Part shown: positions 1 to 64,000 of the stretch, in pieces | How the letters are laid out: the number at the start of each line of letters is the position of its first letter | Position numbering within the stretch: position 1 is the first letter of the stretch | Assembly: GCF_011044495.1 (NCBI RefSeq) | Contig: NZ_CP049143.1 | Span: 5,332,001-5,396,000, forward strand | Source of the DNA: Roseimicrobium sp. ORNL1 | GTDB lineage: Bacteria; Verrucomicrobiota; Verrucomicrobiia; Verrucomicrobiales; Verrucomicrobiaceae | Direction: 5' to 3' | Length of the DNA: 64,000 nucleotides | The notes under the pieces: model-generated | Seen by the model: only the letters and a program-made list of their open reading frames with translations | Database searches by the model: none | Told to the model about the DNA's origin: nothing | Program-made: the position numbers and the translations under genes

Positions 1-32
1 GCGTCTTCGACCAGATTTACCAGCCCAGATAG
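1..32 (+). CDS. Possible C-terminal end of an upstream gene (partial)
   Basis: Reading from base 3, the first bases encode VFDQIYQPR followed by a TAG stop at 30-32. All three plus-strand frames close within 50 bases, so this frame is chosen only because the peptide looks protein-like and a rho-independent terminator in the same direction follows at 64-108. Nothing can be said about function. The rest of the gene lies left of the window. Confidence 0.25.
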   Translation, partial: VFDQIYQPR

Positions 33-63
33 CAGTAGTGTGTGAGTGAATGAGTGCGGCGCA

Positions 64-108
64 GGGAGGTCTGCCATTGCTGGTAGTGGCAGGCCTCCCA
101 ATTTTTTT
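64..108 (+). terminator. Rho-independent terminator
   Basis: A 13-base stem (64-76 pairing with 87-99, one G/T-type mismatch) with a 10-base loop is followed by a run of seven T (102-108). The T-run lies on the plus strand, so the element ends a transcript coming from the left. It also sits just beyond the end of the minus-strand cysteine operon, so the two transcription units converge here. On the minus strand no T-run follows the stem. Confidence 0.6.
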
Positions 109-129
109 GTTTTGAAGAGGAGCCGCAGC

Positions 130-1128
130 TTACGAGAAGATGGACTCAATCTCGCGATTCGGGTCCAGGCCATTCTCAGCCAGCCAGGCGTGATTGTAGA
201 GCTTGGACTGGTACTTGTGCCCGGAGTCGCAGAGGATGGTGACAATGGTTTGTCCCGGCCCGCGTTCTTTCGCCAGCCTCACTGCGCCACCCACATTAAT
301 GCCAGATGAGAGGCCCACAAAGATGCCTTCCTCGCGGCGAAGTTGATTGATGATAGTCAGTGCTGTCTGATCGTCGATACGATAAGCAGCATCGGCAGTC
401 GTACCTTCGACGTTCTTGGTTACCCGCCCCTGACCGATGCCTTCAGCGATGGAGTCGCCATCATCCGTATCCGTGTTGCCCTGGGTGAACCATGACCACA
501 TGGCCGCGCCGTAGGGATCCGCGCATACCGCGAGGACACCAGGCTTCTGTTCCTTGAGATATTGTGTGCTGCCGGCAAGCGTGCCTCCCGTGCCGATGGA
601 CGCGACAAAGGCATCCACCGTACCTTCCGTTTGATTCCAGATTTCCGGACCCGTGGTCAGATAGTGGGCCTGTCGATTGGCTGTGTTGTCGAATTGATTC
701 GCCCAGAACCAGCCATTCTCTTCGGCAAGGCGACGCGCGACGTGATTGTAGTTGCCGGGATCCTTGTAAGGCTTCGCAGGCACCGGCCGCACCTCGGCAC
801 CGAGCGTGCGCAGGAGGACGATCTTCTCTGGAGCCTGGGTTTCGGGAATGACAATGACACTCTTATACCCTCGGGCCGAGCCGATGACCGTGAGGCCAAT
901 GCCCGTATTCCCCGCAGTGCCTTCCACAATGGTCTGCCCGGGAGTCAGCAGTCCCTTTTCTTCCGCATCCGTGATGATCCCCCATGCGGCGCGATCCTTC
1001 ACGGATCCTCCGGGGTTCATGTACTCCGCCTTGCCCAGGATCTCACAGCCGGTGAGGTCGGACAGCCTGTTCAGGCGGATGAGCGGGGTGTTGCCAATGT
1101 GTCCGTCGACTCCGCGATAGGTGGGCAT
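130..1128 (-). CDS. cysK: Cysteine synthase (O-acetylserine sulfhydrylase)
   Basis: A 332-residue PLP enzyme that makes cysteine from O-acetylserine and sulfide. The PLP lysine is Lys44 in GGSVKDR. The substrate loop EGTAGNTGIGL is at about 69-79, with Ala where classical CysK has Ser (TSGNTG). A glycine-rich phosphate loop (GTGGT) and a late SSGINVG motif complete the fold-type II signature. The CysK/CBS family is clear, but exact donor specificity (sulfide versus thiosulfate) cannot be read from sequence. It is the last gene of the encapsulin-cysteine operon, 28 bases after the serine acetyltransferase that supplies its substrate; the two enzymes commonly associate. Confidence 0.93.
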   Translation of the reverse strand: MPTYRGVDGHIGNTPLIRLNRLSDLTGCEILGKAEYMNPGGSVKDRAAWGIITDAEEKGLLTPGQTIVEGTAGNTGIGLTVIGSARGYKSVIVIPETQAPEKIVLLRTLGAEVRPVPAKPYKDPGNYNHVARRLAEENGWFWANQFDNTANRQAHYLTTGPEIWNQTEGTVDAFVASIGTGGTLAGSTQYLKEQKPGVLAVCADPYGAAMWSWFTQGNTDTDDGDSIAEGIGQGRVTKNVEGTTADAAYRIDDQTALTIINQLRREEGIFVGLSSGINVGGAVRLAKERGPGQTIVTILCDSGHKYQSKLYNHAWLAENGLDPNREIESIFS

Positions 1129-1156
1129 GCTGATACCTGGGTGATTGACTGATGCG

Positions 1157-2146
1157 TTAGATGGAAAATTCCGGAGCGGCTTTCACGCGCTTCTGGCTCT
1201 TGTCGAGAATACTGAGATTTTTCTCCTCGTAAATCACGAGTGAATTTGGCGGCACGCTATGCATGAGGAAGACGTTCGCACCGATGGTGGAGTTCGCTCC
1301 CAGGATGGTCTCTCCACCGAGGATGGTGGAGTTGGGATAGATGGTGACGTTGTCCTCCACATTGGGATGCCGCTTCTGGCCCTTCACCGCCTGACCAGTC
1401 TCTGTCTTGGCTATGCTGCGCGCCCCGAGGGTGACGCCATGATAAATTTTCACATTGTTGCCAATGCGGCAGGTCTCGCCAATCACGACACCGGTGCCGT
1501 GGTCGATGAAGAAGTGCGTGCCGATGCTGGCACCGGGATGAATGTCGATGCCCGTGCGTGAGTGAGCCCACTCCGTCATCATGCGTGGCACCACCGGTGC
1601 ACCCGCCTTGTGCAGGAGATGCGCGCAACGCTGAATCGCGATGGCCTCGATGCACGGATACGAAAGGATAATCTCTTCGCGGCTCACTGCGGAAGGATCG
1701 CCATCGTAGGCGCATTCCACATCCGTGAGCAGCAGTTCACGCACACCCGGGAGCGTCTGGCAGAACTTGCGCAGAATGGGAGGCGTCTTGCCCGTGGGTT
1801 TCTTCGGATCGCCGATGCGCACGGCTTTGCGCACTTGATCCTCCAACCGCAGCATCACACGGGAGAAACGCTGGCTGGTCACTTCCACGAGCAGGCCGTG
1901 GTGCAGCGCATCGTCATCATGGAACCCGGGGAAGAGGATCTGCAGCAGTTCCTCACATATCTGGCCCACCGCGCCCTTGGAGGGCATGTTATGGGAATCG
2001 CTGTTGTTCAGGCCACCGACATTTTCATACGAGTCGAGCAGCGCTGGAACATACTGTCCGTAAGGGAGGGCTTCCCAAGGAGCGGCCGCATCATCTTCAA
2101 GGCTGCGGCCATTGATTCGTTCCGTTTGTTTGGGAGAAGCACTCAC
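1157..2146 (-). CDS. cysE: Serine O-acetyltransferase
   Basis: Transfers acetyl from acetyl-CoA to serine, the first step of cysteine synthesis. The C-terminal half is a left-handed beta-helix of hexapeptide repeats (from about residue 200, including GIDIHPGASIG, DHGTGVVIGET, NNVKIYHGVTLGA). The N-terminal alpha-helical half carries the family motif DVECAYDGDPSA. The open frame runs back to 2392 but that part overlaps the rhodanese gene and does not look like protein. The nearest ATG (1987) would remove the conserved N-terminus, so GTG at 2146 (329 residues) is preferred; GTG at 2164 is also possible. No clear ribosome-binding site helps the choice. It sits between the rhodanese and cysK genes, and serine acetyltransferases are common partners in family 2A encapsulin operons. 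Confidence 0.87.
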   Translation of the reverse strand: MSASPKQTERINGRSLEDDAAAPWEALPYGQYVPALLDSYENVGGLNNSDSHNMPSKGAVGQICEELLQILFPGFHDDDALHHGLLVEVTSQRFSRVMLRLEDQVRKAVRIGDPKKPTGKTPPILRKFCQTLPGVRELLLTDVECAYDGDPSAVSREEIILSYPCIEAIAIQRCAHLLHKAGAPVVPRMMTEWAHSRTGIDIHPGASIGTHFFIDHGTGVVIGETCRIGNNVKIYHGVTLGARSIAKTETGQAVKGQKRHPNVEDNVTIYPNSTILGGETILGANSTIGANVFLMHSVPPNSLVIYEEKNLSILDKSQKRVKAAPEFSI

Positions 2147-2192
2147 GAGCGTGGAGGCATGCACAGAATGGAGAGAGGATGGCCAGCGGGAG

Positions 2193-2753
2193 TTAACTGG
2201 CGGATTGCGGGGAACTACTGGAAGGCGCGCGCTGATTCCACGGCGCTTTGGCAAGGAGCAGGCCCATGCCACAGAAGTCCGTAATGCCCGCGAATACGAG
2301 GCCGGCACCCACGAACCCGGAGATCCACACGAATGCGGGATGCACAAACCACCCGAGCAGCACCCCGACGAGCACCAACGAACCTGCGACAATACGCACC
2401 TGGCGCTCCAGGCTGATGACCTTCACCTGACCACGATTCACCGGCAGCCCCTCTTCAATCCACGCGAGCGTGCCGCCTTCCACCACGATGGGTTGCTGGA
2501 AGCCTTCAGCCGCGAGCTTCTCCGCAGCCTTCGTGGCACGCTGACCACTACGGCACAAGATGTACACGGGCTTGTCCTTGGCGGCGGTTCCGGAAATGGC
2601 CAGCCCGGTGGGGTCGAGCTTGTCCAGCGGTTCGAGTTTTGCCTGGGGCACATGCACTTCGGCATATTCGACGGGCGTGCGCACGTCGATGACGACGCTG
2701 CCGGGGTCGGATGTGAGTCGCTGACTGAGTTCGTTGGGGGAAATGGTCTTCAT
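2193..2753 (-). CDS. Rhodanese domain protein with C-terminal DUF2892 membrane hairpin
   Basis: A 186-residue protein. Residues 1-110 form a rhodanese domain with active-site loop CRSGQRA (Cys67), which would carry a persulfide. Residues about 115-165 contain two hydrophobic segments typical of the DUF2892/YgaP tail, ending in CGMGLLLAKAPWN. This domain order matches membrane-anchored rhodaneses such as E. coli YgaP. It probably moves sulfane sulfur between the desulfurase encoded upstream and acceptors at the membrane; this is inference from the operon. It lies 112 bases after the desulfurase stop and 46 bases before the preferred serine acetyltransferase start. Confidence 0.9.
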   Translation of the reverse strand: MKTISPNELSQRLTSDPGSVVIDVRTPVEYAEVHVPQAKLEPLDKLDPTGLAISGTAAKDKPVYILCRSGQRATKAAEKLAAEGFQQPIVVEGGTLAWIEEGLPVNRGQVKVISLERQVRIVAGSLVLVGVLLGWFVHPAFVWISGFVGAGLVFAGITDFCGMGLLLAKAPWNQRAPSSSSPQSAS

Positions 2754-2865
2754 GAAGATATCCTCGCTGGAAGGCTGGAAATAAGAAAGGCTCGGAAGGT
2801 AAAGAAGGAGCCTGACAGGGTCTTTCGTAGGTTACGTTCCGGCGCAGGTCATTGTCTTGGCGTAT

Positions 2866-4530
2866 TCAGTTCCTTGGCAGTCGCTGCAGTACTTCCACCA
2901 GGGTATCTACCTCGTCACGAGTATTATAGAACGCCAGTGACGGGCGCACGCTTCCTTCCACACCAAACCGTCGCTGTGCCGGCTGCGCGCAGTGATGACC
3001 TGCTCGCACCGCAATGCCATGCTTGTCCAGATGCTTCGCGATGTCAGCATTCGGAATGCCGGGAATCACAAAGGAAAGCACGCTGGCTTTGTTCGCTGCC
3101 GTACCGATGGGACGAATGCCCGGGATAGTAGCGAGCGCCTCGGTCGCATATTCCAACAGCGCATGTTCATACGCCGCGATGGCTGGCATGCCGATGGACA
3201 TGAGGTATTCCACAGCCGCGCCCAAGCCCACCACACCGGCAATATCCGGAGTGCCCGCTTCGAACTTCTCGGGGTGTTCGTTGTAGACCGTTTTGGAGAA
3301 AGTCACGTCCTTGATCATGTGTCCCCCACCCTGCCACGGAGGCATCTCACTCAACAGGCTGCTCTTGCCATAGAGCACACCAATGCCAGTGGGACCAAAG
3401 ATCTTGTGCCCAGACAAGGTGTAGAAGTCTGCGTCGAGTGCCTGCACATTCACCGGCATGTGAGGTGTGGATTGTGCGCCGTCCACCAGCACCGGCACAC
3501 CAAACGAGTGCGCGAGCGCGATGACTTGCTCCACGGGATTCACCGTGCCGAGGGCATTGGAGACATGCGTGATTGCCACCAGCTTGGTACGTCCATTGAG
3601 CAGCGTGGCGAATTGATCCAGGATCAGCTCACCACGATCATTGATGGGTGCCACGCGGATTGTCGCACCCGTCTGCTCTGCGAGAATCTGCCAGGGCACG
3701 ATGTTCGCATGGTGCTCCATATGGGTGATGAGGATCTCATCACCCGGACCAATGTTCTTCTTGCCGTAGCTCTGTGCCACGAGGTTGATGGCTTCCGTGG
3801 TGCCACGAACGAACACGATCTCCTTTGCACTTGAGGCACCCAGAAACTTCCGCACGCTCTCACGCGCATTTTCGAAAAGGTCCGTGGATCGCGCAGCCAG
3901 CGCATGAGCTGCACGATGGATGTTTGAGTTGTCCCTGCTGTAGAAGGAGGAAGCCGCATCGATCACCGCCTTCGGCTTGTGCGTCGTGGCGGCATTGTCC
4001 AGCCAGATGAGTGGATGCCCATTCACCCGCTGATGCAGCGCCGGAAAGTCACTGCGGACGGAATGAACATCAAACGCACGTGCAGTGGGCACGCCTGAAG
4101 CTGTTGACTTCGATGAGCCCAAGCTGCTGGCGAACTCCTGCACCTGCACTGCCTCACGCGGGAGGAAGTAGTAGCGCTCACTTAGCGGCAGCGCAGGTGA
4201 GAGCACCTCATTCGCACCGAGCACACTCACCGCATGTCCTTCTGCGCCGAAGAGCACATGGGGATTACCAAAGGCATACTCACTATCCTCTGATGAAGGC
4301 GCAGTAGGCGCAGCGGCCGCAGGCGTGGCATCGAGACTTGGACGGAGCGTGTCAAACGCAGGCTGCACCGGCGGCGCCACCTCTGCCGACCGTGGGGCAG
4401 CAAACGTGGCAACCGAAGGCGAGCCCAGAGGTGCGGGAGGCCGACTGCCTCCCCGATAGAACTCGCCCAACAACTGGTGGATGAGCGAGGTGTCCACCCC
4501 ACCCAAGGATGGCTCAGGCGGAGTAGTCAT
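2866..4530 (-). CDS. SufS-family cysteine desulfurase, probable family 2A encapsulin cargo
   Basis: A 554-residue PLP enzyme that converts cysteine to alanine plus an enzyme-bound persulfide. The catalytic domain starts at about residue 150. The PLP lysine is Lys376 (LSGHKIFGPTG), a His-rich MEHHAN motif is at about 271, and the catalytic cysteine is Cys514 (RAGHHCAQPAQ). SufS proteins are usually about 410 residues, so the first 150 residues are an extra Pro/Ala/Ser-rich, likely disordered region with two less random islands (TSLIHQLLGEFY at about 14 and ERYYFLP at about 118). Such extensions direct desulfurases into family 2A encapsulin shells. The start is the ATG at 4530, which overlaps the end of the shell gene by 17 bases; the upstream in-frame ATG at 4575 lies deep inside the shell gene. 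Confidence 0.93.
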   Translation of the reverse strand: MTTPPEPSLGGVDTSLIHQLLGEFYRGGSRPPAPLGSPSVATFAAPRSAEVAPPVQPAFDTLRPSLDATPAAAAPTAPSSEDSEYAFGNPHVLFGAEGHAVSVLGANEVLSPALPLSERYYFLPREAVQVQEFASSLGSSKSTASGVPTARAFDVHSVRSDFPALHQRVNGHPLIWLDNAATTHKPKAVIDAASSFYSRDNSNIHRAAHALAARSTDLFENARESVRKFLGASSAKEIVFVRGTTEAINLVAQSYGKKNIGPGDEILITHMEHHANIVPWQILAEQTGATIRVAPINDRGELILDQFATLLNGRTKLVAITHVSNALGTVNPVEQVIALAHSFGVPVLVDGAQSTPHMPVNVQALDADFYTLSGHKIFGPTGIGVLYGKSSLLSEMPPWQGGGHMIKDVTFSKTVYNEHPEKFEAGTPDIAGVVGLGAAVEYLMSIGMPAIAAYEHALLEYATEALATIPGIRPIGTAANKASVLSFVIPGIPNADIAKHLDKHGIAVRAGHHCAQPAQRRFGVEGSVRPSLAFYNTRDEVDTLVEVLQRLPRN

Positions 4531-5433
4531 AGTAGTTGCCCACGAATACGTTATCCAGGCGCGCAATGGCATCATTCGTGAGCACCGCTGCGGAGAAGTA
4601 GCGGGTCACCAGGTGGGAGGCCACGGAGTGCTCATTCGTCCCCATGTAGCGTACGGAGAGGCCGGGCTCGACTTCGCCGGTGACACCCGTCTTCTGCAGG
4701 CCCACGACTCCTTGCTCGGCTTCACCCACGCGCAGGAGGATGATGGTCGTCTTCTCTTCCTCCAGCGGAAGCTTGTCACTCGGGATGAGCGGCACGCCAC
4801 GCCAGGTGATGAAGGGCGAGCCGAGGATGTTCACCGTGGGTGGCGGCACGCCGCGACGGTGGCTTCACGACCGAAGGCGGCAATGGCCTTGGGGTGAGCG
4901 AGGAAGAAGGCCGGCTTCTTCCACACGAGGCGCAGCAGTTCATCGAGATCGTCCGGTGTGGGGGGACCTTTCAGCGTATTGATGCGCTGGCTGTCGACGA
5001 CTGCCTTCAGCAGGCCGAAGTTCTGATTGTTCAGCAGTTCCCATTCCTCGCGTTCCTTCACCGCCTCCACGACCAGGCGCACCTGCTGGCGGAGCTGGTC
5101 GATCTCATTGCTGTAGAGATCCGTCACCCGGGTATGGCTGTTCAGAATCGTCTGGATGGTGCTCAGATGATACTCACGGGGATTCTCATCGTAGTCCACG
5201 AAGGTGGAGGGGAGCTTGGGCTCGCCGCCTTCCACGGTGAGCAGTTCCACCGTGGCACGGTCGGATTTCTGGACCTGGTTCACGCGGTAGACACCGCCGT
5301 CGATGTCCACCCAGGGCAGCACCTTGTGCAGCCAGCGTGGGGTGATCTCATCCCACTGGGGGACGGTGACGGTGGCGGTGGCGAGATTGCGCGCCGCGGC
5401 GGTGGTAAGACTGAAATGATTGGGATCGCTCAT
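4514..5433 (-). pseudogene. Family 2A encapsulin shell protein (SrpI-like), split by a one-base frameshift
   Basis: Frame one starts at ATG 5433 (MSDPNHFSL...) and reads [56 protein letters not shown], then runs into a TGA at 4831 (200 residues). A second frame continues from about 4849 with [25 protein letters not shown] through LSVRYMGTN to the stop at 4514. These two pieces are the consecutive halves of one SrpI-type HK97-fold shell protein. Adding one G to the plus-strand GG at 4858-4859 restores [12 protein letters not shown] and gives 306 residues, the usual family length. No residue is otherwise lost, so this is either a sequencing or assembly error or a very recent mutation. It is the first gene of the operon and overlaps the cargo desulfurase by 17 bases, as expected for shell-cargo coupling. 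Confidence 0.9.
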
Positions 5434-5501
5434 GAGTTGGCTGTGTGTGATGGAGTGCCAACATCGCAGCAGCCGGCGGGCGGCCATCAGTGGGAAAAGG
5501 G

Positions 5502-5525
5502 TGTCAGATGCTATTGCATCTGACA
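5502..5525 (-). promoter_or_regulatory. Perfect hairpin in the leader of the encapsulin-cysteine operon
   Basis: TGTCAGATGC and GCATCTGACA form a perfect 10-base inverted repeat around a 4-base loop, 69 bases upstream of the shell-gene start codon. On the minus (transcribed) strand it is followed by CCCTTTTCCC, too few T residues for a convincing terminator. It may be an operator or part of an attenuating leader. No known riboswitch was recognised in this stretch (5434-5806), which otherwise holds no gene. Confidence 0.4.
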
Positions 5526-5623
5526 GCCCGCAAAGGGGATGAGCCGCGGCCACGCGCTTCCGTACGTCAGCACAGGTGGAGTGGTGGTCCGACGCTCAAT
5601 TTGTATCGTGACGCAGGCCGGTG

Positions 5624-5671
5624 GAGCTTCACACAAGCTCAAGTGAGATCGTCGCCCTCTAAGGTGTGAAG
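5624..5671 (-). promoter_or_regulatory. Overlapping inverted repeats upstream of the encapsulin operon
   Basis: GAGCTT (5624-5629) pairs with AAGCTC (5635-5640). The overlapping octamer CTTCACAC (5627-5634) can instead pair with GTGTGAAG (5664-5671). The two pairings exclude each other, the arrangement used by switching leaders. The transcription start is unknown, so it is not certain that this lies in the mRNA. Confidence 0.25.
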
Positions 5672-5806
5672 TCCTTGTAAGTTGCCCTGTCTCACAGAAA
5701 AACAACCAGAAATGGCGGAATTTTCACCCGTGGGCAGTGGCTTGGCGGTATGTGGTGCTGCATCTTTGGCAGCCTTTCCACGTTCTCTTCCAAAGGAAGA
5801 AGAAGG

Positions 5807-5879
5807 TGGCTCGAGCCGGAATCGAACCAGCGACACGAGGATTTTCAATCCTCTGCTCTACCAACTGAGCTATCGAGCC
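5807..5879 (-). tRNA. tRNA-Phe (anticodon GAA)
   Basis: On the minus strand the acceptor stem GGCTCGA/TCGAGCC pairs perfectly over 7 bases. The D-arm (GCTCAGTTGGTAGAGC), the anticodon loop TTGAAAA and the T-arm (GGTTCGATTCC) are all present. The anticodon GAA reads phenylalanine codons. The discriminator is A and the 3' CCA is not encoded (ACCT follows), so CCA would be added by nucleotidyltransferase. Length is 73 bases. Confidence 0.96.
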
Positions 5880-5983
5880 TTTTCGGTTGGGGCGCGTAGT
5901 ATGTCGTGTGATGAGCGGCGTGCAAGGGGAAAGTGCTTTTTCTCCGCCTTGCTAAACGAATTGCGTTTTTCTAAGGTGGCGGC

Positions 5984-6733
5984 ATGAAGTGGCTCGTTCC
6001 CAGTGTGCTGGTATGGTTTTGGGTGGTGGCGCTTGCCCCCCTCCATGCCGTCGAGGTCGTGGAAGGACCGGTGGTCTCAGCGGGCGACACGACGGCGAGC
6101 ATCAGTTGGAAGACAGATGTTGTCTGTGGCACGCGCGCCTCGGTCGGCGTTTCGCCAGAAAATCTGACGCAGAAAGCCGAGGGGCCGGTGGGGCTGCACC
6201 ATGAGGTGGCCTTTACCGGGTTAAAGCCGAAAACGACCTACCATTTCACCATCGGCACCGCGAAGGTGAGACTGCAGACCGGCACTTTCTCCACCAAGGA
6301 ACCCGGTGCAGCGCGACCTCCCCCTGCCGCAGCCAAGCCGCAGGCCGCCCCGGAGACCGCTACCAAGCCCAAGCCCCAGCCTCAGCCCAAGGTCACCGCC
6401 ACGGCACCTCCCGCTCGCAAGACCTGGGGAAATTTCCGCACCCTGCAGGACCACTATGACCGACACGGCCCTGATTTCCGCTCCACCTCGCCCGAGGACT
6501 ATGCCCGCCAGGCCTGGGAATTTCTGCAACGCGCCATCGACGAAGGTCTCCCCGCCAAGCTCGACGACTCCGATGGCACCATCCGTGTGTGGGACCCCAA
6601 GACCAGGGCCTTCGCCGCCTACAATCGGGATGGCACCACGAAGACCTACTTCAAGCCCGGCAGCCCGGACTATTTCACCCGCCAACCAGGGCGAAAGATC
6701 ACCCTGAAGCGGTCCGATTTCGCTCCCCGCTAA
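5984..6733 (+). CDS. Secreted FN3-like protein with a possible BECR-type nuclease-like C-terminal domain
   Basis: A 249-residue protein. Residues 1-22 are a signal peptide (hydrophobic core LVWFWVVALAPL, cut after HA). Residues 23-104 look like a fibronectin-III or purple-acid-phosphatase N-terminal domain (SISWKTD, VAFTGLKPKTTYHF). Residues 105-145 are a Pro/Ala/Lys linker. Residues 148-249 (LQDHYDRHGPDF, YARQAWEFLQRA, IRVWDPKTRAFAAYNRDG, TTKTYFKP) resemble the small barnase/EndoU/colicin/RelE-like domains found at the ends of polymorphic toxins. The first two assignments rest on visible composition and motifs; the last is recalled family resemblance without a search. No immunity gene is adjacent. 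It could equally be a non-toxic structural domain. Confidence 0.75.
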   Translation: MKWLVPSVLVWFWVVALAPLHAVEVVEGPVVSAGDTTASISWKTDVVCGTRASVGVSPENLTQKAEGPVGLHHEVAFTGLKPKTTYHFTIGTAKVRLQTGTFSTKEPGAARPPPAAAKPQAAPETATKPKPQPQPKVTATAPPARKTWGNFRTLQDHYDRHGPDFRSTSPEDYARQAWEFLQRAIDEGLPAKLDDSDGTIRVWDPKTRAFAAYNRDGTTKTYFKPGSPDYFTRQPGRKITLKRSDFAPR

Positions 6734-6769
6734 CCTCCTCTCCTCTTTTCCTCAAGCCCACCTTCTCTC

Positions 6770-7192
6770 ATGGCCATGCACGTCTGTCCTGTGTGCGGAT
6801 ATCCCAGTCTCTCTGAGCCACCGCGTTCTCCATCTGGAGGAGGCTCTTATGAAATCTGTCCCTCCTGTGGTTTCCAGTTTGGCGTGGATGACGATGACCG
6901 AGGCCGGACCTACGAGCAGGCTCGCCAGGCTTGGGAGGAGGCCGGGGCGCCCTGGTCCAGCAAGGGCATCCCTGCTCCCAAGGGCTGGAGTGGCAAAGGA
7001 CAACTCACCTCGCAGAAGCCAGGTCCGAAGGCCGTGAAAAAGGCTATCTCGAAACCGGCAAAGAAGGCGGCCAAAAAGGCGGTGAAGAAGCCAGCCAATG
7101 CGCCTTCGAAAAAGACCTCCAAAAAGGTTTCCTCACGCCCCAAGAAGTCCGTGCAACCTGCAAAAAAGAAGAAGCCGGGCGGCCGCAGGTAA
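6770..7192 (+). CDS. CPxC zinc-ribbon protein with a lysine/alanine-rich histone-H1-like tail
   Basis: A 140-residue protein. Two Cys pairs, CPVC (6-9) and CPSC (30-33), form a zinc ribbon, followed by an acidic patch (GVDDDDRGRTYEQARQAW). This resembles the short bacterial 'CPCC' cysteine-rich proteins. Residues about 80-140 are strongly basic with repeated KKA/KKP/KKS, like histone H1 or AlgP tails, suggesting binding to DNA or RNA; that is inference. The start may be the second Met (6776), since MAM precedes HVCPVCG. It follows the secreted protein by 36 bases and may be cotranscribed with it. Confidence 0.8.
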   Translation: MAMHVCPVCGYPSLSEPPRSPSGGGSYEICPSCGFQFGVDDDDRGRTYEQARQAWEEAGAPWSSKGIPAPKGWSGKGQLTSQKPGPKAVKKAISKPAKKAAKKAVKKPANAPSKKTSKKVSSRPKKSVQPAKKKKPGGRR

Positions 7193-7324
7193 TCGAAGTG
7201 ATTAGGGGCCGATTCAGCCCGTTATCCCCACAGGCTCGAGCTGCCGATTTCCCTTGCAGCTTTTGTCCCGACATGTCCCTATTCTTGCGCTGCAGTTCTG
7301 CTTTCTCTTTTGCTCCCATCTCCC

Positions 7325-10300
7325 ATGGCGACCCTGTTATTTGTTATCGATGACGACCAGGAAATTGTCGTCCCCCTTGCCGGCAACATCACGCTCGGCA
7401 GCGCCGATGGAAATGACGTCGTGGTGGATGACACAAGCGTTTCCCCCAGCCATGCAGAAATTGTCTCCACGGCCAGCGGCGGATTTCATCTCCGAGACCT
7501 GGGCTCCATAACCGGCACCTTCGTAAATGGAGCGCGGATTCGTTCGCGCGATTTGAAGGATGGCGATCAGCTCTCCTTTGGAGCATTGCGGGGACGTTTC
7601 CTGGCCGGCGAAAAGAAGACCGTCCTCAGCGAACCGGTGCTGGCTCGCGCCAGGACATCCACCATCACCAGCCAGGTGCCGGAGACGACGCCCAAGTCCA
7701 AGAAAGAGACCACGAGCATCAAACTCGCGACCTCCGAGGTCAAGGTGGCTGCCCTTGACATGGAGGCTCCAAAGACCGAGGCGCCGAAGCTGCTCGACGA
7801 TGCAGAGTTCACCAAAAAACTGGAAGAGCAGCAGGCAAAACTCAGCGAACTGAATGCCAGGTTCGAGGAGCAGAAGACAAAGCTCGCTGAGCAAGATGCC
7901 AGACTGGACGAACAGAAGGCCAAGCTCGGCGAACAGGATGCAAGGCTGGAAGAGCAGAAGACCAAACTTGGTGAGCAGGACGCCAGGCTGGACGAAAACC
8001 AGGCGAAGCTCGCCGAGGTGACAAGCCAGATCGAAGCGAAGGACAAGGAACTCTCCGAGGTCAGCACGCGGATTGAAGAGCGACAAGCGGTGCTATCGGA
8101 GTCGGTGCGCCAGACGGATCTGCGCAAGGCGGACCTGGAGAAGACCAGCACTCAACTCGACGAGAAGAAAAAGGAACTCTCCGATGCCAGTCGTCAGTTT
8201 GACGAGCGCAAGAAGGAGCTCGACAAGGCCACGGAAGAGCTTGGGAAGTCGAAGGAAGAGATCACCAAGGCCGTTGAAGAGCTGGATCGCACCAAGGACG
8301 ATCAGGAAAAAGTGCGGAAGGAAGCCGAGCGGTTCGCAGCGACCCTCATGGGCGAAATGGAGACCCACCGCAAGTCTCACCAGGAGACAGAACTTGCGCT
8401 TGAGACCGTGAAGAAGAAGTTGGGCGAAGCGGAAGCCGGACTGAAAGAAAAGACGAAGCTCACCAAGGAGCTCGAAGAAAAGATCGACTCCTCCAAAAAA
8501 CAGGCAGACGCCGTTTCAGCCGAGATCGGTAAACTGAAGGAACAGGAGAAGGCCCTGCATAACTCGCTTGGCGGGATCGAGGCTGAGAAAAAAGAAGCTC
8601 AAGGCGCACTGGAGACCGCCCGCAAAGAGCACGCCACGGTAAAGAAGGATCGCGATACTCTGAGCGAGGAAATCACCAAGCTCACGGAAGAGAAGAAGTC
8701 GCTCGCTGCGGAGATTGCCACTCTCAAGACCGACAAGAAGGATGAGGAAGCCGCCTTGCGCCATGCGGAGGGAGAGCTGCGCACCATGCAAAACGGTCTC
8801 TCCAAGCTGGCCCAGGCACGGCAGGATCTTGAGAAGCAGACCGGCCGGCTCACCCAGGAATCTTCTGAGTTGCGGATTACCGTGCAGCAACTGGAGTCAC
8901 AGCACGAGTCCACGCTCAAGTTGCTGCGTGAAGGCGAAACCGGCCTGAAGGATGTGCTCAAGTCCGTGGAAGAGGCGCAGACCGAGAAGCACGCGCTGAT
9001 GGCGGACATCGAGGAGCTGGTTGCTCAAAAGGGCGAGTTCGAATCCCAGACCGCCCAACTCGGCACCGCTGCTGAGGATCGCAAACGCCAGCTCGATCAA
9101 CTGCAGAAGGAACATGATGGCGCCGCCAAACGCACGGAGGAGGCGAAGGCACGCGCTGCGGAGCAGGAATCCCGGGTGGAAAAGCTGCTGGGCAACGTAT
9201 CCACCCACGAGAAAAAACTTTCCGAACTGGTCTCCGCCGCCACGGAACACCGTCGCATGGCGGACTCACTCGCCGAGCTCTGCCGCACTGAGCAGGAGCG
9301 CATCACCCAGGCAGAGGCAGCCGCTGTCGCCGGTGAATTGAGGGCCACCGAGATCAAAGCTGCGCTCGTTGGCAAGGAAGATGAACTAACCAGCCTTACC
9401 AAGAAGGTGCAGCACCTCAGCGAGGAAAAATCCGCGGCTGAGAAGAAACAGGCTGAGCTCTTGCAGAAGAACAAGGAGCTAGAGAAGAAGCAGGCCGAGC
9501 TTTCGACGCTCGAAAGCCGGATGGAAAAGCTGCGCGACGACCTCCGTCTCGTAGAGCTGGGCAAGAAGCGCGTGGAAGGCGAGACGGCAAACCTGCAGAA
9601 GGCCCTCACCGAAACGAAGACCGCCTTTGAGGAAGTTACCAACGAGGTGGCTGAGGAGAAGTACCGCCTGGCCGGACTACAACGTGACGTCCGTTCCCTT
9701 CAAGATTCAAAGAACGAACTGCAGGAGGTTGAGGCGAAGCTGAAGGCATCCTCCGTAAAGGTGAAGGAACTGCTGGAGCAAGAGGTCCGGCTCAAGGATG
9801 TGGCAAGCACCTTGCGTTCACAGGAAGAAGCCAAAGGGCAACTGGAACGCGTTCTGGAGGCGGCACGCAAACAAACAGATGACGCCAATGAACGTCTGAA
9901 GAAAGCGAATGCCAATGAGCAGACCGTCTCAGACCGACTGAAGGCGCTGCTGGATCAGGAGGCCGCCCTCGTATCACGCACCAAGGCTCTGGAGACCGAG
10001 GTGGCTCGCCTTCAGCCGTTGCAGGCGGAAGTGAAGAAGCTTCAGGAACTCATCGCTCGCCTGCAGACGATGCAGTCGGAGACCAAAGCCGCGGAAATGC
10101 AACATCATCAAGCTCGCAAGGGTGCTGATGATGCCCGCGCGATGCTGGGCAAGCTCTCCGCAGAAGAGAAGTCCGCGCAGACAAAGCTGCAGGAAGTTCT
10201 GGGCCGCTACAAAACCACGTCCCACTCCCTGGAAGAGGCCTCAGCCACGCTGAAACTCAAGGGCGCGGAACTGCAAAACACCGAAAGCAGGGCGGCAGCA

Positions 10301-10522
10301 CTCCGGCAGGAGATCACGGATTTGGATGCGCTTATCGTGACAAAGAATACTGAGGTCAGACGTCTGCAACACGTGACCACGGAGATGGAAGCGGCACAGA
10401 AGAGGCTCGCCGAGCAGGACACCCGTCTCGCGGAAGTGAAGCAGAGCGCGGATCCTTCGCGGGAGGGCATCATGGCGAAGCCCAACCTGCGCACGGTGGT
10501 GGTGCCTAGGAAGCGGGAATAG
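7325..10522 (+). CDS. FHA-domain protein with a giant coiled coil
   Basis: A 1065-residue protein. Residues about 1-95 are a forkhead-associated domain (ITLGSADGNDVVVDD, VSPSHAEI, LRDLGSITGTFVNG), which usually binds phosphothreonine peptides. Residues about 165-1045 are nearly uninterrupted heptad coiled coil rich in Glu, Lys, Leu and Gln. The coil contains tandem 14-residue repeats near its start. No signal peptide or membrane segment is seen, so it is probably cytoplasmic; a scaffold or structural filament role is inference. The frame can be read from TTG 7310, but ATG 7325 starts exactly at the FHA domain and is preferred. There is no kinase gene beside it to name as a partner. Confidence 0.88.
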   Translation: MATLLFVIDDDQEIVVPLAGNITLGSADGNDVVVDDTSVSPSHAEIVSTASGGFHLRDLGSITGTFVNGARIRSRDLKDGDQLSFGALRGRFLAGEKKTVLSEPVLARARTSTITSQVPETTPKSKKETTSIKLATSEVKVAALDMEAPKTEAPKLLDDAEFTKKLEEQQAKLSELNARFEEQKTKLAEQDARLDEQKAKLGEQDARLEEQKTKLGEQDARLDENQAKLAEVTSQIEAKDKELSEVSTRIEERQAVLSESVRQTDLRKADLEKTSTQLDEKKKELSDASRQFDERKKELDKATEELGKSKEEITKAVEELDRTKDDQEKVRKEAERFAATLMGEMETHRKSHQETELALETVKKKLGEAEAGLKEKTKLTKELEEKIDSSKKQADAVSAEIGKLKEQEKALHNSLGGIEAEKKEAQGALETARKEHATVKKDRDTLSEEITKLTEEKKSLAAEIATLKTDKKDEEAALRHAEGELRTMQNGLSKLAQARQDLEKQTGRLTQESSELRITVQQLESQHESTLKLLREGETGLKDVLKSVEEAQTEKHALMADIEELVAQKGEFESQTAQLGTAAEDRKRQLDQLQKEHDGAAKRTEEAKARAAEQESRVEKLLGNVSTHEKKLSELVSAATEHRRMADSLAELCRTEQERITQAEAAAVAGELRATEIKAALVGKEDELTSLTKKVQHLSEEKSAAEKKQAELLQKNKELEKKQAELSTLESRMEKLRDDLRLVELGKKRVEGETANLQKALTETKTAFEEVTNEVAEEKYRLAGLQRDVRSLQDSKNELQEVEAKLKASSVKVKELLEQEVRLKDVASTLRSQEEAKGQLERVLEAARKQTDDANERLKKANANEQTVSDRLKALLDQEAALVSRTKALETEVARLQPLQAEVKKLQELIARLQTMQSETKAAEMQHHQARKGADDARAMLGKLSAEEKSAQTKLQEVLGRYKTTSHSLEEASATLKLKGAELQNTESRAAALRQEITDLDALIVTKNTEVRRLQHVTTEMEAAQKRLAEQDTRLAEVKQSADPSREGIMAKPNLRTVVVPRKRE
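7823..8032 (+). repeat. Five tandem 42-base repeats (14-residue coiled-coil unit)
   Basis: Within the FHA protein, five consecutive units of 42 bases encode variants of EEQKTKLGEQDARL. Units two to four are the most alike (EEQKTKLAEQDARL, DEQKAKLGEQDARL, EEQKTKLGEQDARL), and diverged copies continue downstream. The period keeps two heptads per unit, so copy-number change would keep the frame and the coil register. Confidence 0.75.
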
Positions 10523-10608
10523 CTGGCTGCGACCCCGCGCGACTCTGGCGACAAATCAAAACGCGAGTTGATGACAGGAGCGCGCCAGCGCTGTCGTTAC
10601 TCCGGGCC

Positions 10609-12180
10609 ATGATCGCGCGCCGGTTTATCCTCTCTGTGGCACTTGTTTTCTGGTTGATGCCGTCCCTCGGGACTCAAGCAGCATCCCTCGAAGGCAAAAA
10701 GCCCAACATCATTTTCATTCTCACCGATGATCAGGGATATGGGGATCTCTCCGTGCATGGCAATCCCGTGCTGAAGACGCCGAACCTGGACAAGATGCAT
10801 GCGGAGAGCGTGCGCTTCACCAACTGGCACAACAGCCCGACTTGTGCCCCCACGCGCTCCGCGCTGCTCACGGGCCGTCATGAATTCCGCAACGGCATCA
10901 CCCACACCATCCTGGAGCGCGAGCGTTTGCGGCTGGATTCGGTGACGCTGGCGCAGGTGCTGCAAAAGGCGGGCTACGCCACCGGCATCTTCGGCAAGTG
11001 GCATCTCGGCGATGAGGAAGCCTACCGGCCCGACAAGCGCGGTTTCGAGGAAACCTTCATCCACGGCGCCGGTGGCATCGGCCAGAGCTATCCCGGAAGC
11101 TGTGGCGATGCGCCGGGCAATGCCTACTTCGATCCCGCCATTCTCCACAACGGAACGTTTGAGGAGACAAAGGGCTACTGCACGGATGTCTTCTTTGAGC
11201 AGGCCACGAAGTGGATCGAGACGAAGAAGGGTCAAAAGGAAAAGCCCTTCCTCTGCTGGCTCTCCACGAATGCGCCGCACGGCCCCTACATCGCCAAGCC
11301 CGAGGACAAGGCGCTCTACGATGGGAAGACGCCCAATGAAGCCGCTGCCAATTTCTTCGGCATGCTCCACAATATCGATATGAATGTCGGCAAGCTCTTC
11401 GCCAAGCTCGACGAATGGGGCCTTGCTGAAGATACCCTGGTCATCTTCATGAATGACAACGGCGGCACGGCAGGGGGAGCTGTCTTCAATGCCGGCATGC
11501 GTGGGCAGAAGGGATCCCCATGGATCGGTGGCGTGCATGCCATCAGCTTCTGGCGGTGGAAGGGCACACTGAAACCCGCCGACTGCAACGCGCTCACCGC
11601 ACACATCGATTTCTTCCGTACCCTTTCCTCCCTTGGAGGGGCAAAGCTGGATGACTCGCTTCTGCAGCAGTCTGCAGAAGCTCGCAACCTGACACCGTTG
11701 TTGGAGAATCCCGCCGCGTCTTGGGAAGATCGCTTCCTCTTCACCCATGTGGGCCGCTGGCCCAAAGGCACCTCGCCAGATGCTGCGAAGCTGAACAACG
11801 CAGCCGTGCGCAACACCCAGTACACGCTGGTCAGTGAAACGGCACGTGGCCCCAAAGCTCCCAAGGACGCGGAACCCAAGTGGCAGCTCTTTGACGTCAT
11901 CGCCGATCCCTCCCAGAAGAATGACATTGCCGCCTCGCACCCCGAGGTCGTGAAAAAATTGTCCGATACCTATGACGCATGGTGGACCTCGCTCAAGGGG
12001 CAGTACGACATCAACGAAAACGCCATCGGTCCAAAGCTGAACCCCTTTGCCGAGTTGTACTGGAAGCAGTTCGGCGGAGGCCCCACAGCCGAAGACTACG
12101 AACGCATGGACCCGGAAAAGGCGAAGACGTTCGAGGCGAGCCGGCAGCGACAGGCAGCTGGCAAGCGGGCCACCGATTGA
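10609..12180 (+). CDS. Secreted sulfatase (arylsulfatase family)
   Basis: A 523-residue enzyme hydrolysing sulfate esters. Residues 1-25 are a signal peptide. The metal-binding start NIIFILTDDQGYGDL has Asp40/Asp41. The formylglycine motif is C79-A-P-T-R-S-A-L-L-T-G-R, so a formylglycine-generating enzyme must act on Cys79; no such gene is in the window. GKWHLGD (about 127) and NDNGG (about 280) are further active-site elements. Secreted sulfatases are abundant in Verrucomicrobiota and Planctomycetes that degrade sulfated polysaccharides; the substrate here cannot be named. It stands alone, 86 bases after the FHA gene. Confidence 0.93.
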   Translation: MIARRFILSVALVFWLMPSLGTQAASLEGKKPNIIFILTDDQGYGDLSVHGNPVLKTPNLDKMHAESVRFTNWHNSPTCAPTRSALLTGRHEFRNGITHTILERERLRLDSVTLAQVLQKAGYATGIFGKWHLGDEEAYRPDKRGFEETFIHGAGGIGQSYPGSCGDAPGNAYFDPAILHNGTFEETKGYCTDVFFEQATKWIETKKGQKEKPFLCWLSTNAPHGPYIAKPEDKALYDGKTPNEAAANFFGMLHNIDMNVGKLFAKLDEWGLAEDTLVIFMNDNGGTAGGAVFNAGMRGQKGSPWIGGVHAISFWRWKGTLKPADCNALTAHIDFFRTLSSLGGAKLDDSLLQQSAEARNLTPLLENPAASWEDRFLFTHVGRWPKGTSPDAAKLNNAAVRNTQYTLVSETARGPKAPKDAEPKWQLFDVIADPSQKNDIAASHPEVVKKLSDTYDAWWTSLKGQYDINENAIGPKLNPFAELYWKQFGGGPTAEDYERMDPEKAKTFEASRQRQAAGKRATD

Positions 12181-12445
12181 CGAAGGTCTGAGGCATGCAG
12201 GATGCTTTAGGGTCGGTGGTCTCGTGAGCGAATCCGGGACAAGCCGGGCACATGCGACTTTCGTCCTACAGCTTGCCTCTGGACGGCCCCGGCTGGCGTA
12301 ATAAGAATCAAGCCATCATGCGCGCCCTGTTTGCTCACTCAGGTCGGGCCCACGGTCATCCTTTCGTACAAAAGGAAAGGAGACTGGGTCTCATGAAGGC
12401 ATATCTCCTGCGACAAGGCTTGCCAAGGCGCGACGGTTCGCCAAT

Positions 12446-13162
12446 ATGCAATCCTCACCCATGAGCTCCCTGTTCCCGTCCTTTTTTTCGTTTCTCGGTT
12501 CTTCCTTAGGAAAGAAAATCCTGGTCGCTCTCACGGGCATGGCGCTCGTGGTCTTCGTCTTCGGACACATGGTCGGAAACCTGCTCGTGTATGCGGGTCC
12601 GGATGCCATCAATGAGTACGGGCACACTCTGCAAACCCTGCTGCACGGCGCCGGCATTTGGATCGCACGCATCGGCCTGCTCGTCTGCGTCGTGGTGCAC
12701 ATCGTTCTCACCATCCAGGTGACCAAGGAGAACCGGGAGGCGCGTTCCGACCGCTACGCCGTCCACAAAACGACCCGGACGACGAACTCGGCCCGCATCA
12801 TGATTCTCAGTGGGCTCACGCTGCTGGCCTTCATCATCTACCACCTGCTGCACTTCACGGTCCGCGTGGGAAATGACTACGCCACCTACAAGACCAGCCT
12901 CCATGGTGAGACCGTGCATGATGTGTACCGCATGGTCATTGCGGGCTTCTCCTGGTGGCCCGCCTCCCTTTTCTACATCATCGCCATGGTCCTGCTCTGG
13001 TCCCACCTGAGCCACGGCGTGCAGAGCATGTTCCAGACGGTGGGCCTCTCCAATGAGCGCACCATTCCCATCTACAAGACCATCGCCGTGGTCTTCGCCA
13101 CCGTCATTCTCATCGGGAACTGTTCCATCCCTATCTCGGTCATGCTCGGCTGGGTGAAATAA
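12446..13162 (+). CDS. sdhC: Succinate dehydrogenase cytochrome b subunit
   Basis: A 238-residue membrane anchor of succinate dehydrogenase. About five hydrophobic helices are visible (starting near residues 22, 65, 115, 165 and 205) with conserved histidines (FGHMVGN, IYHLLHF, SHLSHGVQ). These fit the single-subunit di-heme cytochrome b of Bacillus/Wolinella-type complexes, also typical of Bacteroidetes and Verrucomicrobia. ATG 12461 (MSSLFPSF) is an alternative start. It is first in sdhCAB, with 27 bases to sdhA. The 265 bases upstream (12181-12445) contain no gene and should hold the promoter; no clear -35/-10 pair was identified. Confidence 0.92.
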   Translation: MQSSPMSSLFPSFFSFLGSSLGKKILVALTGMALVVFVFGHMVGNLLVYAGPDAINEYGHTLQTLLHGAGIWIARIGLLVCVVVHIVLTIQVTKENREARSDRYAVHKTTRTTNSARIMILSGLTLLAFIIYHLLHFTVRVGNDYATYKTSLHGETVHDVYRMVIAGFSWWPASLFYIIAMVLLWSHLSHGVQSMFQTVGLSNERTIPIYKTIAVVFATVILIGNCSIPISVMLGWVK

Positions 13163-13189
13163 CGAACCACTTTCCCCTCACCTCTTCCC

Positions 13190-15190
13190 ATGGCACTCGA
13201 CGCTAAAATTCCAGCCGGGCCGCTCGCCCAGAAGTGGACCCGCTACAAGCAGGAAGCCAAGCTCATCAATCCTGCGAACAAACGCAAATTCACCGTCCTC
13301 GTGGTGGGCAGCGGTCTGGCCGGCGCCTCCGCTGCAGCGACCCTTTCCGAGCTGGGGTACAAGGTGAAGTGCTTCTGCTTCCAGGACAGCCCCCGCCGCG
13401 CGCACAGCATCGCCGCCCAGGGGGGCATCAACGCCGCGAAGAACTACCAGAACGACGGCGACTCCGTTTACCGCCTCTTCTATGACACCATCAAGGGTGG
13501 CGACTTCCGCGCCCGTGAGGCCAATGTGTACCGCCTGGCCGAAGTCAGCGCGAGCATCATCGACCAGTGCGTGGCGCAGGGCGTGCCTCTGGCCCGTGAA
13601 TACGGCGGCCTGCTGGCGAACCGCTCCTTCGGCGGCGCGCTCGTAAGCCGAACTTTCTACGCTCGTGGCCAGACCGGACAGCAGCTGCTGCTCGGCGCCT
13701 ACTCCGCGCTGAACAAGGAAATCGCCCGCGGCAACGTGCAGATGTACAACCGCGCCGAAATGCTCGAGCTCGTCGTCGTGGACGGCCATGCCAAGGGCGT
13801 CGTGGTGCGGGACCTTGTGACCGGTGAAGTCACCAGCCACGCCGGCGACGCCGTGATTCTCGCGACCGGCGGCTACGGCAACGTCTTCTACCTCTCCACC
13901 AACGCCAAGGGCTGCAACGTGACCGCCACCTGGCGCGCGCACAAGAAGGGTGCCTTCTTTGCAAACCCCTGCTACACGCAGATCCACCCCACCTGCATCC
14001 CGGTGAGCGGTGACTACCAGAGCAAGCTCACGCTCATGTCGGAGTCCCTCCGCAATGACGGCCGCGTCTGGGTGCCCAAGAAGAAGGAAGACTGCCAGAA
14101 GCCGCCTCACCAGATTCCGGATGATGCGCGCGACTACTACCTCGAGCGCAAATACCCCACCTACGGCAACCTCGCCCCGCGCGACATCTCCAGCCGCAGC
14201 GCGAAGGAAGTGTGCGACGAAGGTCGCGGCGTCGGCCCCGGCGGACTCGGCGTGTACCTTGATTTCGCCGATGCCATCAAGCGCTACGGCAAGGACAAGG
14301 CCGGTGGCAAGACCCTGCCGGAAGAAGAACTGGAAAAGCTCGGCAAGGCCGTCATCAGGGAGAAGTACGGCAACCTCTTCGACATGTATGAGCGCATCAC
14401 CGGCGAGAGCGGTTATGAGCAGCCCATGCGCATCTATCCCGCGGTGCACTACACCATGGGCGGTCTCTGGGTGGACTACAATCTGATGAGCAATCTCCCC
14501 GGCCTGCACGTGCTGGGCGAGGCGAACTTCAGCGACCACGGCGCGAACCGTCTCGGTGCCAGCGCCCTGATGCAGGGTCTGGCGGATGGCTACTTCGTCA
14601 TTCCCTACACCCTCCCCGCCTACATGGCAGGGCAGAAGCCCGGCTCCGTCACCACGGCGCATCCTGCTTTCAAGGAAGCCGAAGCCGCCGTCGCCGCGCG
14701 CACGAAGCAGTTTCTCGACATCAAGGGCAAGCGCACGGTGGATGACTTTCACCGCGAACTCGGCCTGCTCATGTGGAACAAGTGCGGCATGGCCCGCACC
14801 CGCGAAGGCCTTCAGGAAGCACTGCAAAAGCTGCCCGGACTCCGTGAGGAATTCTGGAAGAACGTCTACGTCCCCGGTGCTGGCGAGTCCTTCAACCAGG
14901 AACTTGAGAAGGCCGGCCGCCTGGCGGACTTCCTCGAGTTCGGCGAGCTCATGTGCCTGGATGCCCAACAGCGTGAGGAAAGCTGCGGCGGTCACTTCCG
15001 CAGCGAGTACCAGTACACGGCTGAGGACGAGAAAGCGAAGCGCGGCCAGGCCGGTGAAGCCCTGCGCAATGACGAGAAGTTCGCCTACGTCGCCGCCTGG
15101 GAATACACGGGCGACGTCTCCAAGCCCACCCTTCACAAGGAGGACCTCAAGTACGAAGAGATCCACCTCGCCGTACGCAGCTACGTCTAG
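13190..15190 (+). CDS. sdhA: Succinate dehydrogenase flavoprotein subunit
   Basis: A 666-residue catalytic subunit oxidising succinate to fumarate. The Rossmann start [14 protein letters not shown] (about 37-50) binds FAD. His72 in [10 protein letters not shown] is the covalent flavin histidine. QIHPTCIP (about 265) and RDISSRSAK (about 330) line the active site. [12 protein letters not shown] and [22 protein letters not shown] are classic family blocks. The length and the R/G-rich middle match the Bacteroidetes/epsilon-type SdhA/FrdA group (about 640-670 residues) rather than the 580-residue proteobacterial form. It lies between sdhC and sdhB in one transcription unit. Confidence 0.96.
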
Positions 15191-15247
15191 TCTGCCAACC
15201 CCCCCACCCTTTCGCGCAATTTTTCAGAACCGCACCCATCACCTTCC

Positions 15248-16045
15248 ATGGCCCGCACACTGAACCTCCACCTGAAAGTCTGGCGCCAGGCAAGTGCCAA
15301 TGCCAAAGGCTACTTCCAGGACATCGAAGCCAAGGACATTCCAGAGTCCGCTTCTTTCCTGGAGATGATGGACATCATCAACCAGCGCATCATCACGGCC
15401 GGAGCAGATCCCATCGCGTTCGACCATGATTGTCGCGAAGGCATTTGCGGCATGTGCTCCATGGTGATCAACGGCCGCGCCCACGGTCCCGAGGTTTCCA
15501 CCACCACCTGCCAGCTTCACATGCGGAAATTCCATGATGGCGACACCATCTGGGTGGAACCCTTCCGTGCCGTGGCCTTCCCGGTCATCAAGGACCTCGC
15601 GGTGGATCGCACCTCATTCGAGAAGATTCAGATCGCCGGTGGCTTCATCAGTGTACGCACCGGTTCGGTGCAGGACGCCAATGCCTTGCCCATCTCCAAG
15701 GAAGCCGCGGACTCCTCCATGGACGCCGCGGAGTGCATCGGCTGTGGCGCCTGTGTGGCCGCCTGCCCGAATGCCAGCGCCATGCTCTTCACCTCTGCCA
15801 AGGCCGGCCAGCTCAACATGCTGCCCCAGGGCCAGCCGGAAAAACACCGCCGTGTGCTCGGCATGGTCCGCGCCATGGACGCCGCCGGATTCGGCAACTG
15901 CTCCAACCACTACGAATGCGAAGGCGCCTGTCCCAAGGACATCAGCGTCCGCTGGATCGCGAAGATGAACCGCGACTACGCGCTCGCCACCGTGCACGAA
16001 GCAGTCATTGCCCCGACCGGTAAGGGTGGTGGCGACGGCGGCTGA
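15248..16045 (+). CDS. sdhB: Succinate dehydrogenase iron-sulfur subunit
   Basis: A 265-residue electron-transfer subunit. The [2Fe-2S] cluster ligands are Cys62, Cys67, Cys70 and Cys88 (CREGICGMC ... TTCQLH). The C-terminal domain carries [13 protein letters not shown] and [14 protein letters not shown] for the [4Fe-4S] and [3Fe-4S] clusters. It passes electrons from the SdhA flavin to the SdhC hemes and menaquinone. It follows sdhA by 57 bases and is last in the operon, with a terminator at 16088-16111. Confidence 0.96.
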
Positions 16046-16087
16046 TTGCCTGTCTGAGCGCACCGGAAGACGAAATCTTACTGTCGG

Positions 16088-16111
16088 GAAATTGCGTTGC
16101 GATTTCTTTTT
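16088..16111 (+). terminator. Rho-independent terminator of sdhCAB
   Basis: GAAATTGC (16088-16095) pairs with GCGATTTC (16099-16106), 8 bases with one T-G wobble, around a 3-base loop, followed by five T. It lies 42 bases after the sdhB stop. A second hairpin, TCGGATG/CATCCGA (16111-16132), follows directly, upstream of the heme oxygenase gene. Confidence 0.65.
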
Positions 16112-16158
16112 CGGATGGCCATGCTCATCCGATTCTGATGGCATAAATCTTTCTTCTC

Positions 16159-16745
16159 GTGCCTGATCGACCATCTCTCCTTCCCCGCCTTCGCCAGGAA
16201 ACGGCGCAGTCCCACCGCGAACTGGAGGATGCAGTGCAAATCGCACGGACACTCGGGAATGAATCCAGCTACCGGAAATTGCTTGAGGTCTTCCATGGTT
16301 TCTACGCTCCCATGGAGGAGCAGTTGTCCGAGGCACAAGAGTGGGAACTGGAAGGCATCCACTTCGACGAACGGCGCAAGGCAGACTGGATCAAACAGGA
16401 CCTTCAGGCCCTCGGACTCGGAGCGGATCAAATCAACAGCCTGCCCACCTGCGAGGACCTGCCTGTGGTGAACGAGAACGATTTCGCCTTCGGCAGCTTC
16501 TACGTCCTCGAAGGCTCCACGCTCGGCGGCCGACATATTTCCGCCATGCTTCAGACCAGTCCCATCAGCGAGCACGCCCGCCGTTTCTTCCGCGGCTACG
16601 GTGAGGACACGGGAACCATGTGGAAGCAATTCTGCAATTCCCTGGAGGGGTTCGCGGAACACGCTGACCATGGCAAAATCATCCGCGGTGCAGATGCGAC
16701 CTTTCGCTCCCTGCAACGATGGATTGCACACGAAGGCCTCCACGC

Positions 16746-16749
<4 letters not shown>
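16159..16749 (+). CDS. bphO: Heme oxygenase (biliverdin-producing, BphO type)
   Basis: A 196-residue enzyme that cleaves heme to biliverdin, the chromophore of the bacteriophytochrome encoded next. His19 in ETAQSHRELED is the likely axial heme ligand. FGSFYVLEGSTLGGRHISAML (split as FGSFYVLEGS and TLGGRHISAML, about 115-135) is the distal-helix block of bacterial heme oxygenases. The start is GTG 16159, giving the full N-terminal helix. Its stop codon overlaps the phytochrome start (ATGA), indicating translational coupling. Confidence 0.92.
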
Positions 16750-18961
<2,212 letters not shown>

Positions 18962-18965
<4 letters not shown>

Positions 18966-19402
18966 AATCCATGTTCTCCCGCAGCGCACGTCCCATCCTC
19001 GTCGTGGAGGATCAAGATGCCGACTATGAAACTGTGCTGCGCCGTCTGAAAAAGCTCAGCGTCGAAGCTCCCGTGCATCGGTGCACCGGCGTGGATGAAG
19101 TTCACGATCATCTGGGCCGTTGGAAAGCAGGCATTGCCCAGATGCCCATGCCCGCCCTGCTCGTGCTGGATCTGAAGCTCCCTGATGGTGACGGCCAGGA
19201 ATTGCTGATCCGGATGAAGTCGGATGAGGCATTCAAGGACATTCCCGTCGTGGTGTGGAGTGCCGTGAGCGACCCGGAGGTGCAAGAGCGTTGCCTCAAG
19301 GGCGGCGCCAACGATTTTCGATCGAAGGCCGCCGACAACACCATCACCGACGAAGCGATTGACCACATGGTTCATTTGTGGCGCCAGTCCTCTGTTCTCT
19401 AA
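18962..19402 (+). CDS. Response regulator, single receiver domain (Rcp1-like)
   Basis: A 146-residue receiver domain without an output domain. Acidic residues of VVEDQDAD (about 14-21), phospho-acceptor Asp70 in LLVLDLKLPDGDG and Lys122 give the active site. Rcp1/BphR-type regulators encoded directly after phytochromes receive phosphate from them. It overlaps the phytochrome gene (ATGA) and is 15 bases from the next kinase, so it likely relays the light signal onward. Confidence 0.92.
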
Positions 19403-19417
19403 AGGACCTCGCCACCC

Positions 19418-20998
19418 ATGGACGGACTCCCCCCCATCCGTAAACTGCTCATCCTGGACGACAATGGAATCGACCGGGAAACGTGTCGGCGCTACCTGAC
19501 CAAAGCTCCAGGCAGCAACTACGAGTTCGTCGAGCACAACTCCGTGGAAGGCGCCATGGACATCGTGCTGAGCGAGCGTCCCGACTGCATCCTGCTGGAT
19601 TACCACCTTCACGATGGCAATGGAGTCGAGTTCCTGCAGGAACTCGTGTCCGTGGGAGGTCCTCGCAGCTTCCCCGTGGTCATGCTCACCGGCACAGGAA
19701 ACGAAGCCATTGCCGTGCAAGTCATGAAAGCCGGTGCACAGGACTACCTGGTGAAGGATCGTCTGAATCCAGATCTGCTGCACCGTGCCGTGGAAAATGC
19801 CATGTACAAGGCGCACACGGAACGCCTGCTGGAACAGCAGCGCCGCGAAATGGAGCAGCTCTTTCTGGAGACCCAGGAGGCCAATGCGCGAAAGGACCAG
19901 TTCCTCGCAGCACTGTCCCATGAGCTGCGCACCCCGCTCACGCCGGTGCTGGCAGCAGTCACGGCCACGGACGTGGAGAACTCCGATCCGGAGCAACTGC
20001 GCAACATGCTCGCGGTCATTCGCCGCAATGTGGAGTTGGAGGCCCGCCTGATCGATGACCTGCTCGATCTCACCCGCATTTCCCGTGGCAAACTGGAGGT
20101 CGATCTCCGGCCCACGGATTTGCACAGCCTGCTGCACCACGCGGTGGAAACCTGTCAGGAGGACATCGCGCACAAGCAGCTCACTCTCGTCTGGCAGCTT
20201 GATGCTTCACTCTGCACCGTGCAGGCGGATCCGGCGCGGATGCAGCAGGTATTCTGGAACCTGCTCAAGAACGCGGTGAAGTTCACCCCCGCCGGGGGTC
20301 GCATTGTCATTTCCACCAGAAACGAGCCGGGCGAACGCATCATCGCCGAGGTAAAGGATACCGGCGTGGGTATCGATCCCTCCTTCATTGGCAGAATCTT
20401 CGATGCCTTCGAGCAGGGCAGCCCGGAAATCACGCGTCACTTCGGCGGCTTGGGCTTGGGACTCGCCATCGCGAAGGCACTCGTGGACGCGCATAGCGGT
20501 ACCATCCAGGCAGAGAGCGATCCCACCACAGGTGGCGCCGCCTTCGCCGTCACCCTGCGGTGCACAAAGCAGGCACCGGCGGTTTCTGTGTCAACACCCG
20601 CCAGCGGACCCGCGAACGACGTTGATGGACATGCGTCCATTCACCTTCTTCTCGTGGAAGACCACATCGACACGGCAAAGGTGCTCGGTCGCATCATTTC
20701 CCGCGAAGGCTATCAAGTGCACCTGGCCGGCAGCATTGGAGAAGCAGTACGCTTGTGCGAGAAGCAGCCGATGGACTGCGTCATCAGCGACATCGGTCTG
20801 CCGGATGGCAGCGGCACCGAACTGCTCGCGAAGCTGAATCAGATCCGCCCCACCCGTGGCATCGCGCTCAGTGGCTACGGCACCGAGCGCGATGTGGAGC
20901 GCTCCCGCAAGGCGGGCTTCTCCGAGCACCTCACCAAGCCCGTCCACTGGCCAAAGCTGGAACGAGCTCTCAAGGAACTGCTGAACGGGCCGAAGTAG
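19418..20998 (+). CDS. Hybrid histidine kinase with receiver domains at both ends
   Basis: A 526-residue protein. Residues 8-125 are a receiver (LDDNGIDRE, phospho-acceptor Asp61 in LLDYHLHDGNG, KDR). Residues about 135-150 are a short coil. His168 in LSHELRTPLTP begins the HisKA/ATPase unit (DTGVGID, GLGLGLAIAKALVDAHSG). Residues about 408-526 are a second receiver (LLLVEDHIDTAK, Asp near 454 in ISDIGLPDGSG, LTKPVHW). There is no membrane or sensory domain, so input most likely comes by phosphotransfer to the first receiver, plausibly from the phytochrome; that link is inference from order and spacing. It converges with the transglutaminase gene, with 8 bases between the ends. Confidence 0.92.
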   Translation: MDGLPPIRKLLILDDNGIDRETCRRYLTKAPGSNYEFVEHNSVEGAMDIVLSERPDCILLDYHLHDGNGVEFLQELVSVGGPRSFPVVMLTGTGNEAIAVQVMKAGAQDYLVKDRLNPDLLHRAVENAMYKAHTERLLEQQRREMEQLFLETQEANARKDQFLAALSHELRTPLTPVLAAVTATDVENSDPEQLRNMLAVIRRNVELEARLIDDLLDLTRISRGKLEVDLRPTDLHSLLHHAVETCQEDIAHKQLTLVWQLDASLCTVQADPARMQQVFWNLLKNAVKFTPAGGRIVISTRNEPGERIIAEVKDTGVGIDPSFIGRIFDAFEQGSPEITRHFGGLGLGLAIAKALVDAHSGTIQAESDPTTGGAAFAVTLRCTKQAPAVSVSTPASGPANDVDGHASIHLLLVEDHIDTAKVLGRIISREGYQVHLAGSIGEAVRLCEKQPMDCVISDIGLPDGSGTELLAKLNQIRPTRGIALSGYGTERDVERSRKAGFSEHLTKPVHWPKLERALKELLNGPK

Positions 20999-21006
20999 TA
21001 GAGTTA

Positions 21007-21948
21007 CTACTGACTCTGGGACTGGCCTTGTGACTGGCTTTGCGTTTGTGTTCCCTCCACCAGCTTCAGCTCCGGCATCGGTTTCACATCCACCTGCACC
21101 TTGAGCTCCTGGTCGCCGCTGCCATACACGACACCACGCAGAGGAGACACATCGCCAAAGTCGCGGCCAATCGCCACCGAGATGTGCCGCGAGGTCGGCA
21201 GGCAGTTGTTCGTGGGATCCAGATCGACCCAGCCGTGCTGGGCTCCGCACCAGACACTCACCCACGCGTGGGAAGCATCAGCGCCCACCATCTTCGGCTT
21301 GCCGGGAGGCGGCAGCGTTTCCAGATAGCCGCTGACATACTGTACGGGCAATCCAATCGAGCGCAGGCAGGCAATGTAGATCTGCGCGAAGTCCTGGCAC
21401 ACGCCGCGACGCAACTTGAAGGCTTCAAGAATCGGCGTCGCCACATCCGTTGCCTTCGGATCAAATTTGAAGTCGCGGAACATCCGTGAGTTCAGCTCAA
21501 TCGCAGCAGCCAGCACGGCACGTCCCGGTATGAACGAGGTGAGCGCGTACTTCGCGAACACTGGATCCGGCTTGATGAAGGGCGAGGGAAAAGAGAACTC
21601 ACCCGCCTCCGCATCCGGCGTGAGTTCATCGGCACGCACACCATCGCGCAGCGTTTCCCACGGAGGGGTGGTCATGGGATCTGGAATCACCGGGTCATTC
21701 ACGATCACACGGCTGTGGGCCGTGACCACGAGTTCCTTGTGAGAGCCATGCAAAGCGAAGAAGAGCACCCGATTCCCGAAGTAGTCCGTGTGCCCCGCCA
21801 TCGTGGAGGGAGCAGGATCGATGTCCAACCCATGCCACAGCAGCGTCTGGCGGCCTTCACTCTTCGGCGCCAGGCGCGCAAGGTGATGCCCCACGGAGAT
21901 GTGCTCCTGGTACTTGTAGATAGTGCGGTGGATGATTTCGTAACGCAT
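21007..21948 (-). CDS. Transglutaminase-like cysteine peptidase family protein
   Basis: A 313-residue protein with a transglutaminase N-terminal beta domain (MRYEIIHRTIYKY...) and a core with triad Cys184 (RRGVCQDFAQ), His228 (ASHAWVSVW) and Asp244 (GWVDLDPTNN). Such proteins are encoded next to circularly permuted ATP-grasp/alpha-E proteins in predicted peptide synthesis or cleavage loci. The last 14 residues are only Gln, Ser, Thr and Gly (TQTQSQSQGQSQSQ), an odd low-complexity tail. The gene follows the ATP-grasp gene by 14 bases and ends the operon. Confidence 0.92.
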   Translation of the reverse strand: MRYEIIHRTIYKYQEHISVGHHLARLAPKSEGRQTLLWHGLDIDPAPSTMAGHTDYFGNRVLFFALHGSHKELVVTAHSRVIVNDPVIPDPMTTPPWETLRDGVRADELTPDAEAGEFSFPSPFIKPDPVFAKYALTSFIPGRAVLAAAIELNSRMFRDFKFDPKATDVATPILEAFKLRRGVCQDFAQIYIACLRSIGLPVQYVSGYLETLPPPGKPKMVGADASHAWVSVWCGAQHGWVDLDPTNNCLPTSRHISVAIGRDFGDVSPLRGVVYGSGDQELKVQVDVKPMPELKLVEGTQTQSQSQGQSQSQ

Positions 21949-21962
21949 GGGCGATCGCCTCG

Positions 21963-24506
21963 CTAACGCACGTGAGGCAGCGCGTGACTGAAATAGTGGG
22001 CTGAGATCGTCTGCGAGAGACGGACAAGCGACGAGAGCAACTCATCGAAAAGCTCGACGAGCGCACCCGGGTTCGCCTCCTCGTGTTTGACCAGAGATTC
22101 GAAATTGATGCCCGCCAGCTCGGAGAGCATGCCGTCCACCTGGCGCTTTTCCTCGTGGGCATCGCCTTCACGACCAGTACGGGGCAGTTGCGAAGCGTGT
22201 CTGGTGAGCTGGTGAAGCTGCCACGTGAGTGACCGAGGATTCGTCTCGTCCGCGATGAGCATGTCCAGCACGGGGGCCAGCTGCGCACGCGCATGGTAAC
22301 GGCGCCGATAGGACATGGCACTATCGAACACTTCCAGCACAGGCCCCAGCACCGAGTCATTGCGTGGCGGCGGATACACCGCGGCCTTTAGCAGGGTGAG
22401 AATATTCTGCGCCCGCTCCACACGGCGTCCCAGGTCCAGGAAGCGCCAGCCGTGGCCGCGCGTCATGTTCTCCATCTCCATGCCCGTGAAGGCCGCGAGC
22501 TGCAGCACGAGGGAATTCAGAAACTCCAGCGCCTCCGGCACCCGGGAGCGCACGTTTCGCGTGTTCACCTGCCGCACCATCTTGTTCAGGAGCCGCCACG
22601 TGTCATCAGAGAGGCGATCACGCAGCGCCGTCGCGTTGAAATTCACGCGGTTCAGCAACTCGCGCACGCTGCCATCGCGGTTGGAGTGATCGATCAAAGC
22701 GAAGAGCTCCCCGCGCAGTTCGCCACTCGCCACCTTCGCGCCAAAGCGATCCGGCAGGCGGCCCAACGCCACCAGCCACGGCACCAGGGCCGAGAGTTCA
22801 CGCGCTTGATCTTCGGTGCCTTCACCCGTCATTCGCTGCAGCACAGCGCGCAGCACACGCACGGAATCCTCAAGGCGCTCCACATACCGGCCGAGCCAGA
22901 AGAAATGATCCGCCACGCGGCTGGGCACTTCGCCCGCCATCTTCTCCGGACGCACCACCACGGAAGGAGGAAGCAGCAATGTGAGCTGCTCCACAGGCCC
23001 CTCTGACAGTACCCAGGTGTCCTTACTGATACCACCGGCCTGCATGGATACCACCAGCCCCTGCGGGGATGGACTCACCCGCGTGAGTCCTCCCGGCATG
23101 ACGGCAAAGTCCTCGCCATGCGGCACGATGTAGCACCGCAGCACCAGCGGGTGCCGCTCGATTCTCCCGTTCTCAAACACCGGCGCAGTCGAAAGGGGAA
23201 GCCGCTCTTGGGCAGCATAGTCTTGAGGCGAGGCCTTCACCTTCGCCATCAGTTCATCCCGCTGTGCGTCCGAAAGCTGGGAACCAAACACCGGCTGTCC
23301 CGCGCCACCGACAAAAGCGCGCTTTAGCACGAAGCGATCGAGGTTCTCCTCCACGTGCTGCAGTTCCTTCGGCTGGCCACACCACCACGTCTCGGCATTG
23401 CCAAGCTGCAGGTCCTCACCCAGCAGGTGACGGGACAGTCCCGGAAGGAAAGGAAGCAACGCTGGAGTCTCGATCACCCCGCTACCGATGCCATTGGCAA
23501 TCGCCACCGTACCGGCACGCCAGGCCTCGACCAATCCAGGCACACCCAGCCACGTTTCACCACGAAGCTCGAGCGGATCACAGAATGTGTCGTCCACATG
23601 GCGCACGATCACATCCACCTGACGCAGGCCTTCAAGCGTCTTGAGGTACACCTTGCGACCTCGCACGGTGAGGTCTGCACCTTCCACCAGCGGGAAGCCC
23701 AGGTAGCGCGCTTTGTACGCGTGCTCGAAGTAAGTCTCGTTCAGCGGCCCCGGAGTGAAAAGCACCACTCGCGGATCCGCATGATTCTGCGGCGCCATGG
23801 CCCGCAGCGCATCGCGCTCCACCTGGAAGAAGGCCGCAAGCCGATGCACATGCATGGAGCGGAACTCATCCGGGAAAAGGCTGGTCAGCACGATGCGGTT
23901 CTCCAGCGAGTAGCCCTTTCCAGACGGGGCCTGTGTGCGATCCGCCAGTACCACCCAGCGGCCATCCGGTCCGCGGGCGAGATCCACCGCGTGGTGGAAG
24001 AGCATGTGTCCGCCGGCGGGATTCACCCCATGCGCCGCTCGGATGAAGCCGGGATTGGCCAGCACGAGGGACGGCGGGATCCACCCTTCCTTGAGCAGGC
24101 GACGCTCACCGTAGATATCCTTCACGAGCAGGCGCAGTAGACGGGACCTCTGCTTCAGCGCCGCCTCCAGCCCGCTCCACTCCTGCGCGGAAATGATGAG
24201 CGGCAGGATGTCCAGCCGCCAGTGCCGGTCCGTGTACTGCTTCTGCTCGTTGTAAATGGTGTAGGTGGCGCCATGCTCACGCAGAAGCTGGTTCGCCTCT
24301 TCACGACGGGCGTTCAGGTCCTGCAGCGTCAGCTTGGACAGGGACGAAAGAAACGGCTGCCAGGCGGGGCGTATCTGGCCATCCGGCGCAAACGCCTCGC
24401 CCCATCCCGTGGCCGGGCTACGAGAGCACGCCGCGAGCAAGTCTGCCACGGAGGTGTTGGCAGGTGCAGACGGTGATTCCATCATTTGAGAGGCGGGAGC
24501 GGCCAC
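21963..24506 (-). CDS. Circularly permuted ATP-grasp / alpha-E domain fusion
   Basis: An 847-residue protein. Residues about 50-520 are a circularly permuted ATP-grasp (DUF404/DUF407 type: RLDILPLIISAQEW, LVKDIYGERRLLKEG, VVLADRTQAPSGKGYSLENR, VLFTPGPLNETYFEH, VDVIVRHVDDTFCDPLELR, AIANGIGSGVIE). Residues about 530-847 are an alpha-E helical domain (VADHFFWLGRYVERLEDSVR, NMTRGHGWRFLDLGRRVERAQ). In many genomes these are two genes; here they are fused. Predicted role is ATP-dependent peptide-bond formation on a small peptide or amino acid, partnered with the flanking transglutaminases. ATG 24485 is an alternative start. Confidence 0.92.
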   Translation of the reverse strand: MAAPASQMMESPSAPANTSVADLLAACSRSPATGWGEAFAPDGQIRPAWQPFLSSLSKLTLQDLNARREEANQLLREHGATYTIYNEQKQYTDRHWRLDILPLIISAQEWSGLEAALKQRSRLLRLLVKDIYGERRLLKEGWIPPSLVLANPGFIRAAHGVNPAGGHMLFHHAVDLARGPDGRWVVLADRTQAPSGKGYSLENRIVLTSLFPDEFRSMHVHRLAAFFQVERDALRAMAPQNHADPRVVLFTPGPLNETYFEHAYKARYLGFPLVEGADLTVRGRKVYLKTLEGLRQVDVIVRHVDDTFCDPLELRGETWLGVPGLVEAWRAGTVAIANGIGSGVIETPALLPFLPGLSRHLLGEDLQLGNAETWWCGQPKELQHVEENLDRFVLKRAFVGGAGQPVFGSQLSDAQRDELMAKVKASPQDYAAQERLPLSTAPVFENGRIERHPLVLRCYIVPHGEDFAVMPGGLTRVSPSPQGLVVSMQAGGISKDTWVLSEGPVEQLTLLLPPSVVVRPEKMAGEVPSRVADHFFWLGRYVERLEDSVRVLRAVLQRMTGEGTEDQARELSALVPWLVALGRLPDRFGAKVASGELRGELFALIDHSNRDGSVRELLNRVNFNATALRDRLSDDTWRLLNKMVRQVNTRNVRSRVPEALEFLNSLVLQLAAFTGMEMENMTRGHGWRFLDLGRRVERAQNILTLLKAAVYPPPRNDSVLGPVLEVFDSAMSYRRRYHARAQLAPVLDMLIADETNPRSLTWQLHQLTRHASQLPRTGREGDAHEEKRQVDGMLSELAGINFESLVKHEEANPGALVELFDELLSSLVRLSQTISAHYFSHALPHVR

Positions 24507-24527
24507 ATGGTATGATGGCCGCGAACG

Positions 24528-27500
24528 CTACGCGCGCAAATCCAGTGTGAAGGGAAACTCACGCGACAGGGGCGGCGCGGGAGGCACCACTTTGCCACCG
24601 GAATGCCCCATGTTTTCGAACCGGGCGAGCCGACGGCTCTCCGCTTCGTAGGCGTTCACCGGGAAGGTGTCATAGCTCCGGCCCCCCGGATGGGTGACGT
24701 GGTAGCGGCAACCTCCCAGTGAGCGATTGTTCCAGGTGTCGACCAGGTCAAACGTGAGCGGTGCATGGATGCCGATGGTCGGGTGCAGGCACTCCGGGGG
24801 CTGCCAGGCGCGGTAGCGCACCCCGCAGACATACTCGCCATTCACCCCGGTGGGGTGTAGCGGCAGGCGCCTGCCATTCACGGTGACCACGTGACGCGGA
24901 TCCACCATGCCCTTCACCTTCACCTCCATCCGTTCCAGCGAGCTGTCCACGTAGCGCACGGTGCCACTGCCGCCATTCTCTTCGCCCAGCACATGCCAGG
25001 GCTCCAGGGCGGTGCGGAACTGCACCTCCACATCCTTCTGCGAGAACGTGCCAATGCGGGGGAAACGAAACTCGTAGTGCGGCGCGAACCACTCGGACTT
25101 CATCTCAAAGCCCGAGGACTTCAAATCAGCCACCACATCACCGAAGTCACTCCAGATGAAATGCGGAAGCATCCAGCGATCGTGGATGGCTGTGCCCCAG
25201 CGCACGAGCGGAGCCTTGTACGGATCCTCCCAGAACTTCGCAATCAGCGAGCGCAGCATCAGGTGCTGCGCGAGGCTCATGCGAGAATCGGGCGGCATCT
25301 CATAGCTGCGCAGTTCCACCAGGCCGAGACGCCCCGTACTGCTGTCTGGCGAGTAAAGCTTGTCGATACAGAACTCCGAACGGTGCGTGTTGCCCGTGGC
25401 ATCGATGAGCAAGTGGCGAAATAGACGATCCACCAACCAGGGCGCAATGTACCCACTGGCATCCGGCACCTGATCAAACGCCAGCTGCAACTCGTACAGC
25501 GAGTCATTGCGCGCTTCATCCACTCGTGGCGCCTGGCTCGTGGGCCCAATGAACAGGCCGGAGAACAGGAAGCTGAGCGAAGGGTGATTGTGCCAGTAGT
25601 TCAGCAGCGAGCGCAGCAAATCTGGACGACGCAGCACGGGAGAGTCAGATGGTATATCACCTCCCATGATGATGTGATTGCCCCCACCGGTGCCGGTGTG
25701 GCGCCCATCCACCATGAACTTCTCTGTGCCGAGCCTCGTCAGCCGGGCCTCATCGTACAGGATGGTGGTCTTCTCCACCAGTTCATCCCACGTGGCGGAG
25801 GGATGCACGTTCACTTCGATCACCCCGGGGTCAGGCGTCACCTTGAGCACGCTGAGACGCGGATCATGGGGAGGTGGCTCACCTTCCAAAATGACAGGCA
25901 TGTTCAAGTCCGACGCGGCATCCTCGATGGCCGCCACGAGGTCGAGGTAGTCTTCAATCGCCGTCACCGGCGGCATGAAGACATGCAGTCTCCCATTGCG
26001 TGGCTCCACGCACAGGGCCGTGCGCACAATCCATGGGGCGCTGCGCCCCTGCTCCGGCTGACGCGTGCCCGTCGCGGATGCGGGGGCCAGCTTCTGCCGC
26101 GAGCCGGACTTCTGCGCCACGGCGCTTTCGGGGCCGTAGGGATAGGTGGCATGGGTCGGCTTGGTGGAATCTCTTCCAGCCGCGTCCTTGGCCACATGCA
26201 TCTGCGCTGCGCGACTGCGTCGTGGTGGAAGCGCGGCACGCTCTTCCATGGGATCGGGCTCCGGGTTGTAGGGAAGCTCGCTCTGCGGCGCCCACGGCAG
26301 GGAATCCAGCGGAAGGCGCAGCCCCATGGGCGAATCCCCAGGAGTGAGGTACAATGTCTCCCGGCGCAGGAACCAGGGACCACTGGCCCATTCAAGCTCA
26401 TCTCCCACAATATTCCGCTGCAGAGGCAGGGCATAACCCACCACGCTGCCAAGGCCCTGCTCAAAGATGCGGCGGATGCGATCCCGCTCCAGCTTGTCAT
26501 TCAGATTGCTGTTGAGCGGATCCACATTCACCGGCAGTCGACGCTCACGCCAGATGTAGTAGTACACATCCTCGTATGCAGGCAGCAGCCACTGGCCATC
26601 CACACCGAGGTGGGCAATAAGCCGGTCCGCCAGCAGCTTCGCCTCTGCGGCACCGTGCGCGTAGCTCTTGCTCTCATCTGCGATGAGGTCCGGATTCTGC
26701 CAGACAGGCTCACCATCCTTGCGCCACCAGCAGCCCAGCGACCAGCGAGGAAGGGCCTCCCCGGGGTACCACTTGCCCTGGCCATAGTGCAAGAGACCAC
26801 CCTTGGGCGCATAGTGCTTGCGCAGACGCTTGATCAGTTCCCCGGAGAGTTCGCGTTTGCGCTTTCCATTCGCTGCGAAGTTCCACTCCTCACCATCGGG
26901 ATCATCGATGGAGATGAAGGTCGGCTCGCCACCCATGGTGAGGCGCACATCGCCCGCACGCAGACGGTCATCCACGGCACGGCCGGATTTCAGAATCTCC
27001 GCCCACTGCTCGTCCGTGTACGGCTTGGTGACGCGAGGCGATTCATAGATGCGCGTCACTTTCATCTCGTGATGCATCGTCGACTCGGCCTTTTCGATTG
27101 CACCGCTCACGGGAGCCGCGGTCATGGGCTCCGGAGTGCAGGCCAGCGGAATGTGTCCCTCGCCCGCAAGCAAACCGCTCGTGGGATCCAGTCCAATCCA
27201 TCCCGCGCCGGGCAGATACACCTCGCACCACGCATGCAAGTCAGTGAAGTCCACCTCGGTGCCGCTCGGGCCATCGAGCGCCTTCACATCCGCCGTAAGC
27301 TGGATGAGATAGCCGCTCACGAAACGCGCCGCAAAACCGAGGCGGCGCAGGATATTCACCAACAGCCAGCCCGTGTCACGGCACGATCCACTGCGCAGGG
27401 CAAGCGTCTCTTCCACGCTCTGCACCCCGGGCTCCATGCGGATGAGGTAGCTGATGTCCTGCTGCAACTGCGCATTCAGGCCCACCAGGAAATCGATGGT

Positions 27501-27923
27501 CCTGATGTTCTTCTTGCCCACCCAGGGCTCGATGTAGCGCAACAGCTTGGGACTTTGTTCCTCCCATTCAAGAAAGGGAGCCAGATCCTTCTTCAGCCAA
27601 GGCTCGTACTTGAAGGGAAAGGTCTCCGCCGAGGGCTCGAGGAAGAAATCGAAGGGATTGTACACCGCCATCTCGGCCACGAGATCCACGGTCACATCGA
27701 ACTCCCGGGTCTTCTCCGGAAACACGAGTCGCGCGAGGTAGTTCGAGTGGGAGTCCTGCTGCCAGTTGATGAAGTGCTGCTTCGGCTCGACCTTCAGCGA
27801 GTAGCTCAGGATCTTCGTCCGGCAATGCGGAGCCGGTCTCAGACGGATGGTCTGGGGTCCCAACGCAATGAGACGGTCGTAGGAATAGGAAGTCCGGTGA
27901 TGAAGCGCGACGTGGATGGACAT
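24528..27923 (-). CDS. Transglutaminase-like / DUF2126 fusion protein
   Basis: A 1131-residue protein. Residues 1-290 are a transglutaminase-like unit with Cys181 (RSGSCRDTGW), His230 (DLHAWCEVY) and Asp246 (GWIGLDPTSG). The remaining 800 residues match the DUF2126 type (LTMGGEPTFISIDDPDGEEW, PLQRNIVGDELEWASGPW, DGRHTGTGGGNHIIMGG, PRVDEARNDSLYELQ). A Pro/Ala/Arg-rich hinge is near 575-625. These large proteins occur beside the ATP-grasp/alpha-E pair in predicted peptide-modification operons. It lies 21 bases before the ATP-grasp gene. Biochemical activity is unknown to me. Confidence 0.9.
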   Translation of the reverse strand: MSIHVALHHRTSYSYDRLIALGPQTIRLRPAPHCRTKILSYSLKVEPKQHFINWQQDSHSNYLARLVFPEKTREFDVTVDLVAEMAVYNPFDFFLEPSAETFPFKYEPWLKKDLAPFLEWEEQSPKLLRYIEPWVGKKNIRTIDFLVGLNAQLQQDISYLIRMEPGVQSVEETLALRSGSCRDTGWLLVNILRRLGFAARFVSGYLIQLTADVKALDGPSGTEVDFTDLHAWCEVYLPGAGWIGLDPTSGLLAGEGHIPLACTPEPMTAAPVSGAIEKAESTMHHEMKVTRIYESPRVTKPYTDEQWAEILKSGRAVDDRLRAGDVRLTMGGEPTFISIDDPDGEEWNFAANGKRKRELSGELIKRLRKHYAPKGGLLHYGQGKWYPGEALPRWSLGCWWRKDGEPVWQNPDLIADESKSYAHGAAEAKLLADRLIAHLGVDGQWLLPAYEDVYYYIWRERRLPVNVDPLNSNLNDKLERDRIRRIFEQGLGSVVGYALPLQRNIVGDELEWASGPWFLRRETLYLTPGDSPMGLRLPLDSLPWAPQSELPYNPEPDPMEERAALPPRRSRAAQMHVAKDAAGRDSTKPTHATYPYGPESAVAQKSGSRQKLAPASATGTRQPEQGRSAPWIVRTALCVEPRNGRLHVFMPPVTAIEDYLDLVAAIEDAASDLNMPVILEGEPPPHDPRLSVLKVTPDPGVIEVNVHPSATWDELVEKTTILYDEARLTRLGTEKFMVDGRHTGTGGGNHIIMGGDIPSDSPVLRRPDLLRSLLNYWHNHPSLSFLFSGLFIGPTSQAPRVDEARNDSLYELQLAFDQVPDASGYIAPWLVDRLFRHLLIDATGNTHRSEFCIDKLYSPDSSTGRLGLVELRSYEMPPDSRMSLAQHLMLRSLIAKFWEDPYKAPLVRWGTAIHDRWMLPHFIWSDFGDVVADLKSSGFEMKSEWFAPHYEFRFPRIGTFSQKDVEVQFRTALEPWHVLGEENGGSGTVRYVDSSLERMEVKVKGMVDPRHVVTVNGRRLPLHPTGVNGEYVCGVRYRAWQPPECLHPTIGIHAPLTFDLVDTWNNRSLGGCRYHVTHPGGRSYDTFPVNAYEAESRRLARFENMGHSGGKVVPPAPPLSREFPFTLDLRA

Positions 27924-28007
27924 GCAGGCGAGTTACCAAGCATGCCGCGTGCCACGGAGACAAGCGAGGAGAATTCCGTGACCAAAAAGAATCAGGTCGT
28001 GAACGAT

Positions 28008-28316
28008 TTAGGCACGGCCATGCCCGCCACCATCAACGATCGGATGCTCGATCCGTACCCCGGTCAGAACGTCCGGAATCAGCCTCGCCTCGTTGAAATC
28101 GCAAAGGGACAGGATGGCCCGGCTGCGGTCCCCCACCTGCAGGGGCGGCACGCGATCCAGCGGCAGTGCAAAGGCCAGGACGAGCTTCCCATTGGCCAGC
28201 GTGGCACGGTAGCTCCGCCCATCCAGCACCTCCTGAATGGTCACCGTGGTGAGGATGCGCACATCTCCGGTCTTCTCTGATGTCTCTGTCCCGGGTTCGA
28301 TCGTGGCTAGGCTCAT
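28008..28316 (-). CDS. Translation initiation factor IF-1-like OB-fold protein
   Basis: A 102-residue protein. Residues about 20-85 read like an IF-1/S1 OB fold (VTIQEVLDGRSYRATLANG, KLVLAFALP, LQVGDRSRAILSLCDFNEARLI), with the same order of strands and the closing 'SxCDFNEARL' where IF-1 has 'SPYDLTRGRI'. Unlike IF-1 (about 72 residues) it has a polar N-terminal extension and an acidic/Gly C-terminal tail. The ATG at 28316 overlaps the stop of the upstream S41-like gene (ATGA), so the two are coupled. It is probably a paralogue rather than the main infA. Confidence 0.75.
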   Translation of the reverse strand: MSLATIEPGTETSEKTGDVRILTTVTIQEVLDGRSYRATLANGKLVLAFALPLDRVPPLQVGDRSRAILSLCDFNEARLIPDVLTGVRIEHPIVDGGGHGRA

Positions 28317-29449
28317 GGTTCTGGATTGGTCGATGTCGGATTGGCAGGCTCCGCCTTGGGGATGTTTTCCACAGGGCCTTCTGCCGGGTTGTGTTTGGGC
28401 TTCCAATCGATCTTGGATGCGCCGCCGAAGTCCCCCGCCAGGATGAAATCAATCGCCCGCTGGGTGACCGCATCGCGGGTCTGGCCTTCGTCACCGGGAA
28501 GCGACTGCCCCTTGCTACGCCGGACGTAGTCATCCAGTTCCGGGTGTTGATCGTGCACCAGGGCGCGTTCGTTGAAACGCGGACGTACCCGGTCATTCAC
28601 ATACGGCAGATGTGACTTTCCCCGGCTCCCCTCAAAGGCGAGACGCTTCTCCTTCTGGCTGCCCACGATCTTGAACAGGGGCTCCAGCCCCACCTTGAAC
28701 CGCGAGGTGCCATCCGGCAGCAGCATCTCCGCGCTGGCGTAGCGGAGGATGGTATTCTCATCCAGCGTCACATCCGAATAGCTCACCGAGGCGCCGCGTG
28801 TCTTTTCGCCGATCAAGAGAGCCCTGCCCTGCCCATGCAGCACCGCAGCCACGGCCTCCGCCGCAGGACCAGTCTCTCCATCGATGAGCACCACCACACG
28901 CTCCGTCCAGATGGGAGCGCTCTTGGAAATGAAGAGCTCGGCGTCATCACTGTGAAGCTGCTTCAACTTGAACATCAGTTCGCCCGAAGGCAGAAAGGTC
29001 TGCAGCACGGCCGCAGCCTCTTCAAAGAGACCCTTGCCACCAGCGCGCAGGTCCAGGATCAAATGCTTTGCCTTCTTTTCCTGGACGCCCTTCAGCGCTG
29101 ACTCAAACAAGGCGCCCTCGCCCTGGGCAAAAGTCTCTGGCCGCAGATACGCCACATCCGGCGCGAGAAATTCCGCATGCACATACGGCACCACCGCCTT
29201 TTCCTCGGACTTGGCCGGCACCAGCTCTGCCCCGAAGTCCAGTCGCTCCAGCAAGCCCTGCAGCGCGGCACGGTTCAGTTCTTCATAACTCAGATCCTCA
29301 CGGCGAATGTAGTCGCGGCGCAGGATCTGGAAGGCGGACTGGATGCTGTTTTGCGGGAGCTTGTCCAGCAGCGGTCTTGACTCCACCGCACCCAGGAGTG
29401 GTGGCAGCGAGAGTATCAGCGTGAACAGGCTAGCCCGAAATGGCAACAT
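28313..29449 (-). CDS. Secreted S41-like protein lacking the catalytic dyad
   Basis: A 378-residue protein from ATG 29449, which starts directly at a signal peptide (MLPFRASLFTLILSLPPLLGA); an upstream in-frame ATG (29512) adds 21 unlikely residues. The core is like tail-specific (S41) proteases: VAYLRPETF, KAKHLILDLRAGGKG, and VVVLIDGETGPAAEAVAAVL...GRALLIGEKTRGA. Aligned with active members (GSASASE ... GEKTFGKG), the nucleophile Ser is Pro and the Lys of FGKG is Ala, so the enzyme is predicted inactive. No PDZ domain is visible. The C-terminal 60 residues are a Pro/Asn/Lys tail. It may bind substrates without cutting. First gene of the IF-1-like/transglutaminase/ATP-grasp run. Confidence 0.8.
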   Translation of the reverse strand: MLPFRASLFTLILSLPPLLGAVESRPLLDKLPQNSIQSAFQILRRDYIRREDLSYEELNRAALQGLLERLDFGAELVPAKSEEKAVVPYVHAEFLAPDVAYLRPETFAQGEGALFESALKGVQEKKAKHLILDLRAGGKGLFEEAAAVLQTFLPSGELMFKLKQLHSDDAELFISKSAPIWTERVVVLIDGETGPAAEAVAAVLHGQGRALLIGEKTRGASVSYSDVTLDENTILRYASAEMLLPDGTSRFKVGLEPLFKIVGSQKEKRLAFEGSRGKSHLPYVNDRVRPRFNERALVHDQHPELDDYVRRSKGQSLPGDEGQTRDAVTQRAIDFILAGDFGGASKIDWKPKHNPAEGPVENIPKAEPANPTSTNPEP

Positions 29450-29592
29450 CCCCGTAGCATACCAATGGAGCGCCCGGACGCCAGCACACTTGTGCAGAAG
29501 ACGCACCGACACCCCCCGCCAGCGGCCAAATGCAACGGATGTTTGCCAAGGACCACCTTGCCAGATGCTTAAGAAATCCGTAGGATACGCCC

Positions 29593-30186
29593 ATGCATCG
29601 GTTGCTTTCCCCCACTCTGCTGTTGCTGGGCATGCTCGCCCTGACCTCCTGCGAAACCGTCGAGCCCGTAAGCCCCGGTCGCCGCCCCGCTCCCCGCGTC
29701 TTGATTCCCAGTGGACTCAGCGCCTCCGAGCGTGAATTGCTGCCCGAGGTGGAAGACGCCCTCGTGGACTCCGGATTCCGCCCTACCTACCGCGCCCCGG
29801 CGGACTACATGCTGGCTTTTGAAGTCGATGACGGTCCAGTGAACGCCGACGTGCATCTGCGCCTGACCCGCCACGGCGAAGAAGTCGCCCACGCCTACGC
29901 CCGCACCGGAGGCCCGGGCATCCTCCTCCACCGTCGGGAATACATTCGCAAGTCCTTCGACAAATCCCTCGATCAGTTCGAGGACCAGATTGAAGGCATC
30001 GCCCGCCGCAGCTGGAGCAGGCAGGACCATCACGACCACGACTACGGCCGTGGCTATGACAACAGCAATGACATCTACGACGACGGTGACAGTCGGTATG
30101 ATGATGCCAACTACGACGACAGCTATCGCTATGATCGCACCCCGCGCCAGTATGGGCGCACAGGTGGGTATGAGCGCGGGTATTGA
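29593..30186 (+). CDS. Lipoprotein with Asp/Tyr-rich tail, unknown function
   Basis: A 197-residue protein with a lipobox (LALTSC, Cys20), so lipid-anchored. Residues about 30-135 are a mixed alpha/beta domain (SASERELLPEVEDALVDSGFRPTYRAPADYMLAFEVDDG) reminiscent of DUF4136-like lipoproteins that assess outer-membrane material; I cannot name it with certainty. Residues about 140-197 are extremely rich in Asp, Tyr, His, Arg and Gly (DHHDHDYGRGYD), which may bind metal or remain disordered. Its stop lies 2 bases before a large inverted repeat. Confidence 0.75.
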   Translation: MHRLLSPTLLLLGMLALTSCETVEPVSPGRRPAPRVLIPSGLSASERELLPEVEDALVDSGFRPTYRAPADYMLAFEVDDGPVNADVHLRLTRHGEEVAHAYARTGGPGILLHRREYIRKSFDKSLDQFEDQIEGIARRSWSRQDHHDHDYGRGYDNSNDIYDDGDSRYDDANYDDSYRYDRTPRQYGRTGGYERGY

Positions 30187-30187
30187 A

Positions 30188-30331
30188 GAAAGTAGTCCGC
30201 CGAGCCTCGGCGGTCATTGTATTGTAGCGGGAGAACATCCCTCGATCCTCGAACCACCGAGAAGTCGTCACTCGCGCAAACCTCGCTCAGTGACATGGTC
30301 CCCACCGCCGAAGGCTCGGCGGACTACTTTC
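30188..30331. repeat. Large inverted repeat between convergent genes (REP-like)
   Basis: A 27-base arm at 30188-30214 (starting GAAAGTAGTCCGCCGAG) is repeated in reverse complement at 30304-30331 with a single one-base length difference. Each arm also contains its own GC-rich palindrome (CCGCCGAG..CTCGGCGG). About 89 bases separate the arms. The right arm includes the thiD stop codon. The structure resembles paired REP/BIME elements that cap convergent genes. Confidence 0.75.
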
Positions 30332-31133
30332 CTATCGTCTGATTCAGCGCCTCCATCGTGCCCCAGCGGTGATGATGGGCGATGGCGTTCGTGACGAATT
30401 CCTTCCCCTGGCGCACGGCGTCCAACATCGACAAGCCATGGCCAAGCCCGGCAGCGATGGCCGCGGAGTACGTGCATCCCGTCCCATGCGTATGCACGCC
30501 CTCAATGCGACGCCCCTCAAGCCAGTGAAGCTCACCGCCGGCGGCCAGCACGTCCGGCACACTATCTCCTGAGAGGTGGCCGCCTTTCAGTAAAACTGCA
30601 CAGCCATGACGCGTACTCAACGCCAGCGCATGATGTTCCATGGATTCCCGCGTGGTAATCTTCTCACCCACGAGGACAGCAGCTTCATCGAGATTGGGTG
30701 TGATAAGAGAAGCGTGAGGAAACAATCTACCCACCAGCGCCTCTTCCGCATCCTCATCCAGCAAGCGCCCACCACTCGTGGCCACCATCACCGGATCCAC
30801 CACCAGCGGCACTTTCTTACTGGAATGCACTGAAGCTTCCCACGCAGACACCACCGCTTCAATCTGCTCCTTGCCACCCAGCATGCCGGTCTTTGCCGCC
30901 GCAATCGGATACGCGTCCATCAGCAGCTTCACCTGCTCATACACCACCTCAGCATCGATGAGCTGGATGCGAGAGACCACGAGCGGCGTCTCCGCCACCA
31001 CCCCGGTCACGGCCGTCATGGCATAGCCTCCCAATGCCGTGATGGTCTTGAGATCCGCCTGAATACCCGCGCCCCCAGAGCAATCCGATCCGGCAATGAT
31101 AAGAATGACAGGTGGGCTGGCAGCAACGCTCAT
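30324..31133 (-). CDS. thiD: Hydroxymethylpyrimidine/phosphomethylpyrimidine kinase
   Basis: A 269-residue ribokinase-fold enzyme phosphorylating HMP and HMP-phosphate for thiamine synthesis. GSDCSGGAGIQADLKTITALGGYAMTA is split here as GSDCSGGAGIQADLKT and ALGGYAMTA (about 14-40) and is the family block. DPVMVATSG (about 115) and the ATP-binding anion hole HTHGTGCTYSAAIAAGLG (about 222-240) complete it. Length is normal. It stands alone with no TPP riboswitch visible upstream. Its last codons and stop lie inside the right arm of the inverted repeat at 30304-30331. Confidence 0.95.
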   Translation of the reverse strand: MSVAASPPVILIIAGSDCSGGAGIQADLKTITALGGYAMTAVTGVVAETPLVVSRIQLIDAEVVYEQVKLLMDAYPIAAAKTGMLGGKEQIEAVVSAWEASVHSSKKVPLVVDPVMVATSGGRLLDEDAEEALVGRLFPHASLITPNLDEAAVLVGEKITTRESMEHHALALSTRHGCAVLLKGGHLSGDSVPDVLAAGGELHWLEGRRIEGVHTHGTGCTYSAAIAAGLGHGLSMLDAVRQGKEFVTNAIAHHHRWGTMEALNQTIGK

Positions 31134-31242
31134 GGCAAAGGATTACCCCTCCGCACTGAAGGCCCGGACTCAAGGGAAAAGTAATCTTCCATCAAGGTTC
31201 GTGCCATGACACGAACGATCAAGATGCTGTGACGCGCAGCGT

Positions 31243-31424
31243 CCTTGGACTGCGTGCAGCCCTGCTGCCGCTTTCCTCAAGTGCAGCCTGCTGCACGCTT
31301 CACCGCGACGAAGTCGCCAAGTATTCTGGACGTTTCACCCTGCGAGCGAGTATCACCATCGCCGCAGTCCCGCGAAGCGGGACGGACTCTGGAAGACGGC
31401 AGCAGGGCTGCGCGCAGTCCAAGG
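31243..31424. repeat. Large inverted repeat with internal stem-loops
   Basis: A 28-base arm (31243-31270, starting CCTTGGACTGCG and ending CCCTGCTGCCG) returns as its reverse complement at 31397-31424 with one mismatch. The 126-base interior folds further: TGCAGCC/GGCTGCA-like, GCGAC..GTCGC (about 31304-31316) and GTCCCGCGAAGCGGGAC (about 31368). No open frame of note is present. It fills much of the 441-base gene-free gap 31134-31574 and looks like a non-coding REP-type or MITE-like element. Confidence 0.7.
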
Positions 31425-31574
31425 CCTTCGGCACCACTTCCGTATCCTTCACCTGACGTTCATACGCAAAGCGGGACCAAGGTCAGGGAGCCTTGGGCTG
31501 GACTCCCAAAGCCCCTCAGGCTGCAACTTCGAAGGGACTCTTCATCCTGCACATGCTCCCCTAAAGGAACGAAG

Positions 31575-32639
31575 TCACGCAATCGTGATCTCCTTGCACA
31601 GGTACACATCCTGGATCCGCTGCAGCAGCTCTGCCCCTTCCTTCATGGGACGCTGGAAAGCCTTGCGACCTGAAATGAGCCCCGAGCCACCCGCGCGCTT
31701 GTTGATCACGGCAGTGTACACCGCATCCTCAAAATCCTTCTTCCCGGAGGCGCCGCCGCTGTTGATCAATCCCGCGCGACCCAGATAGCAATTCGCCACC
31801 TGATAGCGGCACAAATCGATGGGATGGTCACTGGAGAGATCAGAGTAGATGCGTTTGTCCAGTTTCCCATAGCTGGAGCCACCGGTGTTCAAGGCCAGGA
31901 AGCCCCCGTTATTCTCCGGTAGCTTCTGTTTGATGATGTCCGCTTGAAGCGTGCAACCGAGATGATTCGCCTGACCGGTGAGATCCGCAGCCACGTGATA
32001 GTCCTTGTCCTTCTTGAACTCCGGATTGCGCAGATAACACCAGAGCACCGTCGCCATGCCCAGCTCATGCGCACGTGAGAAGGCTTGGGCAATCTCCACA
32101 ATCTCACGCCCGGCATCATCGGATCCAAAGTAGATGGTCGCACCCACCGCCGCCGCGCCCATCTCATACGCGCGCTCCACCGTCCCAAACGGAATCTCCT
32201 TGAACACATTCGGATAGGTGAGCAGTTCGTTGTGATTCAGCTTCACCAGGAAAGGAATCTTGTGCGCGTATTTGCGCGACACCATGCCCAGAACACCGAA
32301 CGTCGATGCCACCGCATTGCAGCCACCCTCGATGGCCAGCTTCACGATATTCTCCGGATCGAAGTACTCCGGATTCGGCGCAAAGCTCGCGCCCGCGGAG
32401 TGCTCCACTCCCTGGTCCACCGGAAGAATTGAGAGGTATCCAGTTCCAGCGAGTCTCCCCGTGTTGTACATCCAGTTGAGGTTGTTCAGCACCCTCTGGT
32501 TGCGATCGCTGGGAGCGAAGATGCGGTCCACCCAATCTGGTCCAGGAAGATGCAGTATCTCCTTGGAGATCGTCTTGCACTCGTGCTTCAAGAGGGAGTC
32601 GGCCTTGTCGCCGAGCAAAGAAAGAATTTGGTCGAGCAT
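31575..32639 (-). CDS. fbaB: Class I fructose-bisphosphate aldolase (FbaB/DhnA type)
   Basis: A 354-residue glycolytic/gluconeogenic aldolase that cleaves fructose-1,6-bisphosphate through a Schiff-base lysine. Long stretches match the E. coli FbaB type: [70 protein letters not shown] (Schiff-base lysine region), [19 protein letters not shown] and [18 protein letters not shown]. Length agrees with that family (about 350). It is transcribed alone on the minus strand. Confidence 0.95.
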
Positions 32640-33045
32640 GGCAGGATATGGTTCTCCCGCATTGCACTCCTGATCATGAACGGAGTCCAGTTCAAAGTAG
32701 GTTGCACTATCGACACCATTTTGTTGCTCTGCCTTGCGAAACTTTAAACACCTCTGAAGAAAGCTGCAATTTCAAGAGTTCACCGGAGCCGGAAAGACGC
32801 GAAAGTCGCCATTTTTAGATACCATACCCCTCCGGAATCTGGGATAATGACCACGATTCGTTAGATTAACTTTCCTTCATAACCGCCATCTGGCACAACG
32901 TTCACGCGTTCGCATTCCATCCAACGCAAGAACTCCCGACTGAAGCGCTGACCTTCGGCAATTGCCCCCTCAACACTCGTTGCGGCTCATCATGGCCAGC
33001 TCATTCGCTGGCGGCTCTAAAACACATCCGAGCAAAGTATCGTAT
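32640..33045. other. Gene-free intergenic region
   Basis: This 406-base stretch separates the divergent aldolase and GlsB-like genes. It is visibly more AT-rich than its surroundings in its centre (about 32740-32890). No convincing open frame, RNA gene or strong repeat was seen. It must carry the promoters of both genes, but no -35/-10 pair could be assigned with confidence. Confidence 0.5.
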
Positions 33046-33309
33046 ATGAACATCCTTTATTGGATCCTCCTCGGCCTTATTGCCGGAGCGCTGGCCAAGC
33101 TCATCATGCCGGGAAAAGATCCCGGCGGCATCATTATCACCATTCTCATTGGGATCGCCGGTGCCCTCATCGGTGGCTACCTTGGGAGATTCATGGGATT
33201 GGGCGCAGTCCGGTCCTTCAACCTCGATGGCATCTTCACTGCGACGATCGGCTCCGTCATCCTGCTGATCCTCTATCGCCTCGTGTCCACAAGGATGAAA
33301 AAAGCATAG
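33046..33309 (+). CDS. GlsB/YeaQ/YmgE family stress-response membrane protein
   Basis: An 87-residue, three-helix glycine-zipper membrane protein: helix one WILLGLIAGALAKLIMPG, helix two GGIIITILIGIAGALIGGYLG, helix three FTATIGSVILLILYRLV. The order, the MPGKDPGG loop and the length match the transglycosylase-associated GlsB family, usually induced by envelope or stationary-phase stress. ATG 33046 begins at the first helix; the frame extends upstream to 32962 but that part is not membrane-like. It is 12 bases from the YidB-like gene, so they likely form an operon. Confidence 0.9.
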   Translation: MNILYWILLGLIAGALAKLIMPGKDPGGIIITILIGIAGALIGGYLGRFMGLGAVRSFNLDGIFTATIGSVILLILYRLVSTRMKKA

Positions 33310-33321
33310 CTCTACTACATC

Positions 33322-33771
33322 ATGGGAATGATCGATACCCTCCTCGAAACCCTCACCGGTAAAAAAGAGGACAATGCAGCAGTAGCAGCAGGCGGACAGG
33401 ATCCGCTTGCCGCAGCGCTCAGCAGCTTGCTGGCGAAAAATGGTGGCCTCCAGGGCCTGATGAGCAAGTTCTCTCAAGGGGGACTTGGTGAAGTTTTCTC
33501 CTCATGGGTCGGCATGGGAGAGAACCAGTCTGTCAAAGCCTCGCAGATAGAAGACGTGCTCGGTTCCGAACAGGTAAAAGGTCTCGCTTCCCAATTGGGA
33601 GTCGACCCATCCAAAGCCTCGGGATTCCTCGCCAGCTATCTGCCGCAGATCGTCGACAAACTGACGCCTGCAGGAAAACTCGACAAAGGACAAAATGAGC
33701 AACAGCAGGGGCTGGACGACCTGCTCCCCTCTCTGCTCAGCAACCTTATGGGCGGCAAGCCACCGGTCTGA
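33322..33771 (+). CDS. YidB-like DUF937 protein
   Basis: A 149-residue protein with a Gly/Leu-rich N-terminal half (LAAALSSLLAKNGGLQGLMSKF) and a helical C-terminal half (SQIEDVLGSEQVKGLASQLGVD, LASYLPQIVDKLTPAGKL, LLPSLLSNLMGG). This is the DUF937/YidB arrangement. Function is unknown; members are cytoplasmic or envelope-associated and often lie near stress genes, as here. It directly follows the GlsB-like gene. Confidence 0.88.
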   Translation: MGMIDTLLETLTGKKEDNAAVAAGGQDPLAAALSSLLAKNGGLQGLMSKFSQGGLGEVFSSWVGMGENQSVKASQIEDVLGSEQVKGLASQLGVDPSKASGFLASYLPQIVDKLTPAGKLDKGQNEQQQGLDDLLPSLLSNLMGGKPPV

Positions 33772-33795
33772 CAACCCCGCTCCGCAAAGCCCCAG

Positions 33796-33816
33796 GCTGC
33801 CGGCGAGTCCGGCAGC
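33796..33816 (+). terminator. GC-rich hairpin after the YidB-like gene
   Basis: GCTGCCGG pairs perfectly with CCGGCAGC around a 5-base loop, 24 bases after the stop. No T-run follows, so this may be a transcript-stabilising hairpin rather than a full terminator. Confidence 0.35.
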
Positions 33817-33827
33817 TTGGACCGGCA

Positions 33828-33903
33828 GGTAAAATTCATTTTACCCAGAAACTCCCGCCACGTGAACACCCCCACTGGCGCAGTGTCTCATCTTGGGTAA
33901 AAT
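33828..33903 (+). promoter_or_regulatory. Palindrome GGTAAAAT-TC-ATTTTACC and a third half-site before apaG
   Basis: A perfect 8-base palindrome occupies 33828-33845. The half-site GGTAAAAT recurs at 33896-33903, 8 bases before the apaG start codon. Two sites spaced about 60 bases apart are compatible with a repressor or activator operator. The regulator is unknown. Confidence 0.35.
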
Positions 33904-33911
33904 CCCCCCTC

Positions 33912-34295
33912 ATGCCCCTACAATTTGAACAGCTCCCCGGACTCTCCGTCTCGGTGGACCAGGTGCTCTATCTGCCGCATCTCCAGGTGCCGCCGGAGAA
34001 GCCGCATCCCTTTGCCTATTACCTCTCGATCCACAATCATTCGGACGAGACCGTGACCATCGTCGGACGCAAATGGATCGTCACCGACGAGGGCGGCGAG
34101 ACTCTCGTGGTGGAAGGTGATGGCGTCGTGGGCGAGAAGCCCCGCCTCGAGCCCGGCCAGACATTTAGCTACAACAGCTACCACGTGATTGCCGAGCCCA
34201 GCATCGCCACCGGCACCTTCTTTGGAAAGACCTCCAATGGCAAAGCGGTGTACGTGCGCGTCCCGGACTTCCGGCTCGAGCTGCCCCTGGTATAA
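33912..34295 (+). CDS. apaG: ApaG domain protein
   Basis: A 127-residue single-domain protein with the immunoglobulin-like ApaG fold: FAYYLSIHNHSDETVTIVGRKWIVTDEGGE, split as YYLSIHNHSDETVTI and GRKWIVTDEGGE, followed by VVGEKPRLEPGQTFSYNSY, and the C-terminal VRVPDFRLELPL. ApaG proteins are linked genetically to Ap4A metabolism and cation efflux in enterobacteria; the biochemical role is unclear. The length is standard. Confidence 0.93.
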   Translation: MPLQFEQLPGLSVSVDQVLYLPHLQVPPEKPHPFAYYLSIHNHSDETVTIVGRKWIVTDEGGETLVVEGDGVVGEKPRLEPGQTFSYNSYHVIAEPSIATGTFFGKTSNGKAVYVRVPDFRLELPLV

Positions 34296-34306
34296 AAGAG
34301 GATGAT

Positions 34307-34330
34307 GTGGTGTGATACGATTCACACCAC
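34307..34330. terminator. Hairpin between convergent apaG and cyclo-ligase genes
   Basis: GTGGTGTGA and TCACACCAC pair perfectly around TACGAT, 11 bases after the apaG stop and 60 bases beyond the end of the convergent gene. No T-run is present on either side, so it is only a weak terminator candidate. Confidence 0.3.
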
Positions 34331-34390
34331 CTCGCATCGCACCGTGTCCTGACCACGCCGCGCAACCCAATGCACGGCGGCCATTCTGCG

Positions 34391-34990
34391 TCAGTGTGAC
34401 AGTTCCATCCACCCCTGCTCCGTCACGATGGCCTGCACACGGCGATCATGTCCCTCCGCAGGCACAGCGGGCAGCACTTGCATGTGGAAGCAGACGCCAA
34501 TGCGTACGCAAATGTCCTGCATCTTTTCAAGGGCGCGATCATAGTGCCCTTTGCCACGGCCGAGGCGGGTGCCATCCACCGAAGAAAAAGCCACCCCGGG
34601 CACCAATGCCACGGACACGTCTTCGAGCTTGAGCCGGTTTCGCGCATTTCGCCACGGCTCCAGGACACCGAGTACGCCAGGCACCAGATCCTGCTCATCC
34701 TCAATGAGGTAGGGGGTCATGACCTCCCCCTCAATGGCAAAAAACGCCGTGCGCATACCCATCCCCTGCAACCACGAAAGGAGTGGCAGGAGATTCGGCT
34801 CTGAAGCCATGCCTCCGAACAACGTCACCACACCACCCGGCCGCACCCAATCAGGGCGCTGCTGCAAATGGCTAAGCACGGATTCAGACCACGCCGCGCG
34901 TTCCTCAAGTGAACTGGCACGCATCCTCTCGCGGATCAGCTTCCTTAATCCGCTTTTGCTCTCCACTGGTTGAGTTTCTGAAGTCGTCAT
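34391..34990 (-). CDS. 5-formyltetrahydrofolate cyclo-ligase
   Basis: A 199-residue enzyme turning 5-formyl-THF into 5,10-methenyl-THF with ATP. The N-terminal helix has LRKLIRERM. The core has VTLFGGMASEPNLLPLL, the substrate region EGEVMTPYLI, and the ATP/phosphate motif GTRLGRGKGHYDRAL (about 143-157), with LVPGVAF before it. The length (about 200) is normal. Another folate gene, dihydrofolate reductase, lies 1.3 kb away but on the other strand. Confidence 0.92.
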   Translation of the reverse strand: MTTSETQPVESKSGLRKLIRERMRASSLEERAAWSESVLSHLQQRPDWVRPGGVVTLFGGMASEPNLLPLLSWLQGMGMRTAFFAIEGEVMTPYLIEDEQDLVPGVLGVLEPWRNARNRLKLEDVSVALVPGVAFSSVDGTRLGRGKGHYDRALEKMQDICVRIGVCFHMQVLPAVPAEGHDRRVQAIVTEQGWMELSH

Positions 34991-35103
34991 CGCTCGAGAA
35001 AAGGAAGATTTCGAGACCTGAAATGATTGTTGTCATCCTGAACCAGAAAACCTAGACTTTCCAACACCTTCGGCACTTTTCCTGCCCTCAGCCCCTGCTG
35101 GAA

Positions 35104-36102
35104 ATGCTTCACGACCTCAATTTCCGATCCTTCAGCCAGAAAGCGCGTGCGCGGCGCCAGAGCCAGACGGCTCAAGGCTCCTCTACCGCCAGCGCCAACG
35201 GGCACAACACCAACAAGGTGGGTCTGCTGCCCAGCAAGGGCTGGCGGGAGCGCAACCTGAAGTTCTTCAGCGACGTGCTCATCCCCCACTTGCTGGCTCC
35301 ACGACAGGCCGGCGGAGAGTTTTCCTTCCGCGCAGACCTTGAGAATCACGAAACCGGTGTGACCTGGCTGGGTCACGCCGGTTTTCTTTTGCAAGTAGGT
35401 GGCAAAAATATCCTCGTGGATCCGGTGTGGGCGCTCTGGCTGGGGCCCATCAAACGCGTCAGTCACCCCAGCCTGGTGGCGCGCAGCCTCCCATACATCG
35501 ATCTCGTGCTCATCACGCACGCGCATTTCGACCACCTTCATCTCCCCAGTTTACGTTCCATCGCCGCCGGTCAGCCGATCATTGTTCCAGAAGGTGTCGG
35601 CAGCATTGTGAAAAATTGCGCCTTCAGTAGGGTGATTGAGATGCACTACTGGCAGACGCTGCGCGTGGACACGCTCGACATCACCTTCACGCCCACCAAA
35701 CACTGGGGCGCGCGCTTCATCCACGACACCTACCGCAAGTTCGGCGGGTACCTCATCACGGAGCGCAGGAGCGGACACACCATCTTCCACTGTGGAGACA
35801 GTTCTCTCTTCGATGGCTTCCAGGACATCGCGAAGCGTTCACCCATCGACATCGCGCTCATGCCCATCGGCGCGTATGAACCGCCCAGCGGCCGCCCGGT
35901 GCACATGAACCCCGAAGAGGCCCTCGTAGCGGCAGACATGCTCTCTGCACGCCATATTGTGCCCATGCACTACGGCACCTTCCCCATCAGCGGTGAGCCC
36001 ATCCACGAGCCAGTGCAGCGTTTCCGCACCAAGGCCGATGCCAGCCTCGATCACACCGTGCACGTACTGAACGAGGGACGGTCGCGCGTGTTTGGGAGGT
36101 GA
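35104..36102 (+). CDS. Metallo-beta-lactamase-fold hydrolase (NAPE-PLD/UlaG-like)
   Basis: A 332-residue metal-dependent hydrolase. The zinc motif is H139-A-H141-F-D143-H144. TWLGHAGFLLQVGGKNILVDPVW (given in parts: TWLGHAGFLLQ, NILVDPVW) is the NAPE-PLD-like entry. TPTKHWGARF (about 200), FHCGDSS with a metal Asp (about 225), and MHYGTFPI (about 290) follow the family order. The natural substrate of bacterial members is not established; N-acylethanolamine phospholipids are one option. The first 75 residues are an additional Arg/Ser-rich segment. An antisense open frame (34987-35541) was judged a shadow. Confidence 0.9.
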   Translation: MLHDLNFRSFSQKARARRQSQTAQGSSTASANGHNTNKVGLLPSKGWRERNLKFFSDVLIPHLLAPRQAGGEFSFRADLENHETGVTWLGHAGFLLQVGGKNILVDPVWALWLGPIKRVSHPSLVARSLPYIDLVLITHAHFDHLHLPSLRSIAAGQPIIVPEGVGSIVKNCAFSRVIEMHYWQTLRVDTLDITFTPTKHWGARFIHDTYRKFGGYLITERRSGHTIFHCGDSSLFDGFQDIAKRSPIDIALMPIGAYEPPSGRPVHMNPEEALVAADMLSARHIVPMHYGTFPISGEPIHEPVQRFRTKADASLDHTVHVLNEGRSRVFGR

Positions 36103-36107
36103 CCAGA

Positions 36108-36251
36108 AGTTGATGGAGTATGGTTGATAGTTGATAGCCTGAAAAATTTCGGGCGGAGATCGCGACTGCGATTAATGCGATGACTCGTTCGCGCTTCAGA
36201 ATCCGCGCGAGCACTCTCAGGCTATCAACTATCAACCAAAAACCATCAACT
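36108..36251. repeat. Large inverted repeat abutting the dihydrofolate reductase start
   Basis: A perfect 21-base arm, 36122-36142 (GGTTGATAGTTGATAGCCTG plus A), is repeated in reverse complement at 36217-36237. Outside it, AGTTGATGG (36108-36116) pairs with CCATCAACT (36243-36251). The arms contain the tandem GTTGATA. The loop is about 74 bases with GC-rich short palindromes. It begins 6 bases after the hydrolase stop and ends 5 bases before the next ATG, so it is fully in the 5' leader of the dihydrofolate reductase gene. Confidence 0.8.
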
Positions 36252-36255
36252 CCCG

Positions 36256-36759
36256 ATGCTCCTCACCCTTATCGCCGCCATCGACGAGAACCGCCTGCTG
36301 GCGGATGCACGCGGCATTCCGTGGAAGCTGCCCCGGGATACTGCCCACTTCCGGGAATACACCGCCGACAAGTGGCTGCTCCTTGGGCGCACGACGTATG
36401 AAGAAATGCGTGGCTGGTTCCGCACCGGTCATATGCCTCTCGTGCTCAGCTCACGCTGCGGGTGGGATCCTGAAATCGGGCGTGTCGTCTCTTCCGTGCC
36501 GCAGGCCATCGCCATGGCGGAAGCAGCCGGGCAGACAGAGCTTGTATGCATCGGCGGCGGACAAGTCTTTGCCGCCGCCCTGCCCTATGCGACCAAACTG
36601 CTGATCACACGGGTACATGCCCGCATCGAATCGCAGGGCAGGCCCGTGTACTTTCCCCACTGGGATGACTCCCAGTGGGAGGATGTCATTATTTGGCAGC
36701 AGCCTGCGGATGCAGAGCACGCCCTGTCTTTTGCTCTTCACGCGATGACGCGCCGGTAG
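36256..36759 (+). CDS. folA: Dihydrofolate reductase
   Basis: A 167-residue NADPH-dependent enzyme making tetrahydrofolate. LLTLIAAIDENRLLA begins the fold. IPWKLPRDTAHFREYT contains the catalytic acid (Asp28 region). WLLLGRTTYEEM binds NADPH. VCIGGGQVFAAALPYATKLLITRV is given as VCIGGGQVFAAALPYA and LLITRV. The length is typical. The start codon lies 5 bases after the large inverted repeat. Its last 71 bases overlap the 3' end of the convergent ccsA gene. Confidence 0.92.
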   Translation: MLLTLIAAIDENRLLADARGIPWKLPRDTAHFREYTADKWLLLGRTTYEEMRGWFRTGHMPLVLSSRCGWDPEIGRVVSSVPQAIAMAEAAGQTELVCIGGGQVFAAALPYATKLLITRVHARIESQGRPVYFPHWDDSQWEDVIIWQQPADAEHALSFALHAMTRR

Positions 36760-38974
36760 TGCCACCACCACCGGTGCGGGATTTTTTGTCCACACGCGCA
36801 AGAATCATCCCGACCACCACATAGCCGGCCAGGACTCCCCAAATGGTGTAGAGCCACCTCCAGGCTCCGCTCATTTCACCATAGTTGTGCAAGCCGAAGG
36901 AAAGCTGGTTTGTGGCGAACCATGAGAAGATGGTGATCATGCCCAGCACCACACAGGCTACATGGAAACCAGCCTCGCGAATGTAGCCGCCCAGCCGCGC
37001 GTGGAGGATGATCAGATTCATGAGCACAATCATAAGGGCGCCATTCTCCTTCGGATCCCAGCCCCAGAATCGCCCCCAGGAGTAGTTTGCCCAGATGCCA
37101 CCGAGCACGGTGCCTACCAGCGAGAGGAAGAGACCGGTAAGCACAAACGCGTACGAGATGCGCGTCAGTGTCCGTGCGTCCTCGTCACCTGCTTTCGTGA
37201 TGCGAAAGACACGGCGGGTGACGTACACCATGGAGCAGATGGCAGCCACCATGCCACACGCGTAGCCAAGATTGATGCACGGCACATGCGTCGCGAGCCA
37301 GAAGTTGGTGATCAGCACGGCCTGAAGCTGCACCAGGCTGTCCTTGCCCTCCATTTCGAAGAAGCGGATCGAGAGGAACATGCCCGCCACCCCCGCAATG
37401 CAGGCGACCGTCATCGCCAGACCCTTGCGCCGGCTGAGCCACTCCACCAGCAGCGCCCCAATCACCGAGGCCGTGGTGATGAAGATGATGGTCTCATACA
37501 GGGTCGTGATCGGCGGACGCTCCATGATCAGGCTGCGGATGGTGATACCGACCGTTCCCAGCGCCGCGCCGCTGATCATCGAGACCCAGCAGATGACCTT
37601 GCAGATCCTCTCCCACAAGCCACCCGGTGACACCCAGCTCAAAGCGAGGGCGAGGGCACCAAGGATGAACATGTACAGCGCATTCGTGAAGTAGTCCGCT
37701 CGATGCAACCCAATCTCCATGCCGATGTGTCCTGACTGCCCGCGCTCCGCCGCCGCCTTGGTCAGCAGGTCCACCGCTTCATGGACCTTCGTCTTGAATT
37801 CACCACTGCTCGCCGTGCCTGCCACACGTCCCAGCTCGCCATAGGCGCCCAGCATGGCGTACTCGTGCGGGGAAAGCTCGCCACCCTTCAGCACCACTTC
37901 CTCCATGAGGACACCCGGACTTTTCCAGTTCTCAAGTTTCTTGTCGTCCGGCGGGAAGATGTTGAGCTGTTCCTGAGGCACACTGTTCATCCTCGCGGAC
38001 AGAAGACTGCGGTAGAAATGGAAGAACCACCGGTTTATTGCAGGTGCGGCCGCATCAGGATGCTCCTTGAGGTAGGCCGCCACCTTGGGCAGCAGGGTGG
38101 CAATGGACGGATTGGGGTCATCCGCAGGAGAAAGGATCTCCGCAGGCACCTTGCTGATCTGATCGCCAAACGGCTGCCGGGCGAAATCGAGGTGACCCAG
38201 CATCAGCTCAAAGTCCAGGAAGTCCTGGCTCAGCTTGTAGATGGCACGGTACTCCGGTGAGAGCGTTTGCGGATCCACGCCGCGGAACTCCTCCATTTTT
38301 TCCGCGAGCTTCTCACGCCCCTCGGAAATCTCATTGTAGGAATAGCGGTCCCGCTTGCCCTTGCCGTGCAGGTTCAGGATCACCACCGCGTCCGAGTTGT
38401 CCACCACGAAGACGTTGAGCTCTTTTGCGATGTCCGGGCGGAAGAGCGTGATGAGCAGCCACTCCATGGCGCTGAGCTTCGCGCTGCCCTTCGCATTCAC
38501 CACCGGCTTCCCGGTCTGCGGATCGAGCACCGGCTCGACCTTGCCCGTTGCTTCATTGAACTTCTCCGCACGGAGGCTCTGCTTGCCATGCATCGGCAGT
38601 AGCAGCGTGGTACGCGCCACACTCTCCAGCGGCTTGATGCGACCGTGCTGTTGCACGGGTATCCTTGCCATGGTGTTTACCACTTCGGGATCCAGCAGCG
38701 TTTCCAGTGAGATCAAAGGCACCGGTTTCGCGGCGGCAGGTTCCGCAGGAGCAGTCGTGGTCGCTGCAGGTGTTGGTGCTGCTGCGGGTACAGGCGCAGC
38801 CTCTGGTGCTGCTGGAGATGCAGGTGCAACGGCAGGAGCCGCGGCGGACGCGTGAGGATCCGCCGGCTTGGCGGGAGTTTGAGTTTCCGCCTGCTGGGCA
38901 TTGGCGAGCAGCGGCAGGAGAACCAAGGCGGCAACACACGCCGTGAGGTTCGTCGTCAGACGGGAAGCTTTCAT
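36689..38974 (-). CDS. ccsA: Cytochrome c biogenesis protein CcsA with large periplasmic N-terminal region
   Basis: A 761-residue heme-handling membrane protein of the System II (ResBC) pathway. Residues 1-25 are a signal-like helix, 26-85 an Ala/Pro linker, and 86-430 a soluble region (PVQQHGRIKPLESVART, YSYNEISEGREKL) that is also seen in Bacteroidetes/Verrucomicrobia forms. Residues about 440-740 carry eight or so helices with the heme (WWD) motif WGRFWGWDPKENGAL and conserved His (FWLATHVPCINLGY; NQLSFGLHNYG). It follows resB by 39 bases. The last 23 codons overlap the convergent dihydrofolate reductase gene. Confidence 0.93.
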   Translation of the reverse strand: MKASRLTTNLTACVAALVLLPLLANAQQAETQTPAKPADPHASAAAPAVAPASPAAPEAAPVPAAAPTPAATTTAPAEPAAAKPVPLISLETLLDPEVVNTMARIPVQQHGRIKPLESVARTTLLLPMHGKQSLRAEKFNEATGKVEPVLDPQTGKPVVNAKGSAKLSAMEWLLITLFRPDIAKELNVFVVDNSDAVVILNLHGKGKRDRYSYNEISEGREKLAEKMEEFRGVDPQTLSPEYRAIYKLSQDFLDFELMLGHLDFARQPFGDQISKVPAEILSPADDPNPSIATLLPKVAAYLKEHPDAAAPAINRWFFHFYRSLLSARMNSVPQEQLNIFPPDDKKLENWKSPGVLMEEVVLKGGELSPHEYAMLGAYGELGRVAGTASSGEFKTKVHEAVDLLTKAAAERGQSGHIGMEIGLHRADYFTNALYMFILGALALALSWVSPGGLWERICKVICWVSMISGAALGTVGITIRSLIMERPPITTLYETIIFITTASVIGALLVEWLSRRKGLAMTVACIAGVAGMFLSIRFFEMEGKDSLVQLQAVLITNFWLATHVPCINLGYACGMVAAICSMVYVTRRVFRITKAGDEDARTLTRISYAFVLTGLFLSLVGTVLGGIWANYSWGRFWGWDPKENGALMIVLMNLIILHARLGGYIREAGFHVACVVLGMITIFSWFATNQLSFGLHNYGEMSGAWRWLYTIWGVLAGYVVVGMILARVDKKSRTGGGGTTGASSREEQKTGRALHPQAAAK

Positions 38975-39013
38975 GGAAGGAGAAGGCTGGGCGAAGACAG
39001 GGGCTACAGGTTC

Positions 39014-40336
39014 TTAGACACTCGGCGGCGCCACAGGCGCTGTCTTCCGTGCGCTTTGGCCAAGGAATTTCAGCAGATGCCAGACAAGGTTCATCAACAG
39101 CCCGATCATCGCGGCGATGAGTGCAATCAATGGCCAGTGGTCGGAGGGATTGCTCGCCACCTGGAACATGGAGGACTGCTGGCCTCCGTGGTCGGCGGCT
39201 TCCGCGTCGAAGGAGCTCTGGAAGAAGGCGTACCCGCCATACCGCAGCGGCTCATTCATCGTGATCACCTTCTCCTCGGACTTTCCGTCACGGATCACCG
39301 TCACATGGCTGGTGAACTTCCTCGCCATGTTCGTGCCGGGATGCGTTTCACGCACGAACTTGTCCAGCTTCACCTCAAACGGCAGGGGATACTGGCGGCG
39401 GCCGATGCTCACGCCGTAGGATTCATCACCAATGGTCACGGTCCAGGGCGCGCGCTCAAGGCGGAAGACGATGCCCAGGTGCTCCGCCTTGGTCTTCTTA
39501 TCGATAGCCTTCACGTAGGCTCCGTTGACGAGTTGCTCATGCTGCAGCGGCTTCCCTTCGGCATCGCGCACAGGCAGTTCCTGGAGGATGAAACCATCCA
39601 CCACCATGCTCTGCGGATCCGACGGCTTCGCGGGGCGGACCGTGCTGTTCGGCATGTAGTTCATCACCATGAGGTCGAAGGGAAGGCTGTCGTTGTAGAA
39701 CGTGCGCGCTTTTCCTTTGGTGAGATCGTCAAACTGGCTGTCAGGAATCATCATCGCCACCCTCTTGCCGTCCTTGGGAGCGGGTTCGAGCTTTTCAATC
39801 TGGATGGCGCTGACGTGAAACGCGTTGAACTCATCCACGGTCTGATTCTCCGTCACCCACACGGCTCCCTCGGACTTTCCAAGCAAGGACACGAGGCCCG
39901 CCAGCAGCATGAACACCACGGAGACGTGCGCAATGAGCACGCCAATGAGGCCGAAGTTTGGCATGACGCTGTTCTTCAGGCCCGCGCGAATGCGCAGGAT
40001 GATGCGGGTGATACCACCGCAGATCATGTTCAGAGCCAGCAGGCCCATCAGCAGTCCACCACCGGGCAGGAAAATGGGCAGCACCCACTCCCCTTCATAG
40101 GGAATCTGCATCGCACGGAGGCAGCAGTCGATGTCGATATTGTAGATGTACCAGGACTCGAAATACTTCCGCTGGCTCTCATAGAGACCATGCTCAAGCT
40201 GCTCCAGCGTCCCGAGGAACGTCATGAGCAACAGCAGCGTGAGCACCACCACGGCAAAGCCGAACGATGCAAAAATATTAAACACCCTCGAGGGGAACGA
40301 GGGGGCCTTGGGGGCAGTCACAGAGTCTTTTTTCAT
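39014..40336 (-). CDS. resB: ResB-like cytochrome c biogenesis protein
   Basis: A 440-residue membrane protein, partner of CcsA. Three N-terminal helices (FASFGFAVVVLTLLLLMTFLG at about 22; a second near 85, GGLLMGLLALNMICGG; a third near 125) frame a large periplasmic domain (SAIQIEKLEPAPKDG, YALFQSSFDAEAADHGGQQSS-like near 390) and a last helix near 405. LGTLEQLEHGLYESQRKYF after helix one is typical of ResB/Ccs1 in this lineage. It overlaps the preceding lipoprotein gene by 4 bases. Confidence 0.92.
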   Translation of the reverse strand: MKKDSVTAPKAPSFPSRVFNIFASFGFAVVVLTLLLLMTFLGTLEQLEHGLYESQRKYFESWYIYNIDIDCCLRAMQIPYEGEWVLPIFLPGGGLLMGLLALNMICGGITRIILRIRAGLKNSVMPNFGLIGVLIAHVSVVFMLLAGLVSLLGKSEGAVWVTENQTVDEFNAFHVSAIQIEKLEPAPKDGKRVAMMIPDSQFDDLTKGKARTFYNDSLPFDLMVMNYMPNSTVRPAKPSDPQSMVVDGFILQELPVRDAEGKPLQHEQLVNGAYVKAIDKKTKAEHLGIVFRLERAPWTVTIGDESYGVSIGRRQYPLPFEVKLDKFVRETHPGTNMARKFTSHVTVIRDGKSEEKVITMNEPLRYGGYAFFQSSFDAEAADHGGQQSSMFQVASNPSDHWPLIALIAAMIGLLMNLVWHLLKFLGQSARKTAPVAPPSV

Positions 40337-41010
40337 CGTTGAACCTTGAGCTGGAGCGAGCGGCTGAATTCATCGAAAGCGGCTTCGTTCTCCTTCACTA
40401 GTGCTTTCGGCCCCACCATTTTGACAAAGATCATAAACTTTTCATCGGCATGGAGAATGCCGAGCATGCGGTAGTCCTTCGCCGCTTCCGCCTTGCCCAT
40501 GTCGGTGAAGTCACCATCAAAAGACACAAACCGGGCCTCATTGTTGAATAAGGGCTTCTTGGGAAGGGCGGCAAATTCCTCCGGTGTGTAAGGCGGCAGC
40601 CCCATCTGGGCGCGCCAGCGGTTCACGTTGGCTTCCATGCCACCACCCCCACCGGCGAGGATGCTCAGGAAGCACTGGCCCTCCTGGTTCGGACCGAATC
40701 GCATGTCCAGCCACCGGATGCCCCGGGCTGCGCCGCTCGGTTTCACCGAGACCCACCCAGTCGGAGTGATCCATTCAAAGATCTGCTCGGCCGCAGGCGT
40801 CTCAGGCGGCGCCATCTCAGGAGGCGCTTCCTGCTCAAGCTGCGGGAACCGGCTCGCGCTGGACGTTCCAATCGGAGGGCGTGTGGAATGTTTGGAGATC
40901 TCGCGTGTCTCCTTGATTTGCACCCTCTCGCCCACTCGATCGCAACCTGTCATGGAGAGGCAGGTCACCGCAGAGGAGAAAAGGAGAATGGAACGTGAAA
41001 TCGGCATCAC
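40333..41010 (-). CDS. Lipoprotein encoded with ResB/CcsA, unknown function
   Basis: A 225-residue protein with a lipobox (LSMTGC, Cys23). After a Pro/Glu-rich linker, residues about 75-225 (FEWITPTGWVSVKPSGAARG, MRFGPNQEGQCFLSILAGGGGG, VNRWRAQMGLPPYTPEEFAALP, MLGILHADEKFMIFVKMVGPK, NEAAFDEFSRSLQ) form one domain seen in PsbP/DUF1795-like proteins, which often assess substrates in the envelope; this is recalled similarity. Because it is translationally coupled to resB, a role in cytochrome maturation or in the quinol oxidase chain is plausible. Confidence 0.78.
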   Translation of the reverse strand: MMPISRSILLFSSAVTCLSMTGCDRVGERVQIKETREISKHSTRPPIGTSSASRFPQLEQEAPPEMAPPETPAAEQIFEWITPTGWVSVKPSGAARGIRWLDMRFGPNQEGQCFLSILAGGGGGMEANVNRWRAQMGLPPYTPEEFAALPKKPLFNNEARFVSFDGDFTDMGKAEAAKDYRMLGILHADEKFMIFVKMVGPKALVKENEAAFDEFSRSLQLKVQR

Positions 41011-41044
41011 AAAAGAAAACGGGGAGTCAGGGAAAACGTTAGAC

Positions 41045-41067
41045 GCGGAACCTGGGTGAGGTTCCGC
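41045..41067 (-). terminator. Hairpin after the cytochrome/LRR gene
   Basis: GCGGAACCT pairs perfectly with AGGTTCCGC around a 5-base loop, 69 bases beyond the stop of the cytochrome/LRR gene. On the minus strand it is followed by GTCTAACGTTTTCCC, a weak T-run. It may reduce read-through into the lipoprotein-resB-ccsA genes. Confidence 0.35.
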
Positions 41068-41135
41068 GAAGAGCGGGGTAAGGAGGGAGCCATTCGCCCT
41101 CCATGAGGAAGCTCACTCGGGCAAGAGCTGCTTCA

Positions 41136-44100
41136 TCATTTCTTGTTCGCTGCCGGAGCCGCGGCGGGTGCAGCCGTTGGCGGTGCATCAGCCGATTTCG
41201 GCTGTGCGGCCGGAGCTGGCGCGGGGGCTGGTGTGGCAGCGGGAGCAGGAGCTGGGGTGGTGGCGGGTTTGGCTTCAGGCTTGGCAGGAGCAGCGGGTGC
41301 AGGCGCAGGGGCCGGAGTCGCCGCAGGCTTTGGAGGCTCAGGCTTCTTCTCCTCTTTCTTCGGCTCGGGCTTCTTTTCTTCCTTCTTGGGCTCGGGAGCA
41401 GGAGGAGCCGGGGGCTTGGCAGCTTCAATCAGCTTCGCAATCTCCGCTTCGCTGAGACCCACGTTCACCACGAGCCCGGGCACCGCGCCTTCGAGCTTCT
41501 TGGCGGCATCTTTCGTCACCGCGGTCTGCCACACGAAGAGTTTCTTCAGCGCCTTGTTGGCAGCGAGTTTCGCAATACCGGCATCCGTCACCTTGGTGCC
41601 GTAGAGATTGAGGTACTCAAGGTTTTGCAGACCCGCCAGCTGCGCGAGACCGGCATCCGTCACGGCGGTGTTTTCCAGATGCAGGCGCTGCAGCGCGGGC
41701 ATCTTGCCGACCGTGGCCAGACCAGCGTCCGTCACCTTGCTGCGGCCGAGATCCAGCCAGGCAATATGCGGGGCGGCAGGAGCCAGCTCAGCCAGTTCCT
41801 TGTCACCAAACTTATCCGCGGCATTCACACATCCGAAGCGAAGCTGCTCGGTGTCCAGCGCGAGCGGCATCAGCGTGGCATTCAGTGCGGTCATCTTCGC
41901 GGTAACTTCCGCCACCGCCTTCTTCTCCGCATCCGTCAGCGGCTTGGCCTTGGGCTTCTCGTCTTTCTTGGCCACGGCATTCGCCGCAGGCTTCGAGCTC
42001 GCGAGACCCTTCAGGAAGGCGTCGATCTCCGGGGACTTCTTTGCCGCAGCGACGGTCAGGTCATCCTTGGCGCCTTCCGCGATCCACCACTCTAGCAGGG
42101 CGATTTCCGCCTTGGTGAGCTGGGGCTCATCGCTCGGCGGCATGTGGTCGTCATCATCCACCGGAAGCTTCGAGCGCACCAGCAGCAGGCTGTCCTTCAC
42201 ATTGCCGCCGATGACCGTGGTCTCACCATCGCTGCCGCCTTTGAGCGCATCGGCGAAGGTGTGGAGCTTCAGCTTGCCCTTGGACTTCTCCGTGCCGTGG
42301 CAAGCCACGCACTTGGCTTCGAGAATGGGCAGCACCACGTCGGCAAAAACCTTGGCATTGGGGTCGCCAGCCTTGGGAAGGGCCGTGCCTTCGACTTTGC
42401 CAGCCGCCGTAGTGGCAGCAGCAGGCGCAGGGGCCGCAGCAGGTTTCGCTGGCGTGGCCGGAGCAGGAGCAGTGGGAGCCGCTGCGGGTGCGGCAGCAGG
42501 TGCAGGTGCCACAGCGGCGACCGCCTTGGCGTTGTCTGCGTCCGTCCAGCCGGTGTTCACCAGCATGGCAGCGTGCTTGGCCTTGTAGGCCTCCGCCGCG
42601 GGGCGAGTCACGCCCGTCTGCCACAGGTAGACAGACTTCAACTTGCCGAGTGCCTCAAGGTTGGTGAAGACCTTGTCCGTCACCTTGGTGCCATAGAGAT
42701 TGAGGTATTCCAGATTGGCCAGGCTCTTGAGCTTCTCAACGCCCGTGTCCGTGATGGCGGTGTTTTCGAGATGCAGTTCCTTGAGGTTCGTCATCTTCAC
42801 GATGCTGTCGCAGGCGGCATCCGTGACCTTGGTGCGGGCCAGATCCAGCGCCACGATGTTCGCGGCAACCGGCTCAAGGTCCTTCAGGTTCGCGTCTGCG
42901 TAGTCCTTGGCCACATTCAATGCAGTGAAGCGGAGTTGCTTCGCGTCTGCGGCGATGGGCGCCAGGCTCGCGCCGGAGCCGTTGATTTTCTTCATCGCCT
43001 CAGCCACGGCAGGGTCCACCTGGGCCGCTGCCTCAGCCATCACCAGGAACGCGGGCGGCGTGCTGCCACCGGAACCGGACTTCGCCTTGGCAAGCAACGT
43101 CTCCACGGTGCCATTCAGCTCGGCGGGGATCCTGGCCTTCGCCTCGGACAGCTTCAGGTCCTTGCTGGCACCTTCCTTCACCCACCAGCTCAGCAGGGCA
43201 ACCTCCTCTTTCTTGGGCTGGGACTTGTTGCTCGGAGGCATGTGCATGTCATCCGGATCATCATCCACCGGGATGAGCATGGTGGTGATCATCAGGCTCT
43301 TGTCCGCCTGGCCAGGCACCACGTTGTACCCCTTGTCACCGCCCTTGAGCATGAGCTCATGGGTGTGAAGGCGGAGGCCGCCCTTGTCCTTGTCAGCGCC
43401 ATGGCAGCCGTAGCAATAGTTCTGCACCACCGGAGCCACCAGCGCGGCATACACTGTGGGGTCTGAGGGATCTCCGTTGGCCACCGCGGTCTGCGGATGG
43501 TCATTTCCCTGCTCAGGAGCGCCATTCTCCGCTGTCTGGGTATCCTTGCGCAGAGGCCCGAAGAAAGACAGCAGCCACTCCTCCCCTTTCTCCACCGAGG
43601 TCTGTGCCACAGGGGGGGCGTGGTCGAGCAGGTAGTCCGGACCATGCACCATGTTGCCCCCGAGGTGTGCACCCACACTCATCACGGCCAGCGTGCTCAC
43701 CATGAAAAAGCGATGCATGATGGGAATGCGACCGCTGGAGTCGGTGATGAGCTTGAACACAAAGGACAAAATCGCGAGCACCGCCGTGGCAAGGCCCAGC
43801 GTCTGGTGTGCCTGGAAAGTCGCGCTGTCATAACCACCCTCGCGGGAGAGCAGCACCCCAAGAATCACCGCAAACACCGCGCCCAGCGCGCCTACACCCA
43901 TGATGAAGGTGATCGCCGGCTTCAGTGCGTCGCCCAGAGGACTGCGGCGGATGGCCAGCACATCCATGAGCGCCGCCAAAAAGAGCACACCCACTGGCAC
44001 GTGCACCGCGATGGGATGGAACCTGCCGAAGAAGAGCGCCCAAGTCGGCGTGGGCACCTCACGTCCAGCATTTTGCAGAGGCGGGTACATGTAGAGCCCC

Positions 44101-44276
44101 AGGGCAAACACCACAATGATCCCCACTGCGGACGCCCACCCCAAAAGTGAAGTGCGTGGGGTGCGGTTCGCAGGAATGGGCTGATCAGAAGCGTCGTCGG
44201 GGCTCAAGCTGGCAGCGGAAGCGGTCGGCATGGGTAAGGGAGCGGGGTAATATACAGGTGAGGAGACGGGATACAA
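41136..44276 (-). CDS. Membrane c-type cytochrome with duplicated cytochrome-plus-leucine-rich-repeat modules
   Basis: A 1046-residue protein. Residues about 45-215 hold five helices resembling DUF2231 (FFGRFHPIAVHVPVGVLFL). Then come two copies of one module: a PSCyt1-like cytochrome with CXXCH (CYGCHGADKDKGGLRLH; CVACHGTEKSKGKLKLH), a conserved MPPS metal/heme ligand region, LSWWVKEGA/LEWWIAEGA, a helical spacer, and a set of leucine-rich repeats (LKELHLENTAITDTGVEKL; LQRLHLENTAVTDAGLAQL; LEYLNLYGTKVTD in both). The two are joined and closed by Pro/Ala/Lys linkers; the last 120 residues are almost only Pro, Ala, Lys and Glu. Heme is attached outside the membrane, consistent with ResB/CcsA genes downstream. 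A role in respiration or in polymer sensing is unknown. Confidence 0.88.
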   Translation of the reverse strand: MYPVSSPVYYPAPLPMPTASAASLSPDDASDQPIPANRTPRTSLLGWASAVGIIVVFALGLYMYPPLQNAGREVPTPTWALFFGRFHPIAVHVPVGVLFLAALMDVLAIRRSPLGDALKPAITFIMGVGALGAVFAVILGVLLSREGGYDSATFQAHQTLGLATAVLAILSFVFKLITDSSGRIPIMHRFFMVSTLAVMSVGAHLGGNMVHGPDYLLDHAPPVAQTSVEKGEEWLLSFFGPLRKDTQTAENGAPEQGNDHPQTAVANGDPSDPTVYAALVAPVVQNYCYGCHGADKDKGGLRLHTHELMLKGGDKGYNVVPGQADKSLMITTMLIPVDDDPDDMHMPPSNKSQPKKEEVALLSWWVKEGASKDLKLSEAKARIPAELNGTVETLLAKAKSGSGGSTPPAFLVMAEAAAQVDPAVAEAMKKINGSGASLAPIAADAKQLRFTALNVAKDYADANLKDLEPVAANIVALDLARTKVTDAACDSIVKMTNLKELHLENTAITDTGVEKLKSLANLEYLNLYGTKVTDKVFTNLEALGKLKSVYLWQTGVTRPAAEAYKAKHAAMLVNTGWTDADNAKAVAAVAPAPAAAPAAAPTAPAPATPAKPAAAPAPAAATTAAGKVEGTALPKAGDPNAKVFADVVLPILEAKCVACHGTEKSKGKLKLHTFADALKGGSDGETTVIGGNVKDSLLLVRSKLPVDDDDHMPPSDEPQLTKAEIALLEWWIAEGAKDDLTVAAAKKSPEIDAFLKGLASSKPAANAVAKKDEKPKAKPLTDAEKKAVAEVTAKMTALNATLMPLALDTEQLRFGCVNAADKFGDKELAELAPAAPHIAWLDLGRSKVTDAGLATVGKMPALQRLHLENTAVTDAGLAQLAGLQNLEYLNLYGTKVTDAGIAKLAANKALKKLFVWQTAVTKDAAKKLEGAVPGLVVNVGLSEAEIAKLIEAAKPPAPPAPEPKKEEKKPEPKKEEKKPEPPKPAATPAPAPAPAAPAKPEAKPATTPAPAPAATPAPAPAPAAQPKSADAPPTAAPAAAPAANKK

Positions 44277-44342
44277 AACGACAGGGAAAGCCTCGTTAAT
44301 TCATTTCCCCTACAAATTAACCATCACACAAGATCCCCGCTT

Positions 44343-45839
44343 TTACCCGGCAAAGTAGCCGTTCTGAAGGTCATACGGGAGTTGGAGCAATGTCAGTACA
44401 AGCCAGAAAGCAAGAAACACCAGCGTCAGCGCCTTGGTGGTGGAGATGGTCCAGCTTCCCAGTTTGAACGAATCACGTCGCAGCATGGCCGCCACGGCAG
44501 TCATGCAGAACAAAAGCGGCACGAGCGAAATGGAATTGAGCAGTCGCGGCCCCACCTTCAGCGGTGTGAACCAGCCAAAGAGGTAGACCAGCACGGTGAG
44601 AAAGGCGGCCAGGAACAAGATGCCCCCACTCCACGACCACGTGCCGAAGACTGCCTCATTCCACCGCCGTGAAGCAGCCCACACCACAATCCCAGCCCAC
44701 ATGATTTGTAGCCAGTGGATGGCGGTGTACTCGTCGTAGTTGTTCGTGAACATCATGGAGACGCCCTTCACGAAGCGCTTCTTGATCTGCGGCCAGGTGT
44801 GCTGATTCCAGTAATTCTTTGCCGTGGGCAGTGCCTCGGGGTGATCGATTTTTCCGTCTCCATCCTTGTCAACGAGCGAGAGGTCGCGATCGAGGCCCAT
44901 CTTTTGCAGCTCATGCTTCTGCTGCGTGTCCTCCGCCCACATGTAGTACTTGCTCTGCACATTGTGGAAGGGATCGCCGAACAGCTTCCACGACGTGTAC
45001 AGGTACTGGGACATCGGCAGGATATAGGCACCCAGCGTCACCAATCCCGCGATCACAATGGCCCTCCTCCGCGGCCAGTCCCTCGCACAGAGAAGCTGTA
45101 GCCCCTGGATCAGTCCCATGAGGCCCAGCGCCACCAGCGCATTGGCCTTCGTCAGGTGCCACGCACACAGGACAAGTCCACAGACGAGCGCATTCTTCCA
45201 CGTGGGCTCATGCAGCGTCTTCACCACCATGAATGTGCCGACGGTGATCAAAGTCGTGAGCAGGATCTCCGGCTGCACGTAGGGAGACTTCAGCATGTAA
45301 AGCTGGAAGGCCGCCACCAGGATGAACGCCACGGCCAGCCAGTTCCCCAGCCACCCACGAAAGACAAAAAACATGAGCACCAGGCAGGCGAGCGACAGGT
45401 AGATATTGAACGCCCGCGCCGTGGGGAAGAAGTCGGAAACATACTGCCGCTGCGCCTCGATGGTGGGCTCCATCTTCACCTCGGGCGCTGCAAACGCCAA
45501 CAGCCACATGTACATCGGCATGCGCATGCGGGTGGTGAACTGGCTGATGCCATGCTCACGCAGGTTCTGCGCGTAGTTCATGTACACCCGCTGGTCATTC
45601 ATGTCGAAGGAGCGCAACGGCCTGCCGGCCTTCTCCTGGGCCTCAAAACTCCCTCCGTAAATGTGCTGCCGCTCATAGGCGAGTTGCTTGTCGATGGTGC
45701 TGGACACCTCCGTGCCGTGCTGGATGGCCCGTGCCACATACCACCACGCCGCGACCGCCAGGCATGCCACCACCACCGCGGTGAACCACCGAGGCGCCTT
45801 CGTACCGGGAGCGAGCAACTGTCGCAGAAAATCAGCCAT
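44343..45839 (-). CDS. Polytopic membrane protein, GT-C glycosyltransferase-like, with an EF-hand-like loop
   Basis: A 498-residue protein with about 10-11 hydrophobic helices. An early extracytoplasmic segment (SFDMNDQRVYMNYAQNLREHG) resembles the first loop of ArnT/PMT-type GT-C enzymes, which contains acidic catalytic residues. A soluble loop near residue 315-330 reads LVDKDGDGKIDHPEALP, a canonical EF-hand calcium loop pattern (D-x-D-G-D-G-x-I-D). The likely role is transfer of a sugar from a polyprenyl donor; no donor or acceptor can be named. It lies 66 bases upstream of the cytochrome/LRR gene in the same direction. Confidence 0.75.
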   Translation of the reverse strand: MADFLRQLLAPGTKAPRWFTAVVVACLAVAAWWYVARAIQHGTEVSSTIDKQLAYERQHIYGGSFEAQEKAGRPLRSFDMNDQRVYMNYAQNLREHGISQFTTRMRMPMYMWLLAFAAPEVKMEPTIEAQRQYVSDFFPTARAFNIYLSLACLVLMFFVFRGWLGNWLAVAFILVAAFQLYMLKSPYVQPEILLTTLITVGTFMVVKTLHEPTWKNALVCGLVLCAWHLTKANALVALGLMGLIQGLQLLCARDWPRRRAIVIAGLVTLGAYILPMSQYLYTSWKLFGDPFHNVQSKYYMWAEDTQQKHELQKMGLDRDLSLVDKDGDGKIDHPEALPTAKNYWNQHTWPQIKKRFVKGVSMMFTNNYDEYTAIHWLQIMWAGIVVWAASRRWNEAVFGTWSWSGGILFLAAFLTVLVYLFGWFTPLKVGPRLLNSISLVPLLFCMTAVAAMLRRDSFKLGSWTISTTKALTLVFLAFWLVLTLLQLPYDLQNGYFAG

Positions 45840-45891
45840 GAGCCGCGCAGAGTAGAGGGCCGCGCATGCTGGTCAACATGGGAGAACGTAG

Positions 45892-45911
45892 AAGGCTTCT
45901 CCAGAAGCCTT
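45892..45911 (-). terminator. Hairpin between two minus-strand genes
   Basis: AAGGCTTC pairs perfectly with GAAGCCTT around TCCA. It lies 40 bases past the stop of the secreted protein gene and 53 bases before the membrane-protein start. No T-run follows on the minus strand, so termination strength is doubtful. Confidence 0.3.
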
Positions 45912-45950
45912 TCAGGCATACCCCCACAAAGTCCTCAAGCCTCAAGCCCG

Positions 45951-46562
45951 TCACTGCAGCATCCGCCACACCGGGCCCAGCATGCTCCAGCCGCTCCCGT
46001 CCCAGTAGAAAAGGTGGTACTTCATCCCTGCCTCATTTCCTGGCTCCAGAAACTCCACTTCGTAGTACGTTTTCCCCGGCACGAACACACCCTTCGCCGC
46101 CAGCCCCTTCACGGCCGCAGGGAATTCCTTGAAGGCAGCCGACCCGGCTTCGTACGCCGCCATTTCCTCCGTCGTCGCCGCATGCACCTGCACTTCCGTC
46201 TGCGTCGGTTTCGCCGAGAACAGCCGCGCCAGTGCCGGTCCATCCTTCGGCATGCGCTCATGAAACGCCTGGACCTTCTGCCGCCCCTCCACCTCCGCTC
46301 CCGGCCCCAGTCCTTTCGCAACCTTCGTCGCATCCGGCAGCACCTTCGCCGTCAACTCCGCGATCTTCGTGTCATTCCCGTCCTTGATGGCACTGAGCAA
46401 TCCACTCATGGCCCTCTTCAGTTCCGGCGCTCCGGGATCCGGTTTGTCCTTGTCCTGCGCGACAACAGACGGCACCACGCCCGCACCAAGGAATGCGGCA
46501 CAGAGAACAGCCAGCCAGGGAGTCCAACCACATTTCCGGATAATCAAGAGTTCGGATTTCAT
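45951..46562 (-). CDS. Secreted protein of unknown function
   Basis: A 203-residue protein. Residues 1-36 are a long signal peptide (WLAVLCAAFLGAGVVPSVVA-Q). Residues 37-130 are helical and charged (LKRAMSGLLSAIKDGNDTKIAEL, VEGRQKVQAFHERMP). Residues 131-203 form a compact domain (VQVHAATTEEMAAYE, VFVPGKTYYEVEFLEPGNEAGMKYHLFYWDGSGW in parts, LGPVW). The aromatic ending looks like secreted DUF-type proteins of Planctomycetes/Verrucomicrobia, but I do not recognise a named family. It stands before the GT-C-like gene. Confidence 0.7.
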   Translation of the reverse strand: MKSELLIIRKCGWTPWLAVLCAAFLGAGVVPSVVAQDKDKPDPGAPELKRAMSGLLSAIKDGNDTKIAELTAKVLPDATKVAKGLGPGAEVEGRQKVQAFHERMPKDGPALARLFSAKPTQTEVQVHAATTEEMAAYEAGSAAFKEFPAAVKGLAAKGVFVPGKTYYEVEFLEPGNEAGMKYHLFYWDGSGWSMLGPVWRMLQ

Positions 46563-47007
46563 AGGAGGATGGGAAAACTGCTCTCATGAGCTGCTAGCGA
46601 TAATTTAGAGCAAAAAAGCAATCGCGCCACAGGCAACATTGGGCCGCTTCAAAACCATCGAGAGCCTCCTGAAGGTATAAGATTCGGCTAAGCACCTGCG
46701 CCCAAGCCAAGAAACCGCGGACGGCATCAACAGGGAGATCGCGCAGTGCACACCAACTCCATGCACCAAGTCACTTTGCGTCGTGGAGTGCGGTGGCATA
46801 GGCCTCCCTTGAGGCCGCGACACCGCTTTGAACGGAGCGTTCTCTTCCTGCCCCTTTGGAAATCTCCATCGGAATCCACCACCCAACGCCCGCACCACGA
46901 ACCATTCCACCGGATGGATGACAACCTTCCCTCTTGAGAACACAAAACGCACAACGAACTGTTAGAACGCCATCCCGCTTCCTGTTTGGCATCTTAAAGA
47001 ACAACCA
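46563..47007. other. Gene-free region with a REP-like stem-loop
   Basis: This 445-base gap lies between divergent genes. A compound stem-loop is at about 46790-46826: outer GCGGTG/CACCGC and inner GGCCTC (46801-46806)/GAGGCC (46811-46816). Its sequence type (TGGAGTGCGGTGGC...GCGACACCGCTTT) looks like a dispersed GC-rich repeat. Open frames in the region (for example 46605-46952, minus) have implausible composition. Promoters for both neighbours should be here but were not identified. Confidence 0.45.
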
Positions 47008-48240
47008 ATGAAATTCCCCCTGGTCTCCAGATCCCATCATCAGGCCGAGACCGCACGCCTGAAGGAAAAGTTGGAGGAAAAGCTCGCCCACACCGAAAAG
47101 AAGCAGCAGCAAACGGCTGAGAAACTTCAACTAGCCTCTGCCAAAACAAAACAAGAACAGCAGCGAGCAACCGTTCTCGAAAATCTCTGCGAAGGGAGGC
47201 TCCGCCAGATTGAAGGATTGCACGCGGAAGTAGCAGACCTGCGACGCTCCAGGCTCAAGCTGCTGGATGACCTCAGCCGCGCGAGGATGGCTCTGCACCC
47301 CTACACAGGCCCCGCCGTGCCAGTGATCATCGGAGTCGACGTCGAGCCTGATGCGCGAGTCGTTGACTTGAACAATCCCTCTTGGGACTCTACGCCAAAG
47401 TTCTTCAAGAAAGCAGAAGAACTGCGAAAGCTCCTGTCCGCCACCGCAGATGGAGCCCCAGTGAAATTCACCTGGTTTCCCCGCGCGGATCCCCAGGTGG
47501 AAAAAGCCAATGGCTCCGCGACTTGGGCGCTGGAGCATTTTCGCAAGGACTGGGATAGGGTACTCTCCGCCGGTGATGAGATCGGCCTCCACATGCACCC
47601 CTGGCGCTGGGACGAGCGGACCGGTGACTGGTGCCAGGACCACGCCGATGAAGCCTGGGTGCTCCACTGCGTGCGCTCCTCCATCGCCGCCTACCGAGCC
47701 GTATTCGGCACCACCCCCGCCAGCTACCGCGGCGGTGATCGCTATCTAAGCAACGCCGTCATGCGTCTGCTCGAAGAAGAAGGCGTGCGCCTCGACCTAA
47801 CCTTGGAACGCATGCCCGAAGTCCCCCGCCTCCTGGCCTCCGAACGCGGCACCGGTCTCATCCCCGACGGAACCTCCATCCCCCTCCGCGCCTACCGCCC
47901 CTCCCCCCACGACTTCCGCCTCCCCGATCCCACCAAGACCACCGGCCTCGGCATGCTTCCCTTAACTCCCTACGAACACGGCTCCCTCAGCCCCTGGCTT
48001 CCCAACACCGTCTTCGAAGAAGCCCTGGACCGCCTGCTGGGAAACGTCGGCAATACCACCGGCAACAGCAGCCCAGAGAGCCCCACCCACCTCGCTTTCG
48101 TCGTGCGAACCAGCATCGCCGATTCCCCGTACTGGGACACCTTCGTAGAAAACACCCTGTCCCTCGCACGCAGAGTGCGTGAGGGCAGGACTGAATTTGC
48201 TGCGGCAAGCGAAGCTTGGAACATGGCTGCCACCCCCTAA
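47008..48240 (+). CDS. Polysaccharide-deacetylase-like (NodB-fold) protein with N-terminal coiled coil
   Basis: A 410-residue protein. Residues about 12-85 are a coiled coil rich in Lys, Glu and Gln. The rest follows the NodB/glycoside-hydrolase beta-barrel pattern: VIIGVDVEPDAR (acidic start, about 101), FTWFPRADPQV (about 150), AGDEIGLHMHPWRWD with the metal-like His pair (about 190-204), SYRGGDRYLSNAVMRLLEEEGVRLDLT (in parts, SYRGGDRYLSNAV about 235). Deacetylases of this group remove N- or O-acetyl groups from surface polysaccharides. No signal peptide is visible, so a cytoplasmic or membrane-associated site is likely. Substrate unknown. Confidence 0.75.
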   Translation: MKFPLVSRSHHQAETARLKEKLEEKLAHTEKKQQQTAEKLQLASAKTKQEQQRATVLENLCEGRLRQIEGLHAEVADLRRSRLKLLDDLSRARMALHPYTGPAVPVIIGVDVEPDARVVDLNNPSWDSTPKFFKKAEELRKLLSATADGAPVKFTWFPRADPQVEKANGSATWALEHFRKDWDRVLSAGDEIGLHMHPWRWDERTGDWCQDHADEAWVLHCVRSSIAAYRAVFGTTPASYRGGDRYLSNAVMRLLEEEGVRLDLTLERMPEVPRLLASERGTGLIPDGTSIPLRAYRPSPHDFRLPDPTKTTGLGMLPLTPYEHGSLSPWLPNTVFEEALDRLLGNVGNTTGNSSPESPTHLAFVVRTSIADSPYWDTFVENTLSLARRVREGRTEFAAASEAWNMAATP

Positions 48241-48413
48241 ACTGCTTGTTGAACACACCGCCAGAGGGGAACCCTGCGTTTAGAGAAGAAAGACTCAGCT
48301 TCGACCGAACGAACTACCGTTTCCTTGAGGCATGTATTGGATTGAAACTTGGGGATATCGATCAGGCTGAACCTGCGCCTCCTTGCACACAGGGCAAATC
48401 GCCACGTCGCGAT

Positions 48414-48845
48414 TCAGTCACATTCCGCCAATTCCGCCACTATGTCCCATCCAAGGGAAATGTTCAGCATGCTCATTTCATAACAAAGCCATGGATCCAA
48501 TACCCAACCAAAATTACGCCAGCCACCCATTTCAACGACCAGCATACATTTCGCATCTGCCTTGCGAAAGTCTCGAAGAACTGAAGCTTTGGCCGTAAGC
48601 AGATCCACGAATCGGTAAAGGGATTCCTCAATCGGATCGTCACACGGCATCTCATCACCTCCCCCCTTTCCAAGCGAGCGCGAACACCAGTAGGTTATTG
48701 GCATAGCCTCCCCCTGGGCAACCTGAACACTCCTTTGAGATTCAAAAGCACAATCAATTTCGAGTAACTCCGAAATCTCCCGTGCAGTTAAACTGGGATG
48801 TTCAATTCTCAGAACGAAGTTAAACCGATAGCCCCCCCATGACAA
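48414..48845 (-). CDS. DUF4279-like small protein (immunity-like)
   Basis: A 143-residue protein (FVLRIEHPSLTAREISELLEID, ADAKCMLVVEMGG, GWVLDPWLCYEMSMLNISLGWDIV). The order of a short strand, the 'S-x-x-E-I-S-x-L-L' helix, and a C-terminal 'L-x-x-L-x-W/D-I' helix matches the DUF4279 type often found in polymorphic-toxin and immunity contexts. In frame only a TTG (48845) is available; a run of seven G on the minus strand (48832-48838) separates it from a good ATG frame upstream. No toxin gene is adjacent. Local composition is less GC-rich than the neighbours. Confidence 0.65.
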   Translation of the reverse strand: MSWGGYRFNFVLRIEHPSLTAREISELLEIDCAFESQRSVQVAQGEAMPITYWCSRSLGKGGGDEMPCDDPIEESLYRFVDLLTAKASVLRDFRKADAKCMLVVEMGGWRNFGWVLDPWLCYEMSMLNISLGWDIVAELAECD

Positions 48846-48963
48846 TCATCCATACTGTCAGTATCCATCATTGCAATGCGCCTGTCCCTTTGTCAGTTGT
48901 ACTTTGAAGGGTTTCAACGAAGGCGTTCCCCGTAGCGCCATCCGGGCCAAACACTTTGTGTTT

Positions 48964-49176
48964 TCAATCCGCCTTGCGAAGCATTTCTTCTGGTATTTCC
49001 ATAGATTCGCCCGACCCCGCTTCCACCGTGTAAACTTTCACCCCATCGATTTCGGACATGCCGCAAACGGCGCCGGTGTGTCCGGGTGCATATTGAATCG
49101 GTGCGGTGTCGATCACTTGAACTTCCTCGCCCCAATCGTAAAGAAACTCTGTCTCCATAACTATGCAGGCAACCAT
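48964..49176 (-). CDS. Small acidic protein, Imm31-like
   Basis: A 70-residue protein (or 64 from ATG 49158, METEFLYDWG). EEVQVIDTAPIQYAPGHTGAVCGM and VKVYTVEAGSGESMEIPEEML are of the SH3/KOW-like immunity type (Imm31) that I recall having this pattern: E-x-V-x-V, a loop with G-x-x-G-x-V-x-G, a 'YTVE-G' strand and 'EIPEE-L' ending. Shadow frames on the same strand have Arg/His-rich implausible products. It lies 118 bases before the DUF4279-like gene on the same strand, so both may be cotranscribed. Confidence 0.55.
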   Translation of the reverse strand: MVACIVMETEFLYDWGEEVQVIDTAPIQYAPGHTGAVCGMSEIDGVKVYTVEAGSGESMEIPEEMLRKAD

Positions 49177-49323
49177 GAGGTTTCATCCGCATTAGTCAAT
49201 CACCGAACATGGTAGTGCGGGGCTCGTGAACGCGGAACACAGTGCTTCCCAAATGGCTTGCGCGGTCCAATGGCCATGTTGACTGCACCGGATGAAAACG
49301 CGCCATCCGCGCACCATGCCTCG

Positions 49324-51921
49324 TCATTTCTTCTCGCCAGCACCGTCCGCAGCTCCCGCCTTCATGATCTCCGCGTCCCAGTCTGTGGCATCATGGAAAC
49401 GGTCTGCGCCAATACCTTCGATAAGCTCGTCTTTGACGAAGAGGCTCTTGAGTTCGGTGTGCTCCTCTTCGTGATGGAGGGTGAGGTGCACCACATCGCC
49501 TACCTTAAGTTGCTGGGCTGGAAGCGCTTTGGCATCCATCCAAATCCAGTGGCTGACGGCAATTTGTTTTGAGGGTAGCGGCGGTCCTTCGGTGACTTCC
49601 TGCACCTCATAGAGATGACGCACGAGCGCCTCTGTGTAGGGCTGGAACTCCAACAGAGGTGGTATGGGAGAAGCCTCGACGAGCTTGGCCACGACCTTCC
49701 ACTCCTTGAGAGGATCCCTCTTGGATTCAGCGACGATCGATGAATTCGAATGCTGAGCAATCTCTTCATCCGAGAGACAGCGGTCGTAGATGACCACCCG
49801 GTCGATAAGACCACGCCAGGAGTTGTTTCCTTCTGACGATGCGCCGAATCGCAACTTCATATCCTCCCAGTTGCTAAGATCCCCGCGGATGCGGCTGCGA
49901 TTCCATACCGCAGAGCCATCTATCCACACACTGAGCTTGTCCTTCCGATACGCGATGACGAGGTGATGCGGCTGGTTGTTATCCACCCCGGCCAGTTGCG
50001 TCTCCTCCATGGGGGCATTCGGATCCTGCTCAGGAGTGCGCAACAGCAGATAGAGACGTGTGCCACGCTGGCCGATGGTCAGGTTGCGTTGCTTCTCGCT
50101 GTTGGCGAGGGTGAGGATGGGATGCAGTTCCTTGTCAAAAGGAGCAGGCTGCGGAGTGATGATCATCTCCACGGTCACCTCGTTGCTCTTCACACAGGAG
50201 GCAGAGACCAGTTCGCCGGCCTTGGGAGCATCGAACCATCCACCGCGTAGTTTCATCGCGCCGTGATCGGACCAGAAGGCGAGACCATTCGGAGCCACTT
50301 CACACGGCGTGCCGTTGGGCAGGGACGTGCGGCCCTTCACATTTTCCCAAACAAAGACCATCCCCTCGTCTGAAGCTGGCCATGCTACTGAAGGAATGCT
50401 CACCTTCGCCTTCACCATGCGGTTGGGCTGCTGCGCCGTATCGCGAAAACCATCGAATTCAAAGGTCGCGTTCTCGGCAGTACCGGGCGGCATGTGGAAG
50501 GAGACTGCGTAGCCATCGTTGATCAGCTGCCAGCCAGTCACAGGCGCTCCGCCTGAAACGGTGATGGAAGCGCCATCCGACAGCACGGGCTCATCGAAAT
50601 CGACGATGATGCCATCCTTCCCTTCGCGGCGGACGCCGTCCACCAGCGGAGGGGCGGCTTCGCGCACGTTCACATAACCGCGCAGCTTTTTATCGCCCTG
50701 CTTCGCCTCCACCCAATACTCGCCGGGATGATCAAAGACACGCGTGACGGAATTTCCCGTGGCATTGAATCTGCCGGTGATGTGCCACTGCCATTCTCCG
50801 GAAGCATATTCCTTGGGGATGGTGAAGGTCATCTCCGTCTTTCCCTCGACATAATGCGAGCCCAGGGGCAGCTCACGGCGGAAGACATCAGGATAACGAT
50901 CGACCCCCTTGAACTTTGTATAACGGACCGGATTGCCGATGATATAGAACTGCTTGGGGTGCACGTGCGCCAGATAGATATCGTAGTCGGCCGTGAAGTG
51001 GTCGTGCTTGTCCGGAGACGCAGCGAAGGCCATGAGTCGCTGGCAGGGTGACACCATGGGGAAGTAGACGTAGTTCCGCTTCCCGTGGAGGCGCGCATCA
51101 TCGCGTTGCAGGACCTGCCCGATCTCACGCGTCGCGAGCCGCATCTTGTTGATGGGACCGCCGGCGCCGCCCATCCAGTAGCCCCACTGGCCATCCTGGG
51201 TGAAGTAGGGCTGACAACCACCCATGCGCTGCTGATTGCGCACGAGTTGCTGCTCCTTGTCATAGAGGGCAAACTCCGGCGTGCCGCTGGTGGCATGCTT
51301 CATGTCCGGGCTCACGAGGTAGCCGAAGGTCTCATGGGCCTGCTTGACCAGGCGCTTGGTCTTGCCGGTCTTCACATCGTATTCGTTCGAGTAGCCCTCG
51401 CCATCGATATAGCACAAGCGATTGGCATCCAGCCAGGTGACCGCCCGATGTTCGGCATAGCTGCGGGCCTCTTTCGAGATTACGCGGCGCTTGCGGCTGA
51501 CCAGATTCATGAGCCAAAGCGTGCCAGGCTTCCGGGCGTGACCGGGGTATCCAGTCTTCCCCTTGGGGTAGCTCATGTAGACCAGCATGCGCCCGTCAGG
51601 GGAAATCTTGGGGCAGGCATGGTCGCGGCCCTCCTCTGCAGGGATGATGCGCTTCTCCTTGCCGCCGCTCAGCTTCTTCACCCAGATTTCCCAGCGGTCA
51701 TTGCGAAAGCGCTCCCACACCATGAAGCCAGTTCCGAGCCGGGCGATGGTCTTCTTGATGAGCGCCTCATCCAGATCGAGAGGGATCTCCTCGGGCTCGT
51801 CACTCTCTGAGATCTTCTCCTTCTTCTTTCCATTGTCATCCTTGCACGCACTGAGCGCCAGCAAGCCGACAAGGGCTGCCAGCAGGCCCAGAAGTGGGAG
51901 CTTCCAAGTGCGCAGGGACAT
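49324..51921 (-). CDS. Lipoprotein with TolB-like propeller and LamG-like lectin domains
   Basis: An 865-residue protein. Lipobox LALSAC (Cys26). Residues about 55-370 contain WD40/TolB-type propeller motifs (CPKISPDGRMLVYMSYP, RAVTWLDANRLCYIDGEG, MVSPCQRLMAFAASPD). About 375-520 include an Ig/PKD-like and another beta domain. About 530-760 is LamG/concanavalin-like (LTIGQRGTRLYLLLRTPEQ, HHLVIAYRKDKLSVWIDGS, WRGLIDRVVIYDRCLSDEEI). It is surface-anchored and probably binds a polysaccharide; no catalytic residues were seen. It diverges from the photolyase gene, with 118 bases between. Confidence 0.82.
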   Translation of the reverse strand: MSLRTWKLPLLGLLAALVGLLALSACKDDNGKKKEKISESDEPEEIPLDLDEALIKKTIARLGTGFMVWERFRNDRWEIWVKKLSGGKEKRIIPAEEGRDHACPKISPDGRMLVYMSYPKGKTGYPGHARKPGTLWLMNLVSRKRRVISKEARSYAEHRAVTWLDANRLCYIDGEGYSNEYDVKTGKTKRLVKQAHETFGYLVSPDMKHATSGTPEFALYDKEQQLVRNQQRMGGCQPYFTQDGQWGYWMGGAGGPINKMRLATREIGQVLQRDDARLHGKRNYVYFPMVSPCQRLMAFAASPDKHDHFTADYDIYLAHVHPKQFYIIGNPVRYTKFKGVDRYPDVFRRELPLGSHYVEGKTEMTFTIPKEYASGEWQWHITGRFNATGNSVTRVFDHPGEYWVEAKQGDKKLRGYVNVREAAPPLVDGVRREGKDGIIVDFDEPVLSDGASITVSGGAPVTGWQLINDGYAVSFHMPPGTAENATFEFDGFRDTAQQPNRMVKAKVSIPSVAWPASDEGMVFVWENVKGRTSLPNGTPCEVAPNGLAFWSDHGAMKLRGGWFDAPKAGELVSASCVKSNEVTVEMIITPQPAPFDKELHPILTLANSEKQRNLTIGQRGTRLYLLLRTPEQDPNAPMEETQLAGVDNNQPHHLVIAYRKDKLSVWIDGSAVWNRSRIRGDLSNWEDMKLRFGASSEGNNSWRGLIDRVVIYDRCLSDEEIAQHSNSSIVAESKRDPLKEWKVVAKLVEASPIPPLLEFQPYTEALVRHLYEVQEVTEGPPLPSKQIAVSHWIWMDAKALPAQQLKVGDVVHLTLHHEEEHTELKSLFVKDELIEGIGADRFHDATDWDAEIMKAGAADGAGEKK

Positions 51922-52039
51922 CTAAGCGTGGGAATGTGAAACGGGGGCCGCAAATATCCCAGTCATTGAGGCTTTGGGCAACGGAGAAACATTTCCATTT
52001 TTTTCGCCTGCCTGCCTCGGGCGCTCGTATAGGTGGCGC

Positions 52040-53443
52040 ATGGCCCAGGTCAGCATTCATTGGTTTCGTCGCGACCTTCGACTCACCGACAACACCGCAC
52101 TTCATCACGCCGCCCGGGCTTCCGAACAGGTCATCCCTGTATACATCCTGAGCACCTGGAAGCGCCGGCATGACTGGACCGGCCCGAGCCGCCAGGCATT
52201 CCTCTGTGGCAATCTTGCCTCCCTGGCGAAGAACCTGGAAACTATCAATTCGAGGCTGATCCTTCGCGCAGGTGCGGCAGACGAGGAACTTGAAAAGCTG
52301 ATCCTGGAAACGGGCGCCACCGCTCTGTATGCCAATCGGGATCCGGATCCGTTTGGCAAAGCGATGGAAGCTAGTGTCGCTGCCATGTGCCAGAAGCATG
52401 AAGTGGAGCTTCTCAGTTTCAAAGACGTGACGCTGCACGGGCCAGAAGAAGTGCTGAACGGCGAGGGGAAGCCCTACCGCGTCTTCACGCCCTACTTCAG
52501 AAACTGGTTCTCCCAGGAAAAGGCTACACCACTCCCCACCGTGAAGTCGCTCGGCCCCGCTGCTGCAAAGCTCAAAAGCCTGCCGCTGCCGACTCTCCAA
52601 CACTGGAGTCTGCCGCCGTGCACCGCCTCCACTCCCCCACCCGGCGAGCGCGCGGCCCGGGAGCGCATGAAGGACTTCATCTTCTCCGGCAAAGTCGCGG
52701 CGTATGCTGACATGCGGAACACTCCTTCCGGTCGACACTCATCCTGCCTGAGTCCGGATCTCCGCTACGGACTGATTGGCATTCGCGAACTCTACCAGCG
52801 CTGCCAGAAAGCCGCGCAGGGAGCAAAGGCGACCGTCAAAGCCAGTGTTGAAACTTATTTGAAGGAGCTGGCGTGGCGCGAGTTTTACATGGCGGTGCTG
52901 CATCACTGGCCGGAGGTGCTGGAGATGGAGTTCAACCCCGAATTCCGCAGCGTGCCTTGGGATGGTAAAGAACAGCACTACGAAGCATGGAAGGAGGGCC
53001 GCACCGGGTTCCCCATCGTAGATGCAGGCATGCGCCAGCTCCTGGCCACGGGCTGGATGCACAACCGTGTGCGCATGATTGTCTCCATGTTCCTCACCAA
53101 GGACCTCCACGTGCACTGGCGATTGGGCGAGAGCTGGTTCATGCAGCAGCTCGTGGATGGTGAGATTGCGAGCAACAACGGAGGCTGGCAATGGAGCGCG
53201 GGCACCGGTGCGGACGCGGCACCCTATTTCCGCATCCAGAATCCATGGACGCAGACCAAGCGCTACGATCCCGAAGGCGAGTACATCAAGCAATGGGTGC
53301 CGGAGCTGAAGGATGTGCCGCCGGAGAAGTTCTTCCAGCCTTCAGATGCTCCTTTAGCAACGGGATATCCCCTGCCAATCGTGGATCACGGTCAGGAACG
53401 TGAGCGCACGTTGAAGCGGTTCAAGATGGCTAAGGGAAGATAG
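52040..53443 (+). CDS. phrB: Deoxyribodipyrimidine photo-lyase (cryptochrome/photolyase family)
   Basis: A 467-residue light-driven DNA repair enzyme. The N-terminal Rossmann domain (MAQVSIHWFRRDLRLTDN) holds the antenna. The C-terminal FAD domain has WREFYMAVL, GFPIVDAGMRQLLATGWMHN, NRVRMIVSMFLTKDL, HWRLGESWFMQQLVDGE, NNGGWQWSAGTGADAAPYFR and NPWTQTKRYDPEGEYIKQW (all within 310-440). Class I CPD photolyase is favoured over a cryptochrome, but the two cannot be told apart by eye. ATG 52040 is preferred to 51974 because MAQVSIHWF begins the fold. Confidence 0.93.
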   Translation: MAQVSIHWFRRDLRLTDNTALHHAARASEQVIPVYILSTWKRRHDWTGPSRQAFLCGNLASLAKNLETINSRLILRAGAADEELEKLILETGATALYANRDPDPFGKAMEASVAAMCQKHEVELLSFKDVTLHGPEEVLNGEGKPYRVFTPYFRNWFSQEKATPLPTVKSLGPAAAKLKSLPLPTLQHWSLPPCTASTPPPGERAARERMKDFIFSGKVAAYADMRNTPSGRHSSCLSPDLRYGLIGIRELYQRCQKAAQGAKATVKASVETYLKELAWREFYMAVLHHWPEVLEMEFNPEFRSVPWDGKEQHYEAWKEGRTGFPIVDAGMRQLLATGWMHNRVRMIVSMFLTKDLHVHWRLGESWFMQQLVDGEIASNNGGWQWSAGTGADAAPYFRIQNPWTQTKRYDPEGEYIKQWVPELKDVPPEKFFQPSDAPLATGYPLPIVDHGQERERTLKRFKMAKGR

Positions 53444-53466
53444 GAACTCTTTCCAGTCTTCCGATT

Positions 53467-54045
53467 CTATTCAAACGTCACATGGATGTCCGCCTCATTT
53501 TTCTCCCAGCGAACCGAGGCGGCAAAGCCGAAGCCCACAAGCTTGTCCGTGTCCGTATGGACTTCTCCCACCTGGACGTTCCCGTTCATCACCCGCAGGA
53601 GGGTCTGGCCGTCTTTGCTAGCGACTGACCACGTATATTTTTTCCCGACCTCCAGCTTGAGTTGACTTGAAACAAGGCTGTCCGCCAATTCCAAGACTGC
53701 GTAGTAGCTGGTGACGTTTGTTTTGGATGGCACCTCGACGGAGAGCTTTCCTGTCCGGTCACCCGCAGGCACCAGCGCAAGCTTGCCCAGGTGATATATC
53801 ACTTCTCCATCAATCCTTCCACTGTCATTGCGCTTTCGTCCTTGAATAGAAAAGCCATCCCTCTTGGTGACGGAGAGTTCGTTGAAGATCCCGGGAGTTT
53901 CTGGATCCAGCTTTTTTGTACTCATGGTCGCGCAGAACGGGAGCACTCTAATGTCTGCGGCAGTGATCATCCGGGGAGCACTCACCGCCGATAGTGTACC
54001 AAGACCCGCCAGGGAAGCGGTAAGGAGAAACATTCTTCGCTGCAT
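53467..54045 (-). CDS. Secreted protein of unknown function
   Basis: A 192-residue protein with a twin-arginine-type start (RRMFLLTASLAGLG) and a likely cut near SAP (about residue 23). The mature part is beta-rich (GEVIYHLGKLALVPAGD, TNVTSYYAVLELADSL, KYTWSVASKDGQTLLRVMNG, VGFGFAASVRWEKNEADIHVTFE in parts). It could be a lipid- or ligand-binding beta sandwich; no family was recognised. It follows the LigD polymerase gene by 63 bases and may be cotranscribed, but a repair role is not implied. Confidence 0.7.
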   Translation of the reverse strand: MQRRMFLLTASLAGLGTLSAVSAPRMITAADIRVLPFCATMSTKKLDPETPGIFNELSVTKRDGFSIQGRKRNDSGRIDGEVIYHLGKLALVPAGDRTGKLSVEVPSKTNVTSYYAVLELADSLVSSQLKLEVGKKYTWSVASKDGQTLLRVMNGNVQVGEVHTDTDKLVGFGFAASVRWEKNEADIHVTFE

Positions 54046-54108
54046 GCCACCAAATAATCGAAGACTGACCCAGAGGTCAACTCTTCAACTCTTCGCAGAA
54101 CCAGACCT

Positions 54109-55041
54109 TCATGCTATCTTCGGAAGCTTCTGCTTCATGGTCAGCACCGGCTCAAAGAGGTCACCCATCTTCTTTACCCGCCGCAGCACTTCATCCGCCT
54201 GAAAGACGAGGGCCTTGCCCTTCTTTGCCTTGGATCGGTTCTTCCACGCAGACTCCACCTCACTCCACTTCAGCGGAGTGGAGACAGAGGGCACCTGCTT
54301 CGCGCGCAGGGAGTAGACGCTCACAGTCGTTTTCTTATCATCGTTCTGGCTCCAGTCGATGAAGACCTTCCCCTCACGGAGGCTCTTCTTCATGTCGGAG
54401 ACGACCATCTCCGGATGCTCGCCAGCCAGCGTTTCCGCCACCTGGCGTGCGAAGGCCTTGGTCTTGTCGTAGTTGGTCGGGGTGTTGAGCGGCAGCACGA
54501 GTTGCATGCCCTTGGATCCGGAAGTCTTGGGGAAACACTCCAGATCGAGCGCTGCAAACATCTTCCGCAACCACAGCGCCACCTGGCAGCATTGAATGAT
54601 GTCCGCAGGCGGGCCGGGATCGAGGTCAAATACCAGAGCCGTGGGGCGTTGCATCGCCCCGCGCCGATGCTGGAAAGTGTGGAGCTCAAGGTTGGCAATA
54701 TTTGCCGCCCACACCAGCGCCGGCAGATCGTCGAAGACGCAGTAGTCGATGTACTCGCCATTATCCTTGGCCACCTTGACCGTCTTCTTCTTGATCCAGT
54801 CGGGTGCATGGGAAGGGCACTGCTTCTCATAGAAGAACATGCCATTCACCCCGTCGGGATAGCGCTTCAGCGACACTGGCCGTCCTTTGGTATGAGGCAC
54901 CAGCACCTCGGCAATGCGCGCGTAATAATCGATGACCTGTCCCTTGGTGAACCCGGATTCAGGATAGTAGACCTTGTCGAGGTTGGACACCGCCACCTCG
55001 CGCTTGCCGACTTTGAGAGTGGCTTTGTTGCGGGCGCTCAT
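54109..55041 (-). CDS. LigD polymerase (PrimPol-like) domain protein
   Basis: A 310-residue primase/polymerase of the end-joining (NHEJ) machinery, stand-alone. VSNLDKVYYPESGFTKGQVIDYY (given in parts: NLDKVYYPESG, KGQVIDYY) and GRPVSLKRYPDG are early motifs. The catalytic FDLDPGPP (about 154) supplies metal Asp residues, PKTSGSKGMQLVLPL binds nucleotide, and FIDWSQN (about 238) carries the third Asp. It overlaps the ligase gene by 4 bases. In many bacteria this domain is fused to the ligase; here it is separate. Confidence 0.92.
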   Translation of the reverse strand: MSARNKATLKVGKREVAVSNLDKVYYPESGFTKGQVIDYYARIAEVLVPHTKGRPVSLKRYPDGVNGMFFYEKQCPSHAPDWIKKKTVKVAKDNGEYIDYCVFDDLPALVWAANIANLELHTFQHRRGAMQRPTALVFDLDPGPPADIIQCCQVALWLRKMFAALDLECFPKTSGSKGMQLVLPLNTPTNYDKTKAFARQVAETLAGEHPEMVVSDMKKSLREGKVFIDWSQNDDKKTTVSVYSLRAKQVPSVSTPLKWSEVESAWKNRSKAKKGKALVFQADEVLRRVKKMGDLFEPVLTMKQKLPKIA

Positions 55042-56720
55042 GCAAGCTTGCTGGAGGGTTCACGCACGACGTCCTTGGCCTTCTTGTCCTCACGCAGTCC
55101 CAGGTATACCGGCTGACGGAGGCGATCGTCCCGCGTCCACTCGGAGAATTTCACCTGGCATACGAGCACGGGTTTCAGCCAGTGGCACTTCTTCATCACA
55201 CTTGTGGTGATGCCCTGACCGTAACGTCCCTCGCGCTCTTCGGGGAGATCCTTGAAGGGACAAGTATCGGAGGCCATTTTCTTAAATCGCGTGTGCAGAT
55301 CCTTCAACACGGCTCCCGTGTATCCCGTGCCCACCTTGCCGGAGTACACGAGCTTTCCCTTCTCATACACGCCCACGAGCAGTGCTCCGATGTGCTGTCG
55401 CGTGCCGCCCGGTGGCGTATAGCCGCCAATCACAAACTCCTGCTCCTTCACGAGCTTGAGTTTGACCCAGGCGCCGCTGCGCTGGCCCACCTCATAGCGC
55501 GATCCCTTGCGTTTCCCAATGAGCCCCTCAAGCCCGAGAGCACCGGCCTTCTTCAGGAGCTTCTCAGCATCCGTGCCTATGGAAGAGGAGAAGCGGATGA
55601 TGTCCGACGACTCGGGTAAAATGGCCTTGAGCTTTTCACGGCGTTCCTCCAGTGGGAGGTCGCGCGTACTCTTTCCGTTCAGGGCGAGAATATCAAAGAC
55701 ATAGTAGCAGAGCGGCGGGCGCTCCTGGCCCAGTTCATATGCCTGGAGAAGCTGGAAGGAAGAGCGCCCATCTTTATCGAGCGCGACGATCTCACCATCG
55801 ATAATGGCATTTTTCACGTCCATTCCCTCCATGGCTTCCACCACGTCCGGGAACTTTTCCGCGAGATCATGATTCGTCCGGGAGAGTAGGTGCACCGTCT
55901 TGCCCTCCTTGTAGGTAACCGCGCGAAATCCATCGAACTTTATCTCATAAAGCCAATCACCCGGTGGCACCTTGTTCTCGATGTGCGCTTTCATGGGCTC
56001 GAGGAATTTCGCCTTCAATGCGGGCTTCCGCTTTCCAGCCTTTGCAGTGGTTTTCGATTTTGGCACCGCCTTCTTCGGCGTCTTTGCGGACTCCCTTGCT
56101 GCGGCCAGGCGCTCCTTCAGCGAGCCACGGCCATTGCCGGAATTCCGCGGCTTGGACTGCCACACGTGATCGCTCTTGGCGAGCTGGGCCATGGTCTTGC
56201 CGGAGAGGGCGGATTCGGACTCGACCTTTTTTGAGAGCTTCTTGTGATTCTCTCCGCCTTTGATGATGAGCCATTGCTCGTCCTCGTCTTTCAACCGTAC
56301 CAGATACCACTCTCCCTGGAGCTTCTTGCCCTTCAGCACGACGTGGAGCTTGCCACCATCCAGTTCCTTCTTCGGCGCTTTGCTCAGCGGCTCGTAGGTG
56401 CCGCGGTCCCACACCTGCACCGTGCCACCTCCATATTGTCCCTTCGGGATGGTGCCCTCGAAGTCGATGTAGGAAACGGGATGGTCCTCCACCTTCACGG
56501 CAAGATGCTTTTCTCCCTTCGCCAGCGGCAGGCCTTTGGGCACAGCCCAGGAAACAAGTGTCCCGCCCATCTCCAGGCGGAAGTCGTAGTGCAGCCGTGA
56601 AGCATCGTGCTTCTGGATAACGAAGCGAGCCAGCTTGCCTTTCGACTTCTCCACACGGCCCTCAGGCTCGGCGGTGATGGCGAAGTTCCGCTTGCGTTTG
56701 TATTCCTTGAGCGAGGCCAT
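55038..56720 (-). CDS. ligD: DNA ligase D, phosphoesterase-ligase form
   Basis: A 560-residue ATP-dependent ligase. Residues about 28-150 are the 3'-phosphoesterase domain (FVIQKHDASRLHYDFRLEMGG, WAVPKGLPLAKGEKHLAVKVEDHP in parts, IPKGQYGGGTVQVWD). Residues 185-240 are a Lys/Ala/Arg linker. The ligase core has the AMP-lysine in YEIKFDGFRAV (about 263), IDGEIVALD and KGSRYEVGQRSGAWVKLK. The order PE-Lig with a separate Pol gene differs from mycobacterial Pol-PE-Lig and from Pseudomonas PE-Lig-Pol in one chain. It lies 30 bases after ku. Confidence 0.93.
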   Translation of the reverse strand: MASLKEYKRKRNFAITAEPEGRVEKSKGKLARFVIQKHDASRLHYDFRLEMGGTLVSWAVPKGLPLAKGEKHLAVKVEDHPVSYIDFEGTIPKGQYGGGTVQVWDRGTYEPLSKAPKKELDGGKLHVVLKGKKLQGEWYLVRLKDEDEQWLIIKGGENHKKLSKKVESESALSGKTMAQLAKSDHVWQSKPRNSGNGRGSLKERLAAARESAKTPKKAVPKSKTTAKAGKRKPALKAKFLEPMKAHIENKVPPGDWLYEIKFDGFRAVTYKEGKTVHLLSRTNHDLAEKFPDVVEAMEGMDVKNAIIDGEIVALDKDGRSSFQLLQAYELGQERPPLCYYVFDILALNGKSTRDLPLEERREKLKAILPESSDIIRFSSSIGTDAEKLLKKAGALGLEGLIGKRKGSRYEVGQRSGAWVKLKLVKEQEFVIGGYTPPGGTRQHIGALLVGVYEKGKLVYSGKVGTGYTGAVLKDLHTRFKKMASDTCPFKDLPEEREGRYGQGITTSVMKKCHWLKPVLVCQVKFSEWTRDDRLRQPVYLGLREDKKAKDVVREPSSKLA

Positions 56721-56750
56721 CGTGAGGTGACTCTTTCTCTTTGCCCGTCA

Positions 56751-57626
56751 TCACGCCGCGGCACGAGCCCTGGTGCGTTTCTTCGAGGCTGATTTGGCAG
56801 GTTTCTTTTTCGCGGCCTGGGCAGAGCTGCTTTTTTTAGCGCTCTTGGTAGTTTTCTTTCCTTCGCGCATGCTTTCCTGCAGCACGGACACCAGGTCGAT
56901 GACATTGCTCGGGCGCTTCTTGGCAGCCTTCTTCGGCACTTCCTTGTCAGGATGTTTCACCTTCTCCTCGATCATGTCCTCCAAGGCTTCGCGATAGTCA
57001 TCCTTATAGGCTTCCGGATCCCATTTCTCGGTCATGGAATTGATCAGGGCCTTCGCCATGTCGAGTTCCTTCTTCGCGATCTTGGCTTCACGTGGATGGC
57101 GGAAATCTTCCACATCACGCAACTCCGCAGCGAAATGCATCAACTCCAGCATCAAGCCGTCATCTTGCGGCTTCAGCGCCGCGAGGTGCTGGCGTGTTTT
57201 GATCACCACCTTGGCAATGCCAATCTTGCCCGAGGCTTCGAGCGCCTCGCGGAGGAGGACATAAGCACGGTCCCCACCCTTCTGCGGCTCCATGTAGTAG
57301 GGCTTGTGAAAGAAGACGGGATTCACCTCATCCAGCTCCACGAAGTTGATGATATCCACCGTCTGCGTGGCCTCAATGTCCACCCGCTTGAAGTCTTCAT
57401 CATTGATGATCACAAACTTGCCCTTCTCGTATTCATAACCCTTCACGATCTGATCCCAGGGCACCTCTTTCCCATCTGCCTCCGCCACGCGTTTGTAATT
57501 CACCGGACTGAGGTCCTTGGAGCGCAACAGACGGAACTTCAGATCCTCCGTGTGTGTGGCTGGATAGAGGGCGATGGGTATATTCACCAACCCGAAACTG
57601 ATGGAACCTTTCCAGATGGCGCGCAT
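56751..57626 (-). CDS. ku: Non-homologous end-joining protein Ku
   Basis: A 291-residue DNA-end-binding protein. MRAIWKGSISFGLVNIPIALYPATHT is the family opening (in parts: MRAIWKGSISFGLVNIP). Further blocks are INYKRV-like VNYKRVAEADGKEVP, YEKGKFVIINDEDF, FFHKPYYMEPQKGG and the ring segment to about 240. The last 50 residues (SAKKSSSAQAAKKKPAKSASK) are Lys/Ala/Ser-rich, as in other bacterial Ku C-termini that aid DNA binding and bridging. ATG 57626 is preferred to the upstream 57743. It leads the ku-ligD-Pol operon. Confidence 0.95.
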   Translation of the reverse strand: MRAIWKGSISFGLVNIPIALYPATHTEDLKFRLLRSKDLSPVNYKRVAEADGKEVPWDQIVKGYEYEKGKFVIINDEDFKRVDIEATQTVDIINFVELDEVNPVFFHKPYYMEPQKGGDRAYVLLREALEASGKIGIAKVVIKTRQHLAALKPQDDGLMLELMHFAAELRDVEDFRHPREAKIAKKELDMAKALINSMTEKWDPEAYKDDYREALEDMIEEKVKHPDKEVPKKAAKKRPSNVIDLVSVLQESMREGKKTTKSAKKSSSAQAAKKKPAKSASKKRTRARAAA

Positions 57627-57835
57627 GGCGTGAAACGGTGAGAGGGATATGAATACATGCAGGCACGTTCCGCGGAGGCGGTCCCTGACATTCGGGAATC
57701 GCATCCCTCTCAATCTCTGGATGCTGGTGACCGCGGGCAACAATAGTATGCAATGTCCCCCTAAATGTACGCAAGGTGCGCAGGGGCCGGGGCTTTTGCT
57801 ATGGAAGCCCTTCCATTCATCCTCCCCGCCCCGTC

Positions 57836-59365
57836 ATGATGCTCCTTCGTTGTCTCGCCCTTGTCACCTTCTGCGCAGCCGGCTTGCACGCCGCTCCTCC
57901 CGCACCTGCTCCTGCCCCCACCTCCAATATCAAGGCCGGATTCGCAGAGCGGGACATCACCCCCGCCCTCGGCATGGAGCAGCCTGGTGGCTATGGGAAG
58001 TCCTTCCACCGCACCTTCCACGATCCCTGCAAGGTCCGCGCCGCGGTGTTCGACGATGGAAAGAAACGCGTGGCCCTCGTGGGTACAGACACGCTCATCA
58101 TCCCACGCAAGGTGGTACTGGATGCGCGTGAGCTGATTGCCAAGCAGTGCGGCATCACGCCGGACAGCGTCATGATCGGCGCATCCCATTCGCACTCGTC
58201 CGGTCCGGTCGGAATGATCCAGCCGGGGGAACTCGACCACGCGTCGCCGCTGGTGCAGAAGCTGGGTTATGAAGAGTCCTCCATGGCAGACGCCGGATTC
58301 CTCCTCACCGTGACGAAAGCCATCGTAGACGCCGTGGTGTGGGCCGACAAGACCAAGCAACCCGCCAGCCTAGGATTCGGCAAGGGGCATGAGGACAAAG
58401 TCTCCTTCAACCGTCGCATGAAGATGAAGAACGGGCTCGCCTACAGCCATCCCGGCCCTGGCAATCCAGACATCGTGGACTACGCCGGCCCCATCGATCC
58501 CGAAGTCGGTGTCATCGCCGCGTGGGACATCAACACCGGCGCCTTGCTCGGCTGCGTGGTGAACTTCGCCTGTCACGCCACGACCAATCCCGGCGGCATC
58601 TCGGCAAATTGGGTCCAGTATCTGGAACAAACCATCCAGGGTGCCTTCCAGACACGCGTACCGGTGGTGTTCCTCCAGGGAGCGTGCGGCGACATTACCC
58701 AGGTGGATAACATGAGCCAATATCAGCGGCCCGGTCCGGAGGAATGGTCCAAACTGGTGGGTGGTCGCGTAGGCGCAGAGGCAGTGAAAGTCATCCTCTC
58801 CATGCCCAAGACCACCGACGCTACGCTCGACGCGAAGCAGAAGGTCTTCCCCATCAAGCGCCGCATCCCCTCGGCCGAGCGTTTGAAAAAATCCATGGAC
58901 CTCGTCACCCAACCCAAGCCCGCGGGCGACACCACCGACTGGCTCTTTGCCAAGGAGATCGTGATGCTCGATGCCCTGGTCAAGAAGGAGCCCGCGTGTG
59001 AAGTGGAAGTGCAGGCCATCCAGGTGGGCCCCGTCGTGTGCGTGAGCAATCCCGCTGAGTATTTCGTGGCGAATGGTCTGCGCATCAAGAAGGACAGCGG
59101 CTTCCCCATGACCTTCCCCACGGAACTGGCGAATGGCTGCACCGGTTATGTCCCCACGGAAGAAGCCTTCGGCCCCAATGGCGGCGGCTATGAGACACGC
59201 CTCACCTATTACAGCAATCTGGAAGTGACCGCCGGCACACAGATGGCAGATGCAGGCATCGAACTCTCGAAGCAACTGAAGCCCGATCCCATGCCGGAAC
59301 CGCCGAAGATTGGTCGCTTCGGCCGTGCGTGGACCTATGGCGCTGTGCCGCCGGAGGTGGAGTAG
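57836..59365 (+). CDS. Secreted ceramidase-like (neutral/alkaline non-lysosomal) protein
   Basis: A 509-residue secreted protein. Residues 1-19 are a signal peptide (LLRCLALVTFCAAGLHA). The core resembles the N-terminal domain of neutral ceramidase: GFAERDITPALGMEQPGGYGK in parts, VALVGTDTLIIPR, ASHSHSSGPVG (zinc-like His), NFACHATTNP (second His), VVFLQGACGDITQV (about 275). This GDxxP/His order is shared by many Planctomycete/Verrucomicrobia proteins annotated as ceramidase-like; the amide substrate is unproven. ATG 57836 opens the signal peptide. It diverges from ku, with 209 gene-free bases between. Confidence 0.85.
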   Translation: MMLLRCLALVTFCAAGLHAAPPAPAPAPTSNIKAGFAERDITPALGMEQPGGYGKSFHRTFHDPCKVRAAVFDDGKKRVALVGTDTLIIPRKVVLDARELIAKQCGITPDSVMIGASHSHSSGPVGMIQPGELDHASPLVQKLGYEESSMADAGFLLTVTKAIVDAVVWADKTKQPASLGFGKGHEDKVSFNRRMKMKNGLAYSHPGPGNPDIVDYAGPIDPEVGVIAAWDINTGALLGCVVNFACHATTNPGGISANWVQYLEQTIQGAFQTRVPVVFLQGACGDITQVDNMSQYQRPGPEEWSKLVGGRVGAEAVKVILSMPKTTDATLDAKQKVFPIKRRIPSAERLKKSMDLVTQPKPAGDTTDWLFAKEIVMLDALVKKEPACEVEVQAIQVGPVVCVSNPAEYFVANGLRIKKDSGFPMTFPTELANGCTGYVPTEEAFGPNGGGYETRLTYYSNLEVTAGTQMADAGIELSKQLKPDPMPEPPKIGRFGRAWTYGAVPPEVE

Positions 59366-59464
59366 GATCAGGGCCAAAGTAAGAACTCGGTCACCGCTTT
59401 TGTTTGCACGAACGCGTGCAATCTGTTCTGCTGCCGTGGTTTGATCGATCTGCCTCTTCACACC

Positions 59465-60628
59465 ATGCTGTACCTTCTTGAGGACAATGCCGACTACGAT
59501 GCCCGCCTGGAGCCGATAGTCGAGAAACAAGTCTCTGACATGAGCTACCGGCGGGGGATACCTGTTGCCGAACCAAAGCACTGGACATTCACAGCCGCAT
59601 CTCCCCGCCGGCTCACTAACTGGCTCTCCTTTGGGTCCCACGATCTTATTTCCAAGCCTCTTCGAGATGTGCTGCTGGAGGTCATGCCTGAAGGCATCGA
59701 TTTCTATCCCATCACCGTCGTGCAGAAGGGAAAGGAGCATCCCTACTTCGACATGAATGTCCTGACAATTGCCGACGTGGTGGACATGGATCGGTCAGGC
59801 ATTGAGCGCCTGAGCTCCGGACACCCCATTCGACTGCAAAGCTTGCATCTGAAGCCACTTCCGGAGTCAGCGACTCCCATCTTCGTTGCGAATGGAGACA
59901 CATTGCCTTTTGGATTGCTCTGTGTCACCGAACCCGCCGCGGCCAATATTGCCGCAGCTGGATTCCTGGACATCGCATTCACTCCTCTGCCTGTCGGACA
60001 AAACATCCCAGAACGGGTGTTGCGCACTTCGAAAGCAATCAATCCATTCTCTGATACTCCGGTGCAGCCTCCGCCTCAGCGCGAGATTTCATGGCCCGAC
60101 CCCGAAATCTTCACCTCTCCCTCTCTGCGTCTGGGTCCGGAAATGACGGATGTCCAGGTGCAGGCCATCCATGAGGCGTTCGGCATCCAGCTTCCAGATT
60201 ACTACATTCAGTTTCTGCGGAACTATCCTGCGATTCTTGATACCACACCGAGCGACCACCGGGGGAAAACGCCCCTGTCAGCCCGCGATGTTCCCAAGGA
60301 CGCAGGACAATTGATCGAGATGAACGCCAATGTCAGGCAACCCGGCAGCATTTGGCTGGAAGATGAAGACGGCGACCTGCCTTGGCCAGCCAACCTTTGG
60401 GTCATCGGAGACGCCTCATCGGACTATTACTGCATCGATACCAACTCGACCGAGCAGACGGTGTACGTATCCGACCACGAAAATGCGGCCATAGTACCGT
60501 GGGCAGCGAGCCTGGAAGAATTTGTCTCACGTTTGGTGGAGAAAATTACGGCGATTCTCGAACAAGTACGGGAAGAAAGGAAGAGCAGTGCCGCTTTTGC
60601 CCGAAGCTTGAGGAATTCTTTGGACTAA
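59465..60628 (+). CDS. Imm11-like plus SMI1/KNR4 fusion protein (paralogue 1)
   Basis: A 387-residue protein. Residues 1-195 (YLLEDNADYDARLEPIVEKQ, LRDVLLEVMPEGIDFYPITV, YFDMNVLTIADVVDMDRSGIERL in parts) resemble the DUF1629/Imm11 immunity family. Residues about 200-387 are a SMI1/KNR4-like domain (FGIQLPDYYIQFLRNYPAIL, LIEMNANVRQP, WPANLWVIGDASSDYYCIDT). SMI1-superfamily and Imm11 proteins often protect against polymorphic toxins. No toxin is nearby. ATG 59465 is preferred to the upstream TTG. It is followed 78 bases later by a clear tandem copy. Confidence 0.8.
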   Translation: MLYLLEDNADYDARLEPIVEKQVSDMSYRRGIPVAEPKHWTFTAASPRRLTNWLSFGSHDLISKPLRDVLLEVMPEGIDFYPITVVQKGKEHPYFDMNVLTIADVVDMDRSGIERLSSGHPIRLQSLHLKPLPESATPIFVANGDTLPFGLLCVTEPAAANIAAAGFLDIAFTPLPVGQNIPERVLRTSKAINPFSDTPVQPPPQREISWPDPEIFTSPSLRLGPEMTDVQVQAIHEAFGIQLPDYYIQFLRNYPAILDTTPSDHRGKTPLSARDVPKDAGQLIEMNANVRQPGSIWLEDEDGDLPWPANLWVIGDASSDYYCIDTNSTEQTVYVSDHENAAIVPWAASLEEFVSRLVEKITAILEQVREERKSSAAFARSLRNSLD

Positions 60629-60706
60629 CCGTCACGGTGCTTGCACTGCACAGGGGGGCGCCATCTGTTCACTATCCATACTTCTTCGCAACCGTCCCAA
60701 CTCCGC

Positions 60707-61846
60707 ATGATTTACCTGCTTCAGAAAAATGGACACGAAGCTCATCTGAAGACCACTGCAGAAGGCCAGCTGCAAGGCATGAGTTTCAGAAGAGGAGTCC
60801 CCGTCAAAGATCCCAAGCACTGGACGTTCAAAACGTCATCGCCCCGCCGCCTGCCGAACTGGATTTCCTTTGGCCCTCATCGCCTGGTTTCCAAGGCCCT
60901 TCGGGATGTGCTGCTGTCCGTCATGCCCGAGGGCATTGAGTTCCATCCCATCACCATTGCTCAAAAGGGAAGGGAGCATGAGTATTTCAACATGAACATC
61001 CTGACACGTGGGGATGTGGTGGATGTGCGGAAATCCACGTTCGAGCGTTTCAGTGATGGAACCCCCATGGCACTGCTCGGCGTTCACATCAAGGAACCCA
61101 CCGAAACTCTGCCGCCCATATTCGTGGCGAATGCCGAGTCCCTTCCCACAGGGCTGCTCTGCGTTACCGAGTCAGCGGCCATCACCATTGCTCGTGCTGG
61201 ATTCACAGATGTGGTTCTAATTGCCATGCCGGCTGGCAAGCGACACGATTTCAGGAAGCTGACGTCCAGTGGCGAGCCGAATCCCTTCTCCAAAACGTCG
61301 TCGGCCCCTCTGCCAAAACGGTCGTTTTCATGGCCCGATCCAAACACCTTCACCACACCTTCGCTGCTTCTTGGAGCAAAAATGTCGAAACCCCAGGTGC
61401 AAGCCATTCATACTGCATTCGGGGTCCAACTTCCTGACTACTACCTGCAGTTCCTGCGGAAGTATCCCGCCATTCTTGACAAGACAGCAAACGATCTCGA
61501 CGGCCTGGAGCCCCTTTCCCAGGAAGTCGTGCCCAAGGATGCCGCCAAATTGATCGACATGAACGCCATTGTCCGGCAGCCGGAGACTTTCTGGCTGGAG
61601 GACGAGGAAGGAGAACTCCCGTGGCCCTCAAGCTATTGGGCGATTGGATTCGCCGCTGCTGACTACTACTGCATTGACACAGCCTCGCGCGACCAAACCG
61701 TCTACCTCACCAATCACGAGGAATCCAACTTTGTGACCTACGCTGCAAACCTCGGTGAATTTGTTTCCAAGCTTGTAGCGGAAACGGAGGCCGATCTCCA
61801 GGACCTTCGCGAGGAGATGGGGCTGCTGGATGATCTGGACGACTGA
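60707..61846 (+). CDS. Imm11-like plus SMI1/KNR4 fusion protein (paralogue 2)
   Basis: A 379-residue tandem duplicate of the preceding gene with the same two domains and very similar blocks (SFRRGVPVKDPKHWTFKTSSPRRLPNWISFG in parts, LRDVLLSVMPEGIEFHPIT, FGVQLPDYYLQFLRKYPAIL, LIDMNAIVRQPETFWLEDEEGELPWP in parts, YYCIDTASRDQTVYLTNHEE). By eye about half to two-thirds of residues match paralogue 1. ATG 60707 is chosen. It ends 25 bases before the lipase-maturation-factor-like gene, so read-through into it is possible. Confidence 0.8.
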   Translation: MIYLLQKNGHEAHLKTTAEGQLQGMSFRRGVPVKDPKHWTFKTSSPRRLPNWISFGPHRLVSKALRDVLLSVMPEGIEFHPITIAQKGREHEYFNMNILTRGDVVDVRKSTFERFSDGTPMALLGVHIKEPTETLPPIFVANAESLPTGLLCVTESAAITIARAGFTDVVLIAMPAGKRHDFRKLTSSGEPNPFSKTSSAPLPKRSFSWPDPNTFTTPSLLLGAKMSKPQVQAIHTAFGVQLPDYYLQFLRKYPAILDKTANDLDGLEPLSQEVVPKDAAKLIDMNAIVRQPETFWLEDEEGELPWPSSYWAIGFAAADYYCIDTASRDQTVYLTNHEESNFVTYAANLGEFVSKLVAETEADLQDLREEMGLLDDLDD

Positions 61847-61871
61847 GCCCTGGTAGGAATAAAGTGCAGCC

Positions 61872-63419
61872 ATGTCGGCTGGCCCTGTCACCTATCGCAT
61901 CTTCGGCTGGTTCTTTCCCCGGGCGCTTGCGGCCATCTACTTCATCGCCTTTGCCTCGTGGGCATGGCAGGCGGAGGCACTCACCGGCGAAAACGGCATC
62001 ATGCCGGTGCAAAAGTTTCTGGAGGGGTTCGGCAACTACGCGAAAGAGAATGACATCACCGCCTGGGCTCAGGTCCCCACGGTCTACTGGCTGGGCTACA
62101 GCGATGCGATGGTGCAGTGGCTGTGCTGGGGTGCCTGCGCTGCCGCAGTGCTGGTGATGGCAGGTGTGCTGCAGGGCCCTCTGCTGCTCGCGCTGTGGTT
62201 TGGTTACCTTTCCATCTGCACCACGGGAAATGTCTTTCTCAGTTTCCAGTGGGACATCCTGCTGCTGGAAGCAGGTTTCATTGCCGCACTCATTTCCCCA
62301 TGGCGCTTGTTCGTAGGGCGTATCCGCGAGAGCACGCCAGCACCGTCACGCGCGCAGATGCTGCTGCCACAGGCGCTGATCCTCAAACTGATGTTTCTCT
62401 CGGGACTTACAAAGATCCTCGCCGGAGATCCCAATTGGCTGAACTTTACCGCGCTGACCTACCACTACGAGACGCAACCCATTCCCACGTGGGTCGCCTG
62501 GTATGTGCATCACTTCCCGCTCTGGTTTCACAAGGTCTCCTGCTTCGTGATGTTTCTCGTGGAGCTTGGCGTACCCACCCTCATCCCGGTGGCGTGGATC
62601 TTGGAGCTCATCATCCCTTCCTGGGTACGCACCCTTCGCGTCCTGAAGATAGGCATCGCCGCGTCCTTCACGGGATTGATGATCATTACCCTCCTCACGG
62701 GGAACTACACCTTCTTCAACTGGCTGACCATCCTCCTCGCGCTTTCGATGCTCGACGATGGATGCTGGCCCGCAGTCATGAAGCGCCTGCTGCGCTGGAC
62801 AGAAACATCACCACCTCGCCCCATGTGGAGGCTTGCCGGAGAAGGTGTCGCGGTCTCGCTGATGCTGTCACTCAGCCTTGTCGTCGCCATTCGCGACAAT
62901 GCGCCGAGTGGAGGGATTCTCTCCAATACACTCTATTCGAAAACGCATTGGCTGGCTCCCTTCCGCAGCATCAACAGCTACGGTCTCTTCCGCGTGATGA
63001 CCACGGAGCGCAATGAGATCGTCATCGAGGTGAGTGACGATGGCGTGTACTTCCAGCCGCTCGAGTTCAAGTGGAAACCGGGCCGCGTGGATCGCCCACC
63101 TCCCTTCGTGGCGCCACACCAGCCGCGACTGGACTGGCAGATGTGGTTCGCCGCGCTGCATCCGGGTTTCATACCACAGCGGGACATGCAGAACGCGAGC
63201 ATGATTTGGTTCGGCAAATTCCTGGAGCAGCTCCTGCAGCACAACGAGCAAGTATACGCCCTCGTGGAGCCGCCACCCTTCCCCATCGAATCCATCCGCG
63301 CGGTGCGCGCAAGGTTCTACCGTTACGAGTTCACGGAAGCAGAAACACGCAAGGAGACCGGCGAATGGTGGAAAGCCACGCCCCGGGGCGACTATTCACC
63401 CACGTTCACGAAACGGTAA
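61872..63419 (+). CDS. Lipase maturation factor-like membrane protein
   Basis: A 515-residue protein. Helices are visible near residues 10-30, 75-95, 105-120, 170, 215, 235, 255 and 315. The family opening RIFGWFFPRALAAIYFIAFASWAWQ (in parts), WLGYSDAMVQWLCW, FLSFQWDILLLEAGF, LLKLMFLSGLTKI-like LILKLMFLSGLTKI, FTALTYHYETQPIPT and PHRPRLDWQMWFA-like HQPRLDWQMWFAAL match the LMF1/2 family, which in animals matures lipases in the ER; bacterial members have no known role. The C-terminal 130 residues are soluble. Confidence 0.87.
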   Translation: MSAGPVTYRIFGWFFPRALAAIYFIAFASWAWQAEALTGENGIMPVQKFLEGFGNYAKENDITAWAQVPTVYWLGYSDAMVQWLCWGACAAAVLVMAGVLQGPLLLALWFGYLSICTTGNVFLSFQWDILLLEAGFIAALISPWRLFVGRIRESTPAPSRAQMLLPQALILKLMFLSGLTKILAGDPNWLNFTALTYHYETQPIPTWVAWYVHHFPLWFHKVSCFVMFLVELGVPTLIPVAWILELIIPSWVRTLRVLKIGIAASFTGLMIITLLTGNYTFFNWLTILLALSMLDDGCWPAVMKRLLRWTETSPPRPMWRLAGEGVAVSLMLSLSLVVAIRDNAPSGGILSNTLYSKTHWLAPFRSINSYGLFRVMTTERNEIVIEVSDDGVYFQPLEFKWKPGRVDRPPPFVAPHQPRLDWQMWFAALHPGFIPQRDMQNASMIWFGKFLEQLLQHNEQVYALVEPPPFPIESIRAVRARFYRYEFTEAETRKETGEWWKATPRGDYSPTFTKR

Positions 63420-63436
63420 CGCAGCCAAGCGTAAGC

Positions 63437-64000
63437 TCAAGCTGCCCGACCGGAGTGCTCACCCTTGATGTCTTTCATCAGGACCTGATGCACCACATCC
63501 GCGACGTCCGCCGCGAGGTACGGCTTGGGCAGGATGTCGCAGAACCCCTCGGAGATGAAACCTTCGCGTGACTCCTCCAGCATGCCACCGCTGGAGGCGA
63601 TGACCCTGGCGGAAGGATCCATGGCACAGATTTCCTTCATCGCCTGCTCGCCCGAGAGGGTACCCTTGAGGGTGAGATCCATGATGACCATGTCCACGTC
63701 ATCATTCTGACGCAGGAGCTGACGATAGGTCTGCACCGCGTCTTCACCGTTGGAAGCTTCGAACACACGATAACCACAACGCTTCAGCACAGCGTGCACC
63801 ACGTTGCGCAGGCGTTCCTCGTCATCCACCACCAGGATGGTGCCGAGACCGGACCTGACCCGGGGTGGCGTCATGGGAGCAGCATCCTTTCCCTGCTGCT
63901 GTTGGGGCTGGGTGGCCGGCAGCCAGAACATGAACTCCGTGCCCACATTCTTCATGGAGGACACGGCAATCTGGCCGCCGTGCTCGGTGATGATGTGTTT
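63437..64000 (-). CDS. C-terminal end of a hybrid histidine kinase (partial)
   Basis: The gene runs off the right edge. The frame stays open to base 64000. Right of 63964 it encodes HIITEHGGQIAVSSMKN, the end of a HATPase domain (the usual 'EHGG-I-V-S-S-x-G-T-x-F'), continued by GTEFMFWLP. A short Gln-rich linker leads to a receiver domain (ILVVDDEERLRNVV, phospho-acceptor Asp in MVIMDLTLKG, Lys in LPKPY). It ends 18 bases before the convergent lipase-maturation-factor-like gene. The ATG at 63964 is internal and not a real start. Sensor and kinase parts lie outside the window. Confidence 0.9.
   Translation of the reverse strand, partial: KHIITEHGGQIAVSSMKNVGTEFMFWLPATQPQQQQGKDAAPMTPPRVRSGLGTILVVDDEERLRNVVHAVLKRCGYRVFEASNGEDAVQTYRQLLRQNDDVDMVIMDLTLKGTLSGEQAMKEICAMDPSARVIASSGGMLEESREGFISEGFCDILPKPYLAADVADVVHQVLMKDIKGEHSGRAA

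What the first reader, a model, noticed from the sequence alone, without database searches (positions are those of the whole stretch)
41136..44276. Membrane cytochrome with duplicated heme-plus-LRR modules
Two full copies of cytochrome, spacer and leucine-rich repeats in one chain, with a DUF2231-like membrane part and a 120-residue Pro/Ala/Lys tail. LRRs suggest recognition; heme suggests electron transfer. The pairing could couple binding of a surface ligand to respiration.
Basis: partly seen in the sequence, partly recalled or inferred. Interest (0 to 1): 0.5.

Follow-up and report, generated by a model that had tools for sequence, protein, structure and literature searches.

The report
Membrane cytochrome with doubled heme-LRR modules
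A bacterial inner-membrane protein carries two heme-binding cytochrome domains, each followed by a leucine-rich-repeat domain; it looks like an electron-transfer protein that docks periplasmic partners rather than a sensor of the cell surface, and its membrane part may be an unrecognised electron-carrying domain.

Summary
One minus-strand ORF (44276..41136, 1046 aa) reads DUF2231 membrane domain, PSCyt1 cytochrome, LRR, PSCyt1, LRR, low-complexity tail. The two modules are 45% identical over 292 residues and descend from one duplication that predates the sampled genera of the family. Single-module versions exist elsewhere in the class and in one Bacteroidota genome. In 17 of 25 other family loci the chain is split into DUF2231-cyt1 and an exported LRR1-cyt2-LRR2. 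In 22 of 25 a lipoprotein gene and ResB/CcsA heme-attachment genes follow. The DUF2231 part has five invariant histidines, predicted on the periplasmic face. In the same class DUF2231 is also fused to Rieske, YHS and (in reverse order) PSCyt1 domains; the reverse-order fusions keep only three of the five. Most likely this is an inner-membrane electron-transfer protein whose LRRs dock periplasmic partners. A surface-ligand sensor is not supported: predicted topology puts the LRRs in the periplasm. Heme or metal binding by DUF2231 is inferred, not shown. New variant of a known kind, moderate interest.

The parts
41136..44276 (-). DUF2231-PSCyt1-LRR-PSCyt1-LRR protein, 1046 aa from TTG; ATG at 44231 is the likelier start
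44088..44156 (-). first transmembrane helix, residues 41-63 (N-terminus taken to be in the cytoplasm)
   Evidence: AlphaFold2 helix and hydropathy
43647..44021 (-). DUF2231 four-helix membrane domain, residues 86-210
   Evidence: Pfam PF09990 31.8 bits; pLDDT of ten-residue blocks mostly 76-95
43644..44018 (-). span of five invariant histidines H87, H92, H157, H204, H211, all predicted at the periplasmic face
   Evidence: 52 of 52 rows, 23 of 23 chosen rows, loop charges
43230..43415 (-). cytochrome c domain 1 (PSCyt1, CYGCH ... HMPP)
   Evidence: place
42564..43001 (-). leucine-rich-repeat domain 1, residues about 426-571
   Evidence: profile match (L051); LRR fold
42129..42311 (-). cytochrome c domain 2 (PSCyt1, CVACH ... 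HMPP)
41472..41909 (-). leucine-rich-repeat domain 2, residues about 790-935
   Evidence: profile match (L051)
41139..41456 (-). low-complexity Pro/Ala/Lys/Glu tail, about residues 941-1046
   Evidence: translation
40333..41010 (-). gene X: conserved operon neighbour, lipoprotein-like N-terminus by eye (invariant Cys), PsbP-like predicted fold
39014..40336 (-). ResB-like system II cytochrome c maturation protein; only ResB locus found in this genome
   Evidence: PF05140 E 2.4e-24
36689..38974 (-). CcsA/CcsB-type heme attachment protein (WWD-like stretch by eye)
   Evidence: PF01578 E 2.8e-24; TIGR03144 matched below its cut-off

Best explanation
It is an inner-membrane electron-transfer protein. 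The DUF2231 helical bundle holds a histidine cluster at the periplasmic face, probably binding one or two hemes or another redox metal. It exchanges electrons with the two tethered periplasmic cytochrome c domains, and these with periplasmic redox partners. The LRR domain that follows each heme domain is a docking surface for those partners. The protein is probably produced together with the machinery that attaches its hemes. Shown by sequence: the architecture, the conserved putative ligands, the old duplication, the gene neighbourhood. Inferred: heme or metal in DUF2231, direction of electron flow, identity of partners, LRR docking, co-transcription.
For: CXXCH 86/86 and Met motif 84/86. Five His invariant in the DUF2231-then-cytochrome group (52/52 rows; 23/23) and also in L182 (genome G100), which was in neither set. 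In 20 other DUF2231 proteins: H87 20/20, H157 19/19, H92 16/20, H204 10/19, H211 2/16 in one alignment and 0/18 in another. DUF2231 is also fused to Rieske, YHS and, in reverse order, PSCyt1. Loop charges place the five His and the cytochromes on the same side. ResB/CcsA follow in 22 of 25 distinct family loci; only one ResB locus in the genome. Single-module relatives lie near PSCyt1-PSCyt2-PSD1 and DUF1501 genes in two genomes of the class and one Bacteroidota.
Against: The five reverse-order PSCyt1-DUF2231 proteins keep only H87, H92 and H157, so the other two His are not needed for partnership with a cytochrome as such. No solved relative of the DUF2231 part was found. Matches to heme-b membrane families are too weak to count (b561 E 0.0026 and 0.0032; COX15-CtaA E 0.0054; PF01292 E 0.44), and the best other Pfam matches of the group are DUF6220 and DUF998 (E 0.0006 and 0.0009, four members each), not heme families that I know of. 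pTM 0.49 gives no reliable domain arrangement. A His cluster on one face could bind copper or zinc. No quinone site or partner was identified.
Confidence: 0.5

Rival explanations
1. It is a dedicated electron acceptor or anchor subunit for one periplasmic PSCyt1/DUF1549/DUF1553 plus DUF1501 system; the LRR fits that one partner, and in this family the genes have become unlinked.
For: Such genes lie near the single-module gene in L035, L134 and L136. Of 22 PSCyt1-rich genomes (10 or more matches), 13 have a strong DUF2231-cyt hit, against 11 of the other 119.
Against: In the family the downstream neighbours are heme-attachment genes. 11 genomes with few PSCyt1 matches have it and 9 PSCyt1-rich ones lack a strong hit. 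The neighbours examined at L130, L131 and L037 are not of this kind.
Confidence: 0.2
2. It is a cytochrome c maturation factor: the LRRs hold apocytochromes or the hemes supply electrons for the neighbouring CcsBA heme-attachment complex.
For: Conserved neighbourhood with X, ResB and CcsA (22 of 25 loci); LRR-only relatives lie near a CcsA-like gene in two planctomycete contigs (L047, L049).
Against: My ResB/CcsA profiles found neither gene in the fetched stretches around the single-module loci; 3 of 25 family loci are unlinked.
Confidence: 0.15
3. One reading: a receptor that couples binding of a surface ligand by the LRRs to respiration.
For: LRR folds are often binding folds; the model has one.
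Against: Helical membrane anchor with LRRs predicted in the periplasm; no signalling domain in the Pfam scan.
Confidence: 0.06
4. DUF2231 is only a membrane anchor or a copper/zinc site; the protein is a tethered pair of cytochromes.
For: YHS-DUF2231 fusions suggest metal handling; no proven heme-b kinship; reverse-order cytochrome fusions lack H204 and H211.
Against: Two further His invariant in this group only and repeated fusion to redox domains are more than an anchor needs.
Confidence: 0.15

Closest known systems
PSCyt1 (PF07635, 'Planctomycete cytochrome C') proteins of Planctomycetes and Verrucomicrobia (PMC5615132)
   Same: Both heme domains belong to PSCyt1; the genome holds 62 PSCyt1 matches
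   Different: Section 13 of PMC5615132 names PSD domains, carbohydrate-binding modules and Big_2/WD40/F5_F8 as partners, not LRR or DUF2231 (figures not seen)
DUF2231 (PF09990) membrane proteins, including Rieske, YHS and reverse-order PSCyt1 fusions
   Same: Same membrane domain with conserved H87 and H157
   Different: Here five His are invariant and two heme-LRR modules follow
Single-module DUF2231-PSCyt1-LRR proteins (L130, L132-L134, L136, and L035 in Foetidibacter, Bacteroidota)
   Same: Same order of domains in one chain
   Different: One module only; in three of them near PSCyt1-PSCyt2-PSD1 and DUF1501 genes
Cytochrome b561 / ferric reductase type heme-b membrane bundles
   Same: Helical membrane bundle with several conserved His; weak Pfam matches only
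   Different: All five His predicted on one face; no significant sequence match

Membership tests
PSCyt1 (PF07635) | match above the curated score | tested here: met
   96.6 bits against 22, two stretches
PSCyt1 (PF07635) | CXXCH heme attachment site and a C-terminal Met | tested here: met
   present in both copies; 86/86 and 84/86 across relatives (profile-selected)
PSCyt1 (PF07635) | covalently bound heme | not testable with these tools
   needs heme stain or spectra
DUF2231 (PF09990) | match above the curated score | tested here: met
   31.8 bits against 26.4
Leucine-rich-repeat proteins | LRR profile match and LRR fold in the model | tested here: met
   LRR_4 50.2 bits against 27; Z 17.3, 139 residues, rmsd 2.2 to FBXL2 chain 6o60_C
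Diheme cytochrome b561 superfamily | significant sequence or fold similarity to heme-b bundles | tested here: inconclusive
   best Pfam E about 0.003, PDB profile E 0.096; fold list filled by LRR chains
Diheme cytochrome b561 superfamily | His pairs near both faces of the membrane (feature recalled) | tested here: inconclusive
   all five invariant His predicted at one face, but from loop charges only
Surface LRR receptors (internalin-like) | exposure on the cell surface | tested here: inconclusive
   prediction points to inner membrane and periplasm; location not measured

The most novel reading that the evidence does not exclude
DUF2231 is an unrecognised membrane electron-transfer domain that binds heme or redox metal. 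In this family its five-His, heme-LRR-doubled form is the single inner-membrane hub through which dozens of periplasmic PSCyt1 proteins (62 PSCyt1 matches but one DUF2231 gene and one ResB locus in this genome) exchange electrons with the respiratory chain, with the LRRs as docking adaptors.
Probability: 0.18. Interest if true: 0.7.

Novelty: new variant of a known kind. Interest (0 to 1): 0.42.

Why it matters
[quoted passage not shown] their electron acceptor is not known to me. If this single-copy membrane protein is that acceptor, one gene deletion would test what the whole expansion does. The fusion pattern also gives a concrete, testable function for DUF2231.

Tried and rejected
Whether the repeat was chance: rejected by module alignment and domain scores. 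Whether the duplication is recent: rejected, because module 2 forms one clade of 26/26 with support 100/100. Module 1 is not one clade in the best tree (it is in 78% of 200 bootstrap trees), and the branch between family and outgroups is weak (40/89), so the exact root of the duplication is open.

A universal PSCyt1 hub: weakened, since 9 of 22 PSCyt1-rich genomes lack a strong hit to this form (tallied by eye). Three of those nine (G175, G183, G188) carry the reverse-order fusion (in L188 and L189 the PSCyt1 match is just under its cut-off). One search scored at most 41 candidates a genome.

Solved-structure relatives of DUF2231: none convincing. The fold comparison listed LRR chains almost only, so DUF2231 and the cytochrome are barely tested; one row covers model residues 1-177 (talin R10, Z 13.1, 4% identity), which for helical bundles may mean only a common arrangement. 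Papers: searches for PSCyt1 with LRR and DUF2231, DUF2231 (16), PSCyt1/PF07635 (17), LRR with cytochrome and PVC terms, DUF1549/DUF1553/DUF1501 (68), Rieske with DUF2231 (75) listed no paper whose listing showed this architecture.

Full report
OBSERVATION. The ORF is real and on the minus strand. Pfam gives DUF2231, two PSCyt1 stretches and LRRs above cut-off; the NCBIfam matches are all below their cut-offs. Module 1 and module 2 align over 292 residues at 44.5% identity. The likely start is ATG at 44231, since L053 and L056 show the same MP.SAASL stretch.

SURROUNDINGS. On the same strand follow gene X, ResB and a CcsA/CcsB-type protein; X and ResB overlap by 4 bases. No minus-strand terminator-like site was listed in the gap 41010-41136. 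In this genome the searches found one ResB locus, one DUF2231 gene and 62 PSCyt1 matches. X was modelled (mean pLDDT 73) and resembles Tsi3 and PsbP chains (E 2.7e-5 to 1.2e-4, TM-score by target about 0.5-0.6) and more weakly DcrB (E 0.011); its job is unknown.

RELATIVES. In the search of 59 genomes of the same family every genome had matches to the first half of the protein; these include other PSCyt1 genes, so this is not a count of orthologs. I annotated 25 distinct family loci besides the window, leaving out L113 and L148, which repeat L031 and L034. Six are fused in one chain with both modules (L031, L032, L110, L111, L112, and L115, whose LRR1 is short). L114 is fused but lacks LRR1. 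L034 is fused from cyt1 onward and cut by its contig end. Seventeen are split into DUF2231-cyt1 and LRR1-(cyt)-cyt2-LRR2. By eye the second gene begins with a plain signal peptide in 15 of 17; in L116 and L147 it is longer and less typical. X, ResB and CcsA follow in 22 of 25; L118, L124 and L125 lack them in the fetched stretch.

AGE OF THE DUPLICATION. Separate trees and a concatenated tree of 64 rows put all 26 second modules in one clade (100/100). So the duplication is older than the sampled genera. The first modules fall into a fused group of six and a mostly split group of 18 (which also holds L034). Extra middle cytochromes appear in three places on the tree; in two of them they are sister to the last cytochrome of the same genomes, so they arose locally more than once. 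Because single-chain DUF2231-cyt-LRR occurs in outgroups (L130, L132, L133, L134, L136, L035), the fused form is probably ancestral and the split derived. That order is inferred.

MEMBRANE DOMAIN. H87, H92, H157, H204 and H211 are invariant in 52 of 52 rows (near-duplicates included), in 23 of 23 chosen rows, and in L182, a DUF2231-cytochrome protein outside both sets. In 20 other DUF2231 proteins of the class H87 is 20/20, H157 19/19, H92 16/20, H204 10/19, and H211 2/16 or 0/18 depending on the alignment (gaps left out). One of these 20 (G188) has a cytochrome in front; not every full frame was read. The five reverse-order PSCyt1-DUF2231 proteins keep H87, H92 and H157 but have F or Y at 204 and Y, N or A at 211, which counts against the last two His being a general need of cytochrome fusion. 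Mean Lys+Arg over 52 rows is 2.58 and 3.02 in the two predicted inner loops, and 1.58, 0.96 and 2.04 in the three predicted outer stretches. This favours the five His lying at the periplasmic face, but the contrast is modest. The class also contains PSCyt1-DUF2231 (L183, L184, L187; L188 and L189 just under the PSCyt1 cut-off), YHS-DUF2231 (L185, L186) and DUF2231-Rieske (L179) proteins. Repeated fusion to redox or metal domains is my main reason for reading DUF2231 as an electron-transfer or metal-binding membrane domain. Kinship to heme-b bundles is not shown.

LRR. The AlphaFold2 model (mean pLDDT 82.6, pTM 0.49) has an ordinary LRR fold. Related LRR-only proteins exist in Planctomycetota and Acidobacteriota contigs. 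The domain therefore looks like a mobile binding part; the partner is unknown.

FUNCTIONAL CONTEXT. In three loci (L035 Bacteroidota; L134 and L136, same class) the single-module gene lies near PSCyt1-PSCyt2-PSD1 and DUF1501 genes, in L035 with a TIM-barrel gene between. The six neighbours examined at L131 (three), L037 (two; a cyt-LRR protein without DUF2231) and L130 (one) are not of this kind. Of 141 class genomes, 22 have ten or more PSCyt1 matches, and 13 of these have a strong DUF2231-cyt hit (over 120 bits), against 11 of 119 others (tallied by eye). The 18 listed genomes of genus g12 in the same order have neither. This is a correlation among related genomes, not a test.

VERDICT. Architecture confirmed; electron transfer likely; surface sensing unsupported. 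DUF2231 as a redox membrane domain is the most interesting testable outcome.

Noticed in passing
   Followed up: partly
L185:367-1362 (+), L186:115-939 (-): YHS metal-binding domain in front of DUF2231.
   Followed up: partly
L183, L184, L187, L188, L189: Reverse-order PSCyt1-DUF2231 proteins with only three of the five His; in L188 and L189 the PSCyt1 match is just under its cut-off.
   Followed up: partly
window 40333-41010 (-): Conserved gene X, lipoprotein-like by eye, with a PsbP-like predicted fold beside heme-attachment genes; no Pfam match up to E 10.
   Followed up: partly
L047:7872-8627, L049:2753-3571: Planctomycete LRR-only proteins about 1.4 kb from a CcsA-like gene; the L047 protein has a Lys/Glu/Pro tail like the window's.
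   Followed up: no
L032, L034, L111, L112, L116, L117, L129, L147: Versions with three cytochrome domains.
   Followed up: partly
window 44343-45839 (-): Upstream membrane protein without a Pfam match above cut-off, kept next to the fused form in L110, L111, L112 and L114 and, partly visible, L032.
   Followed up: no
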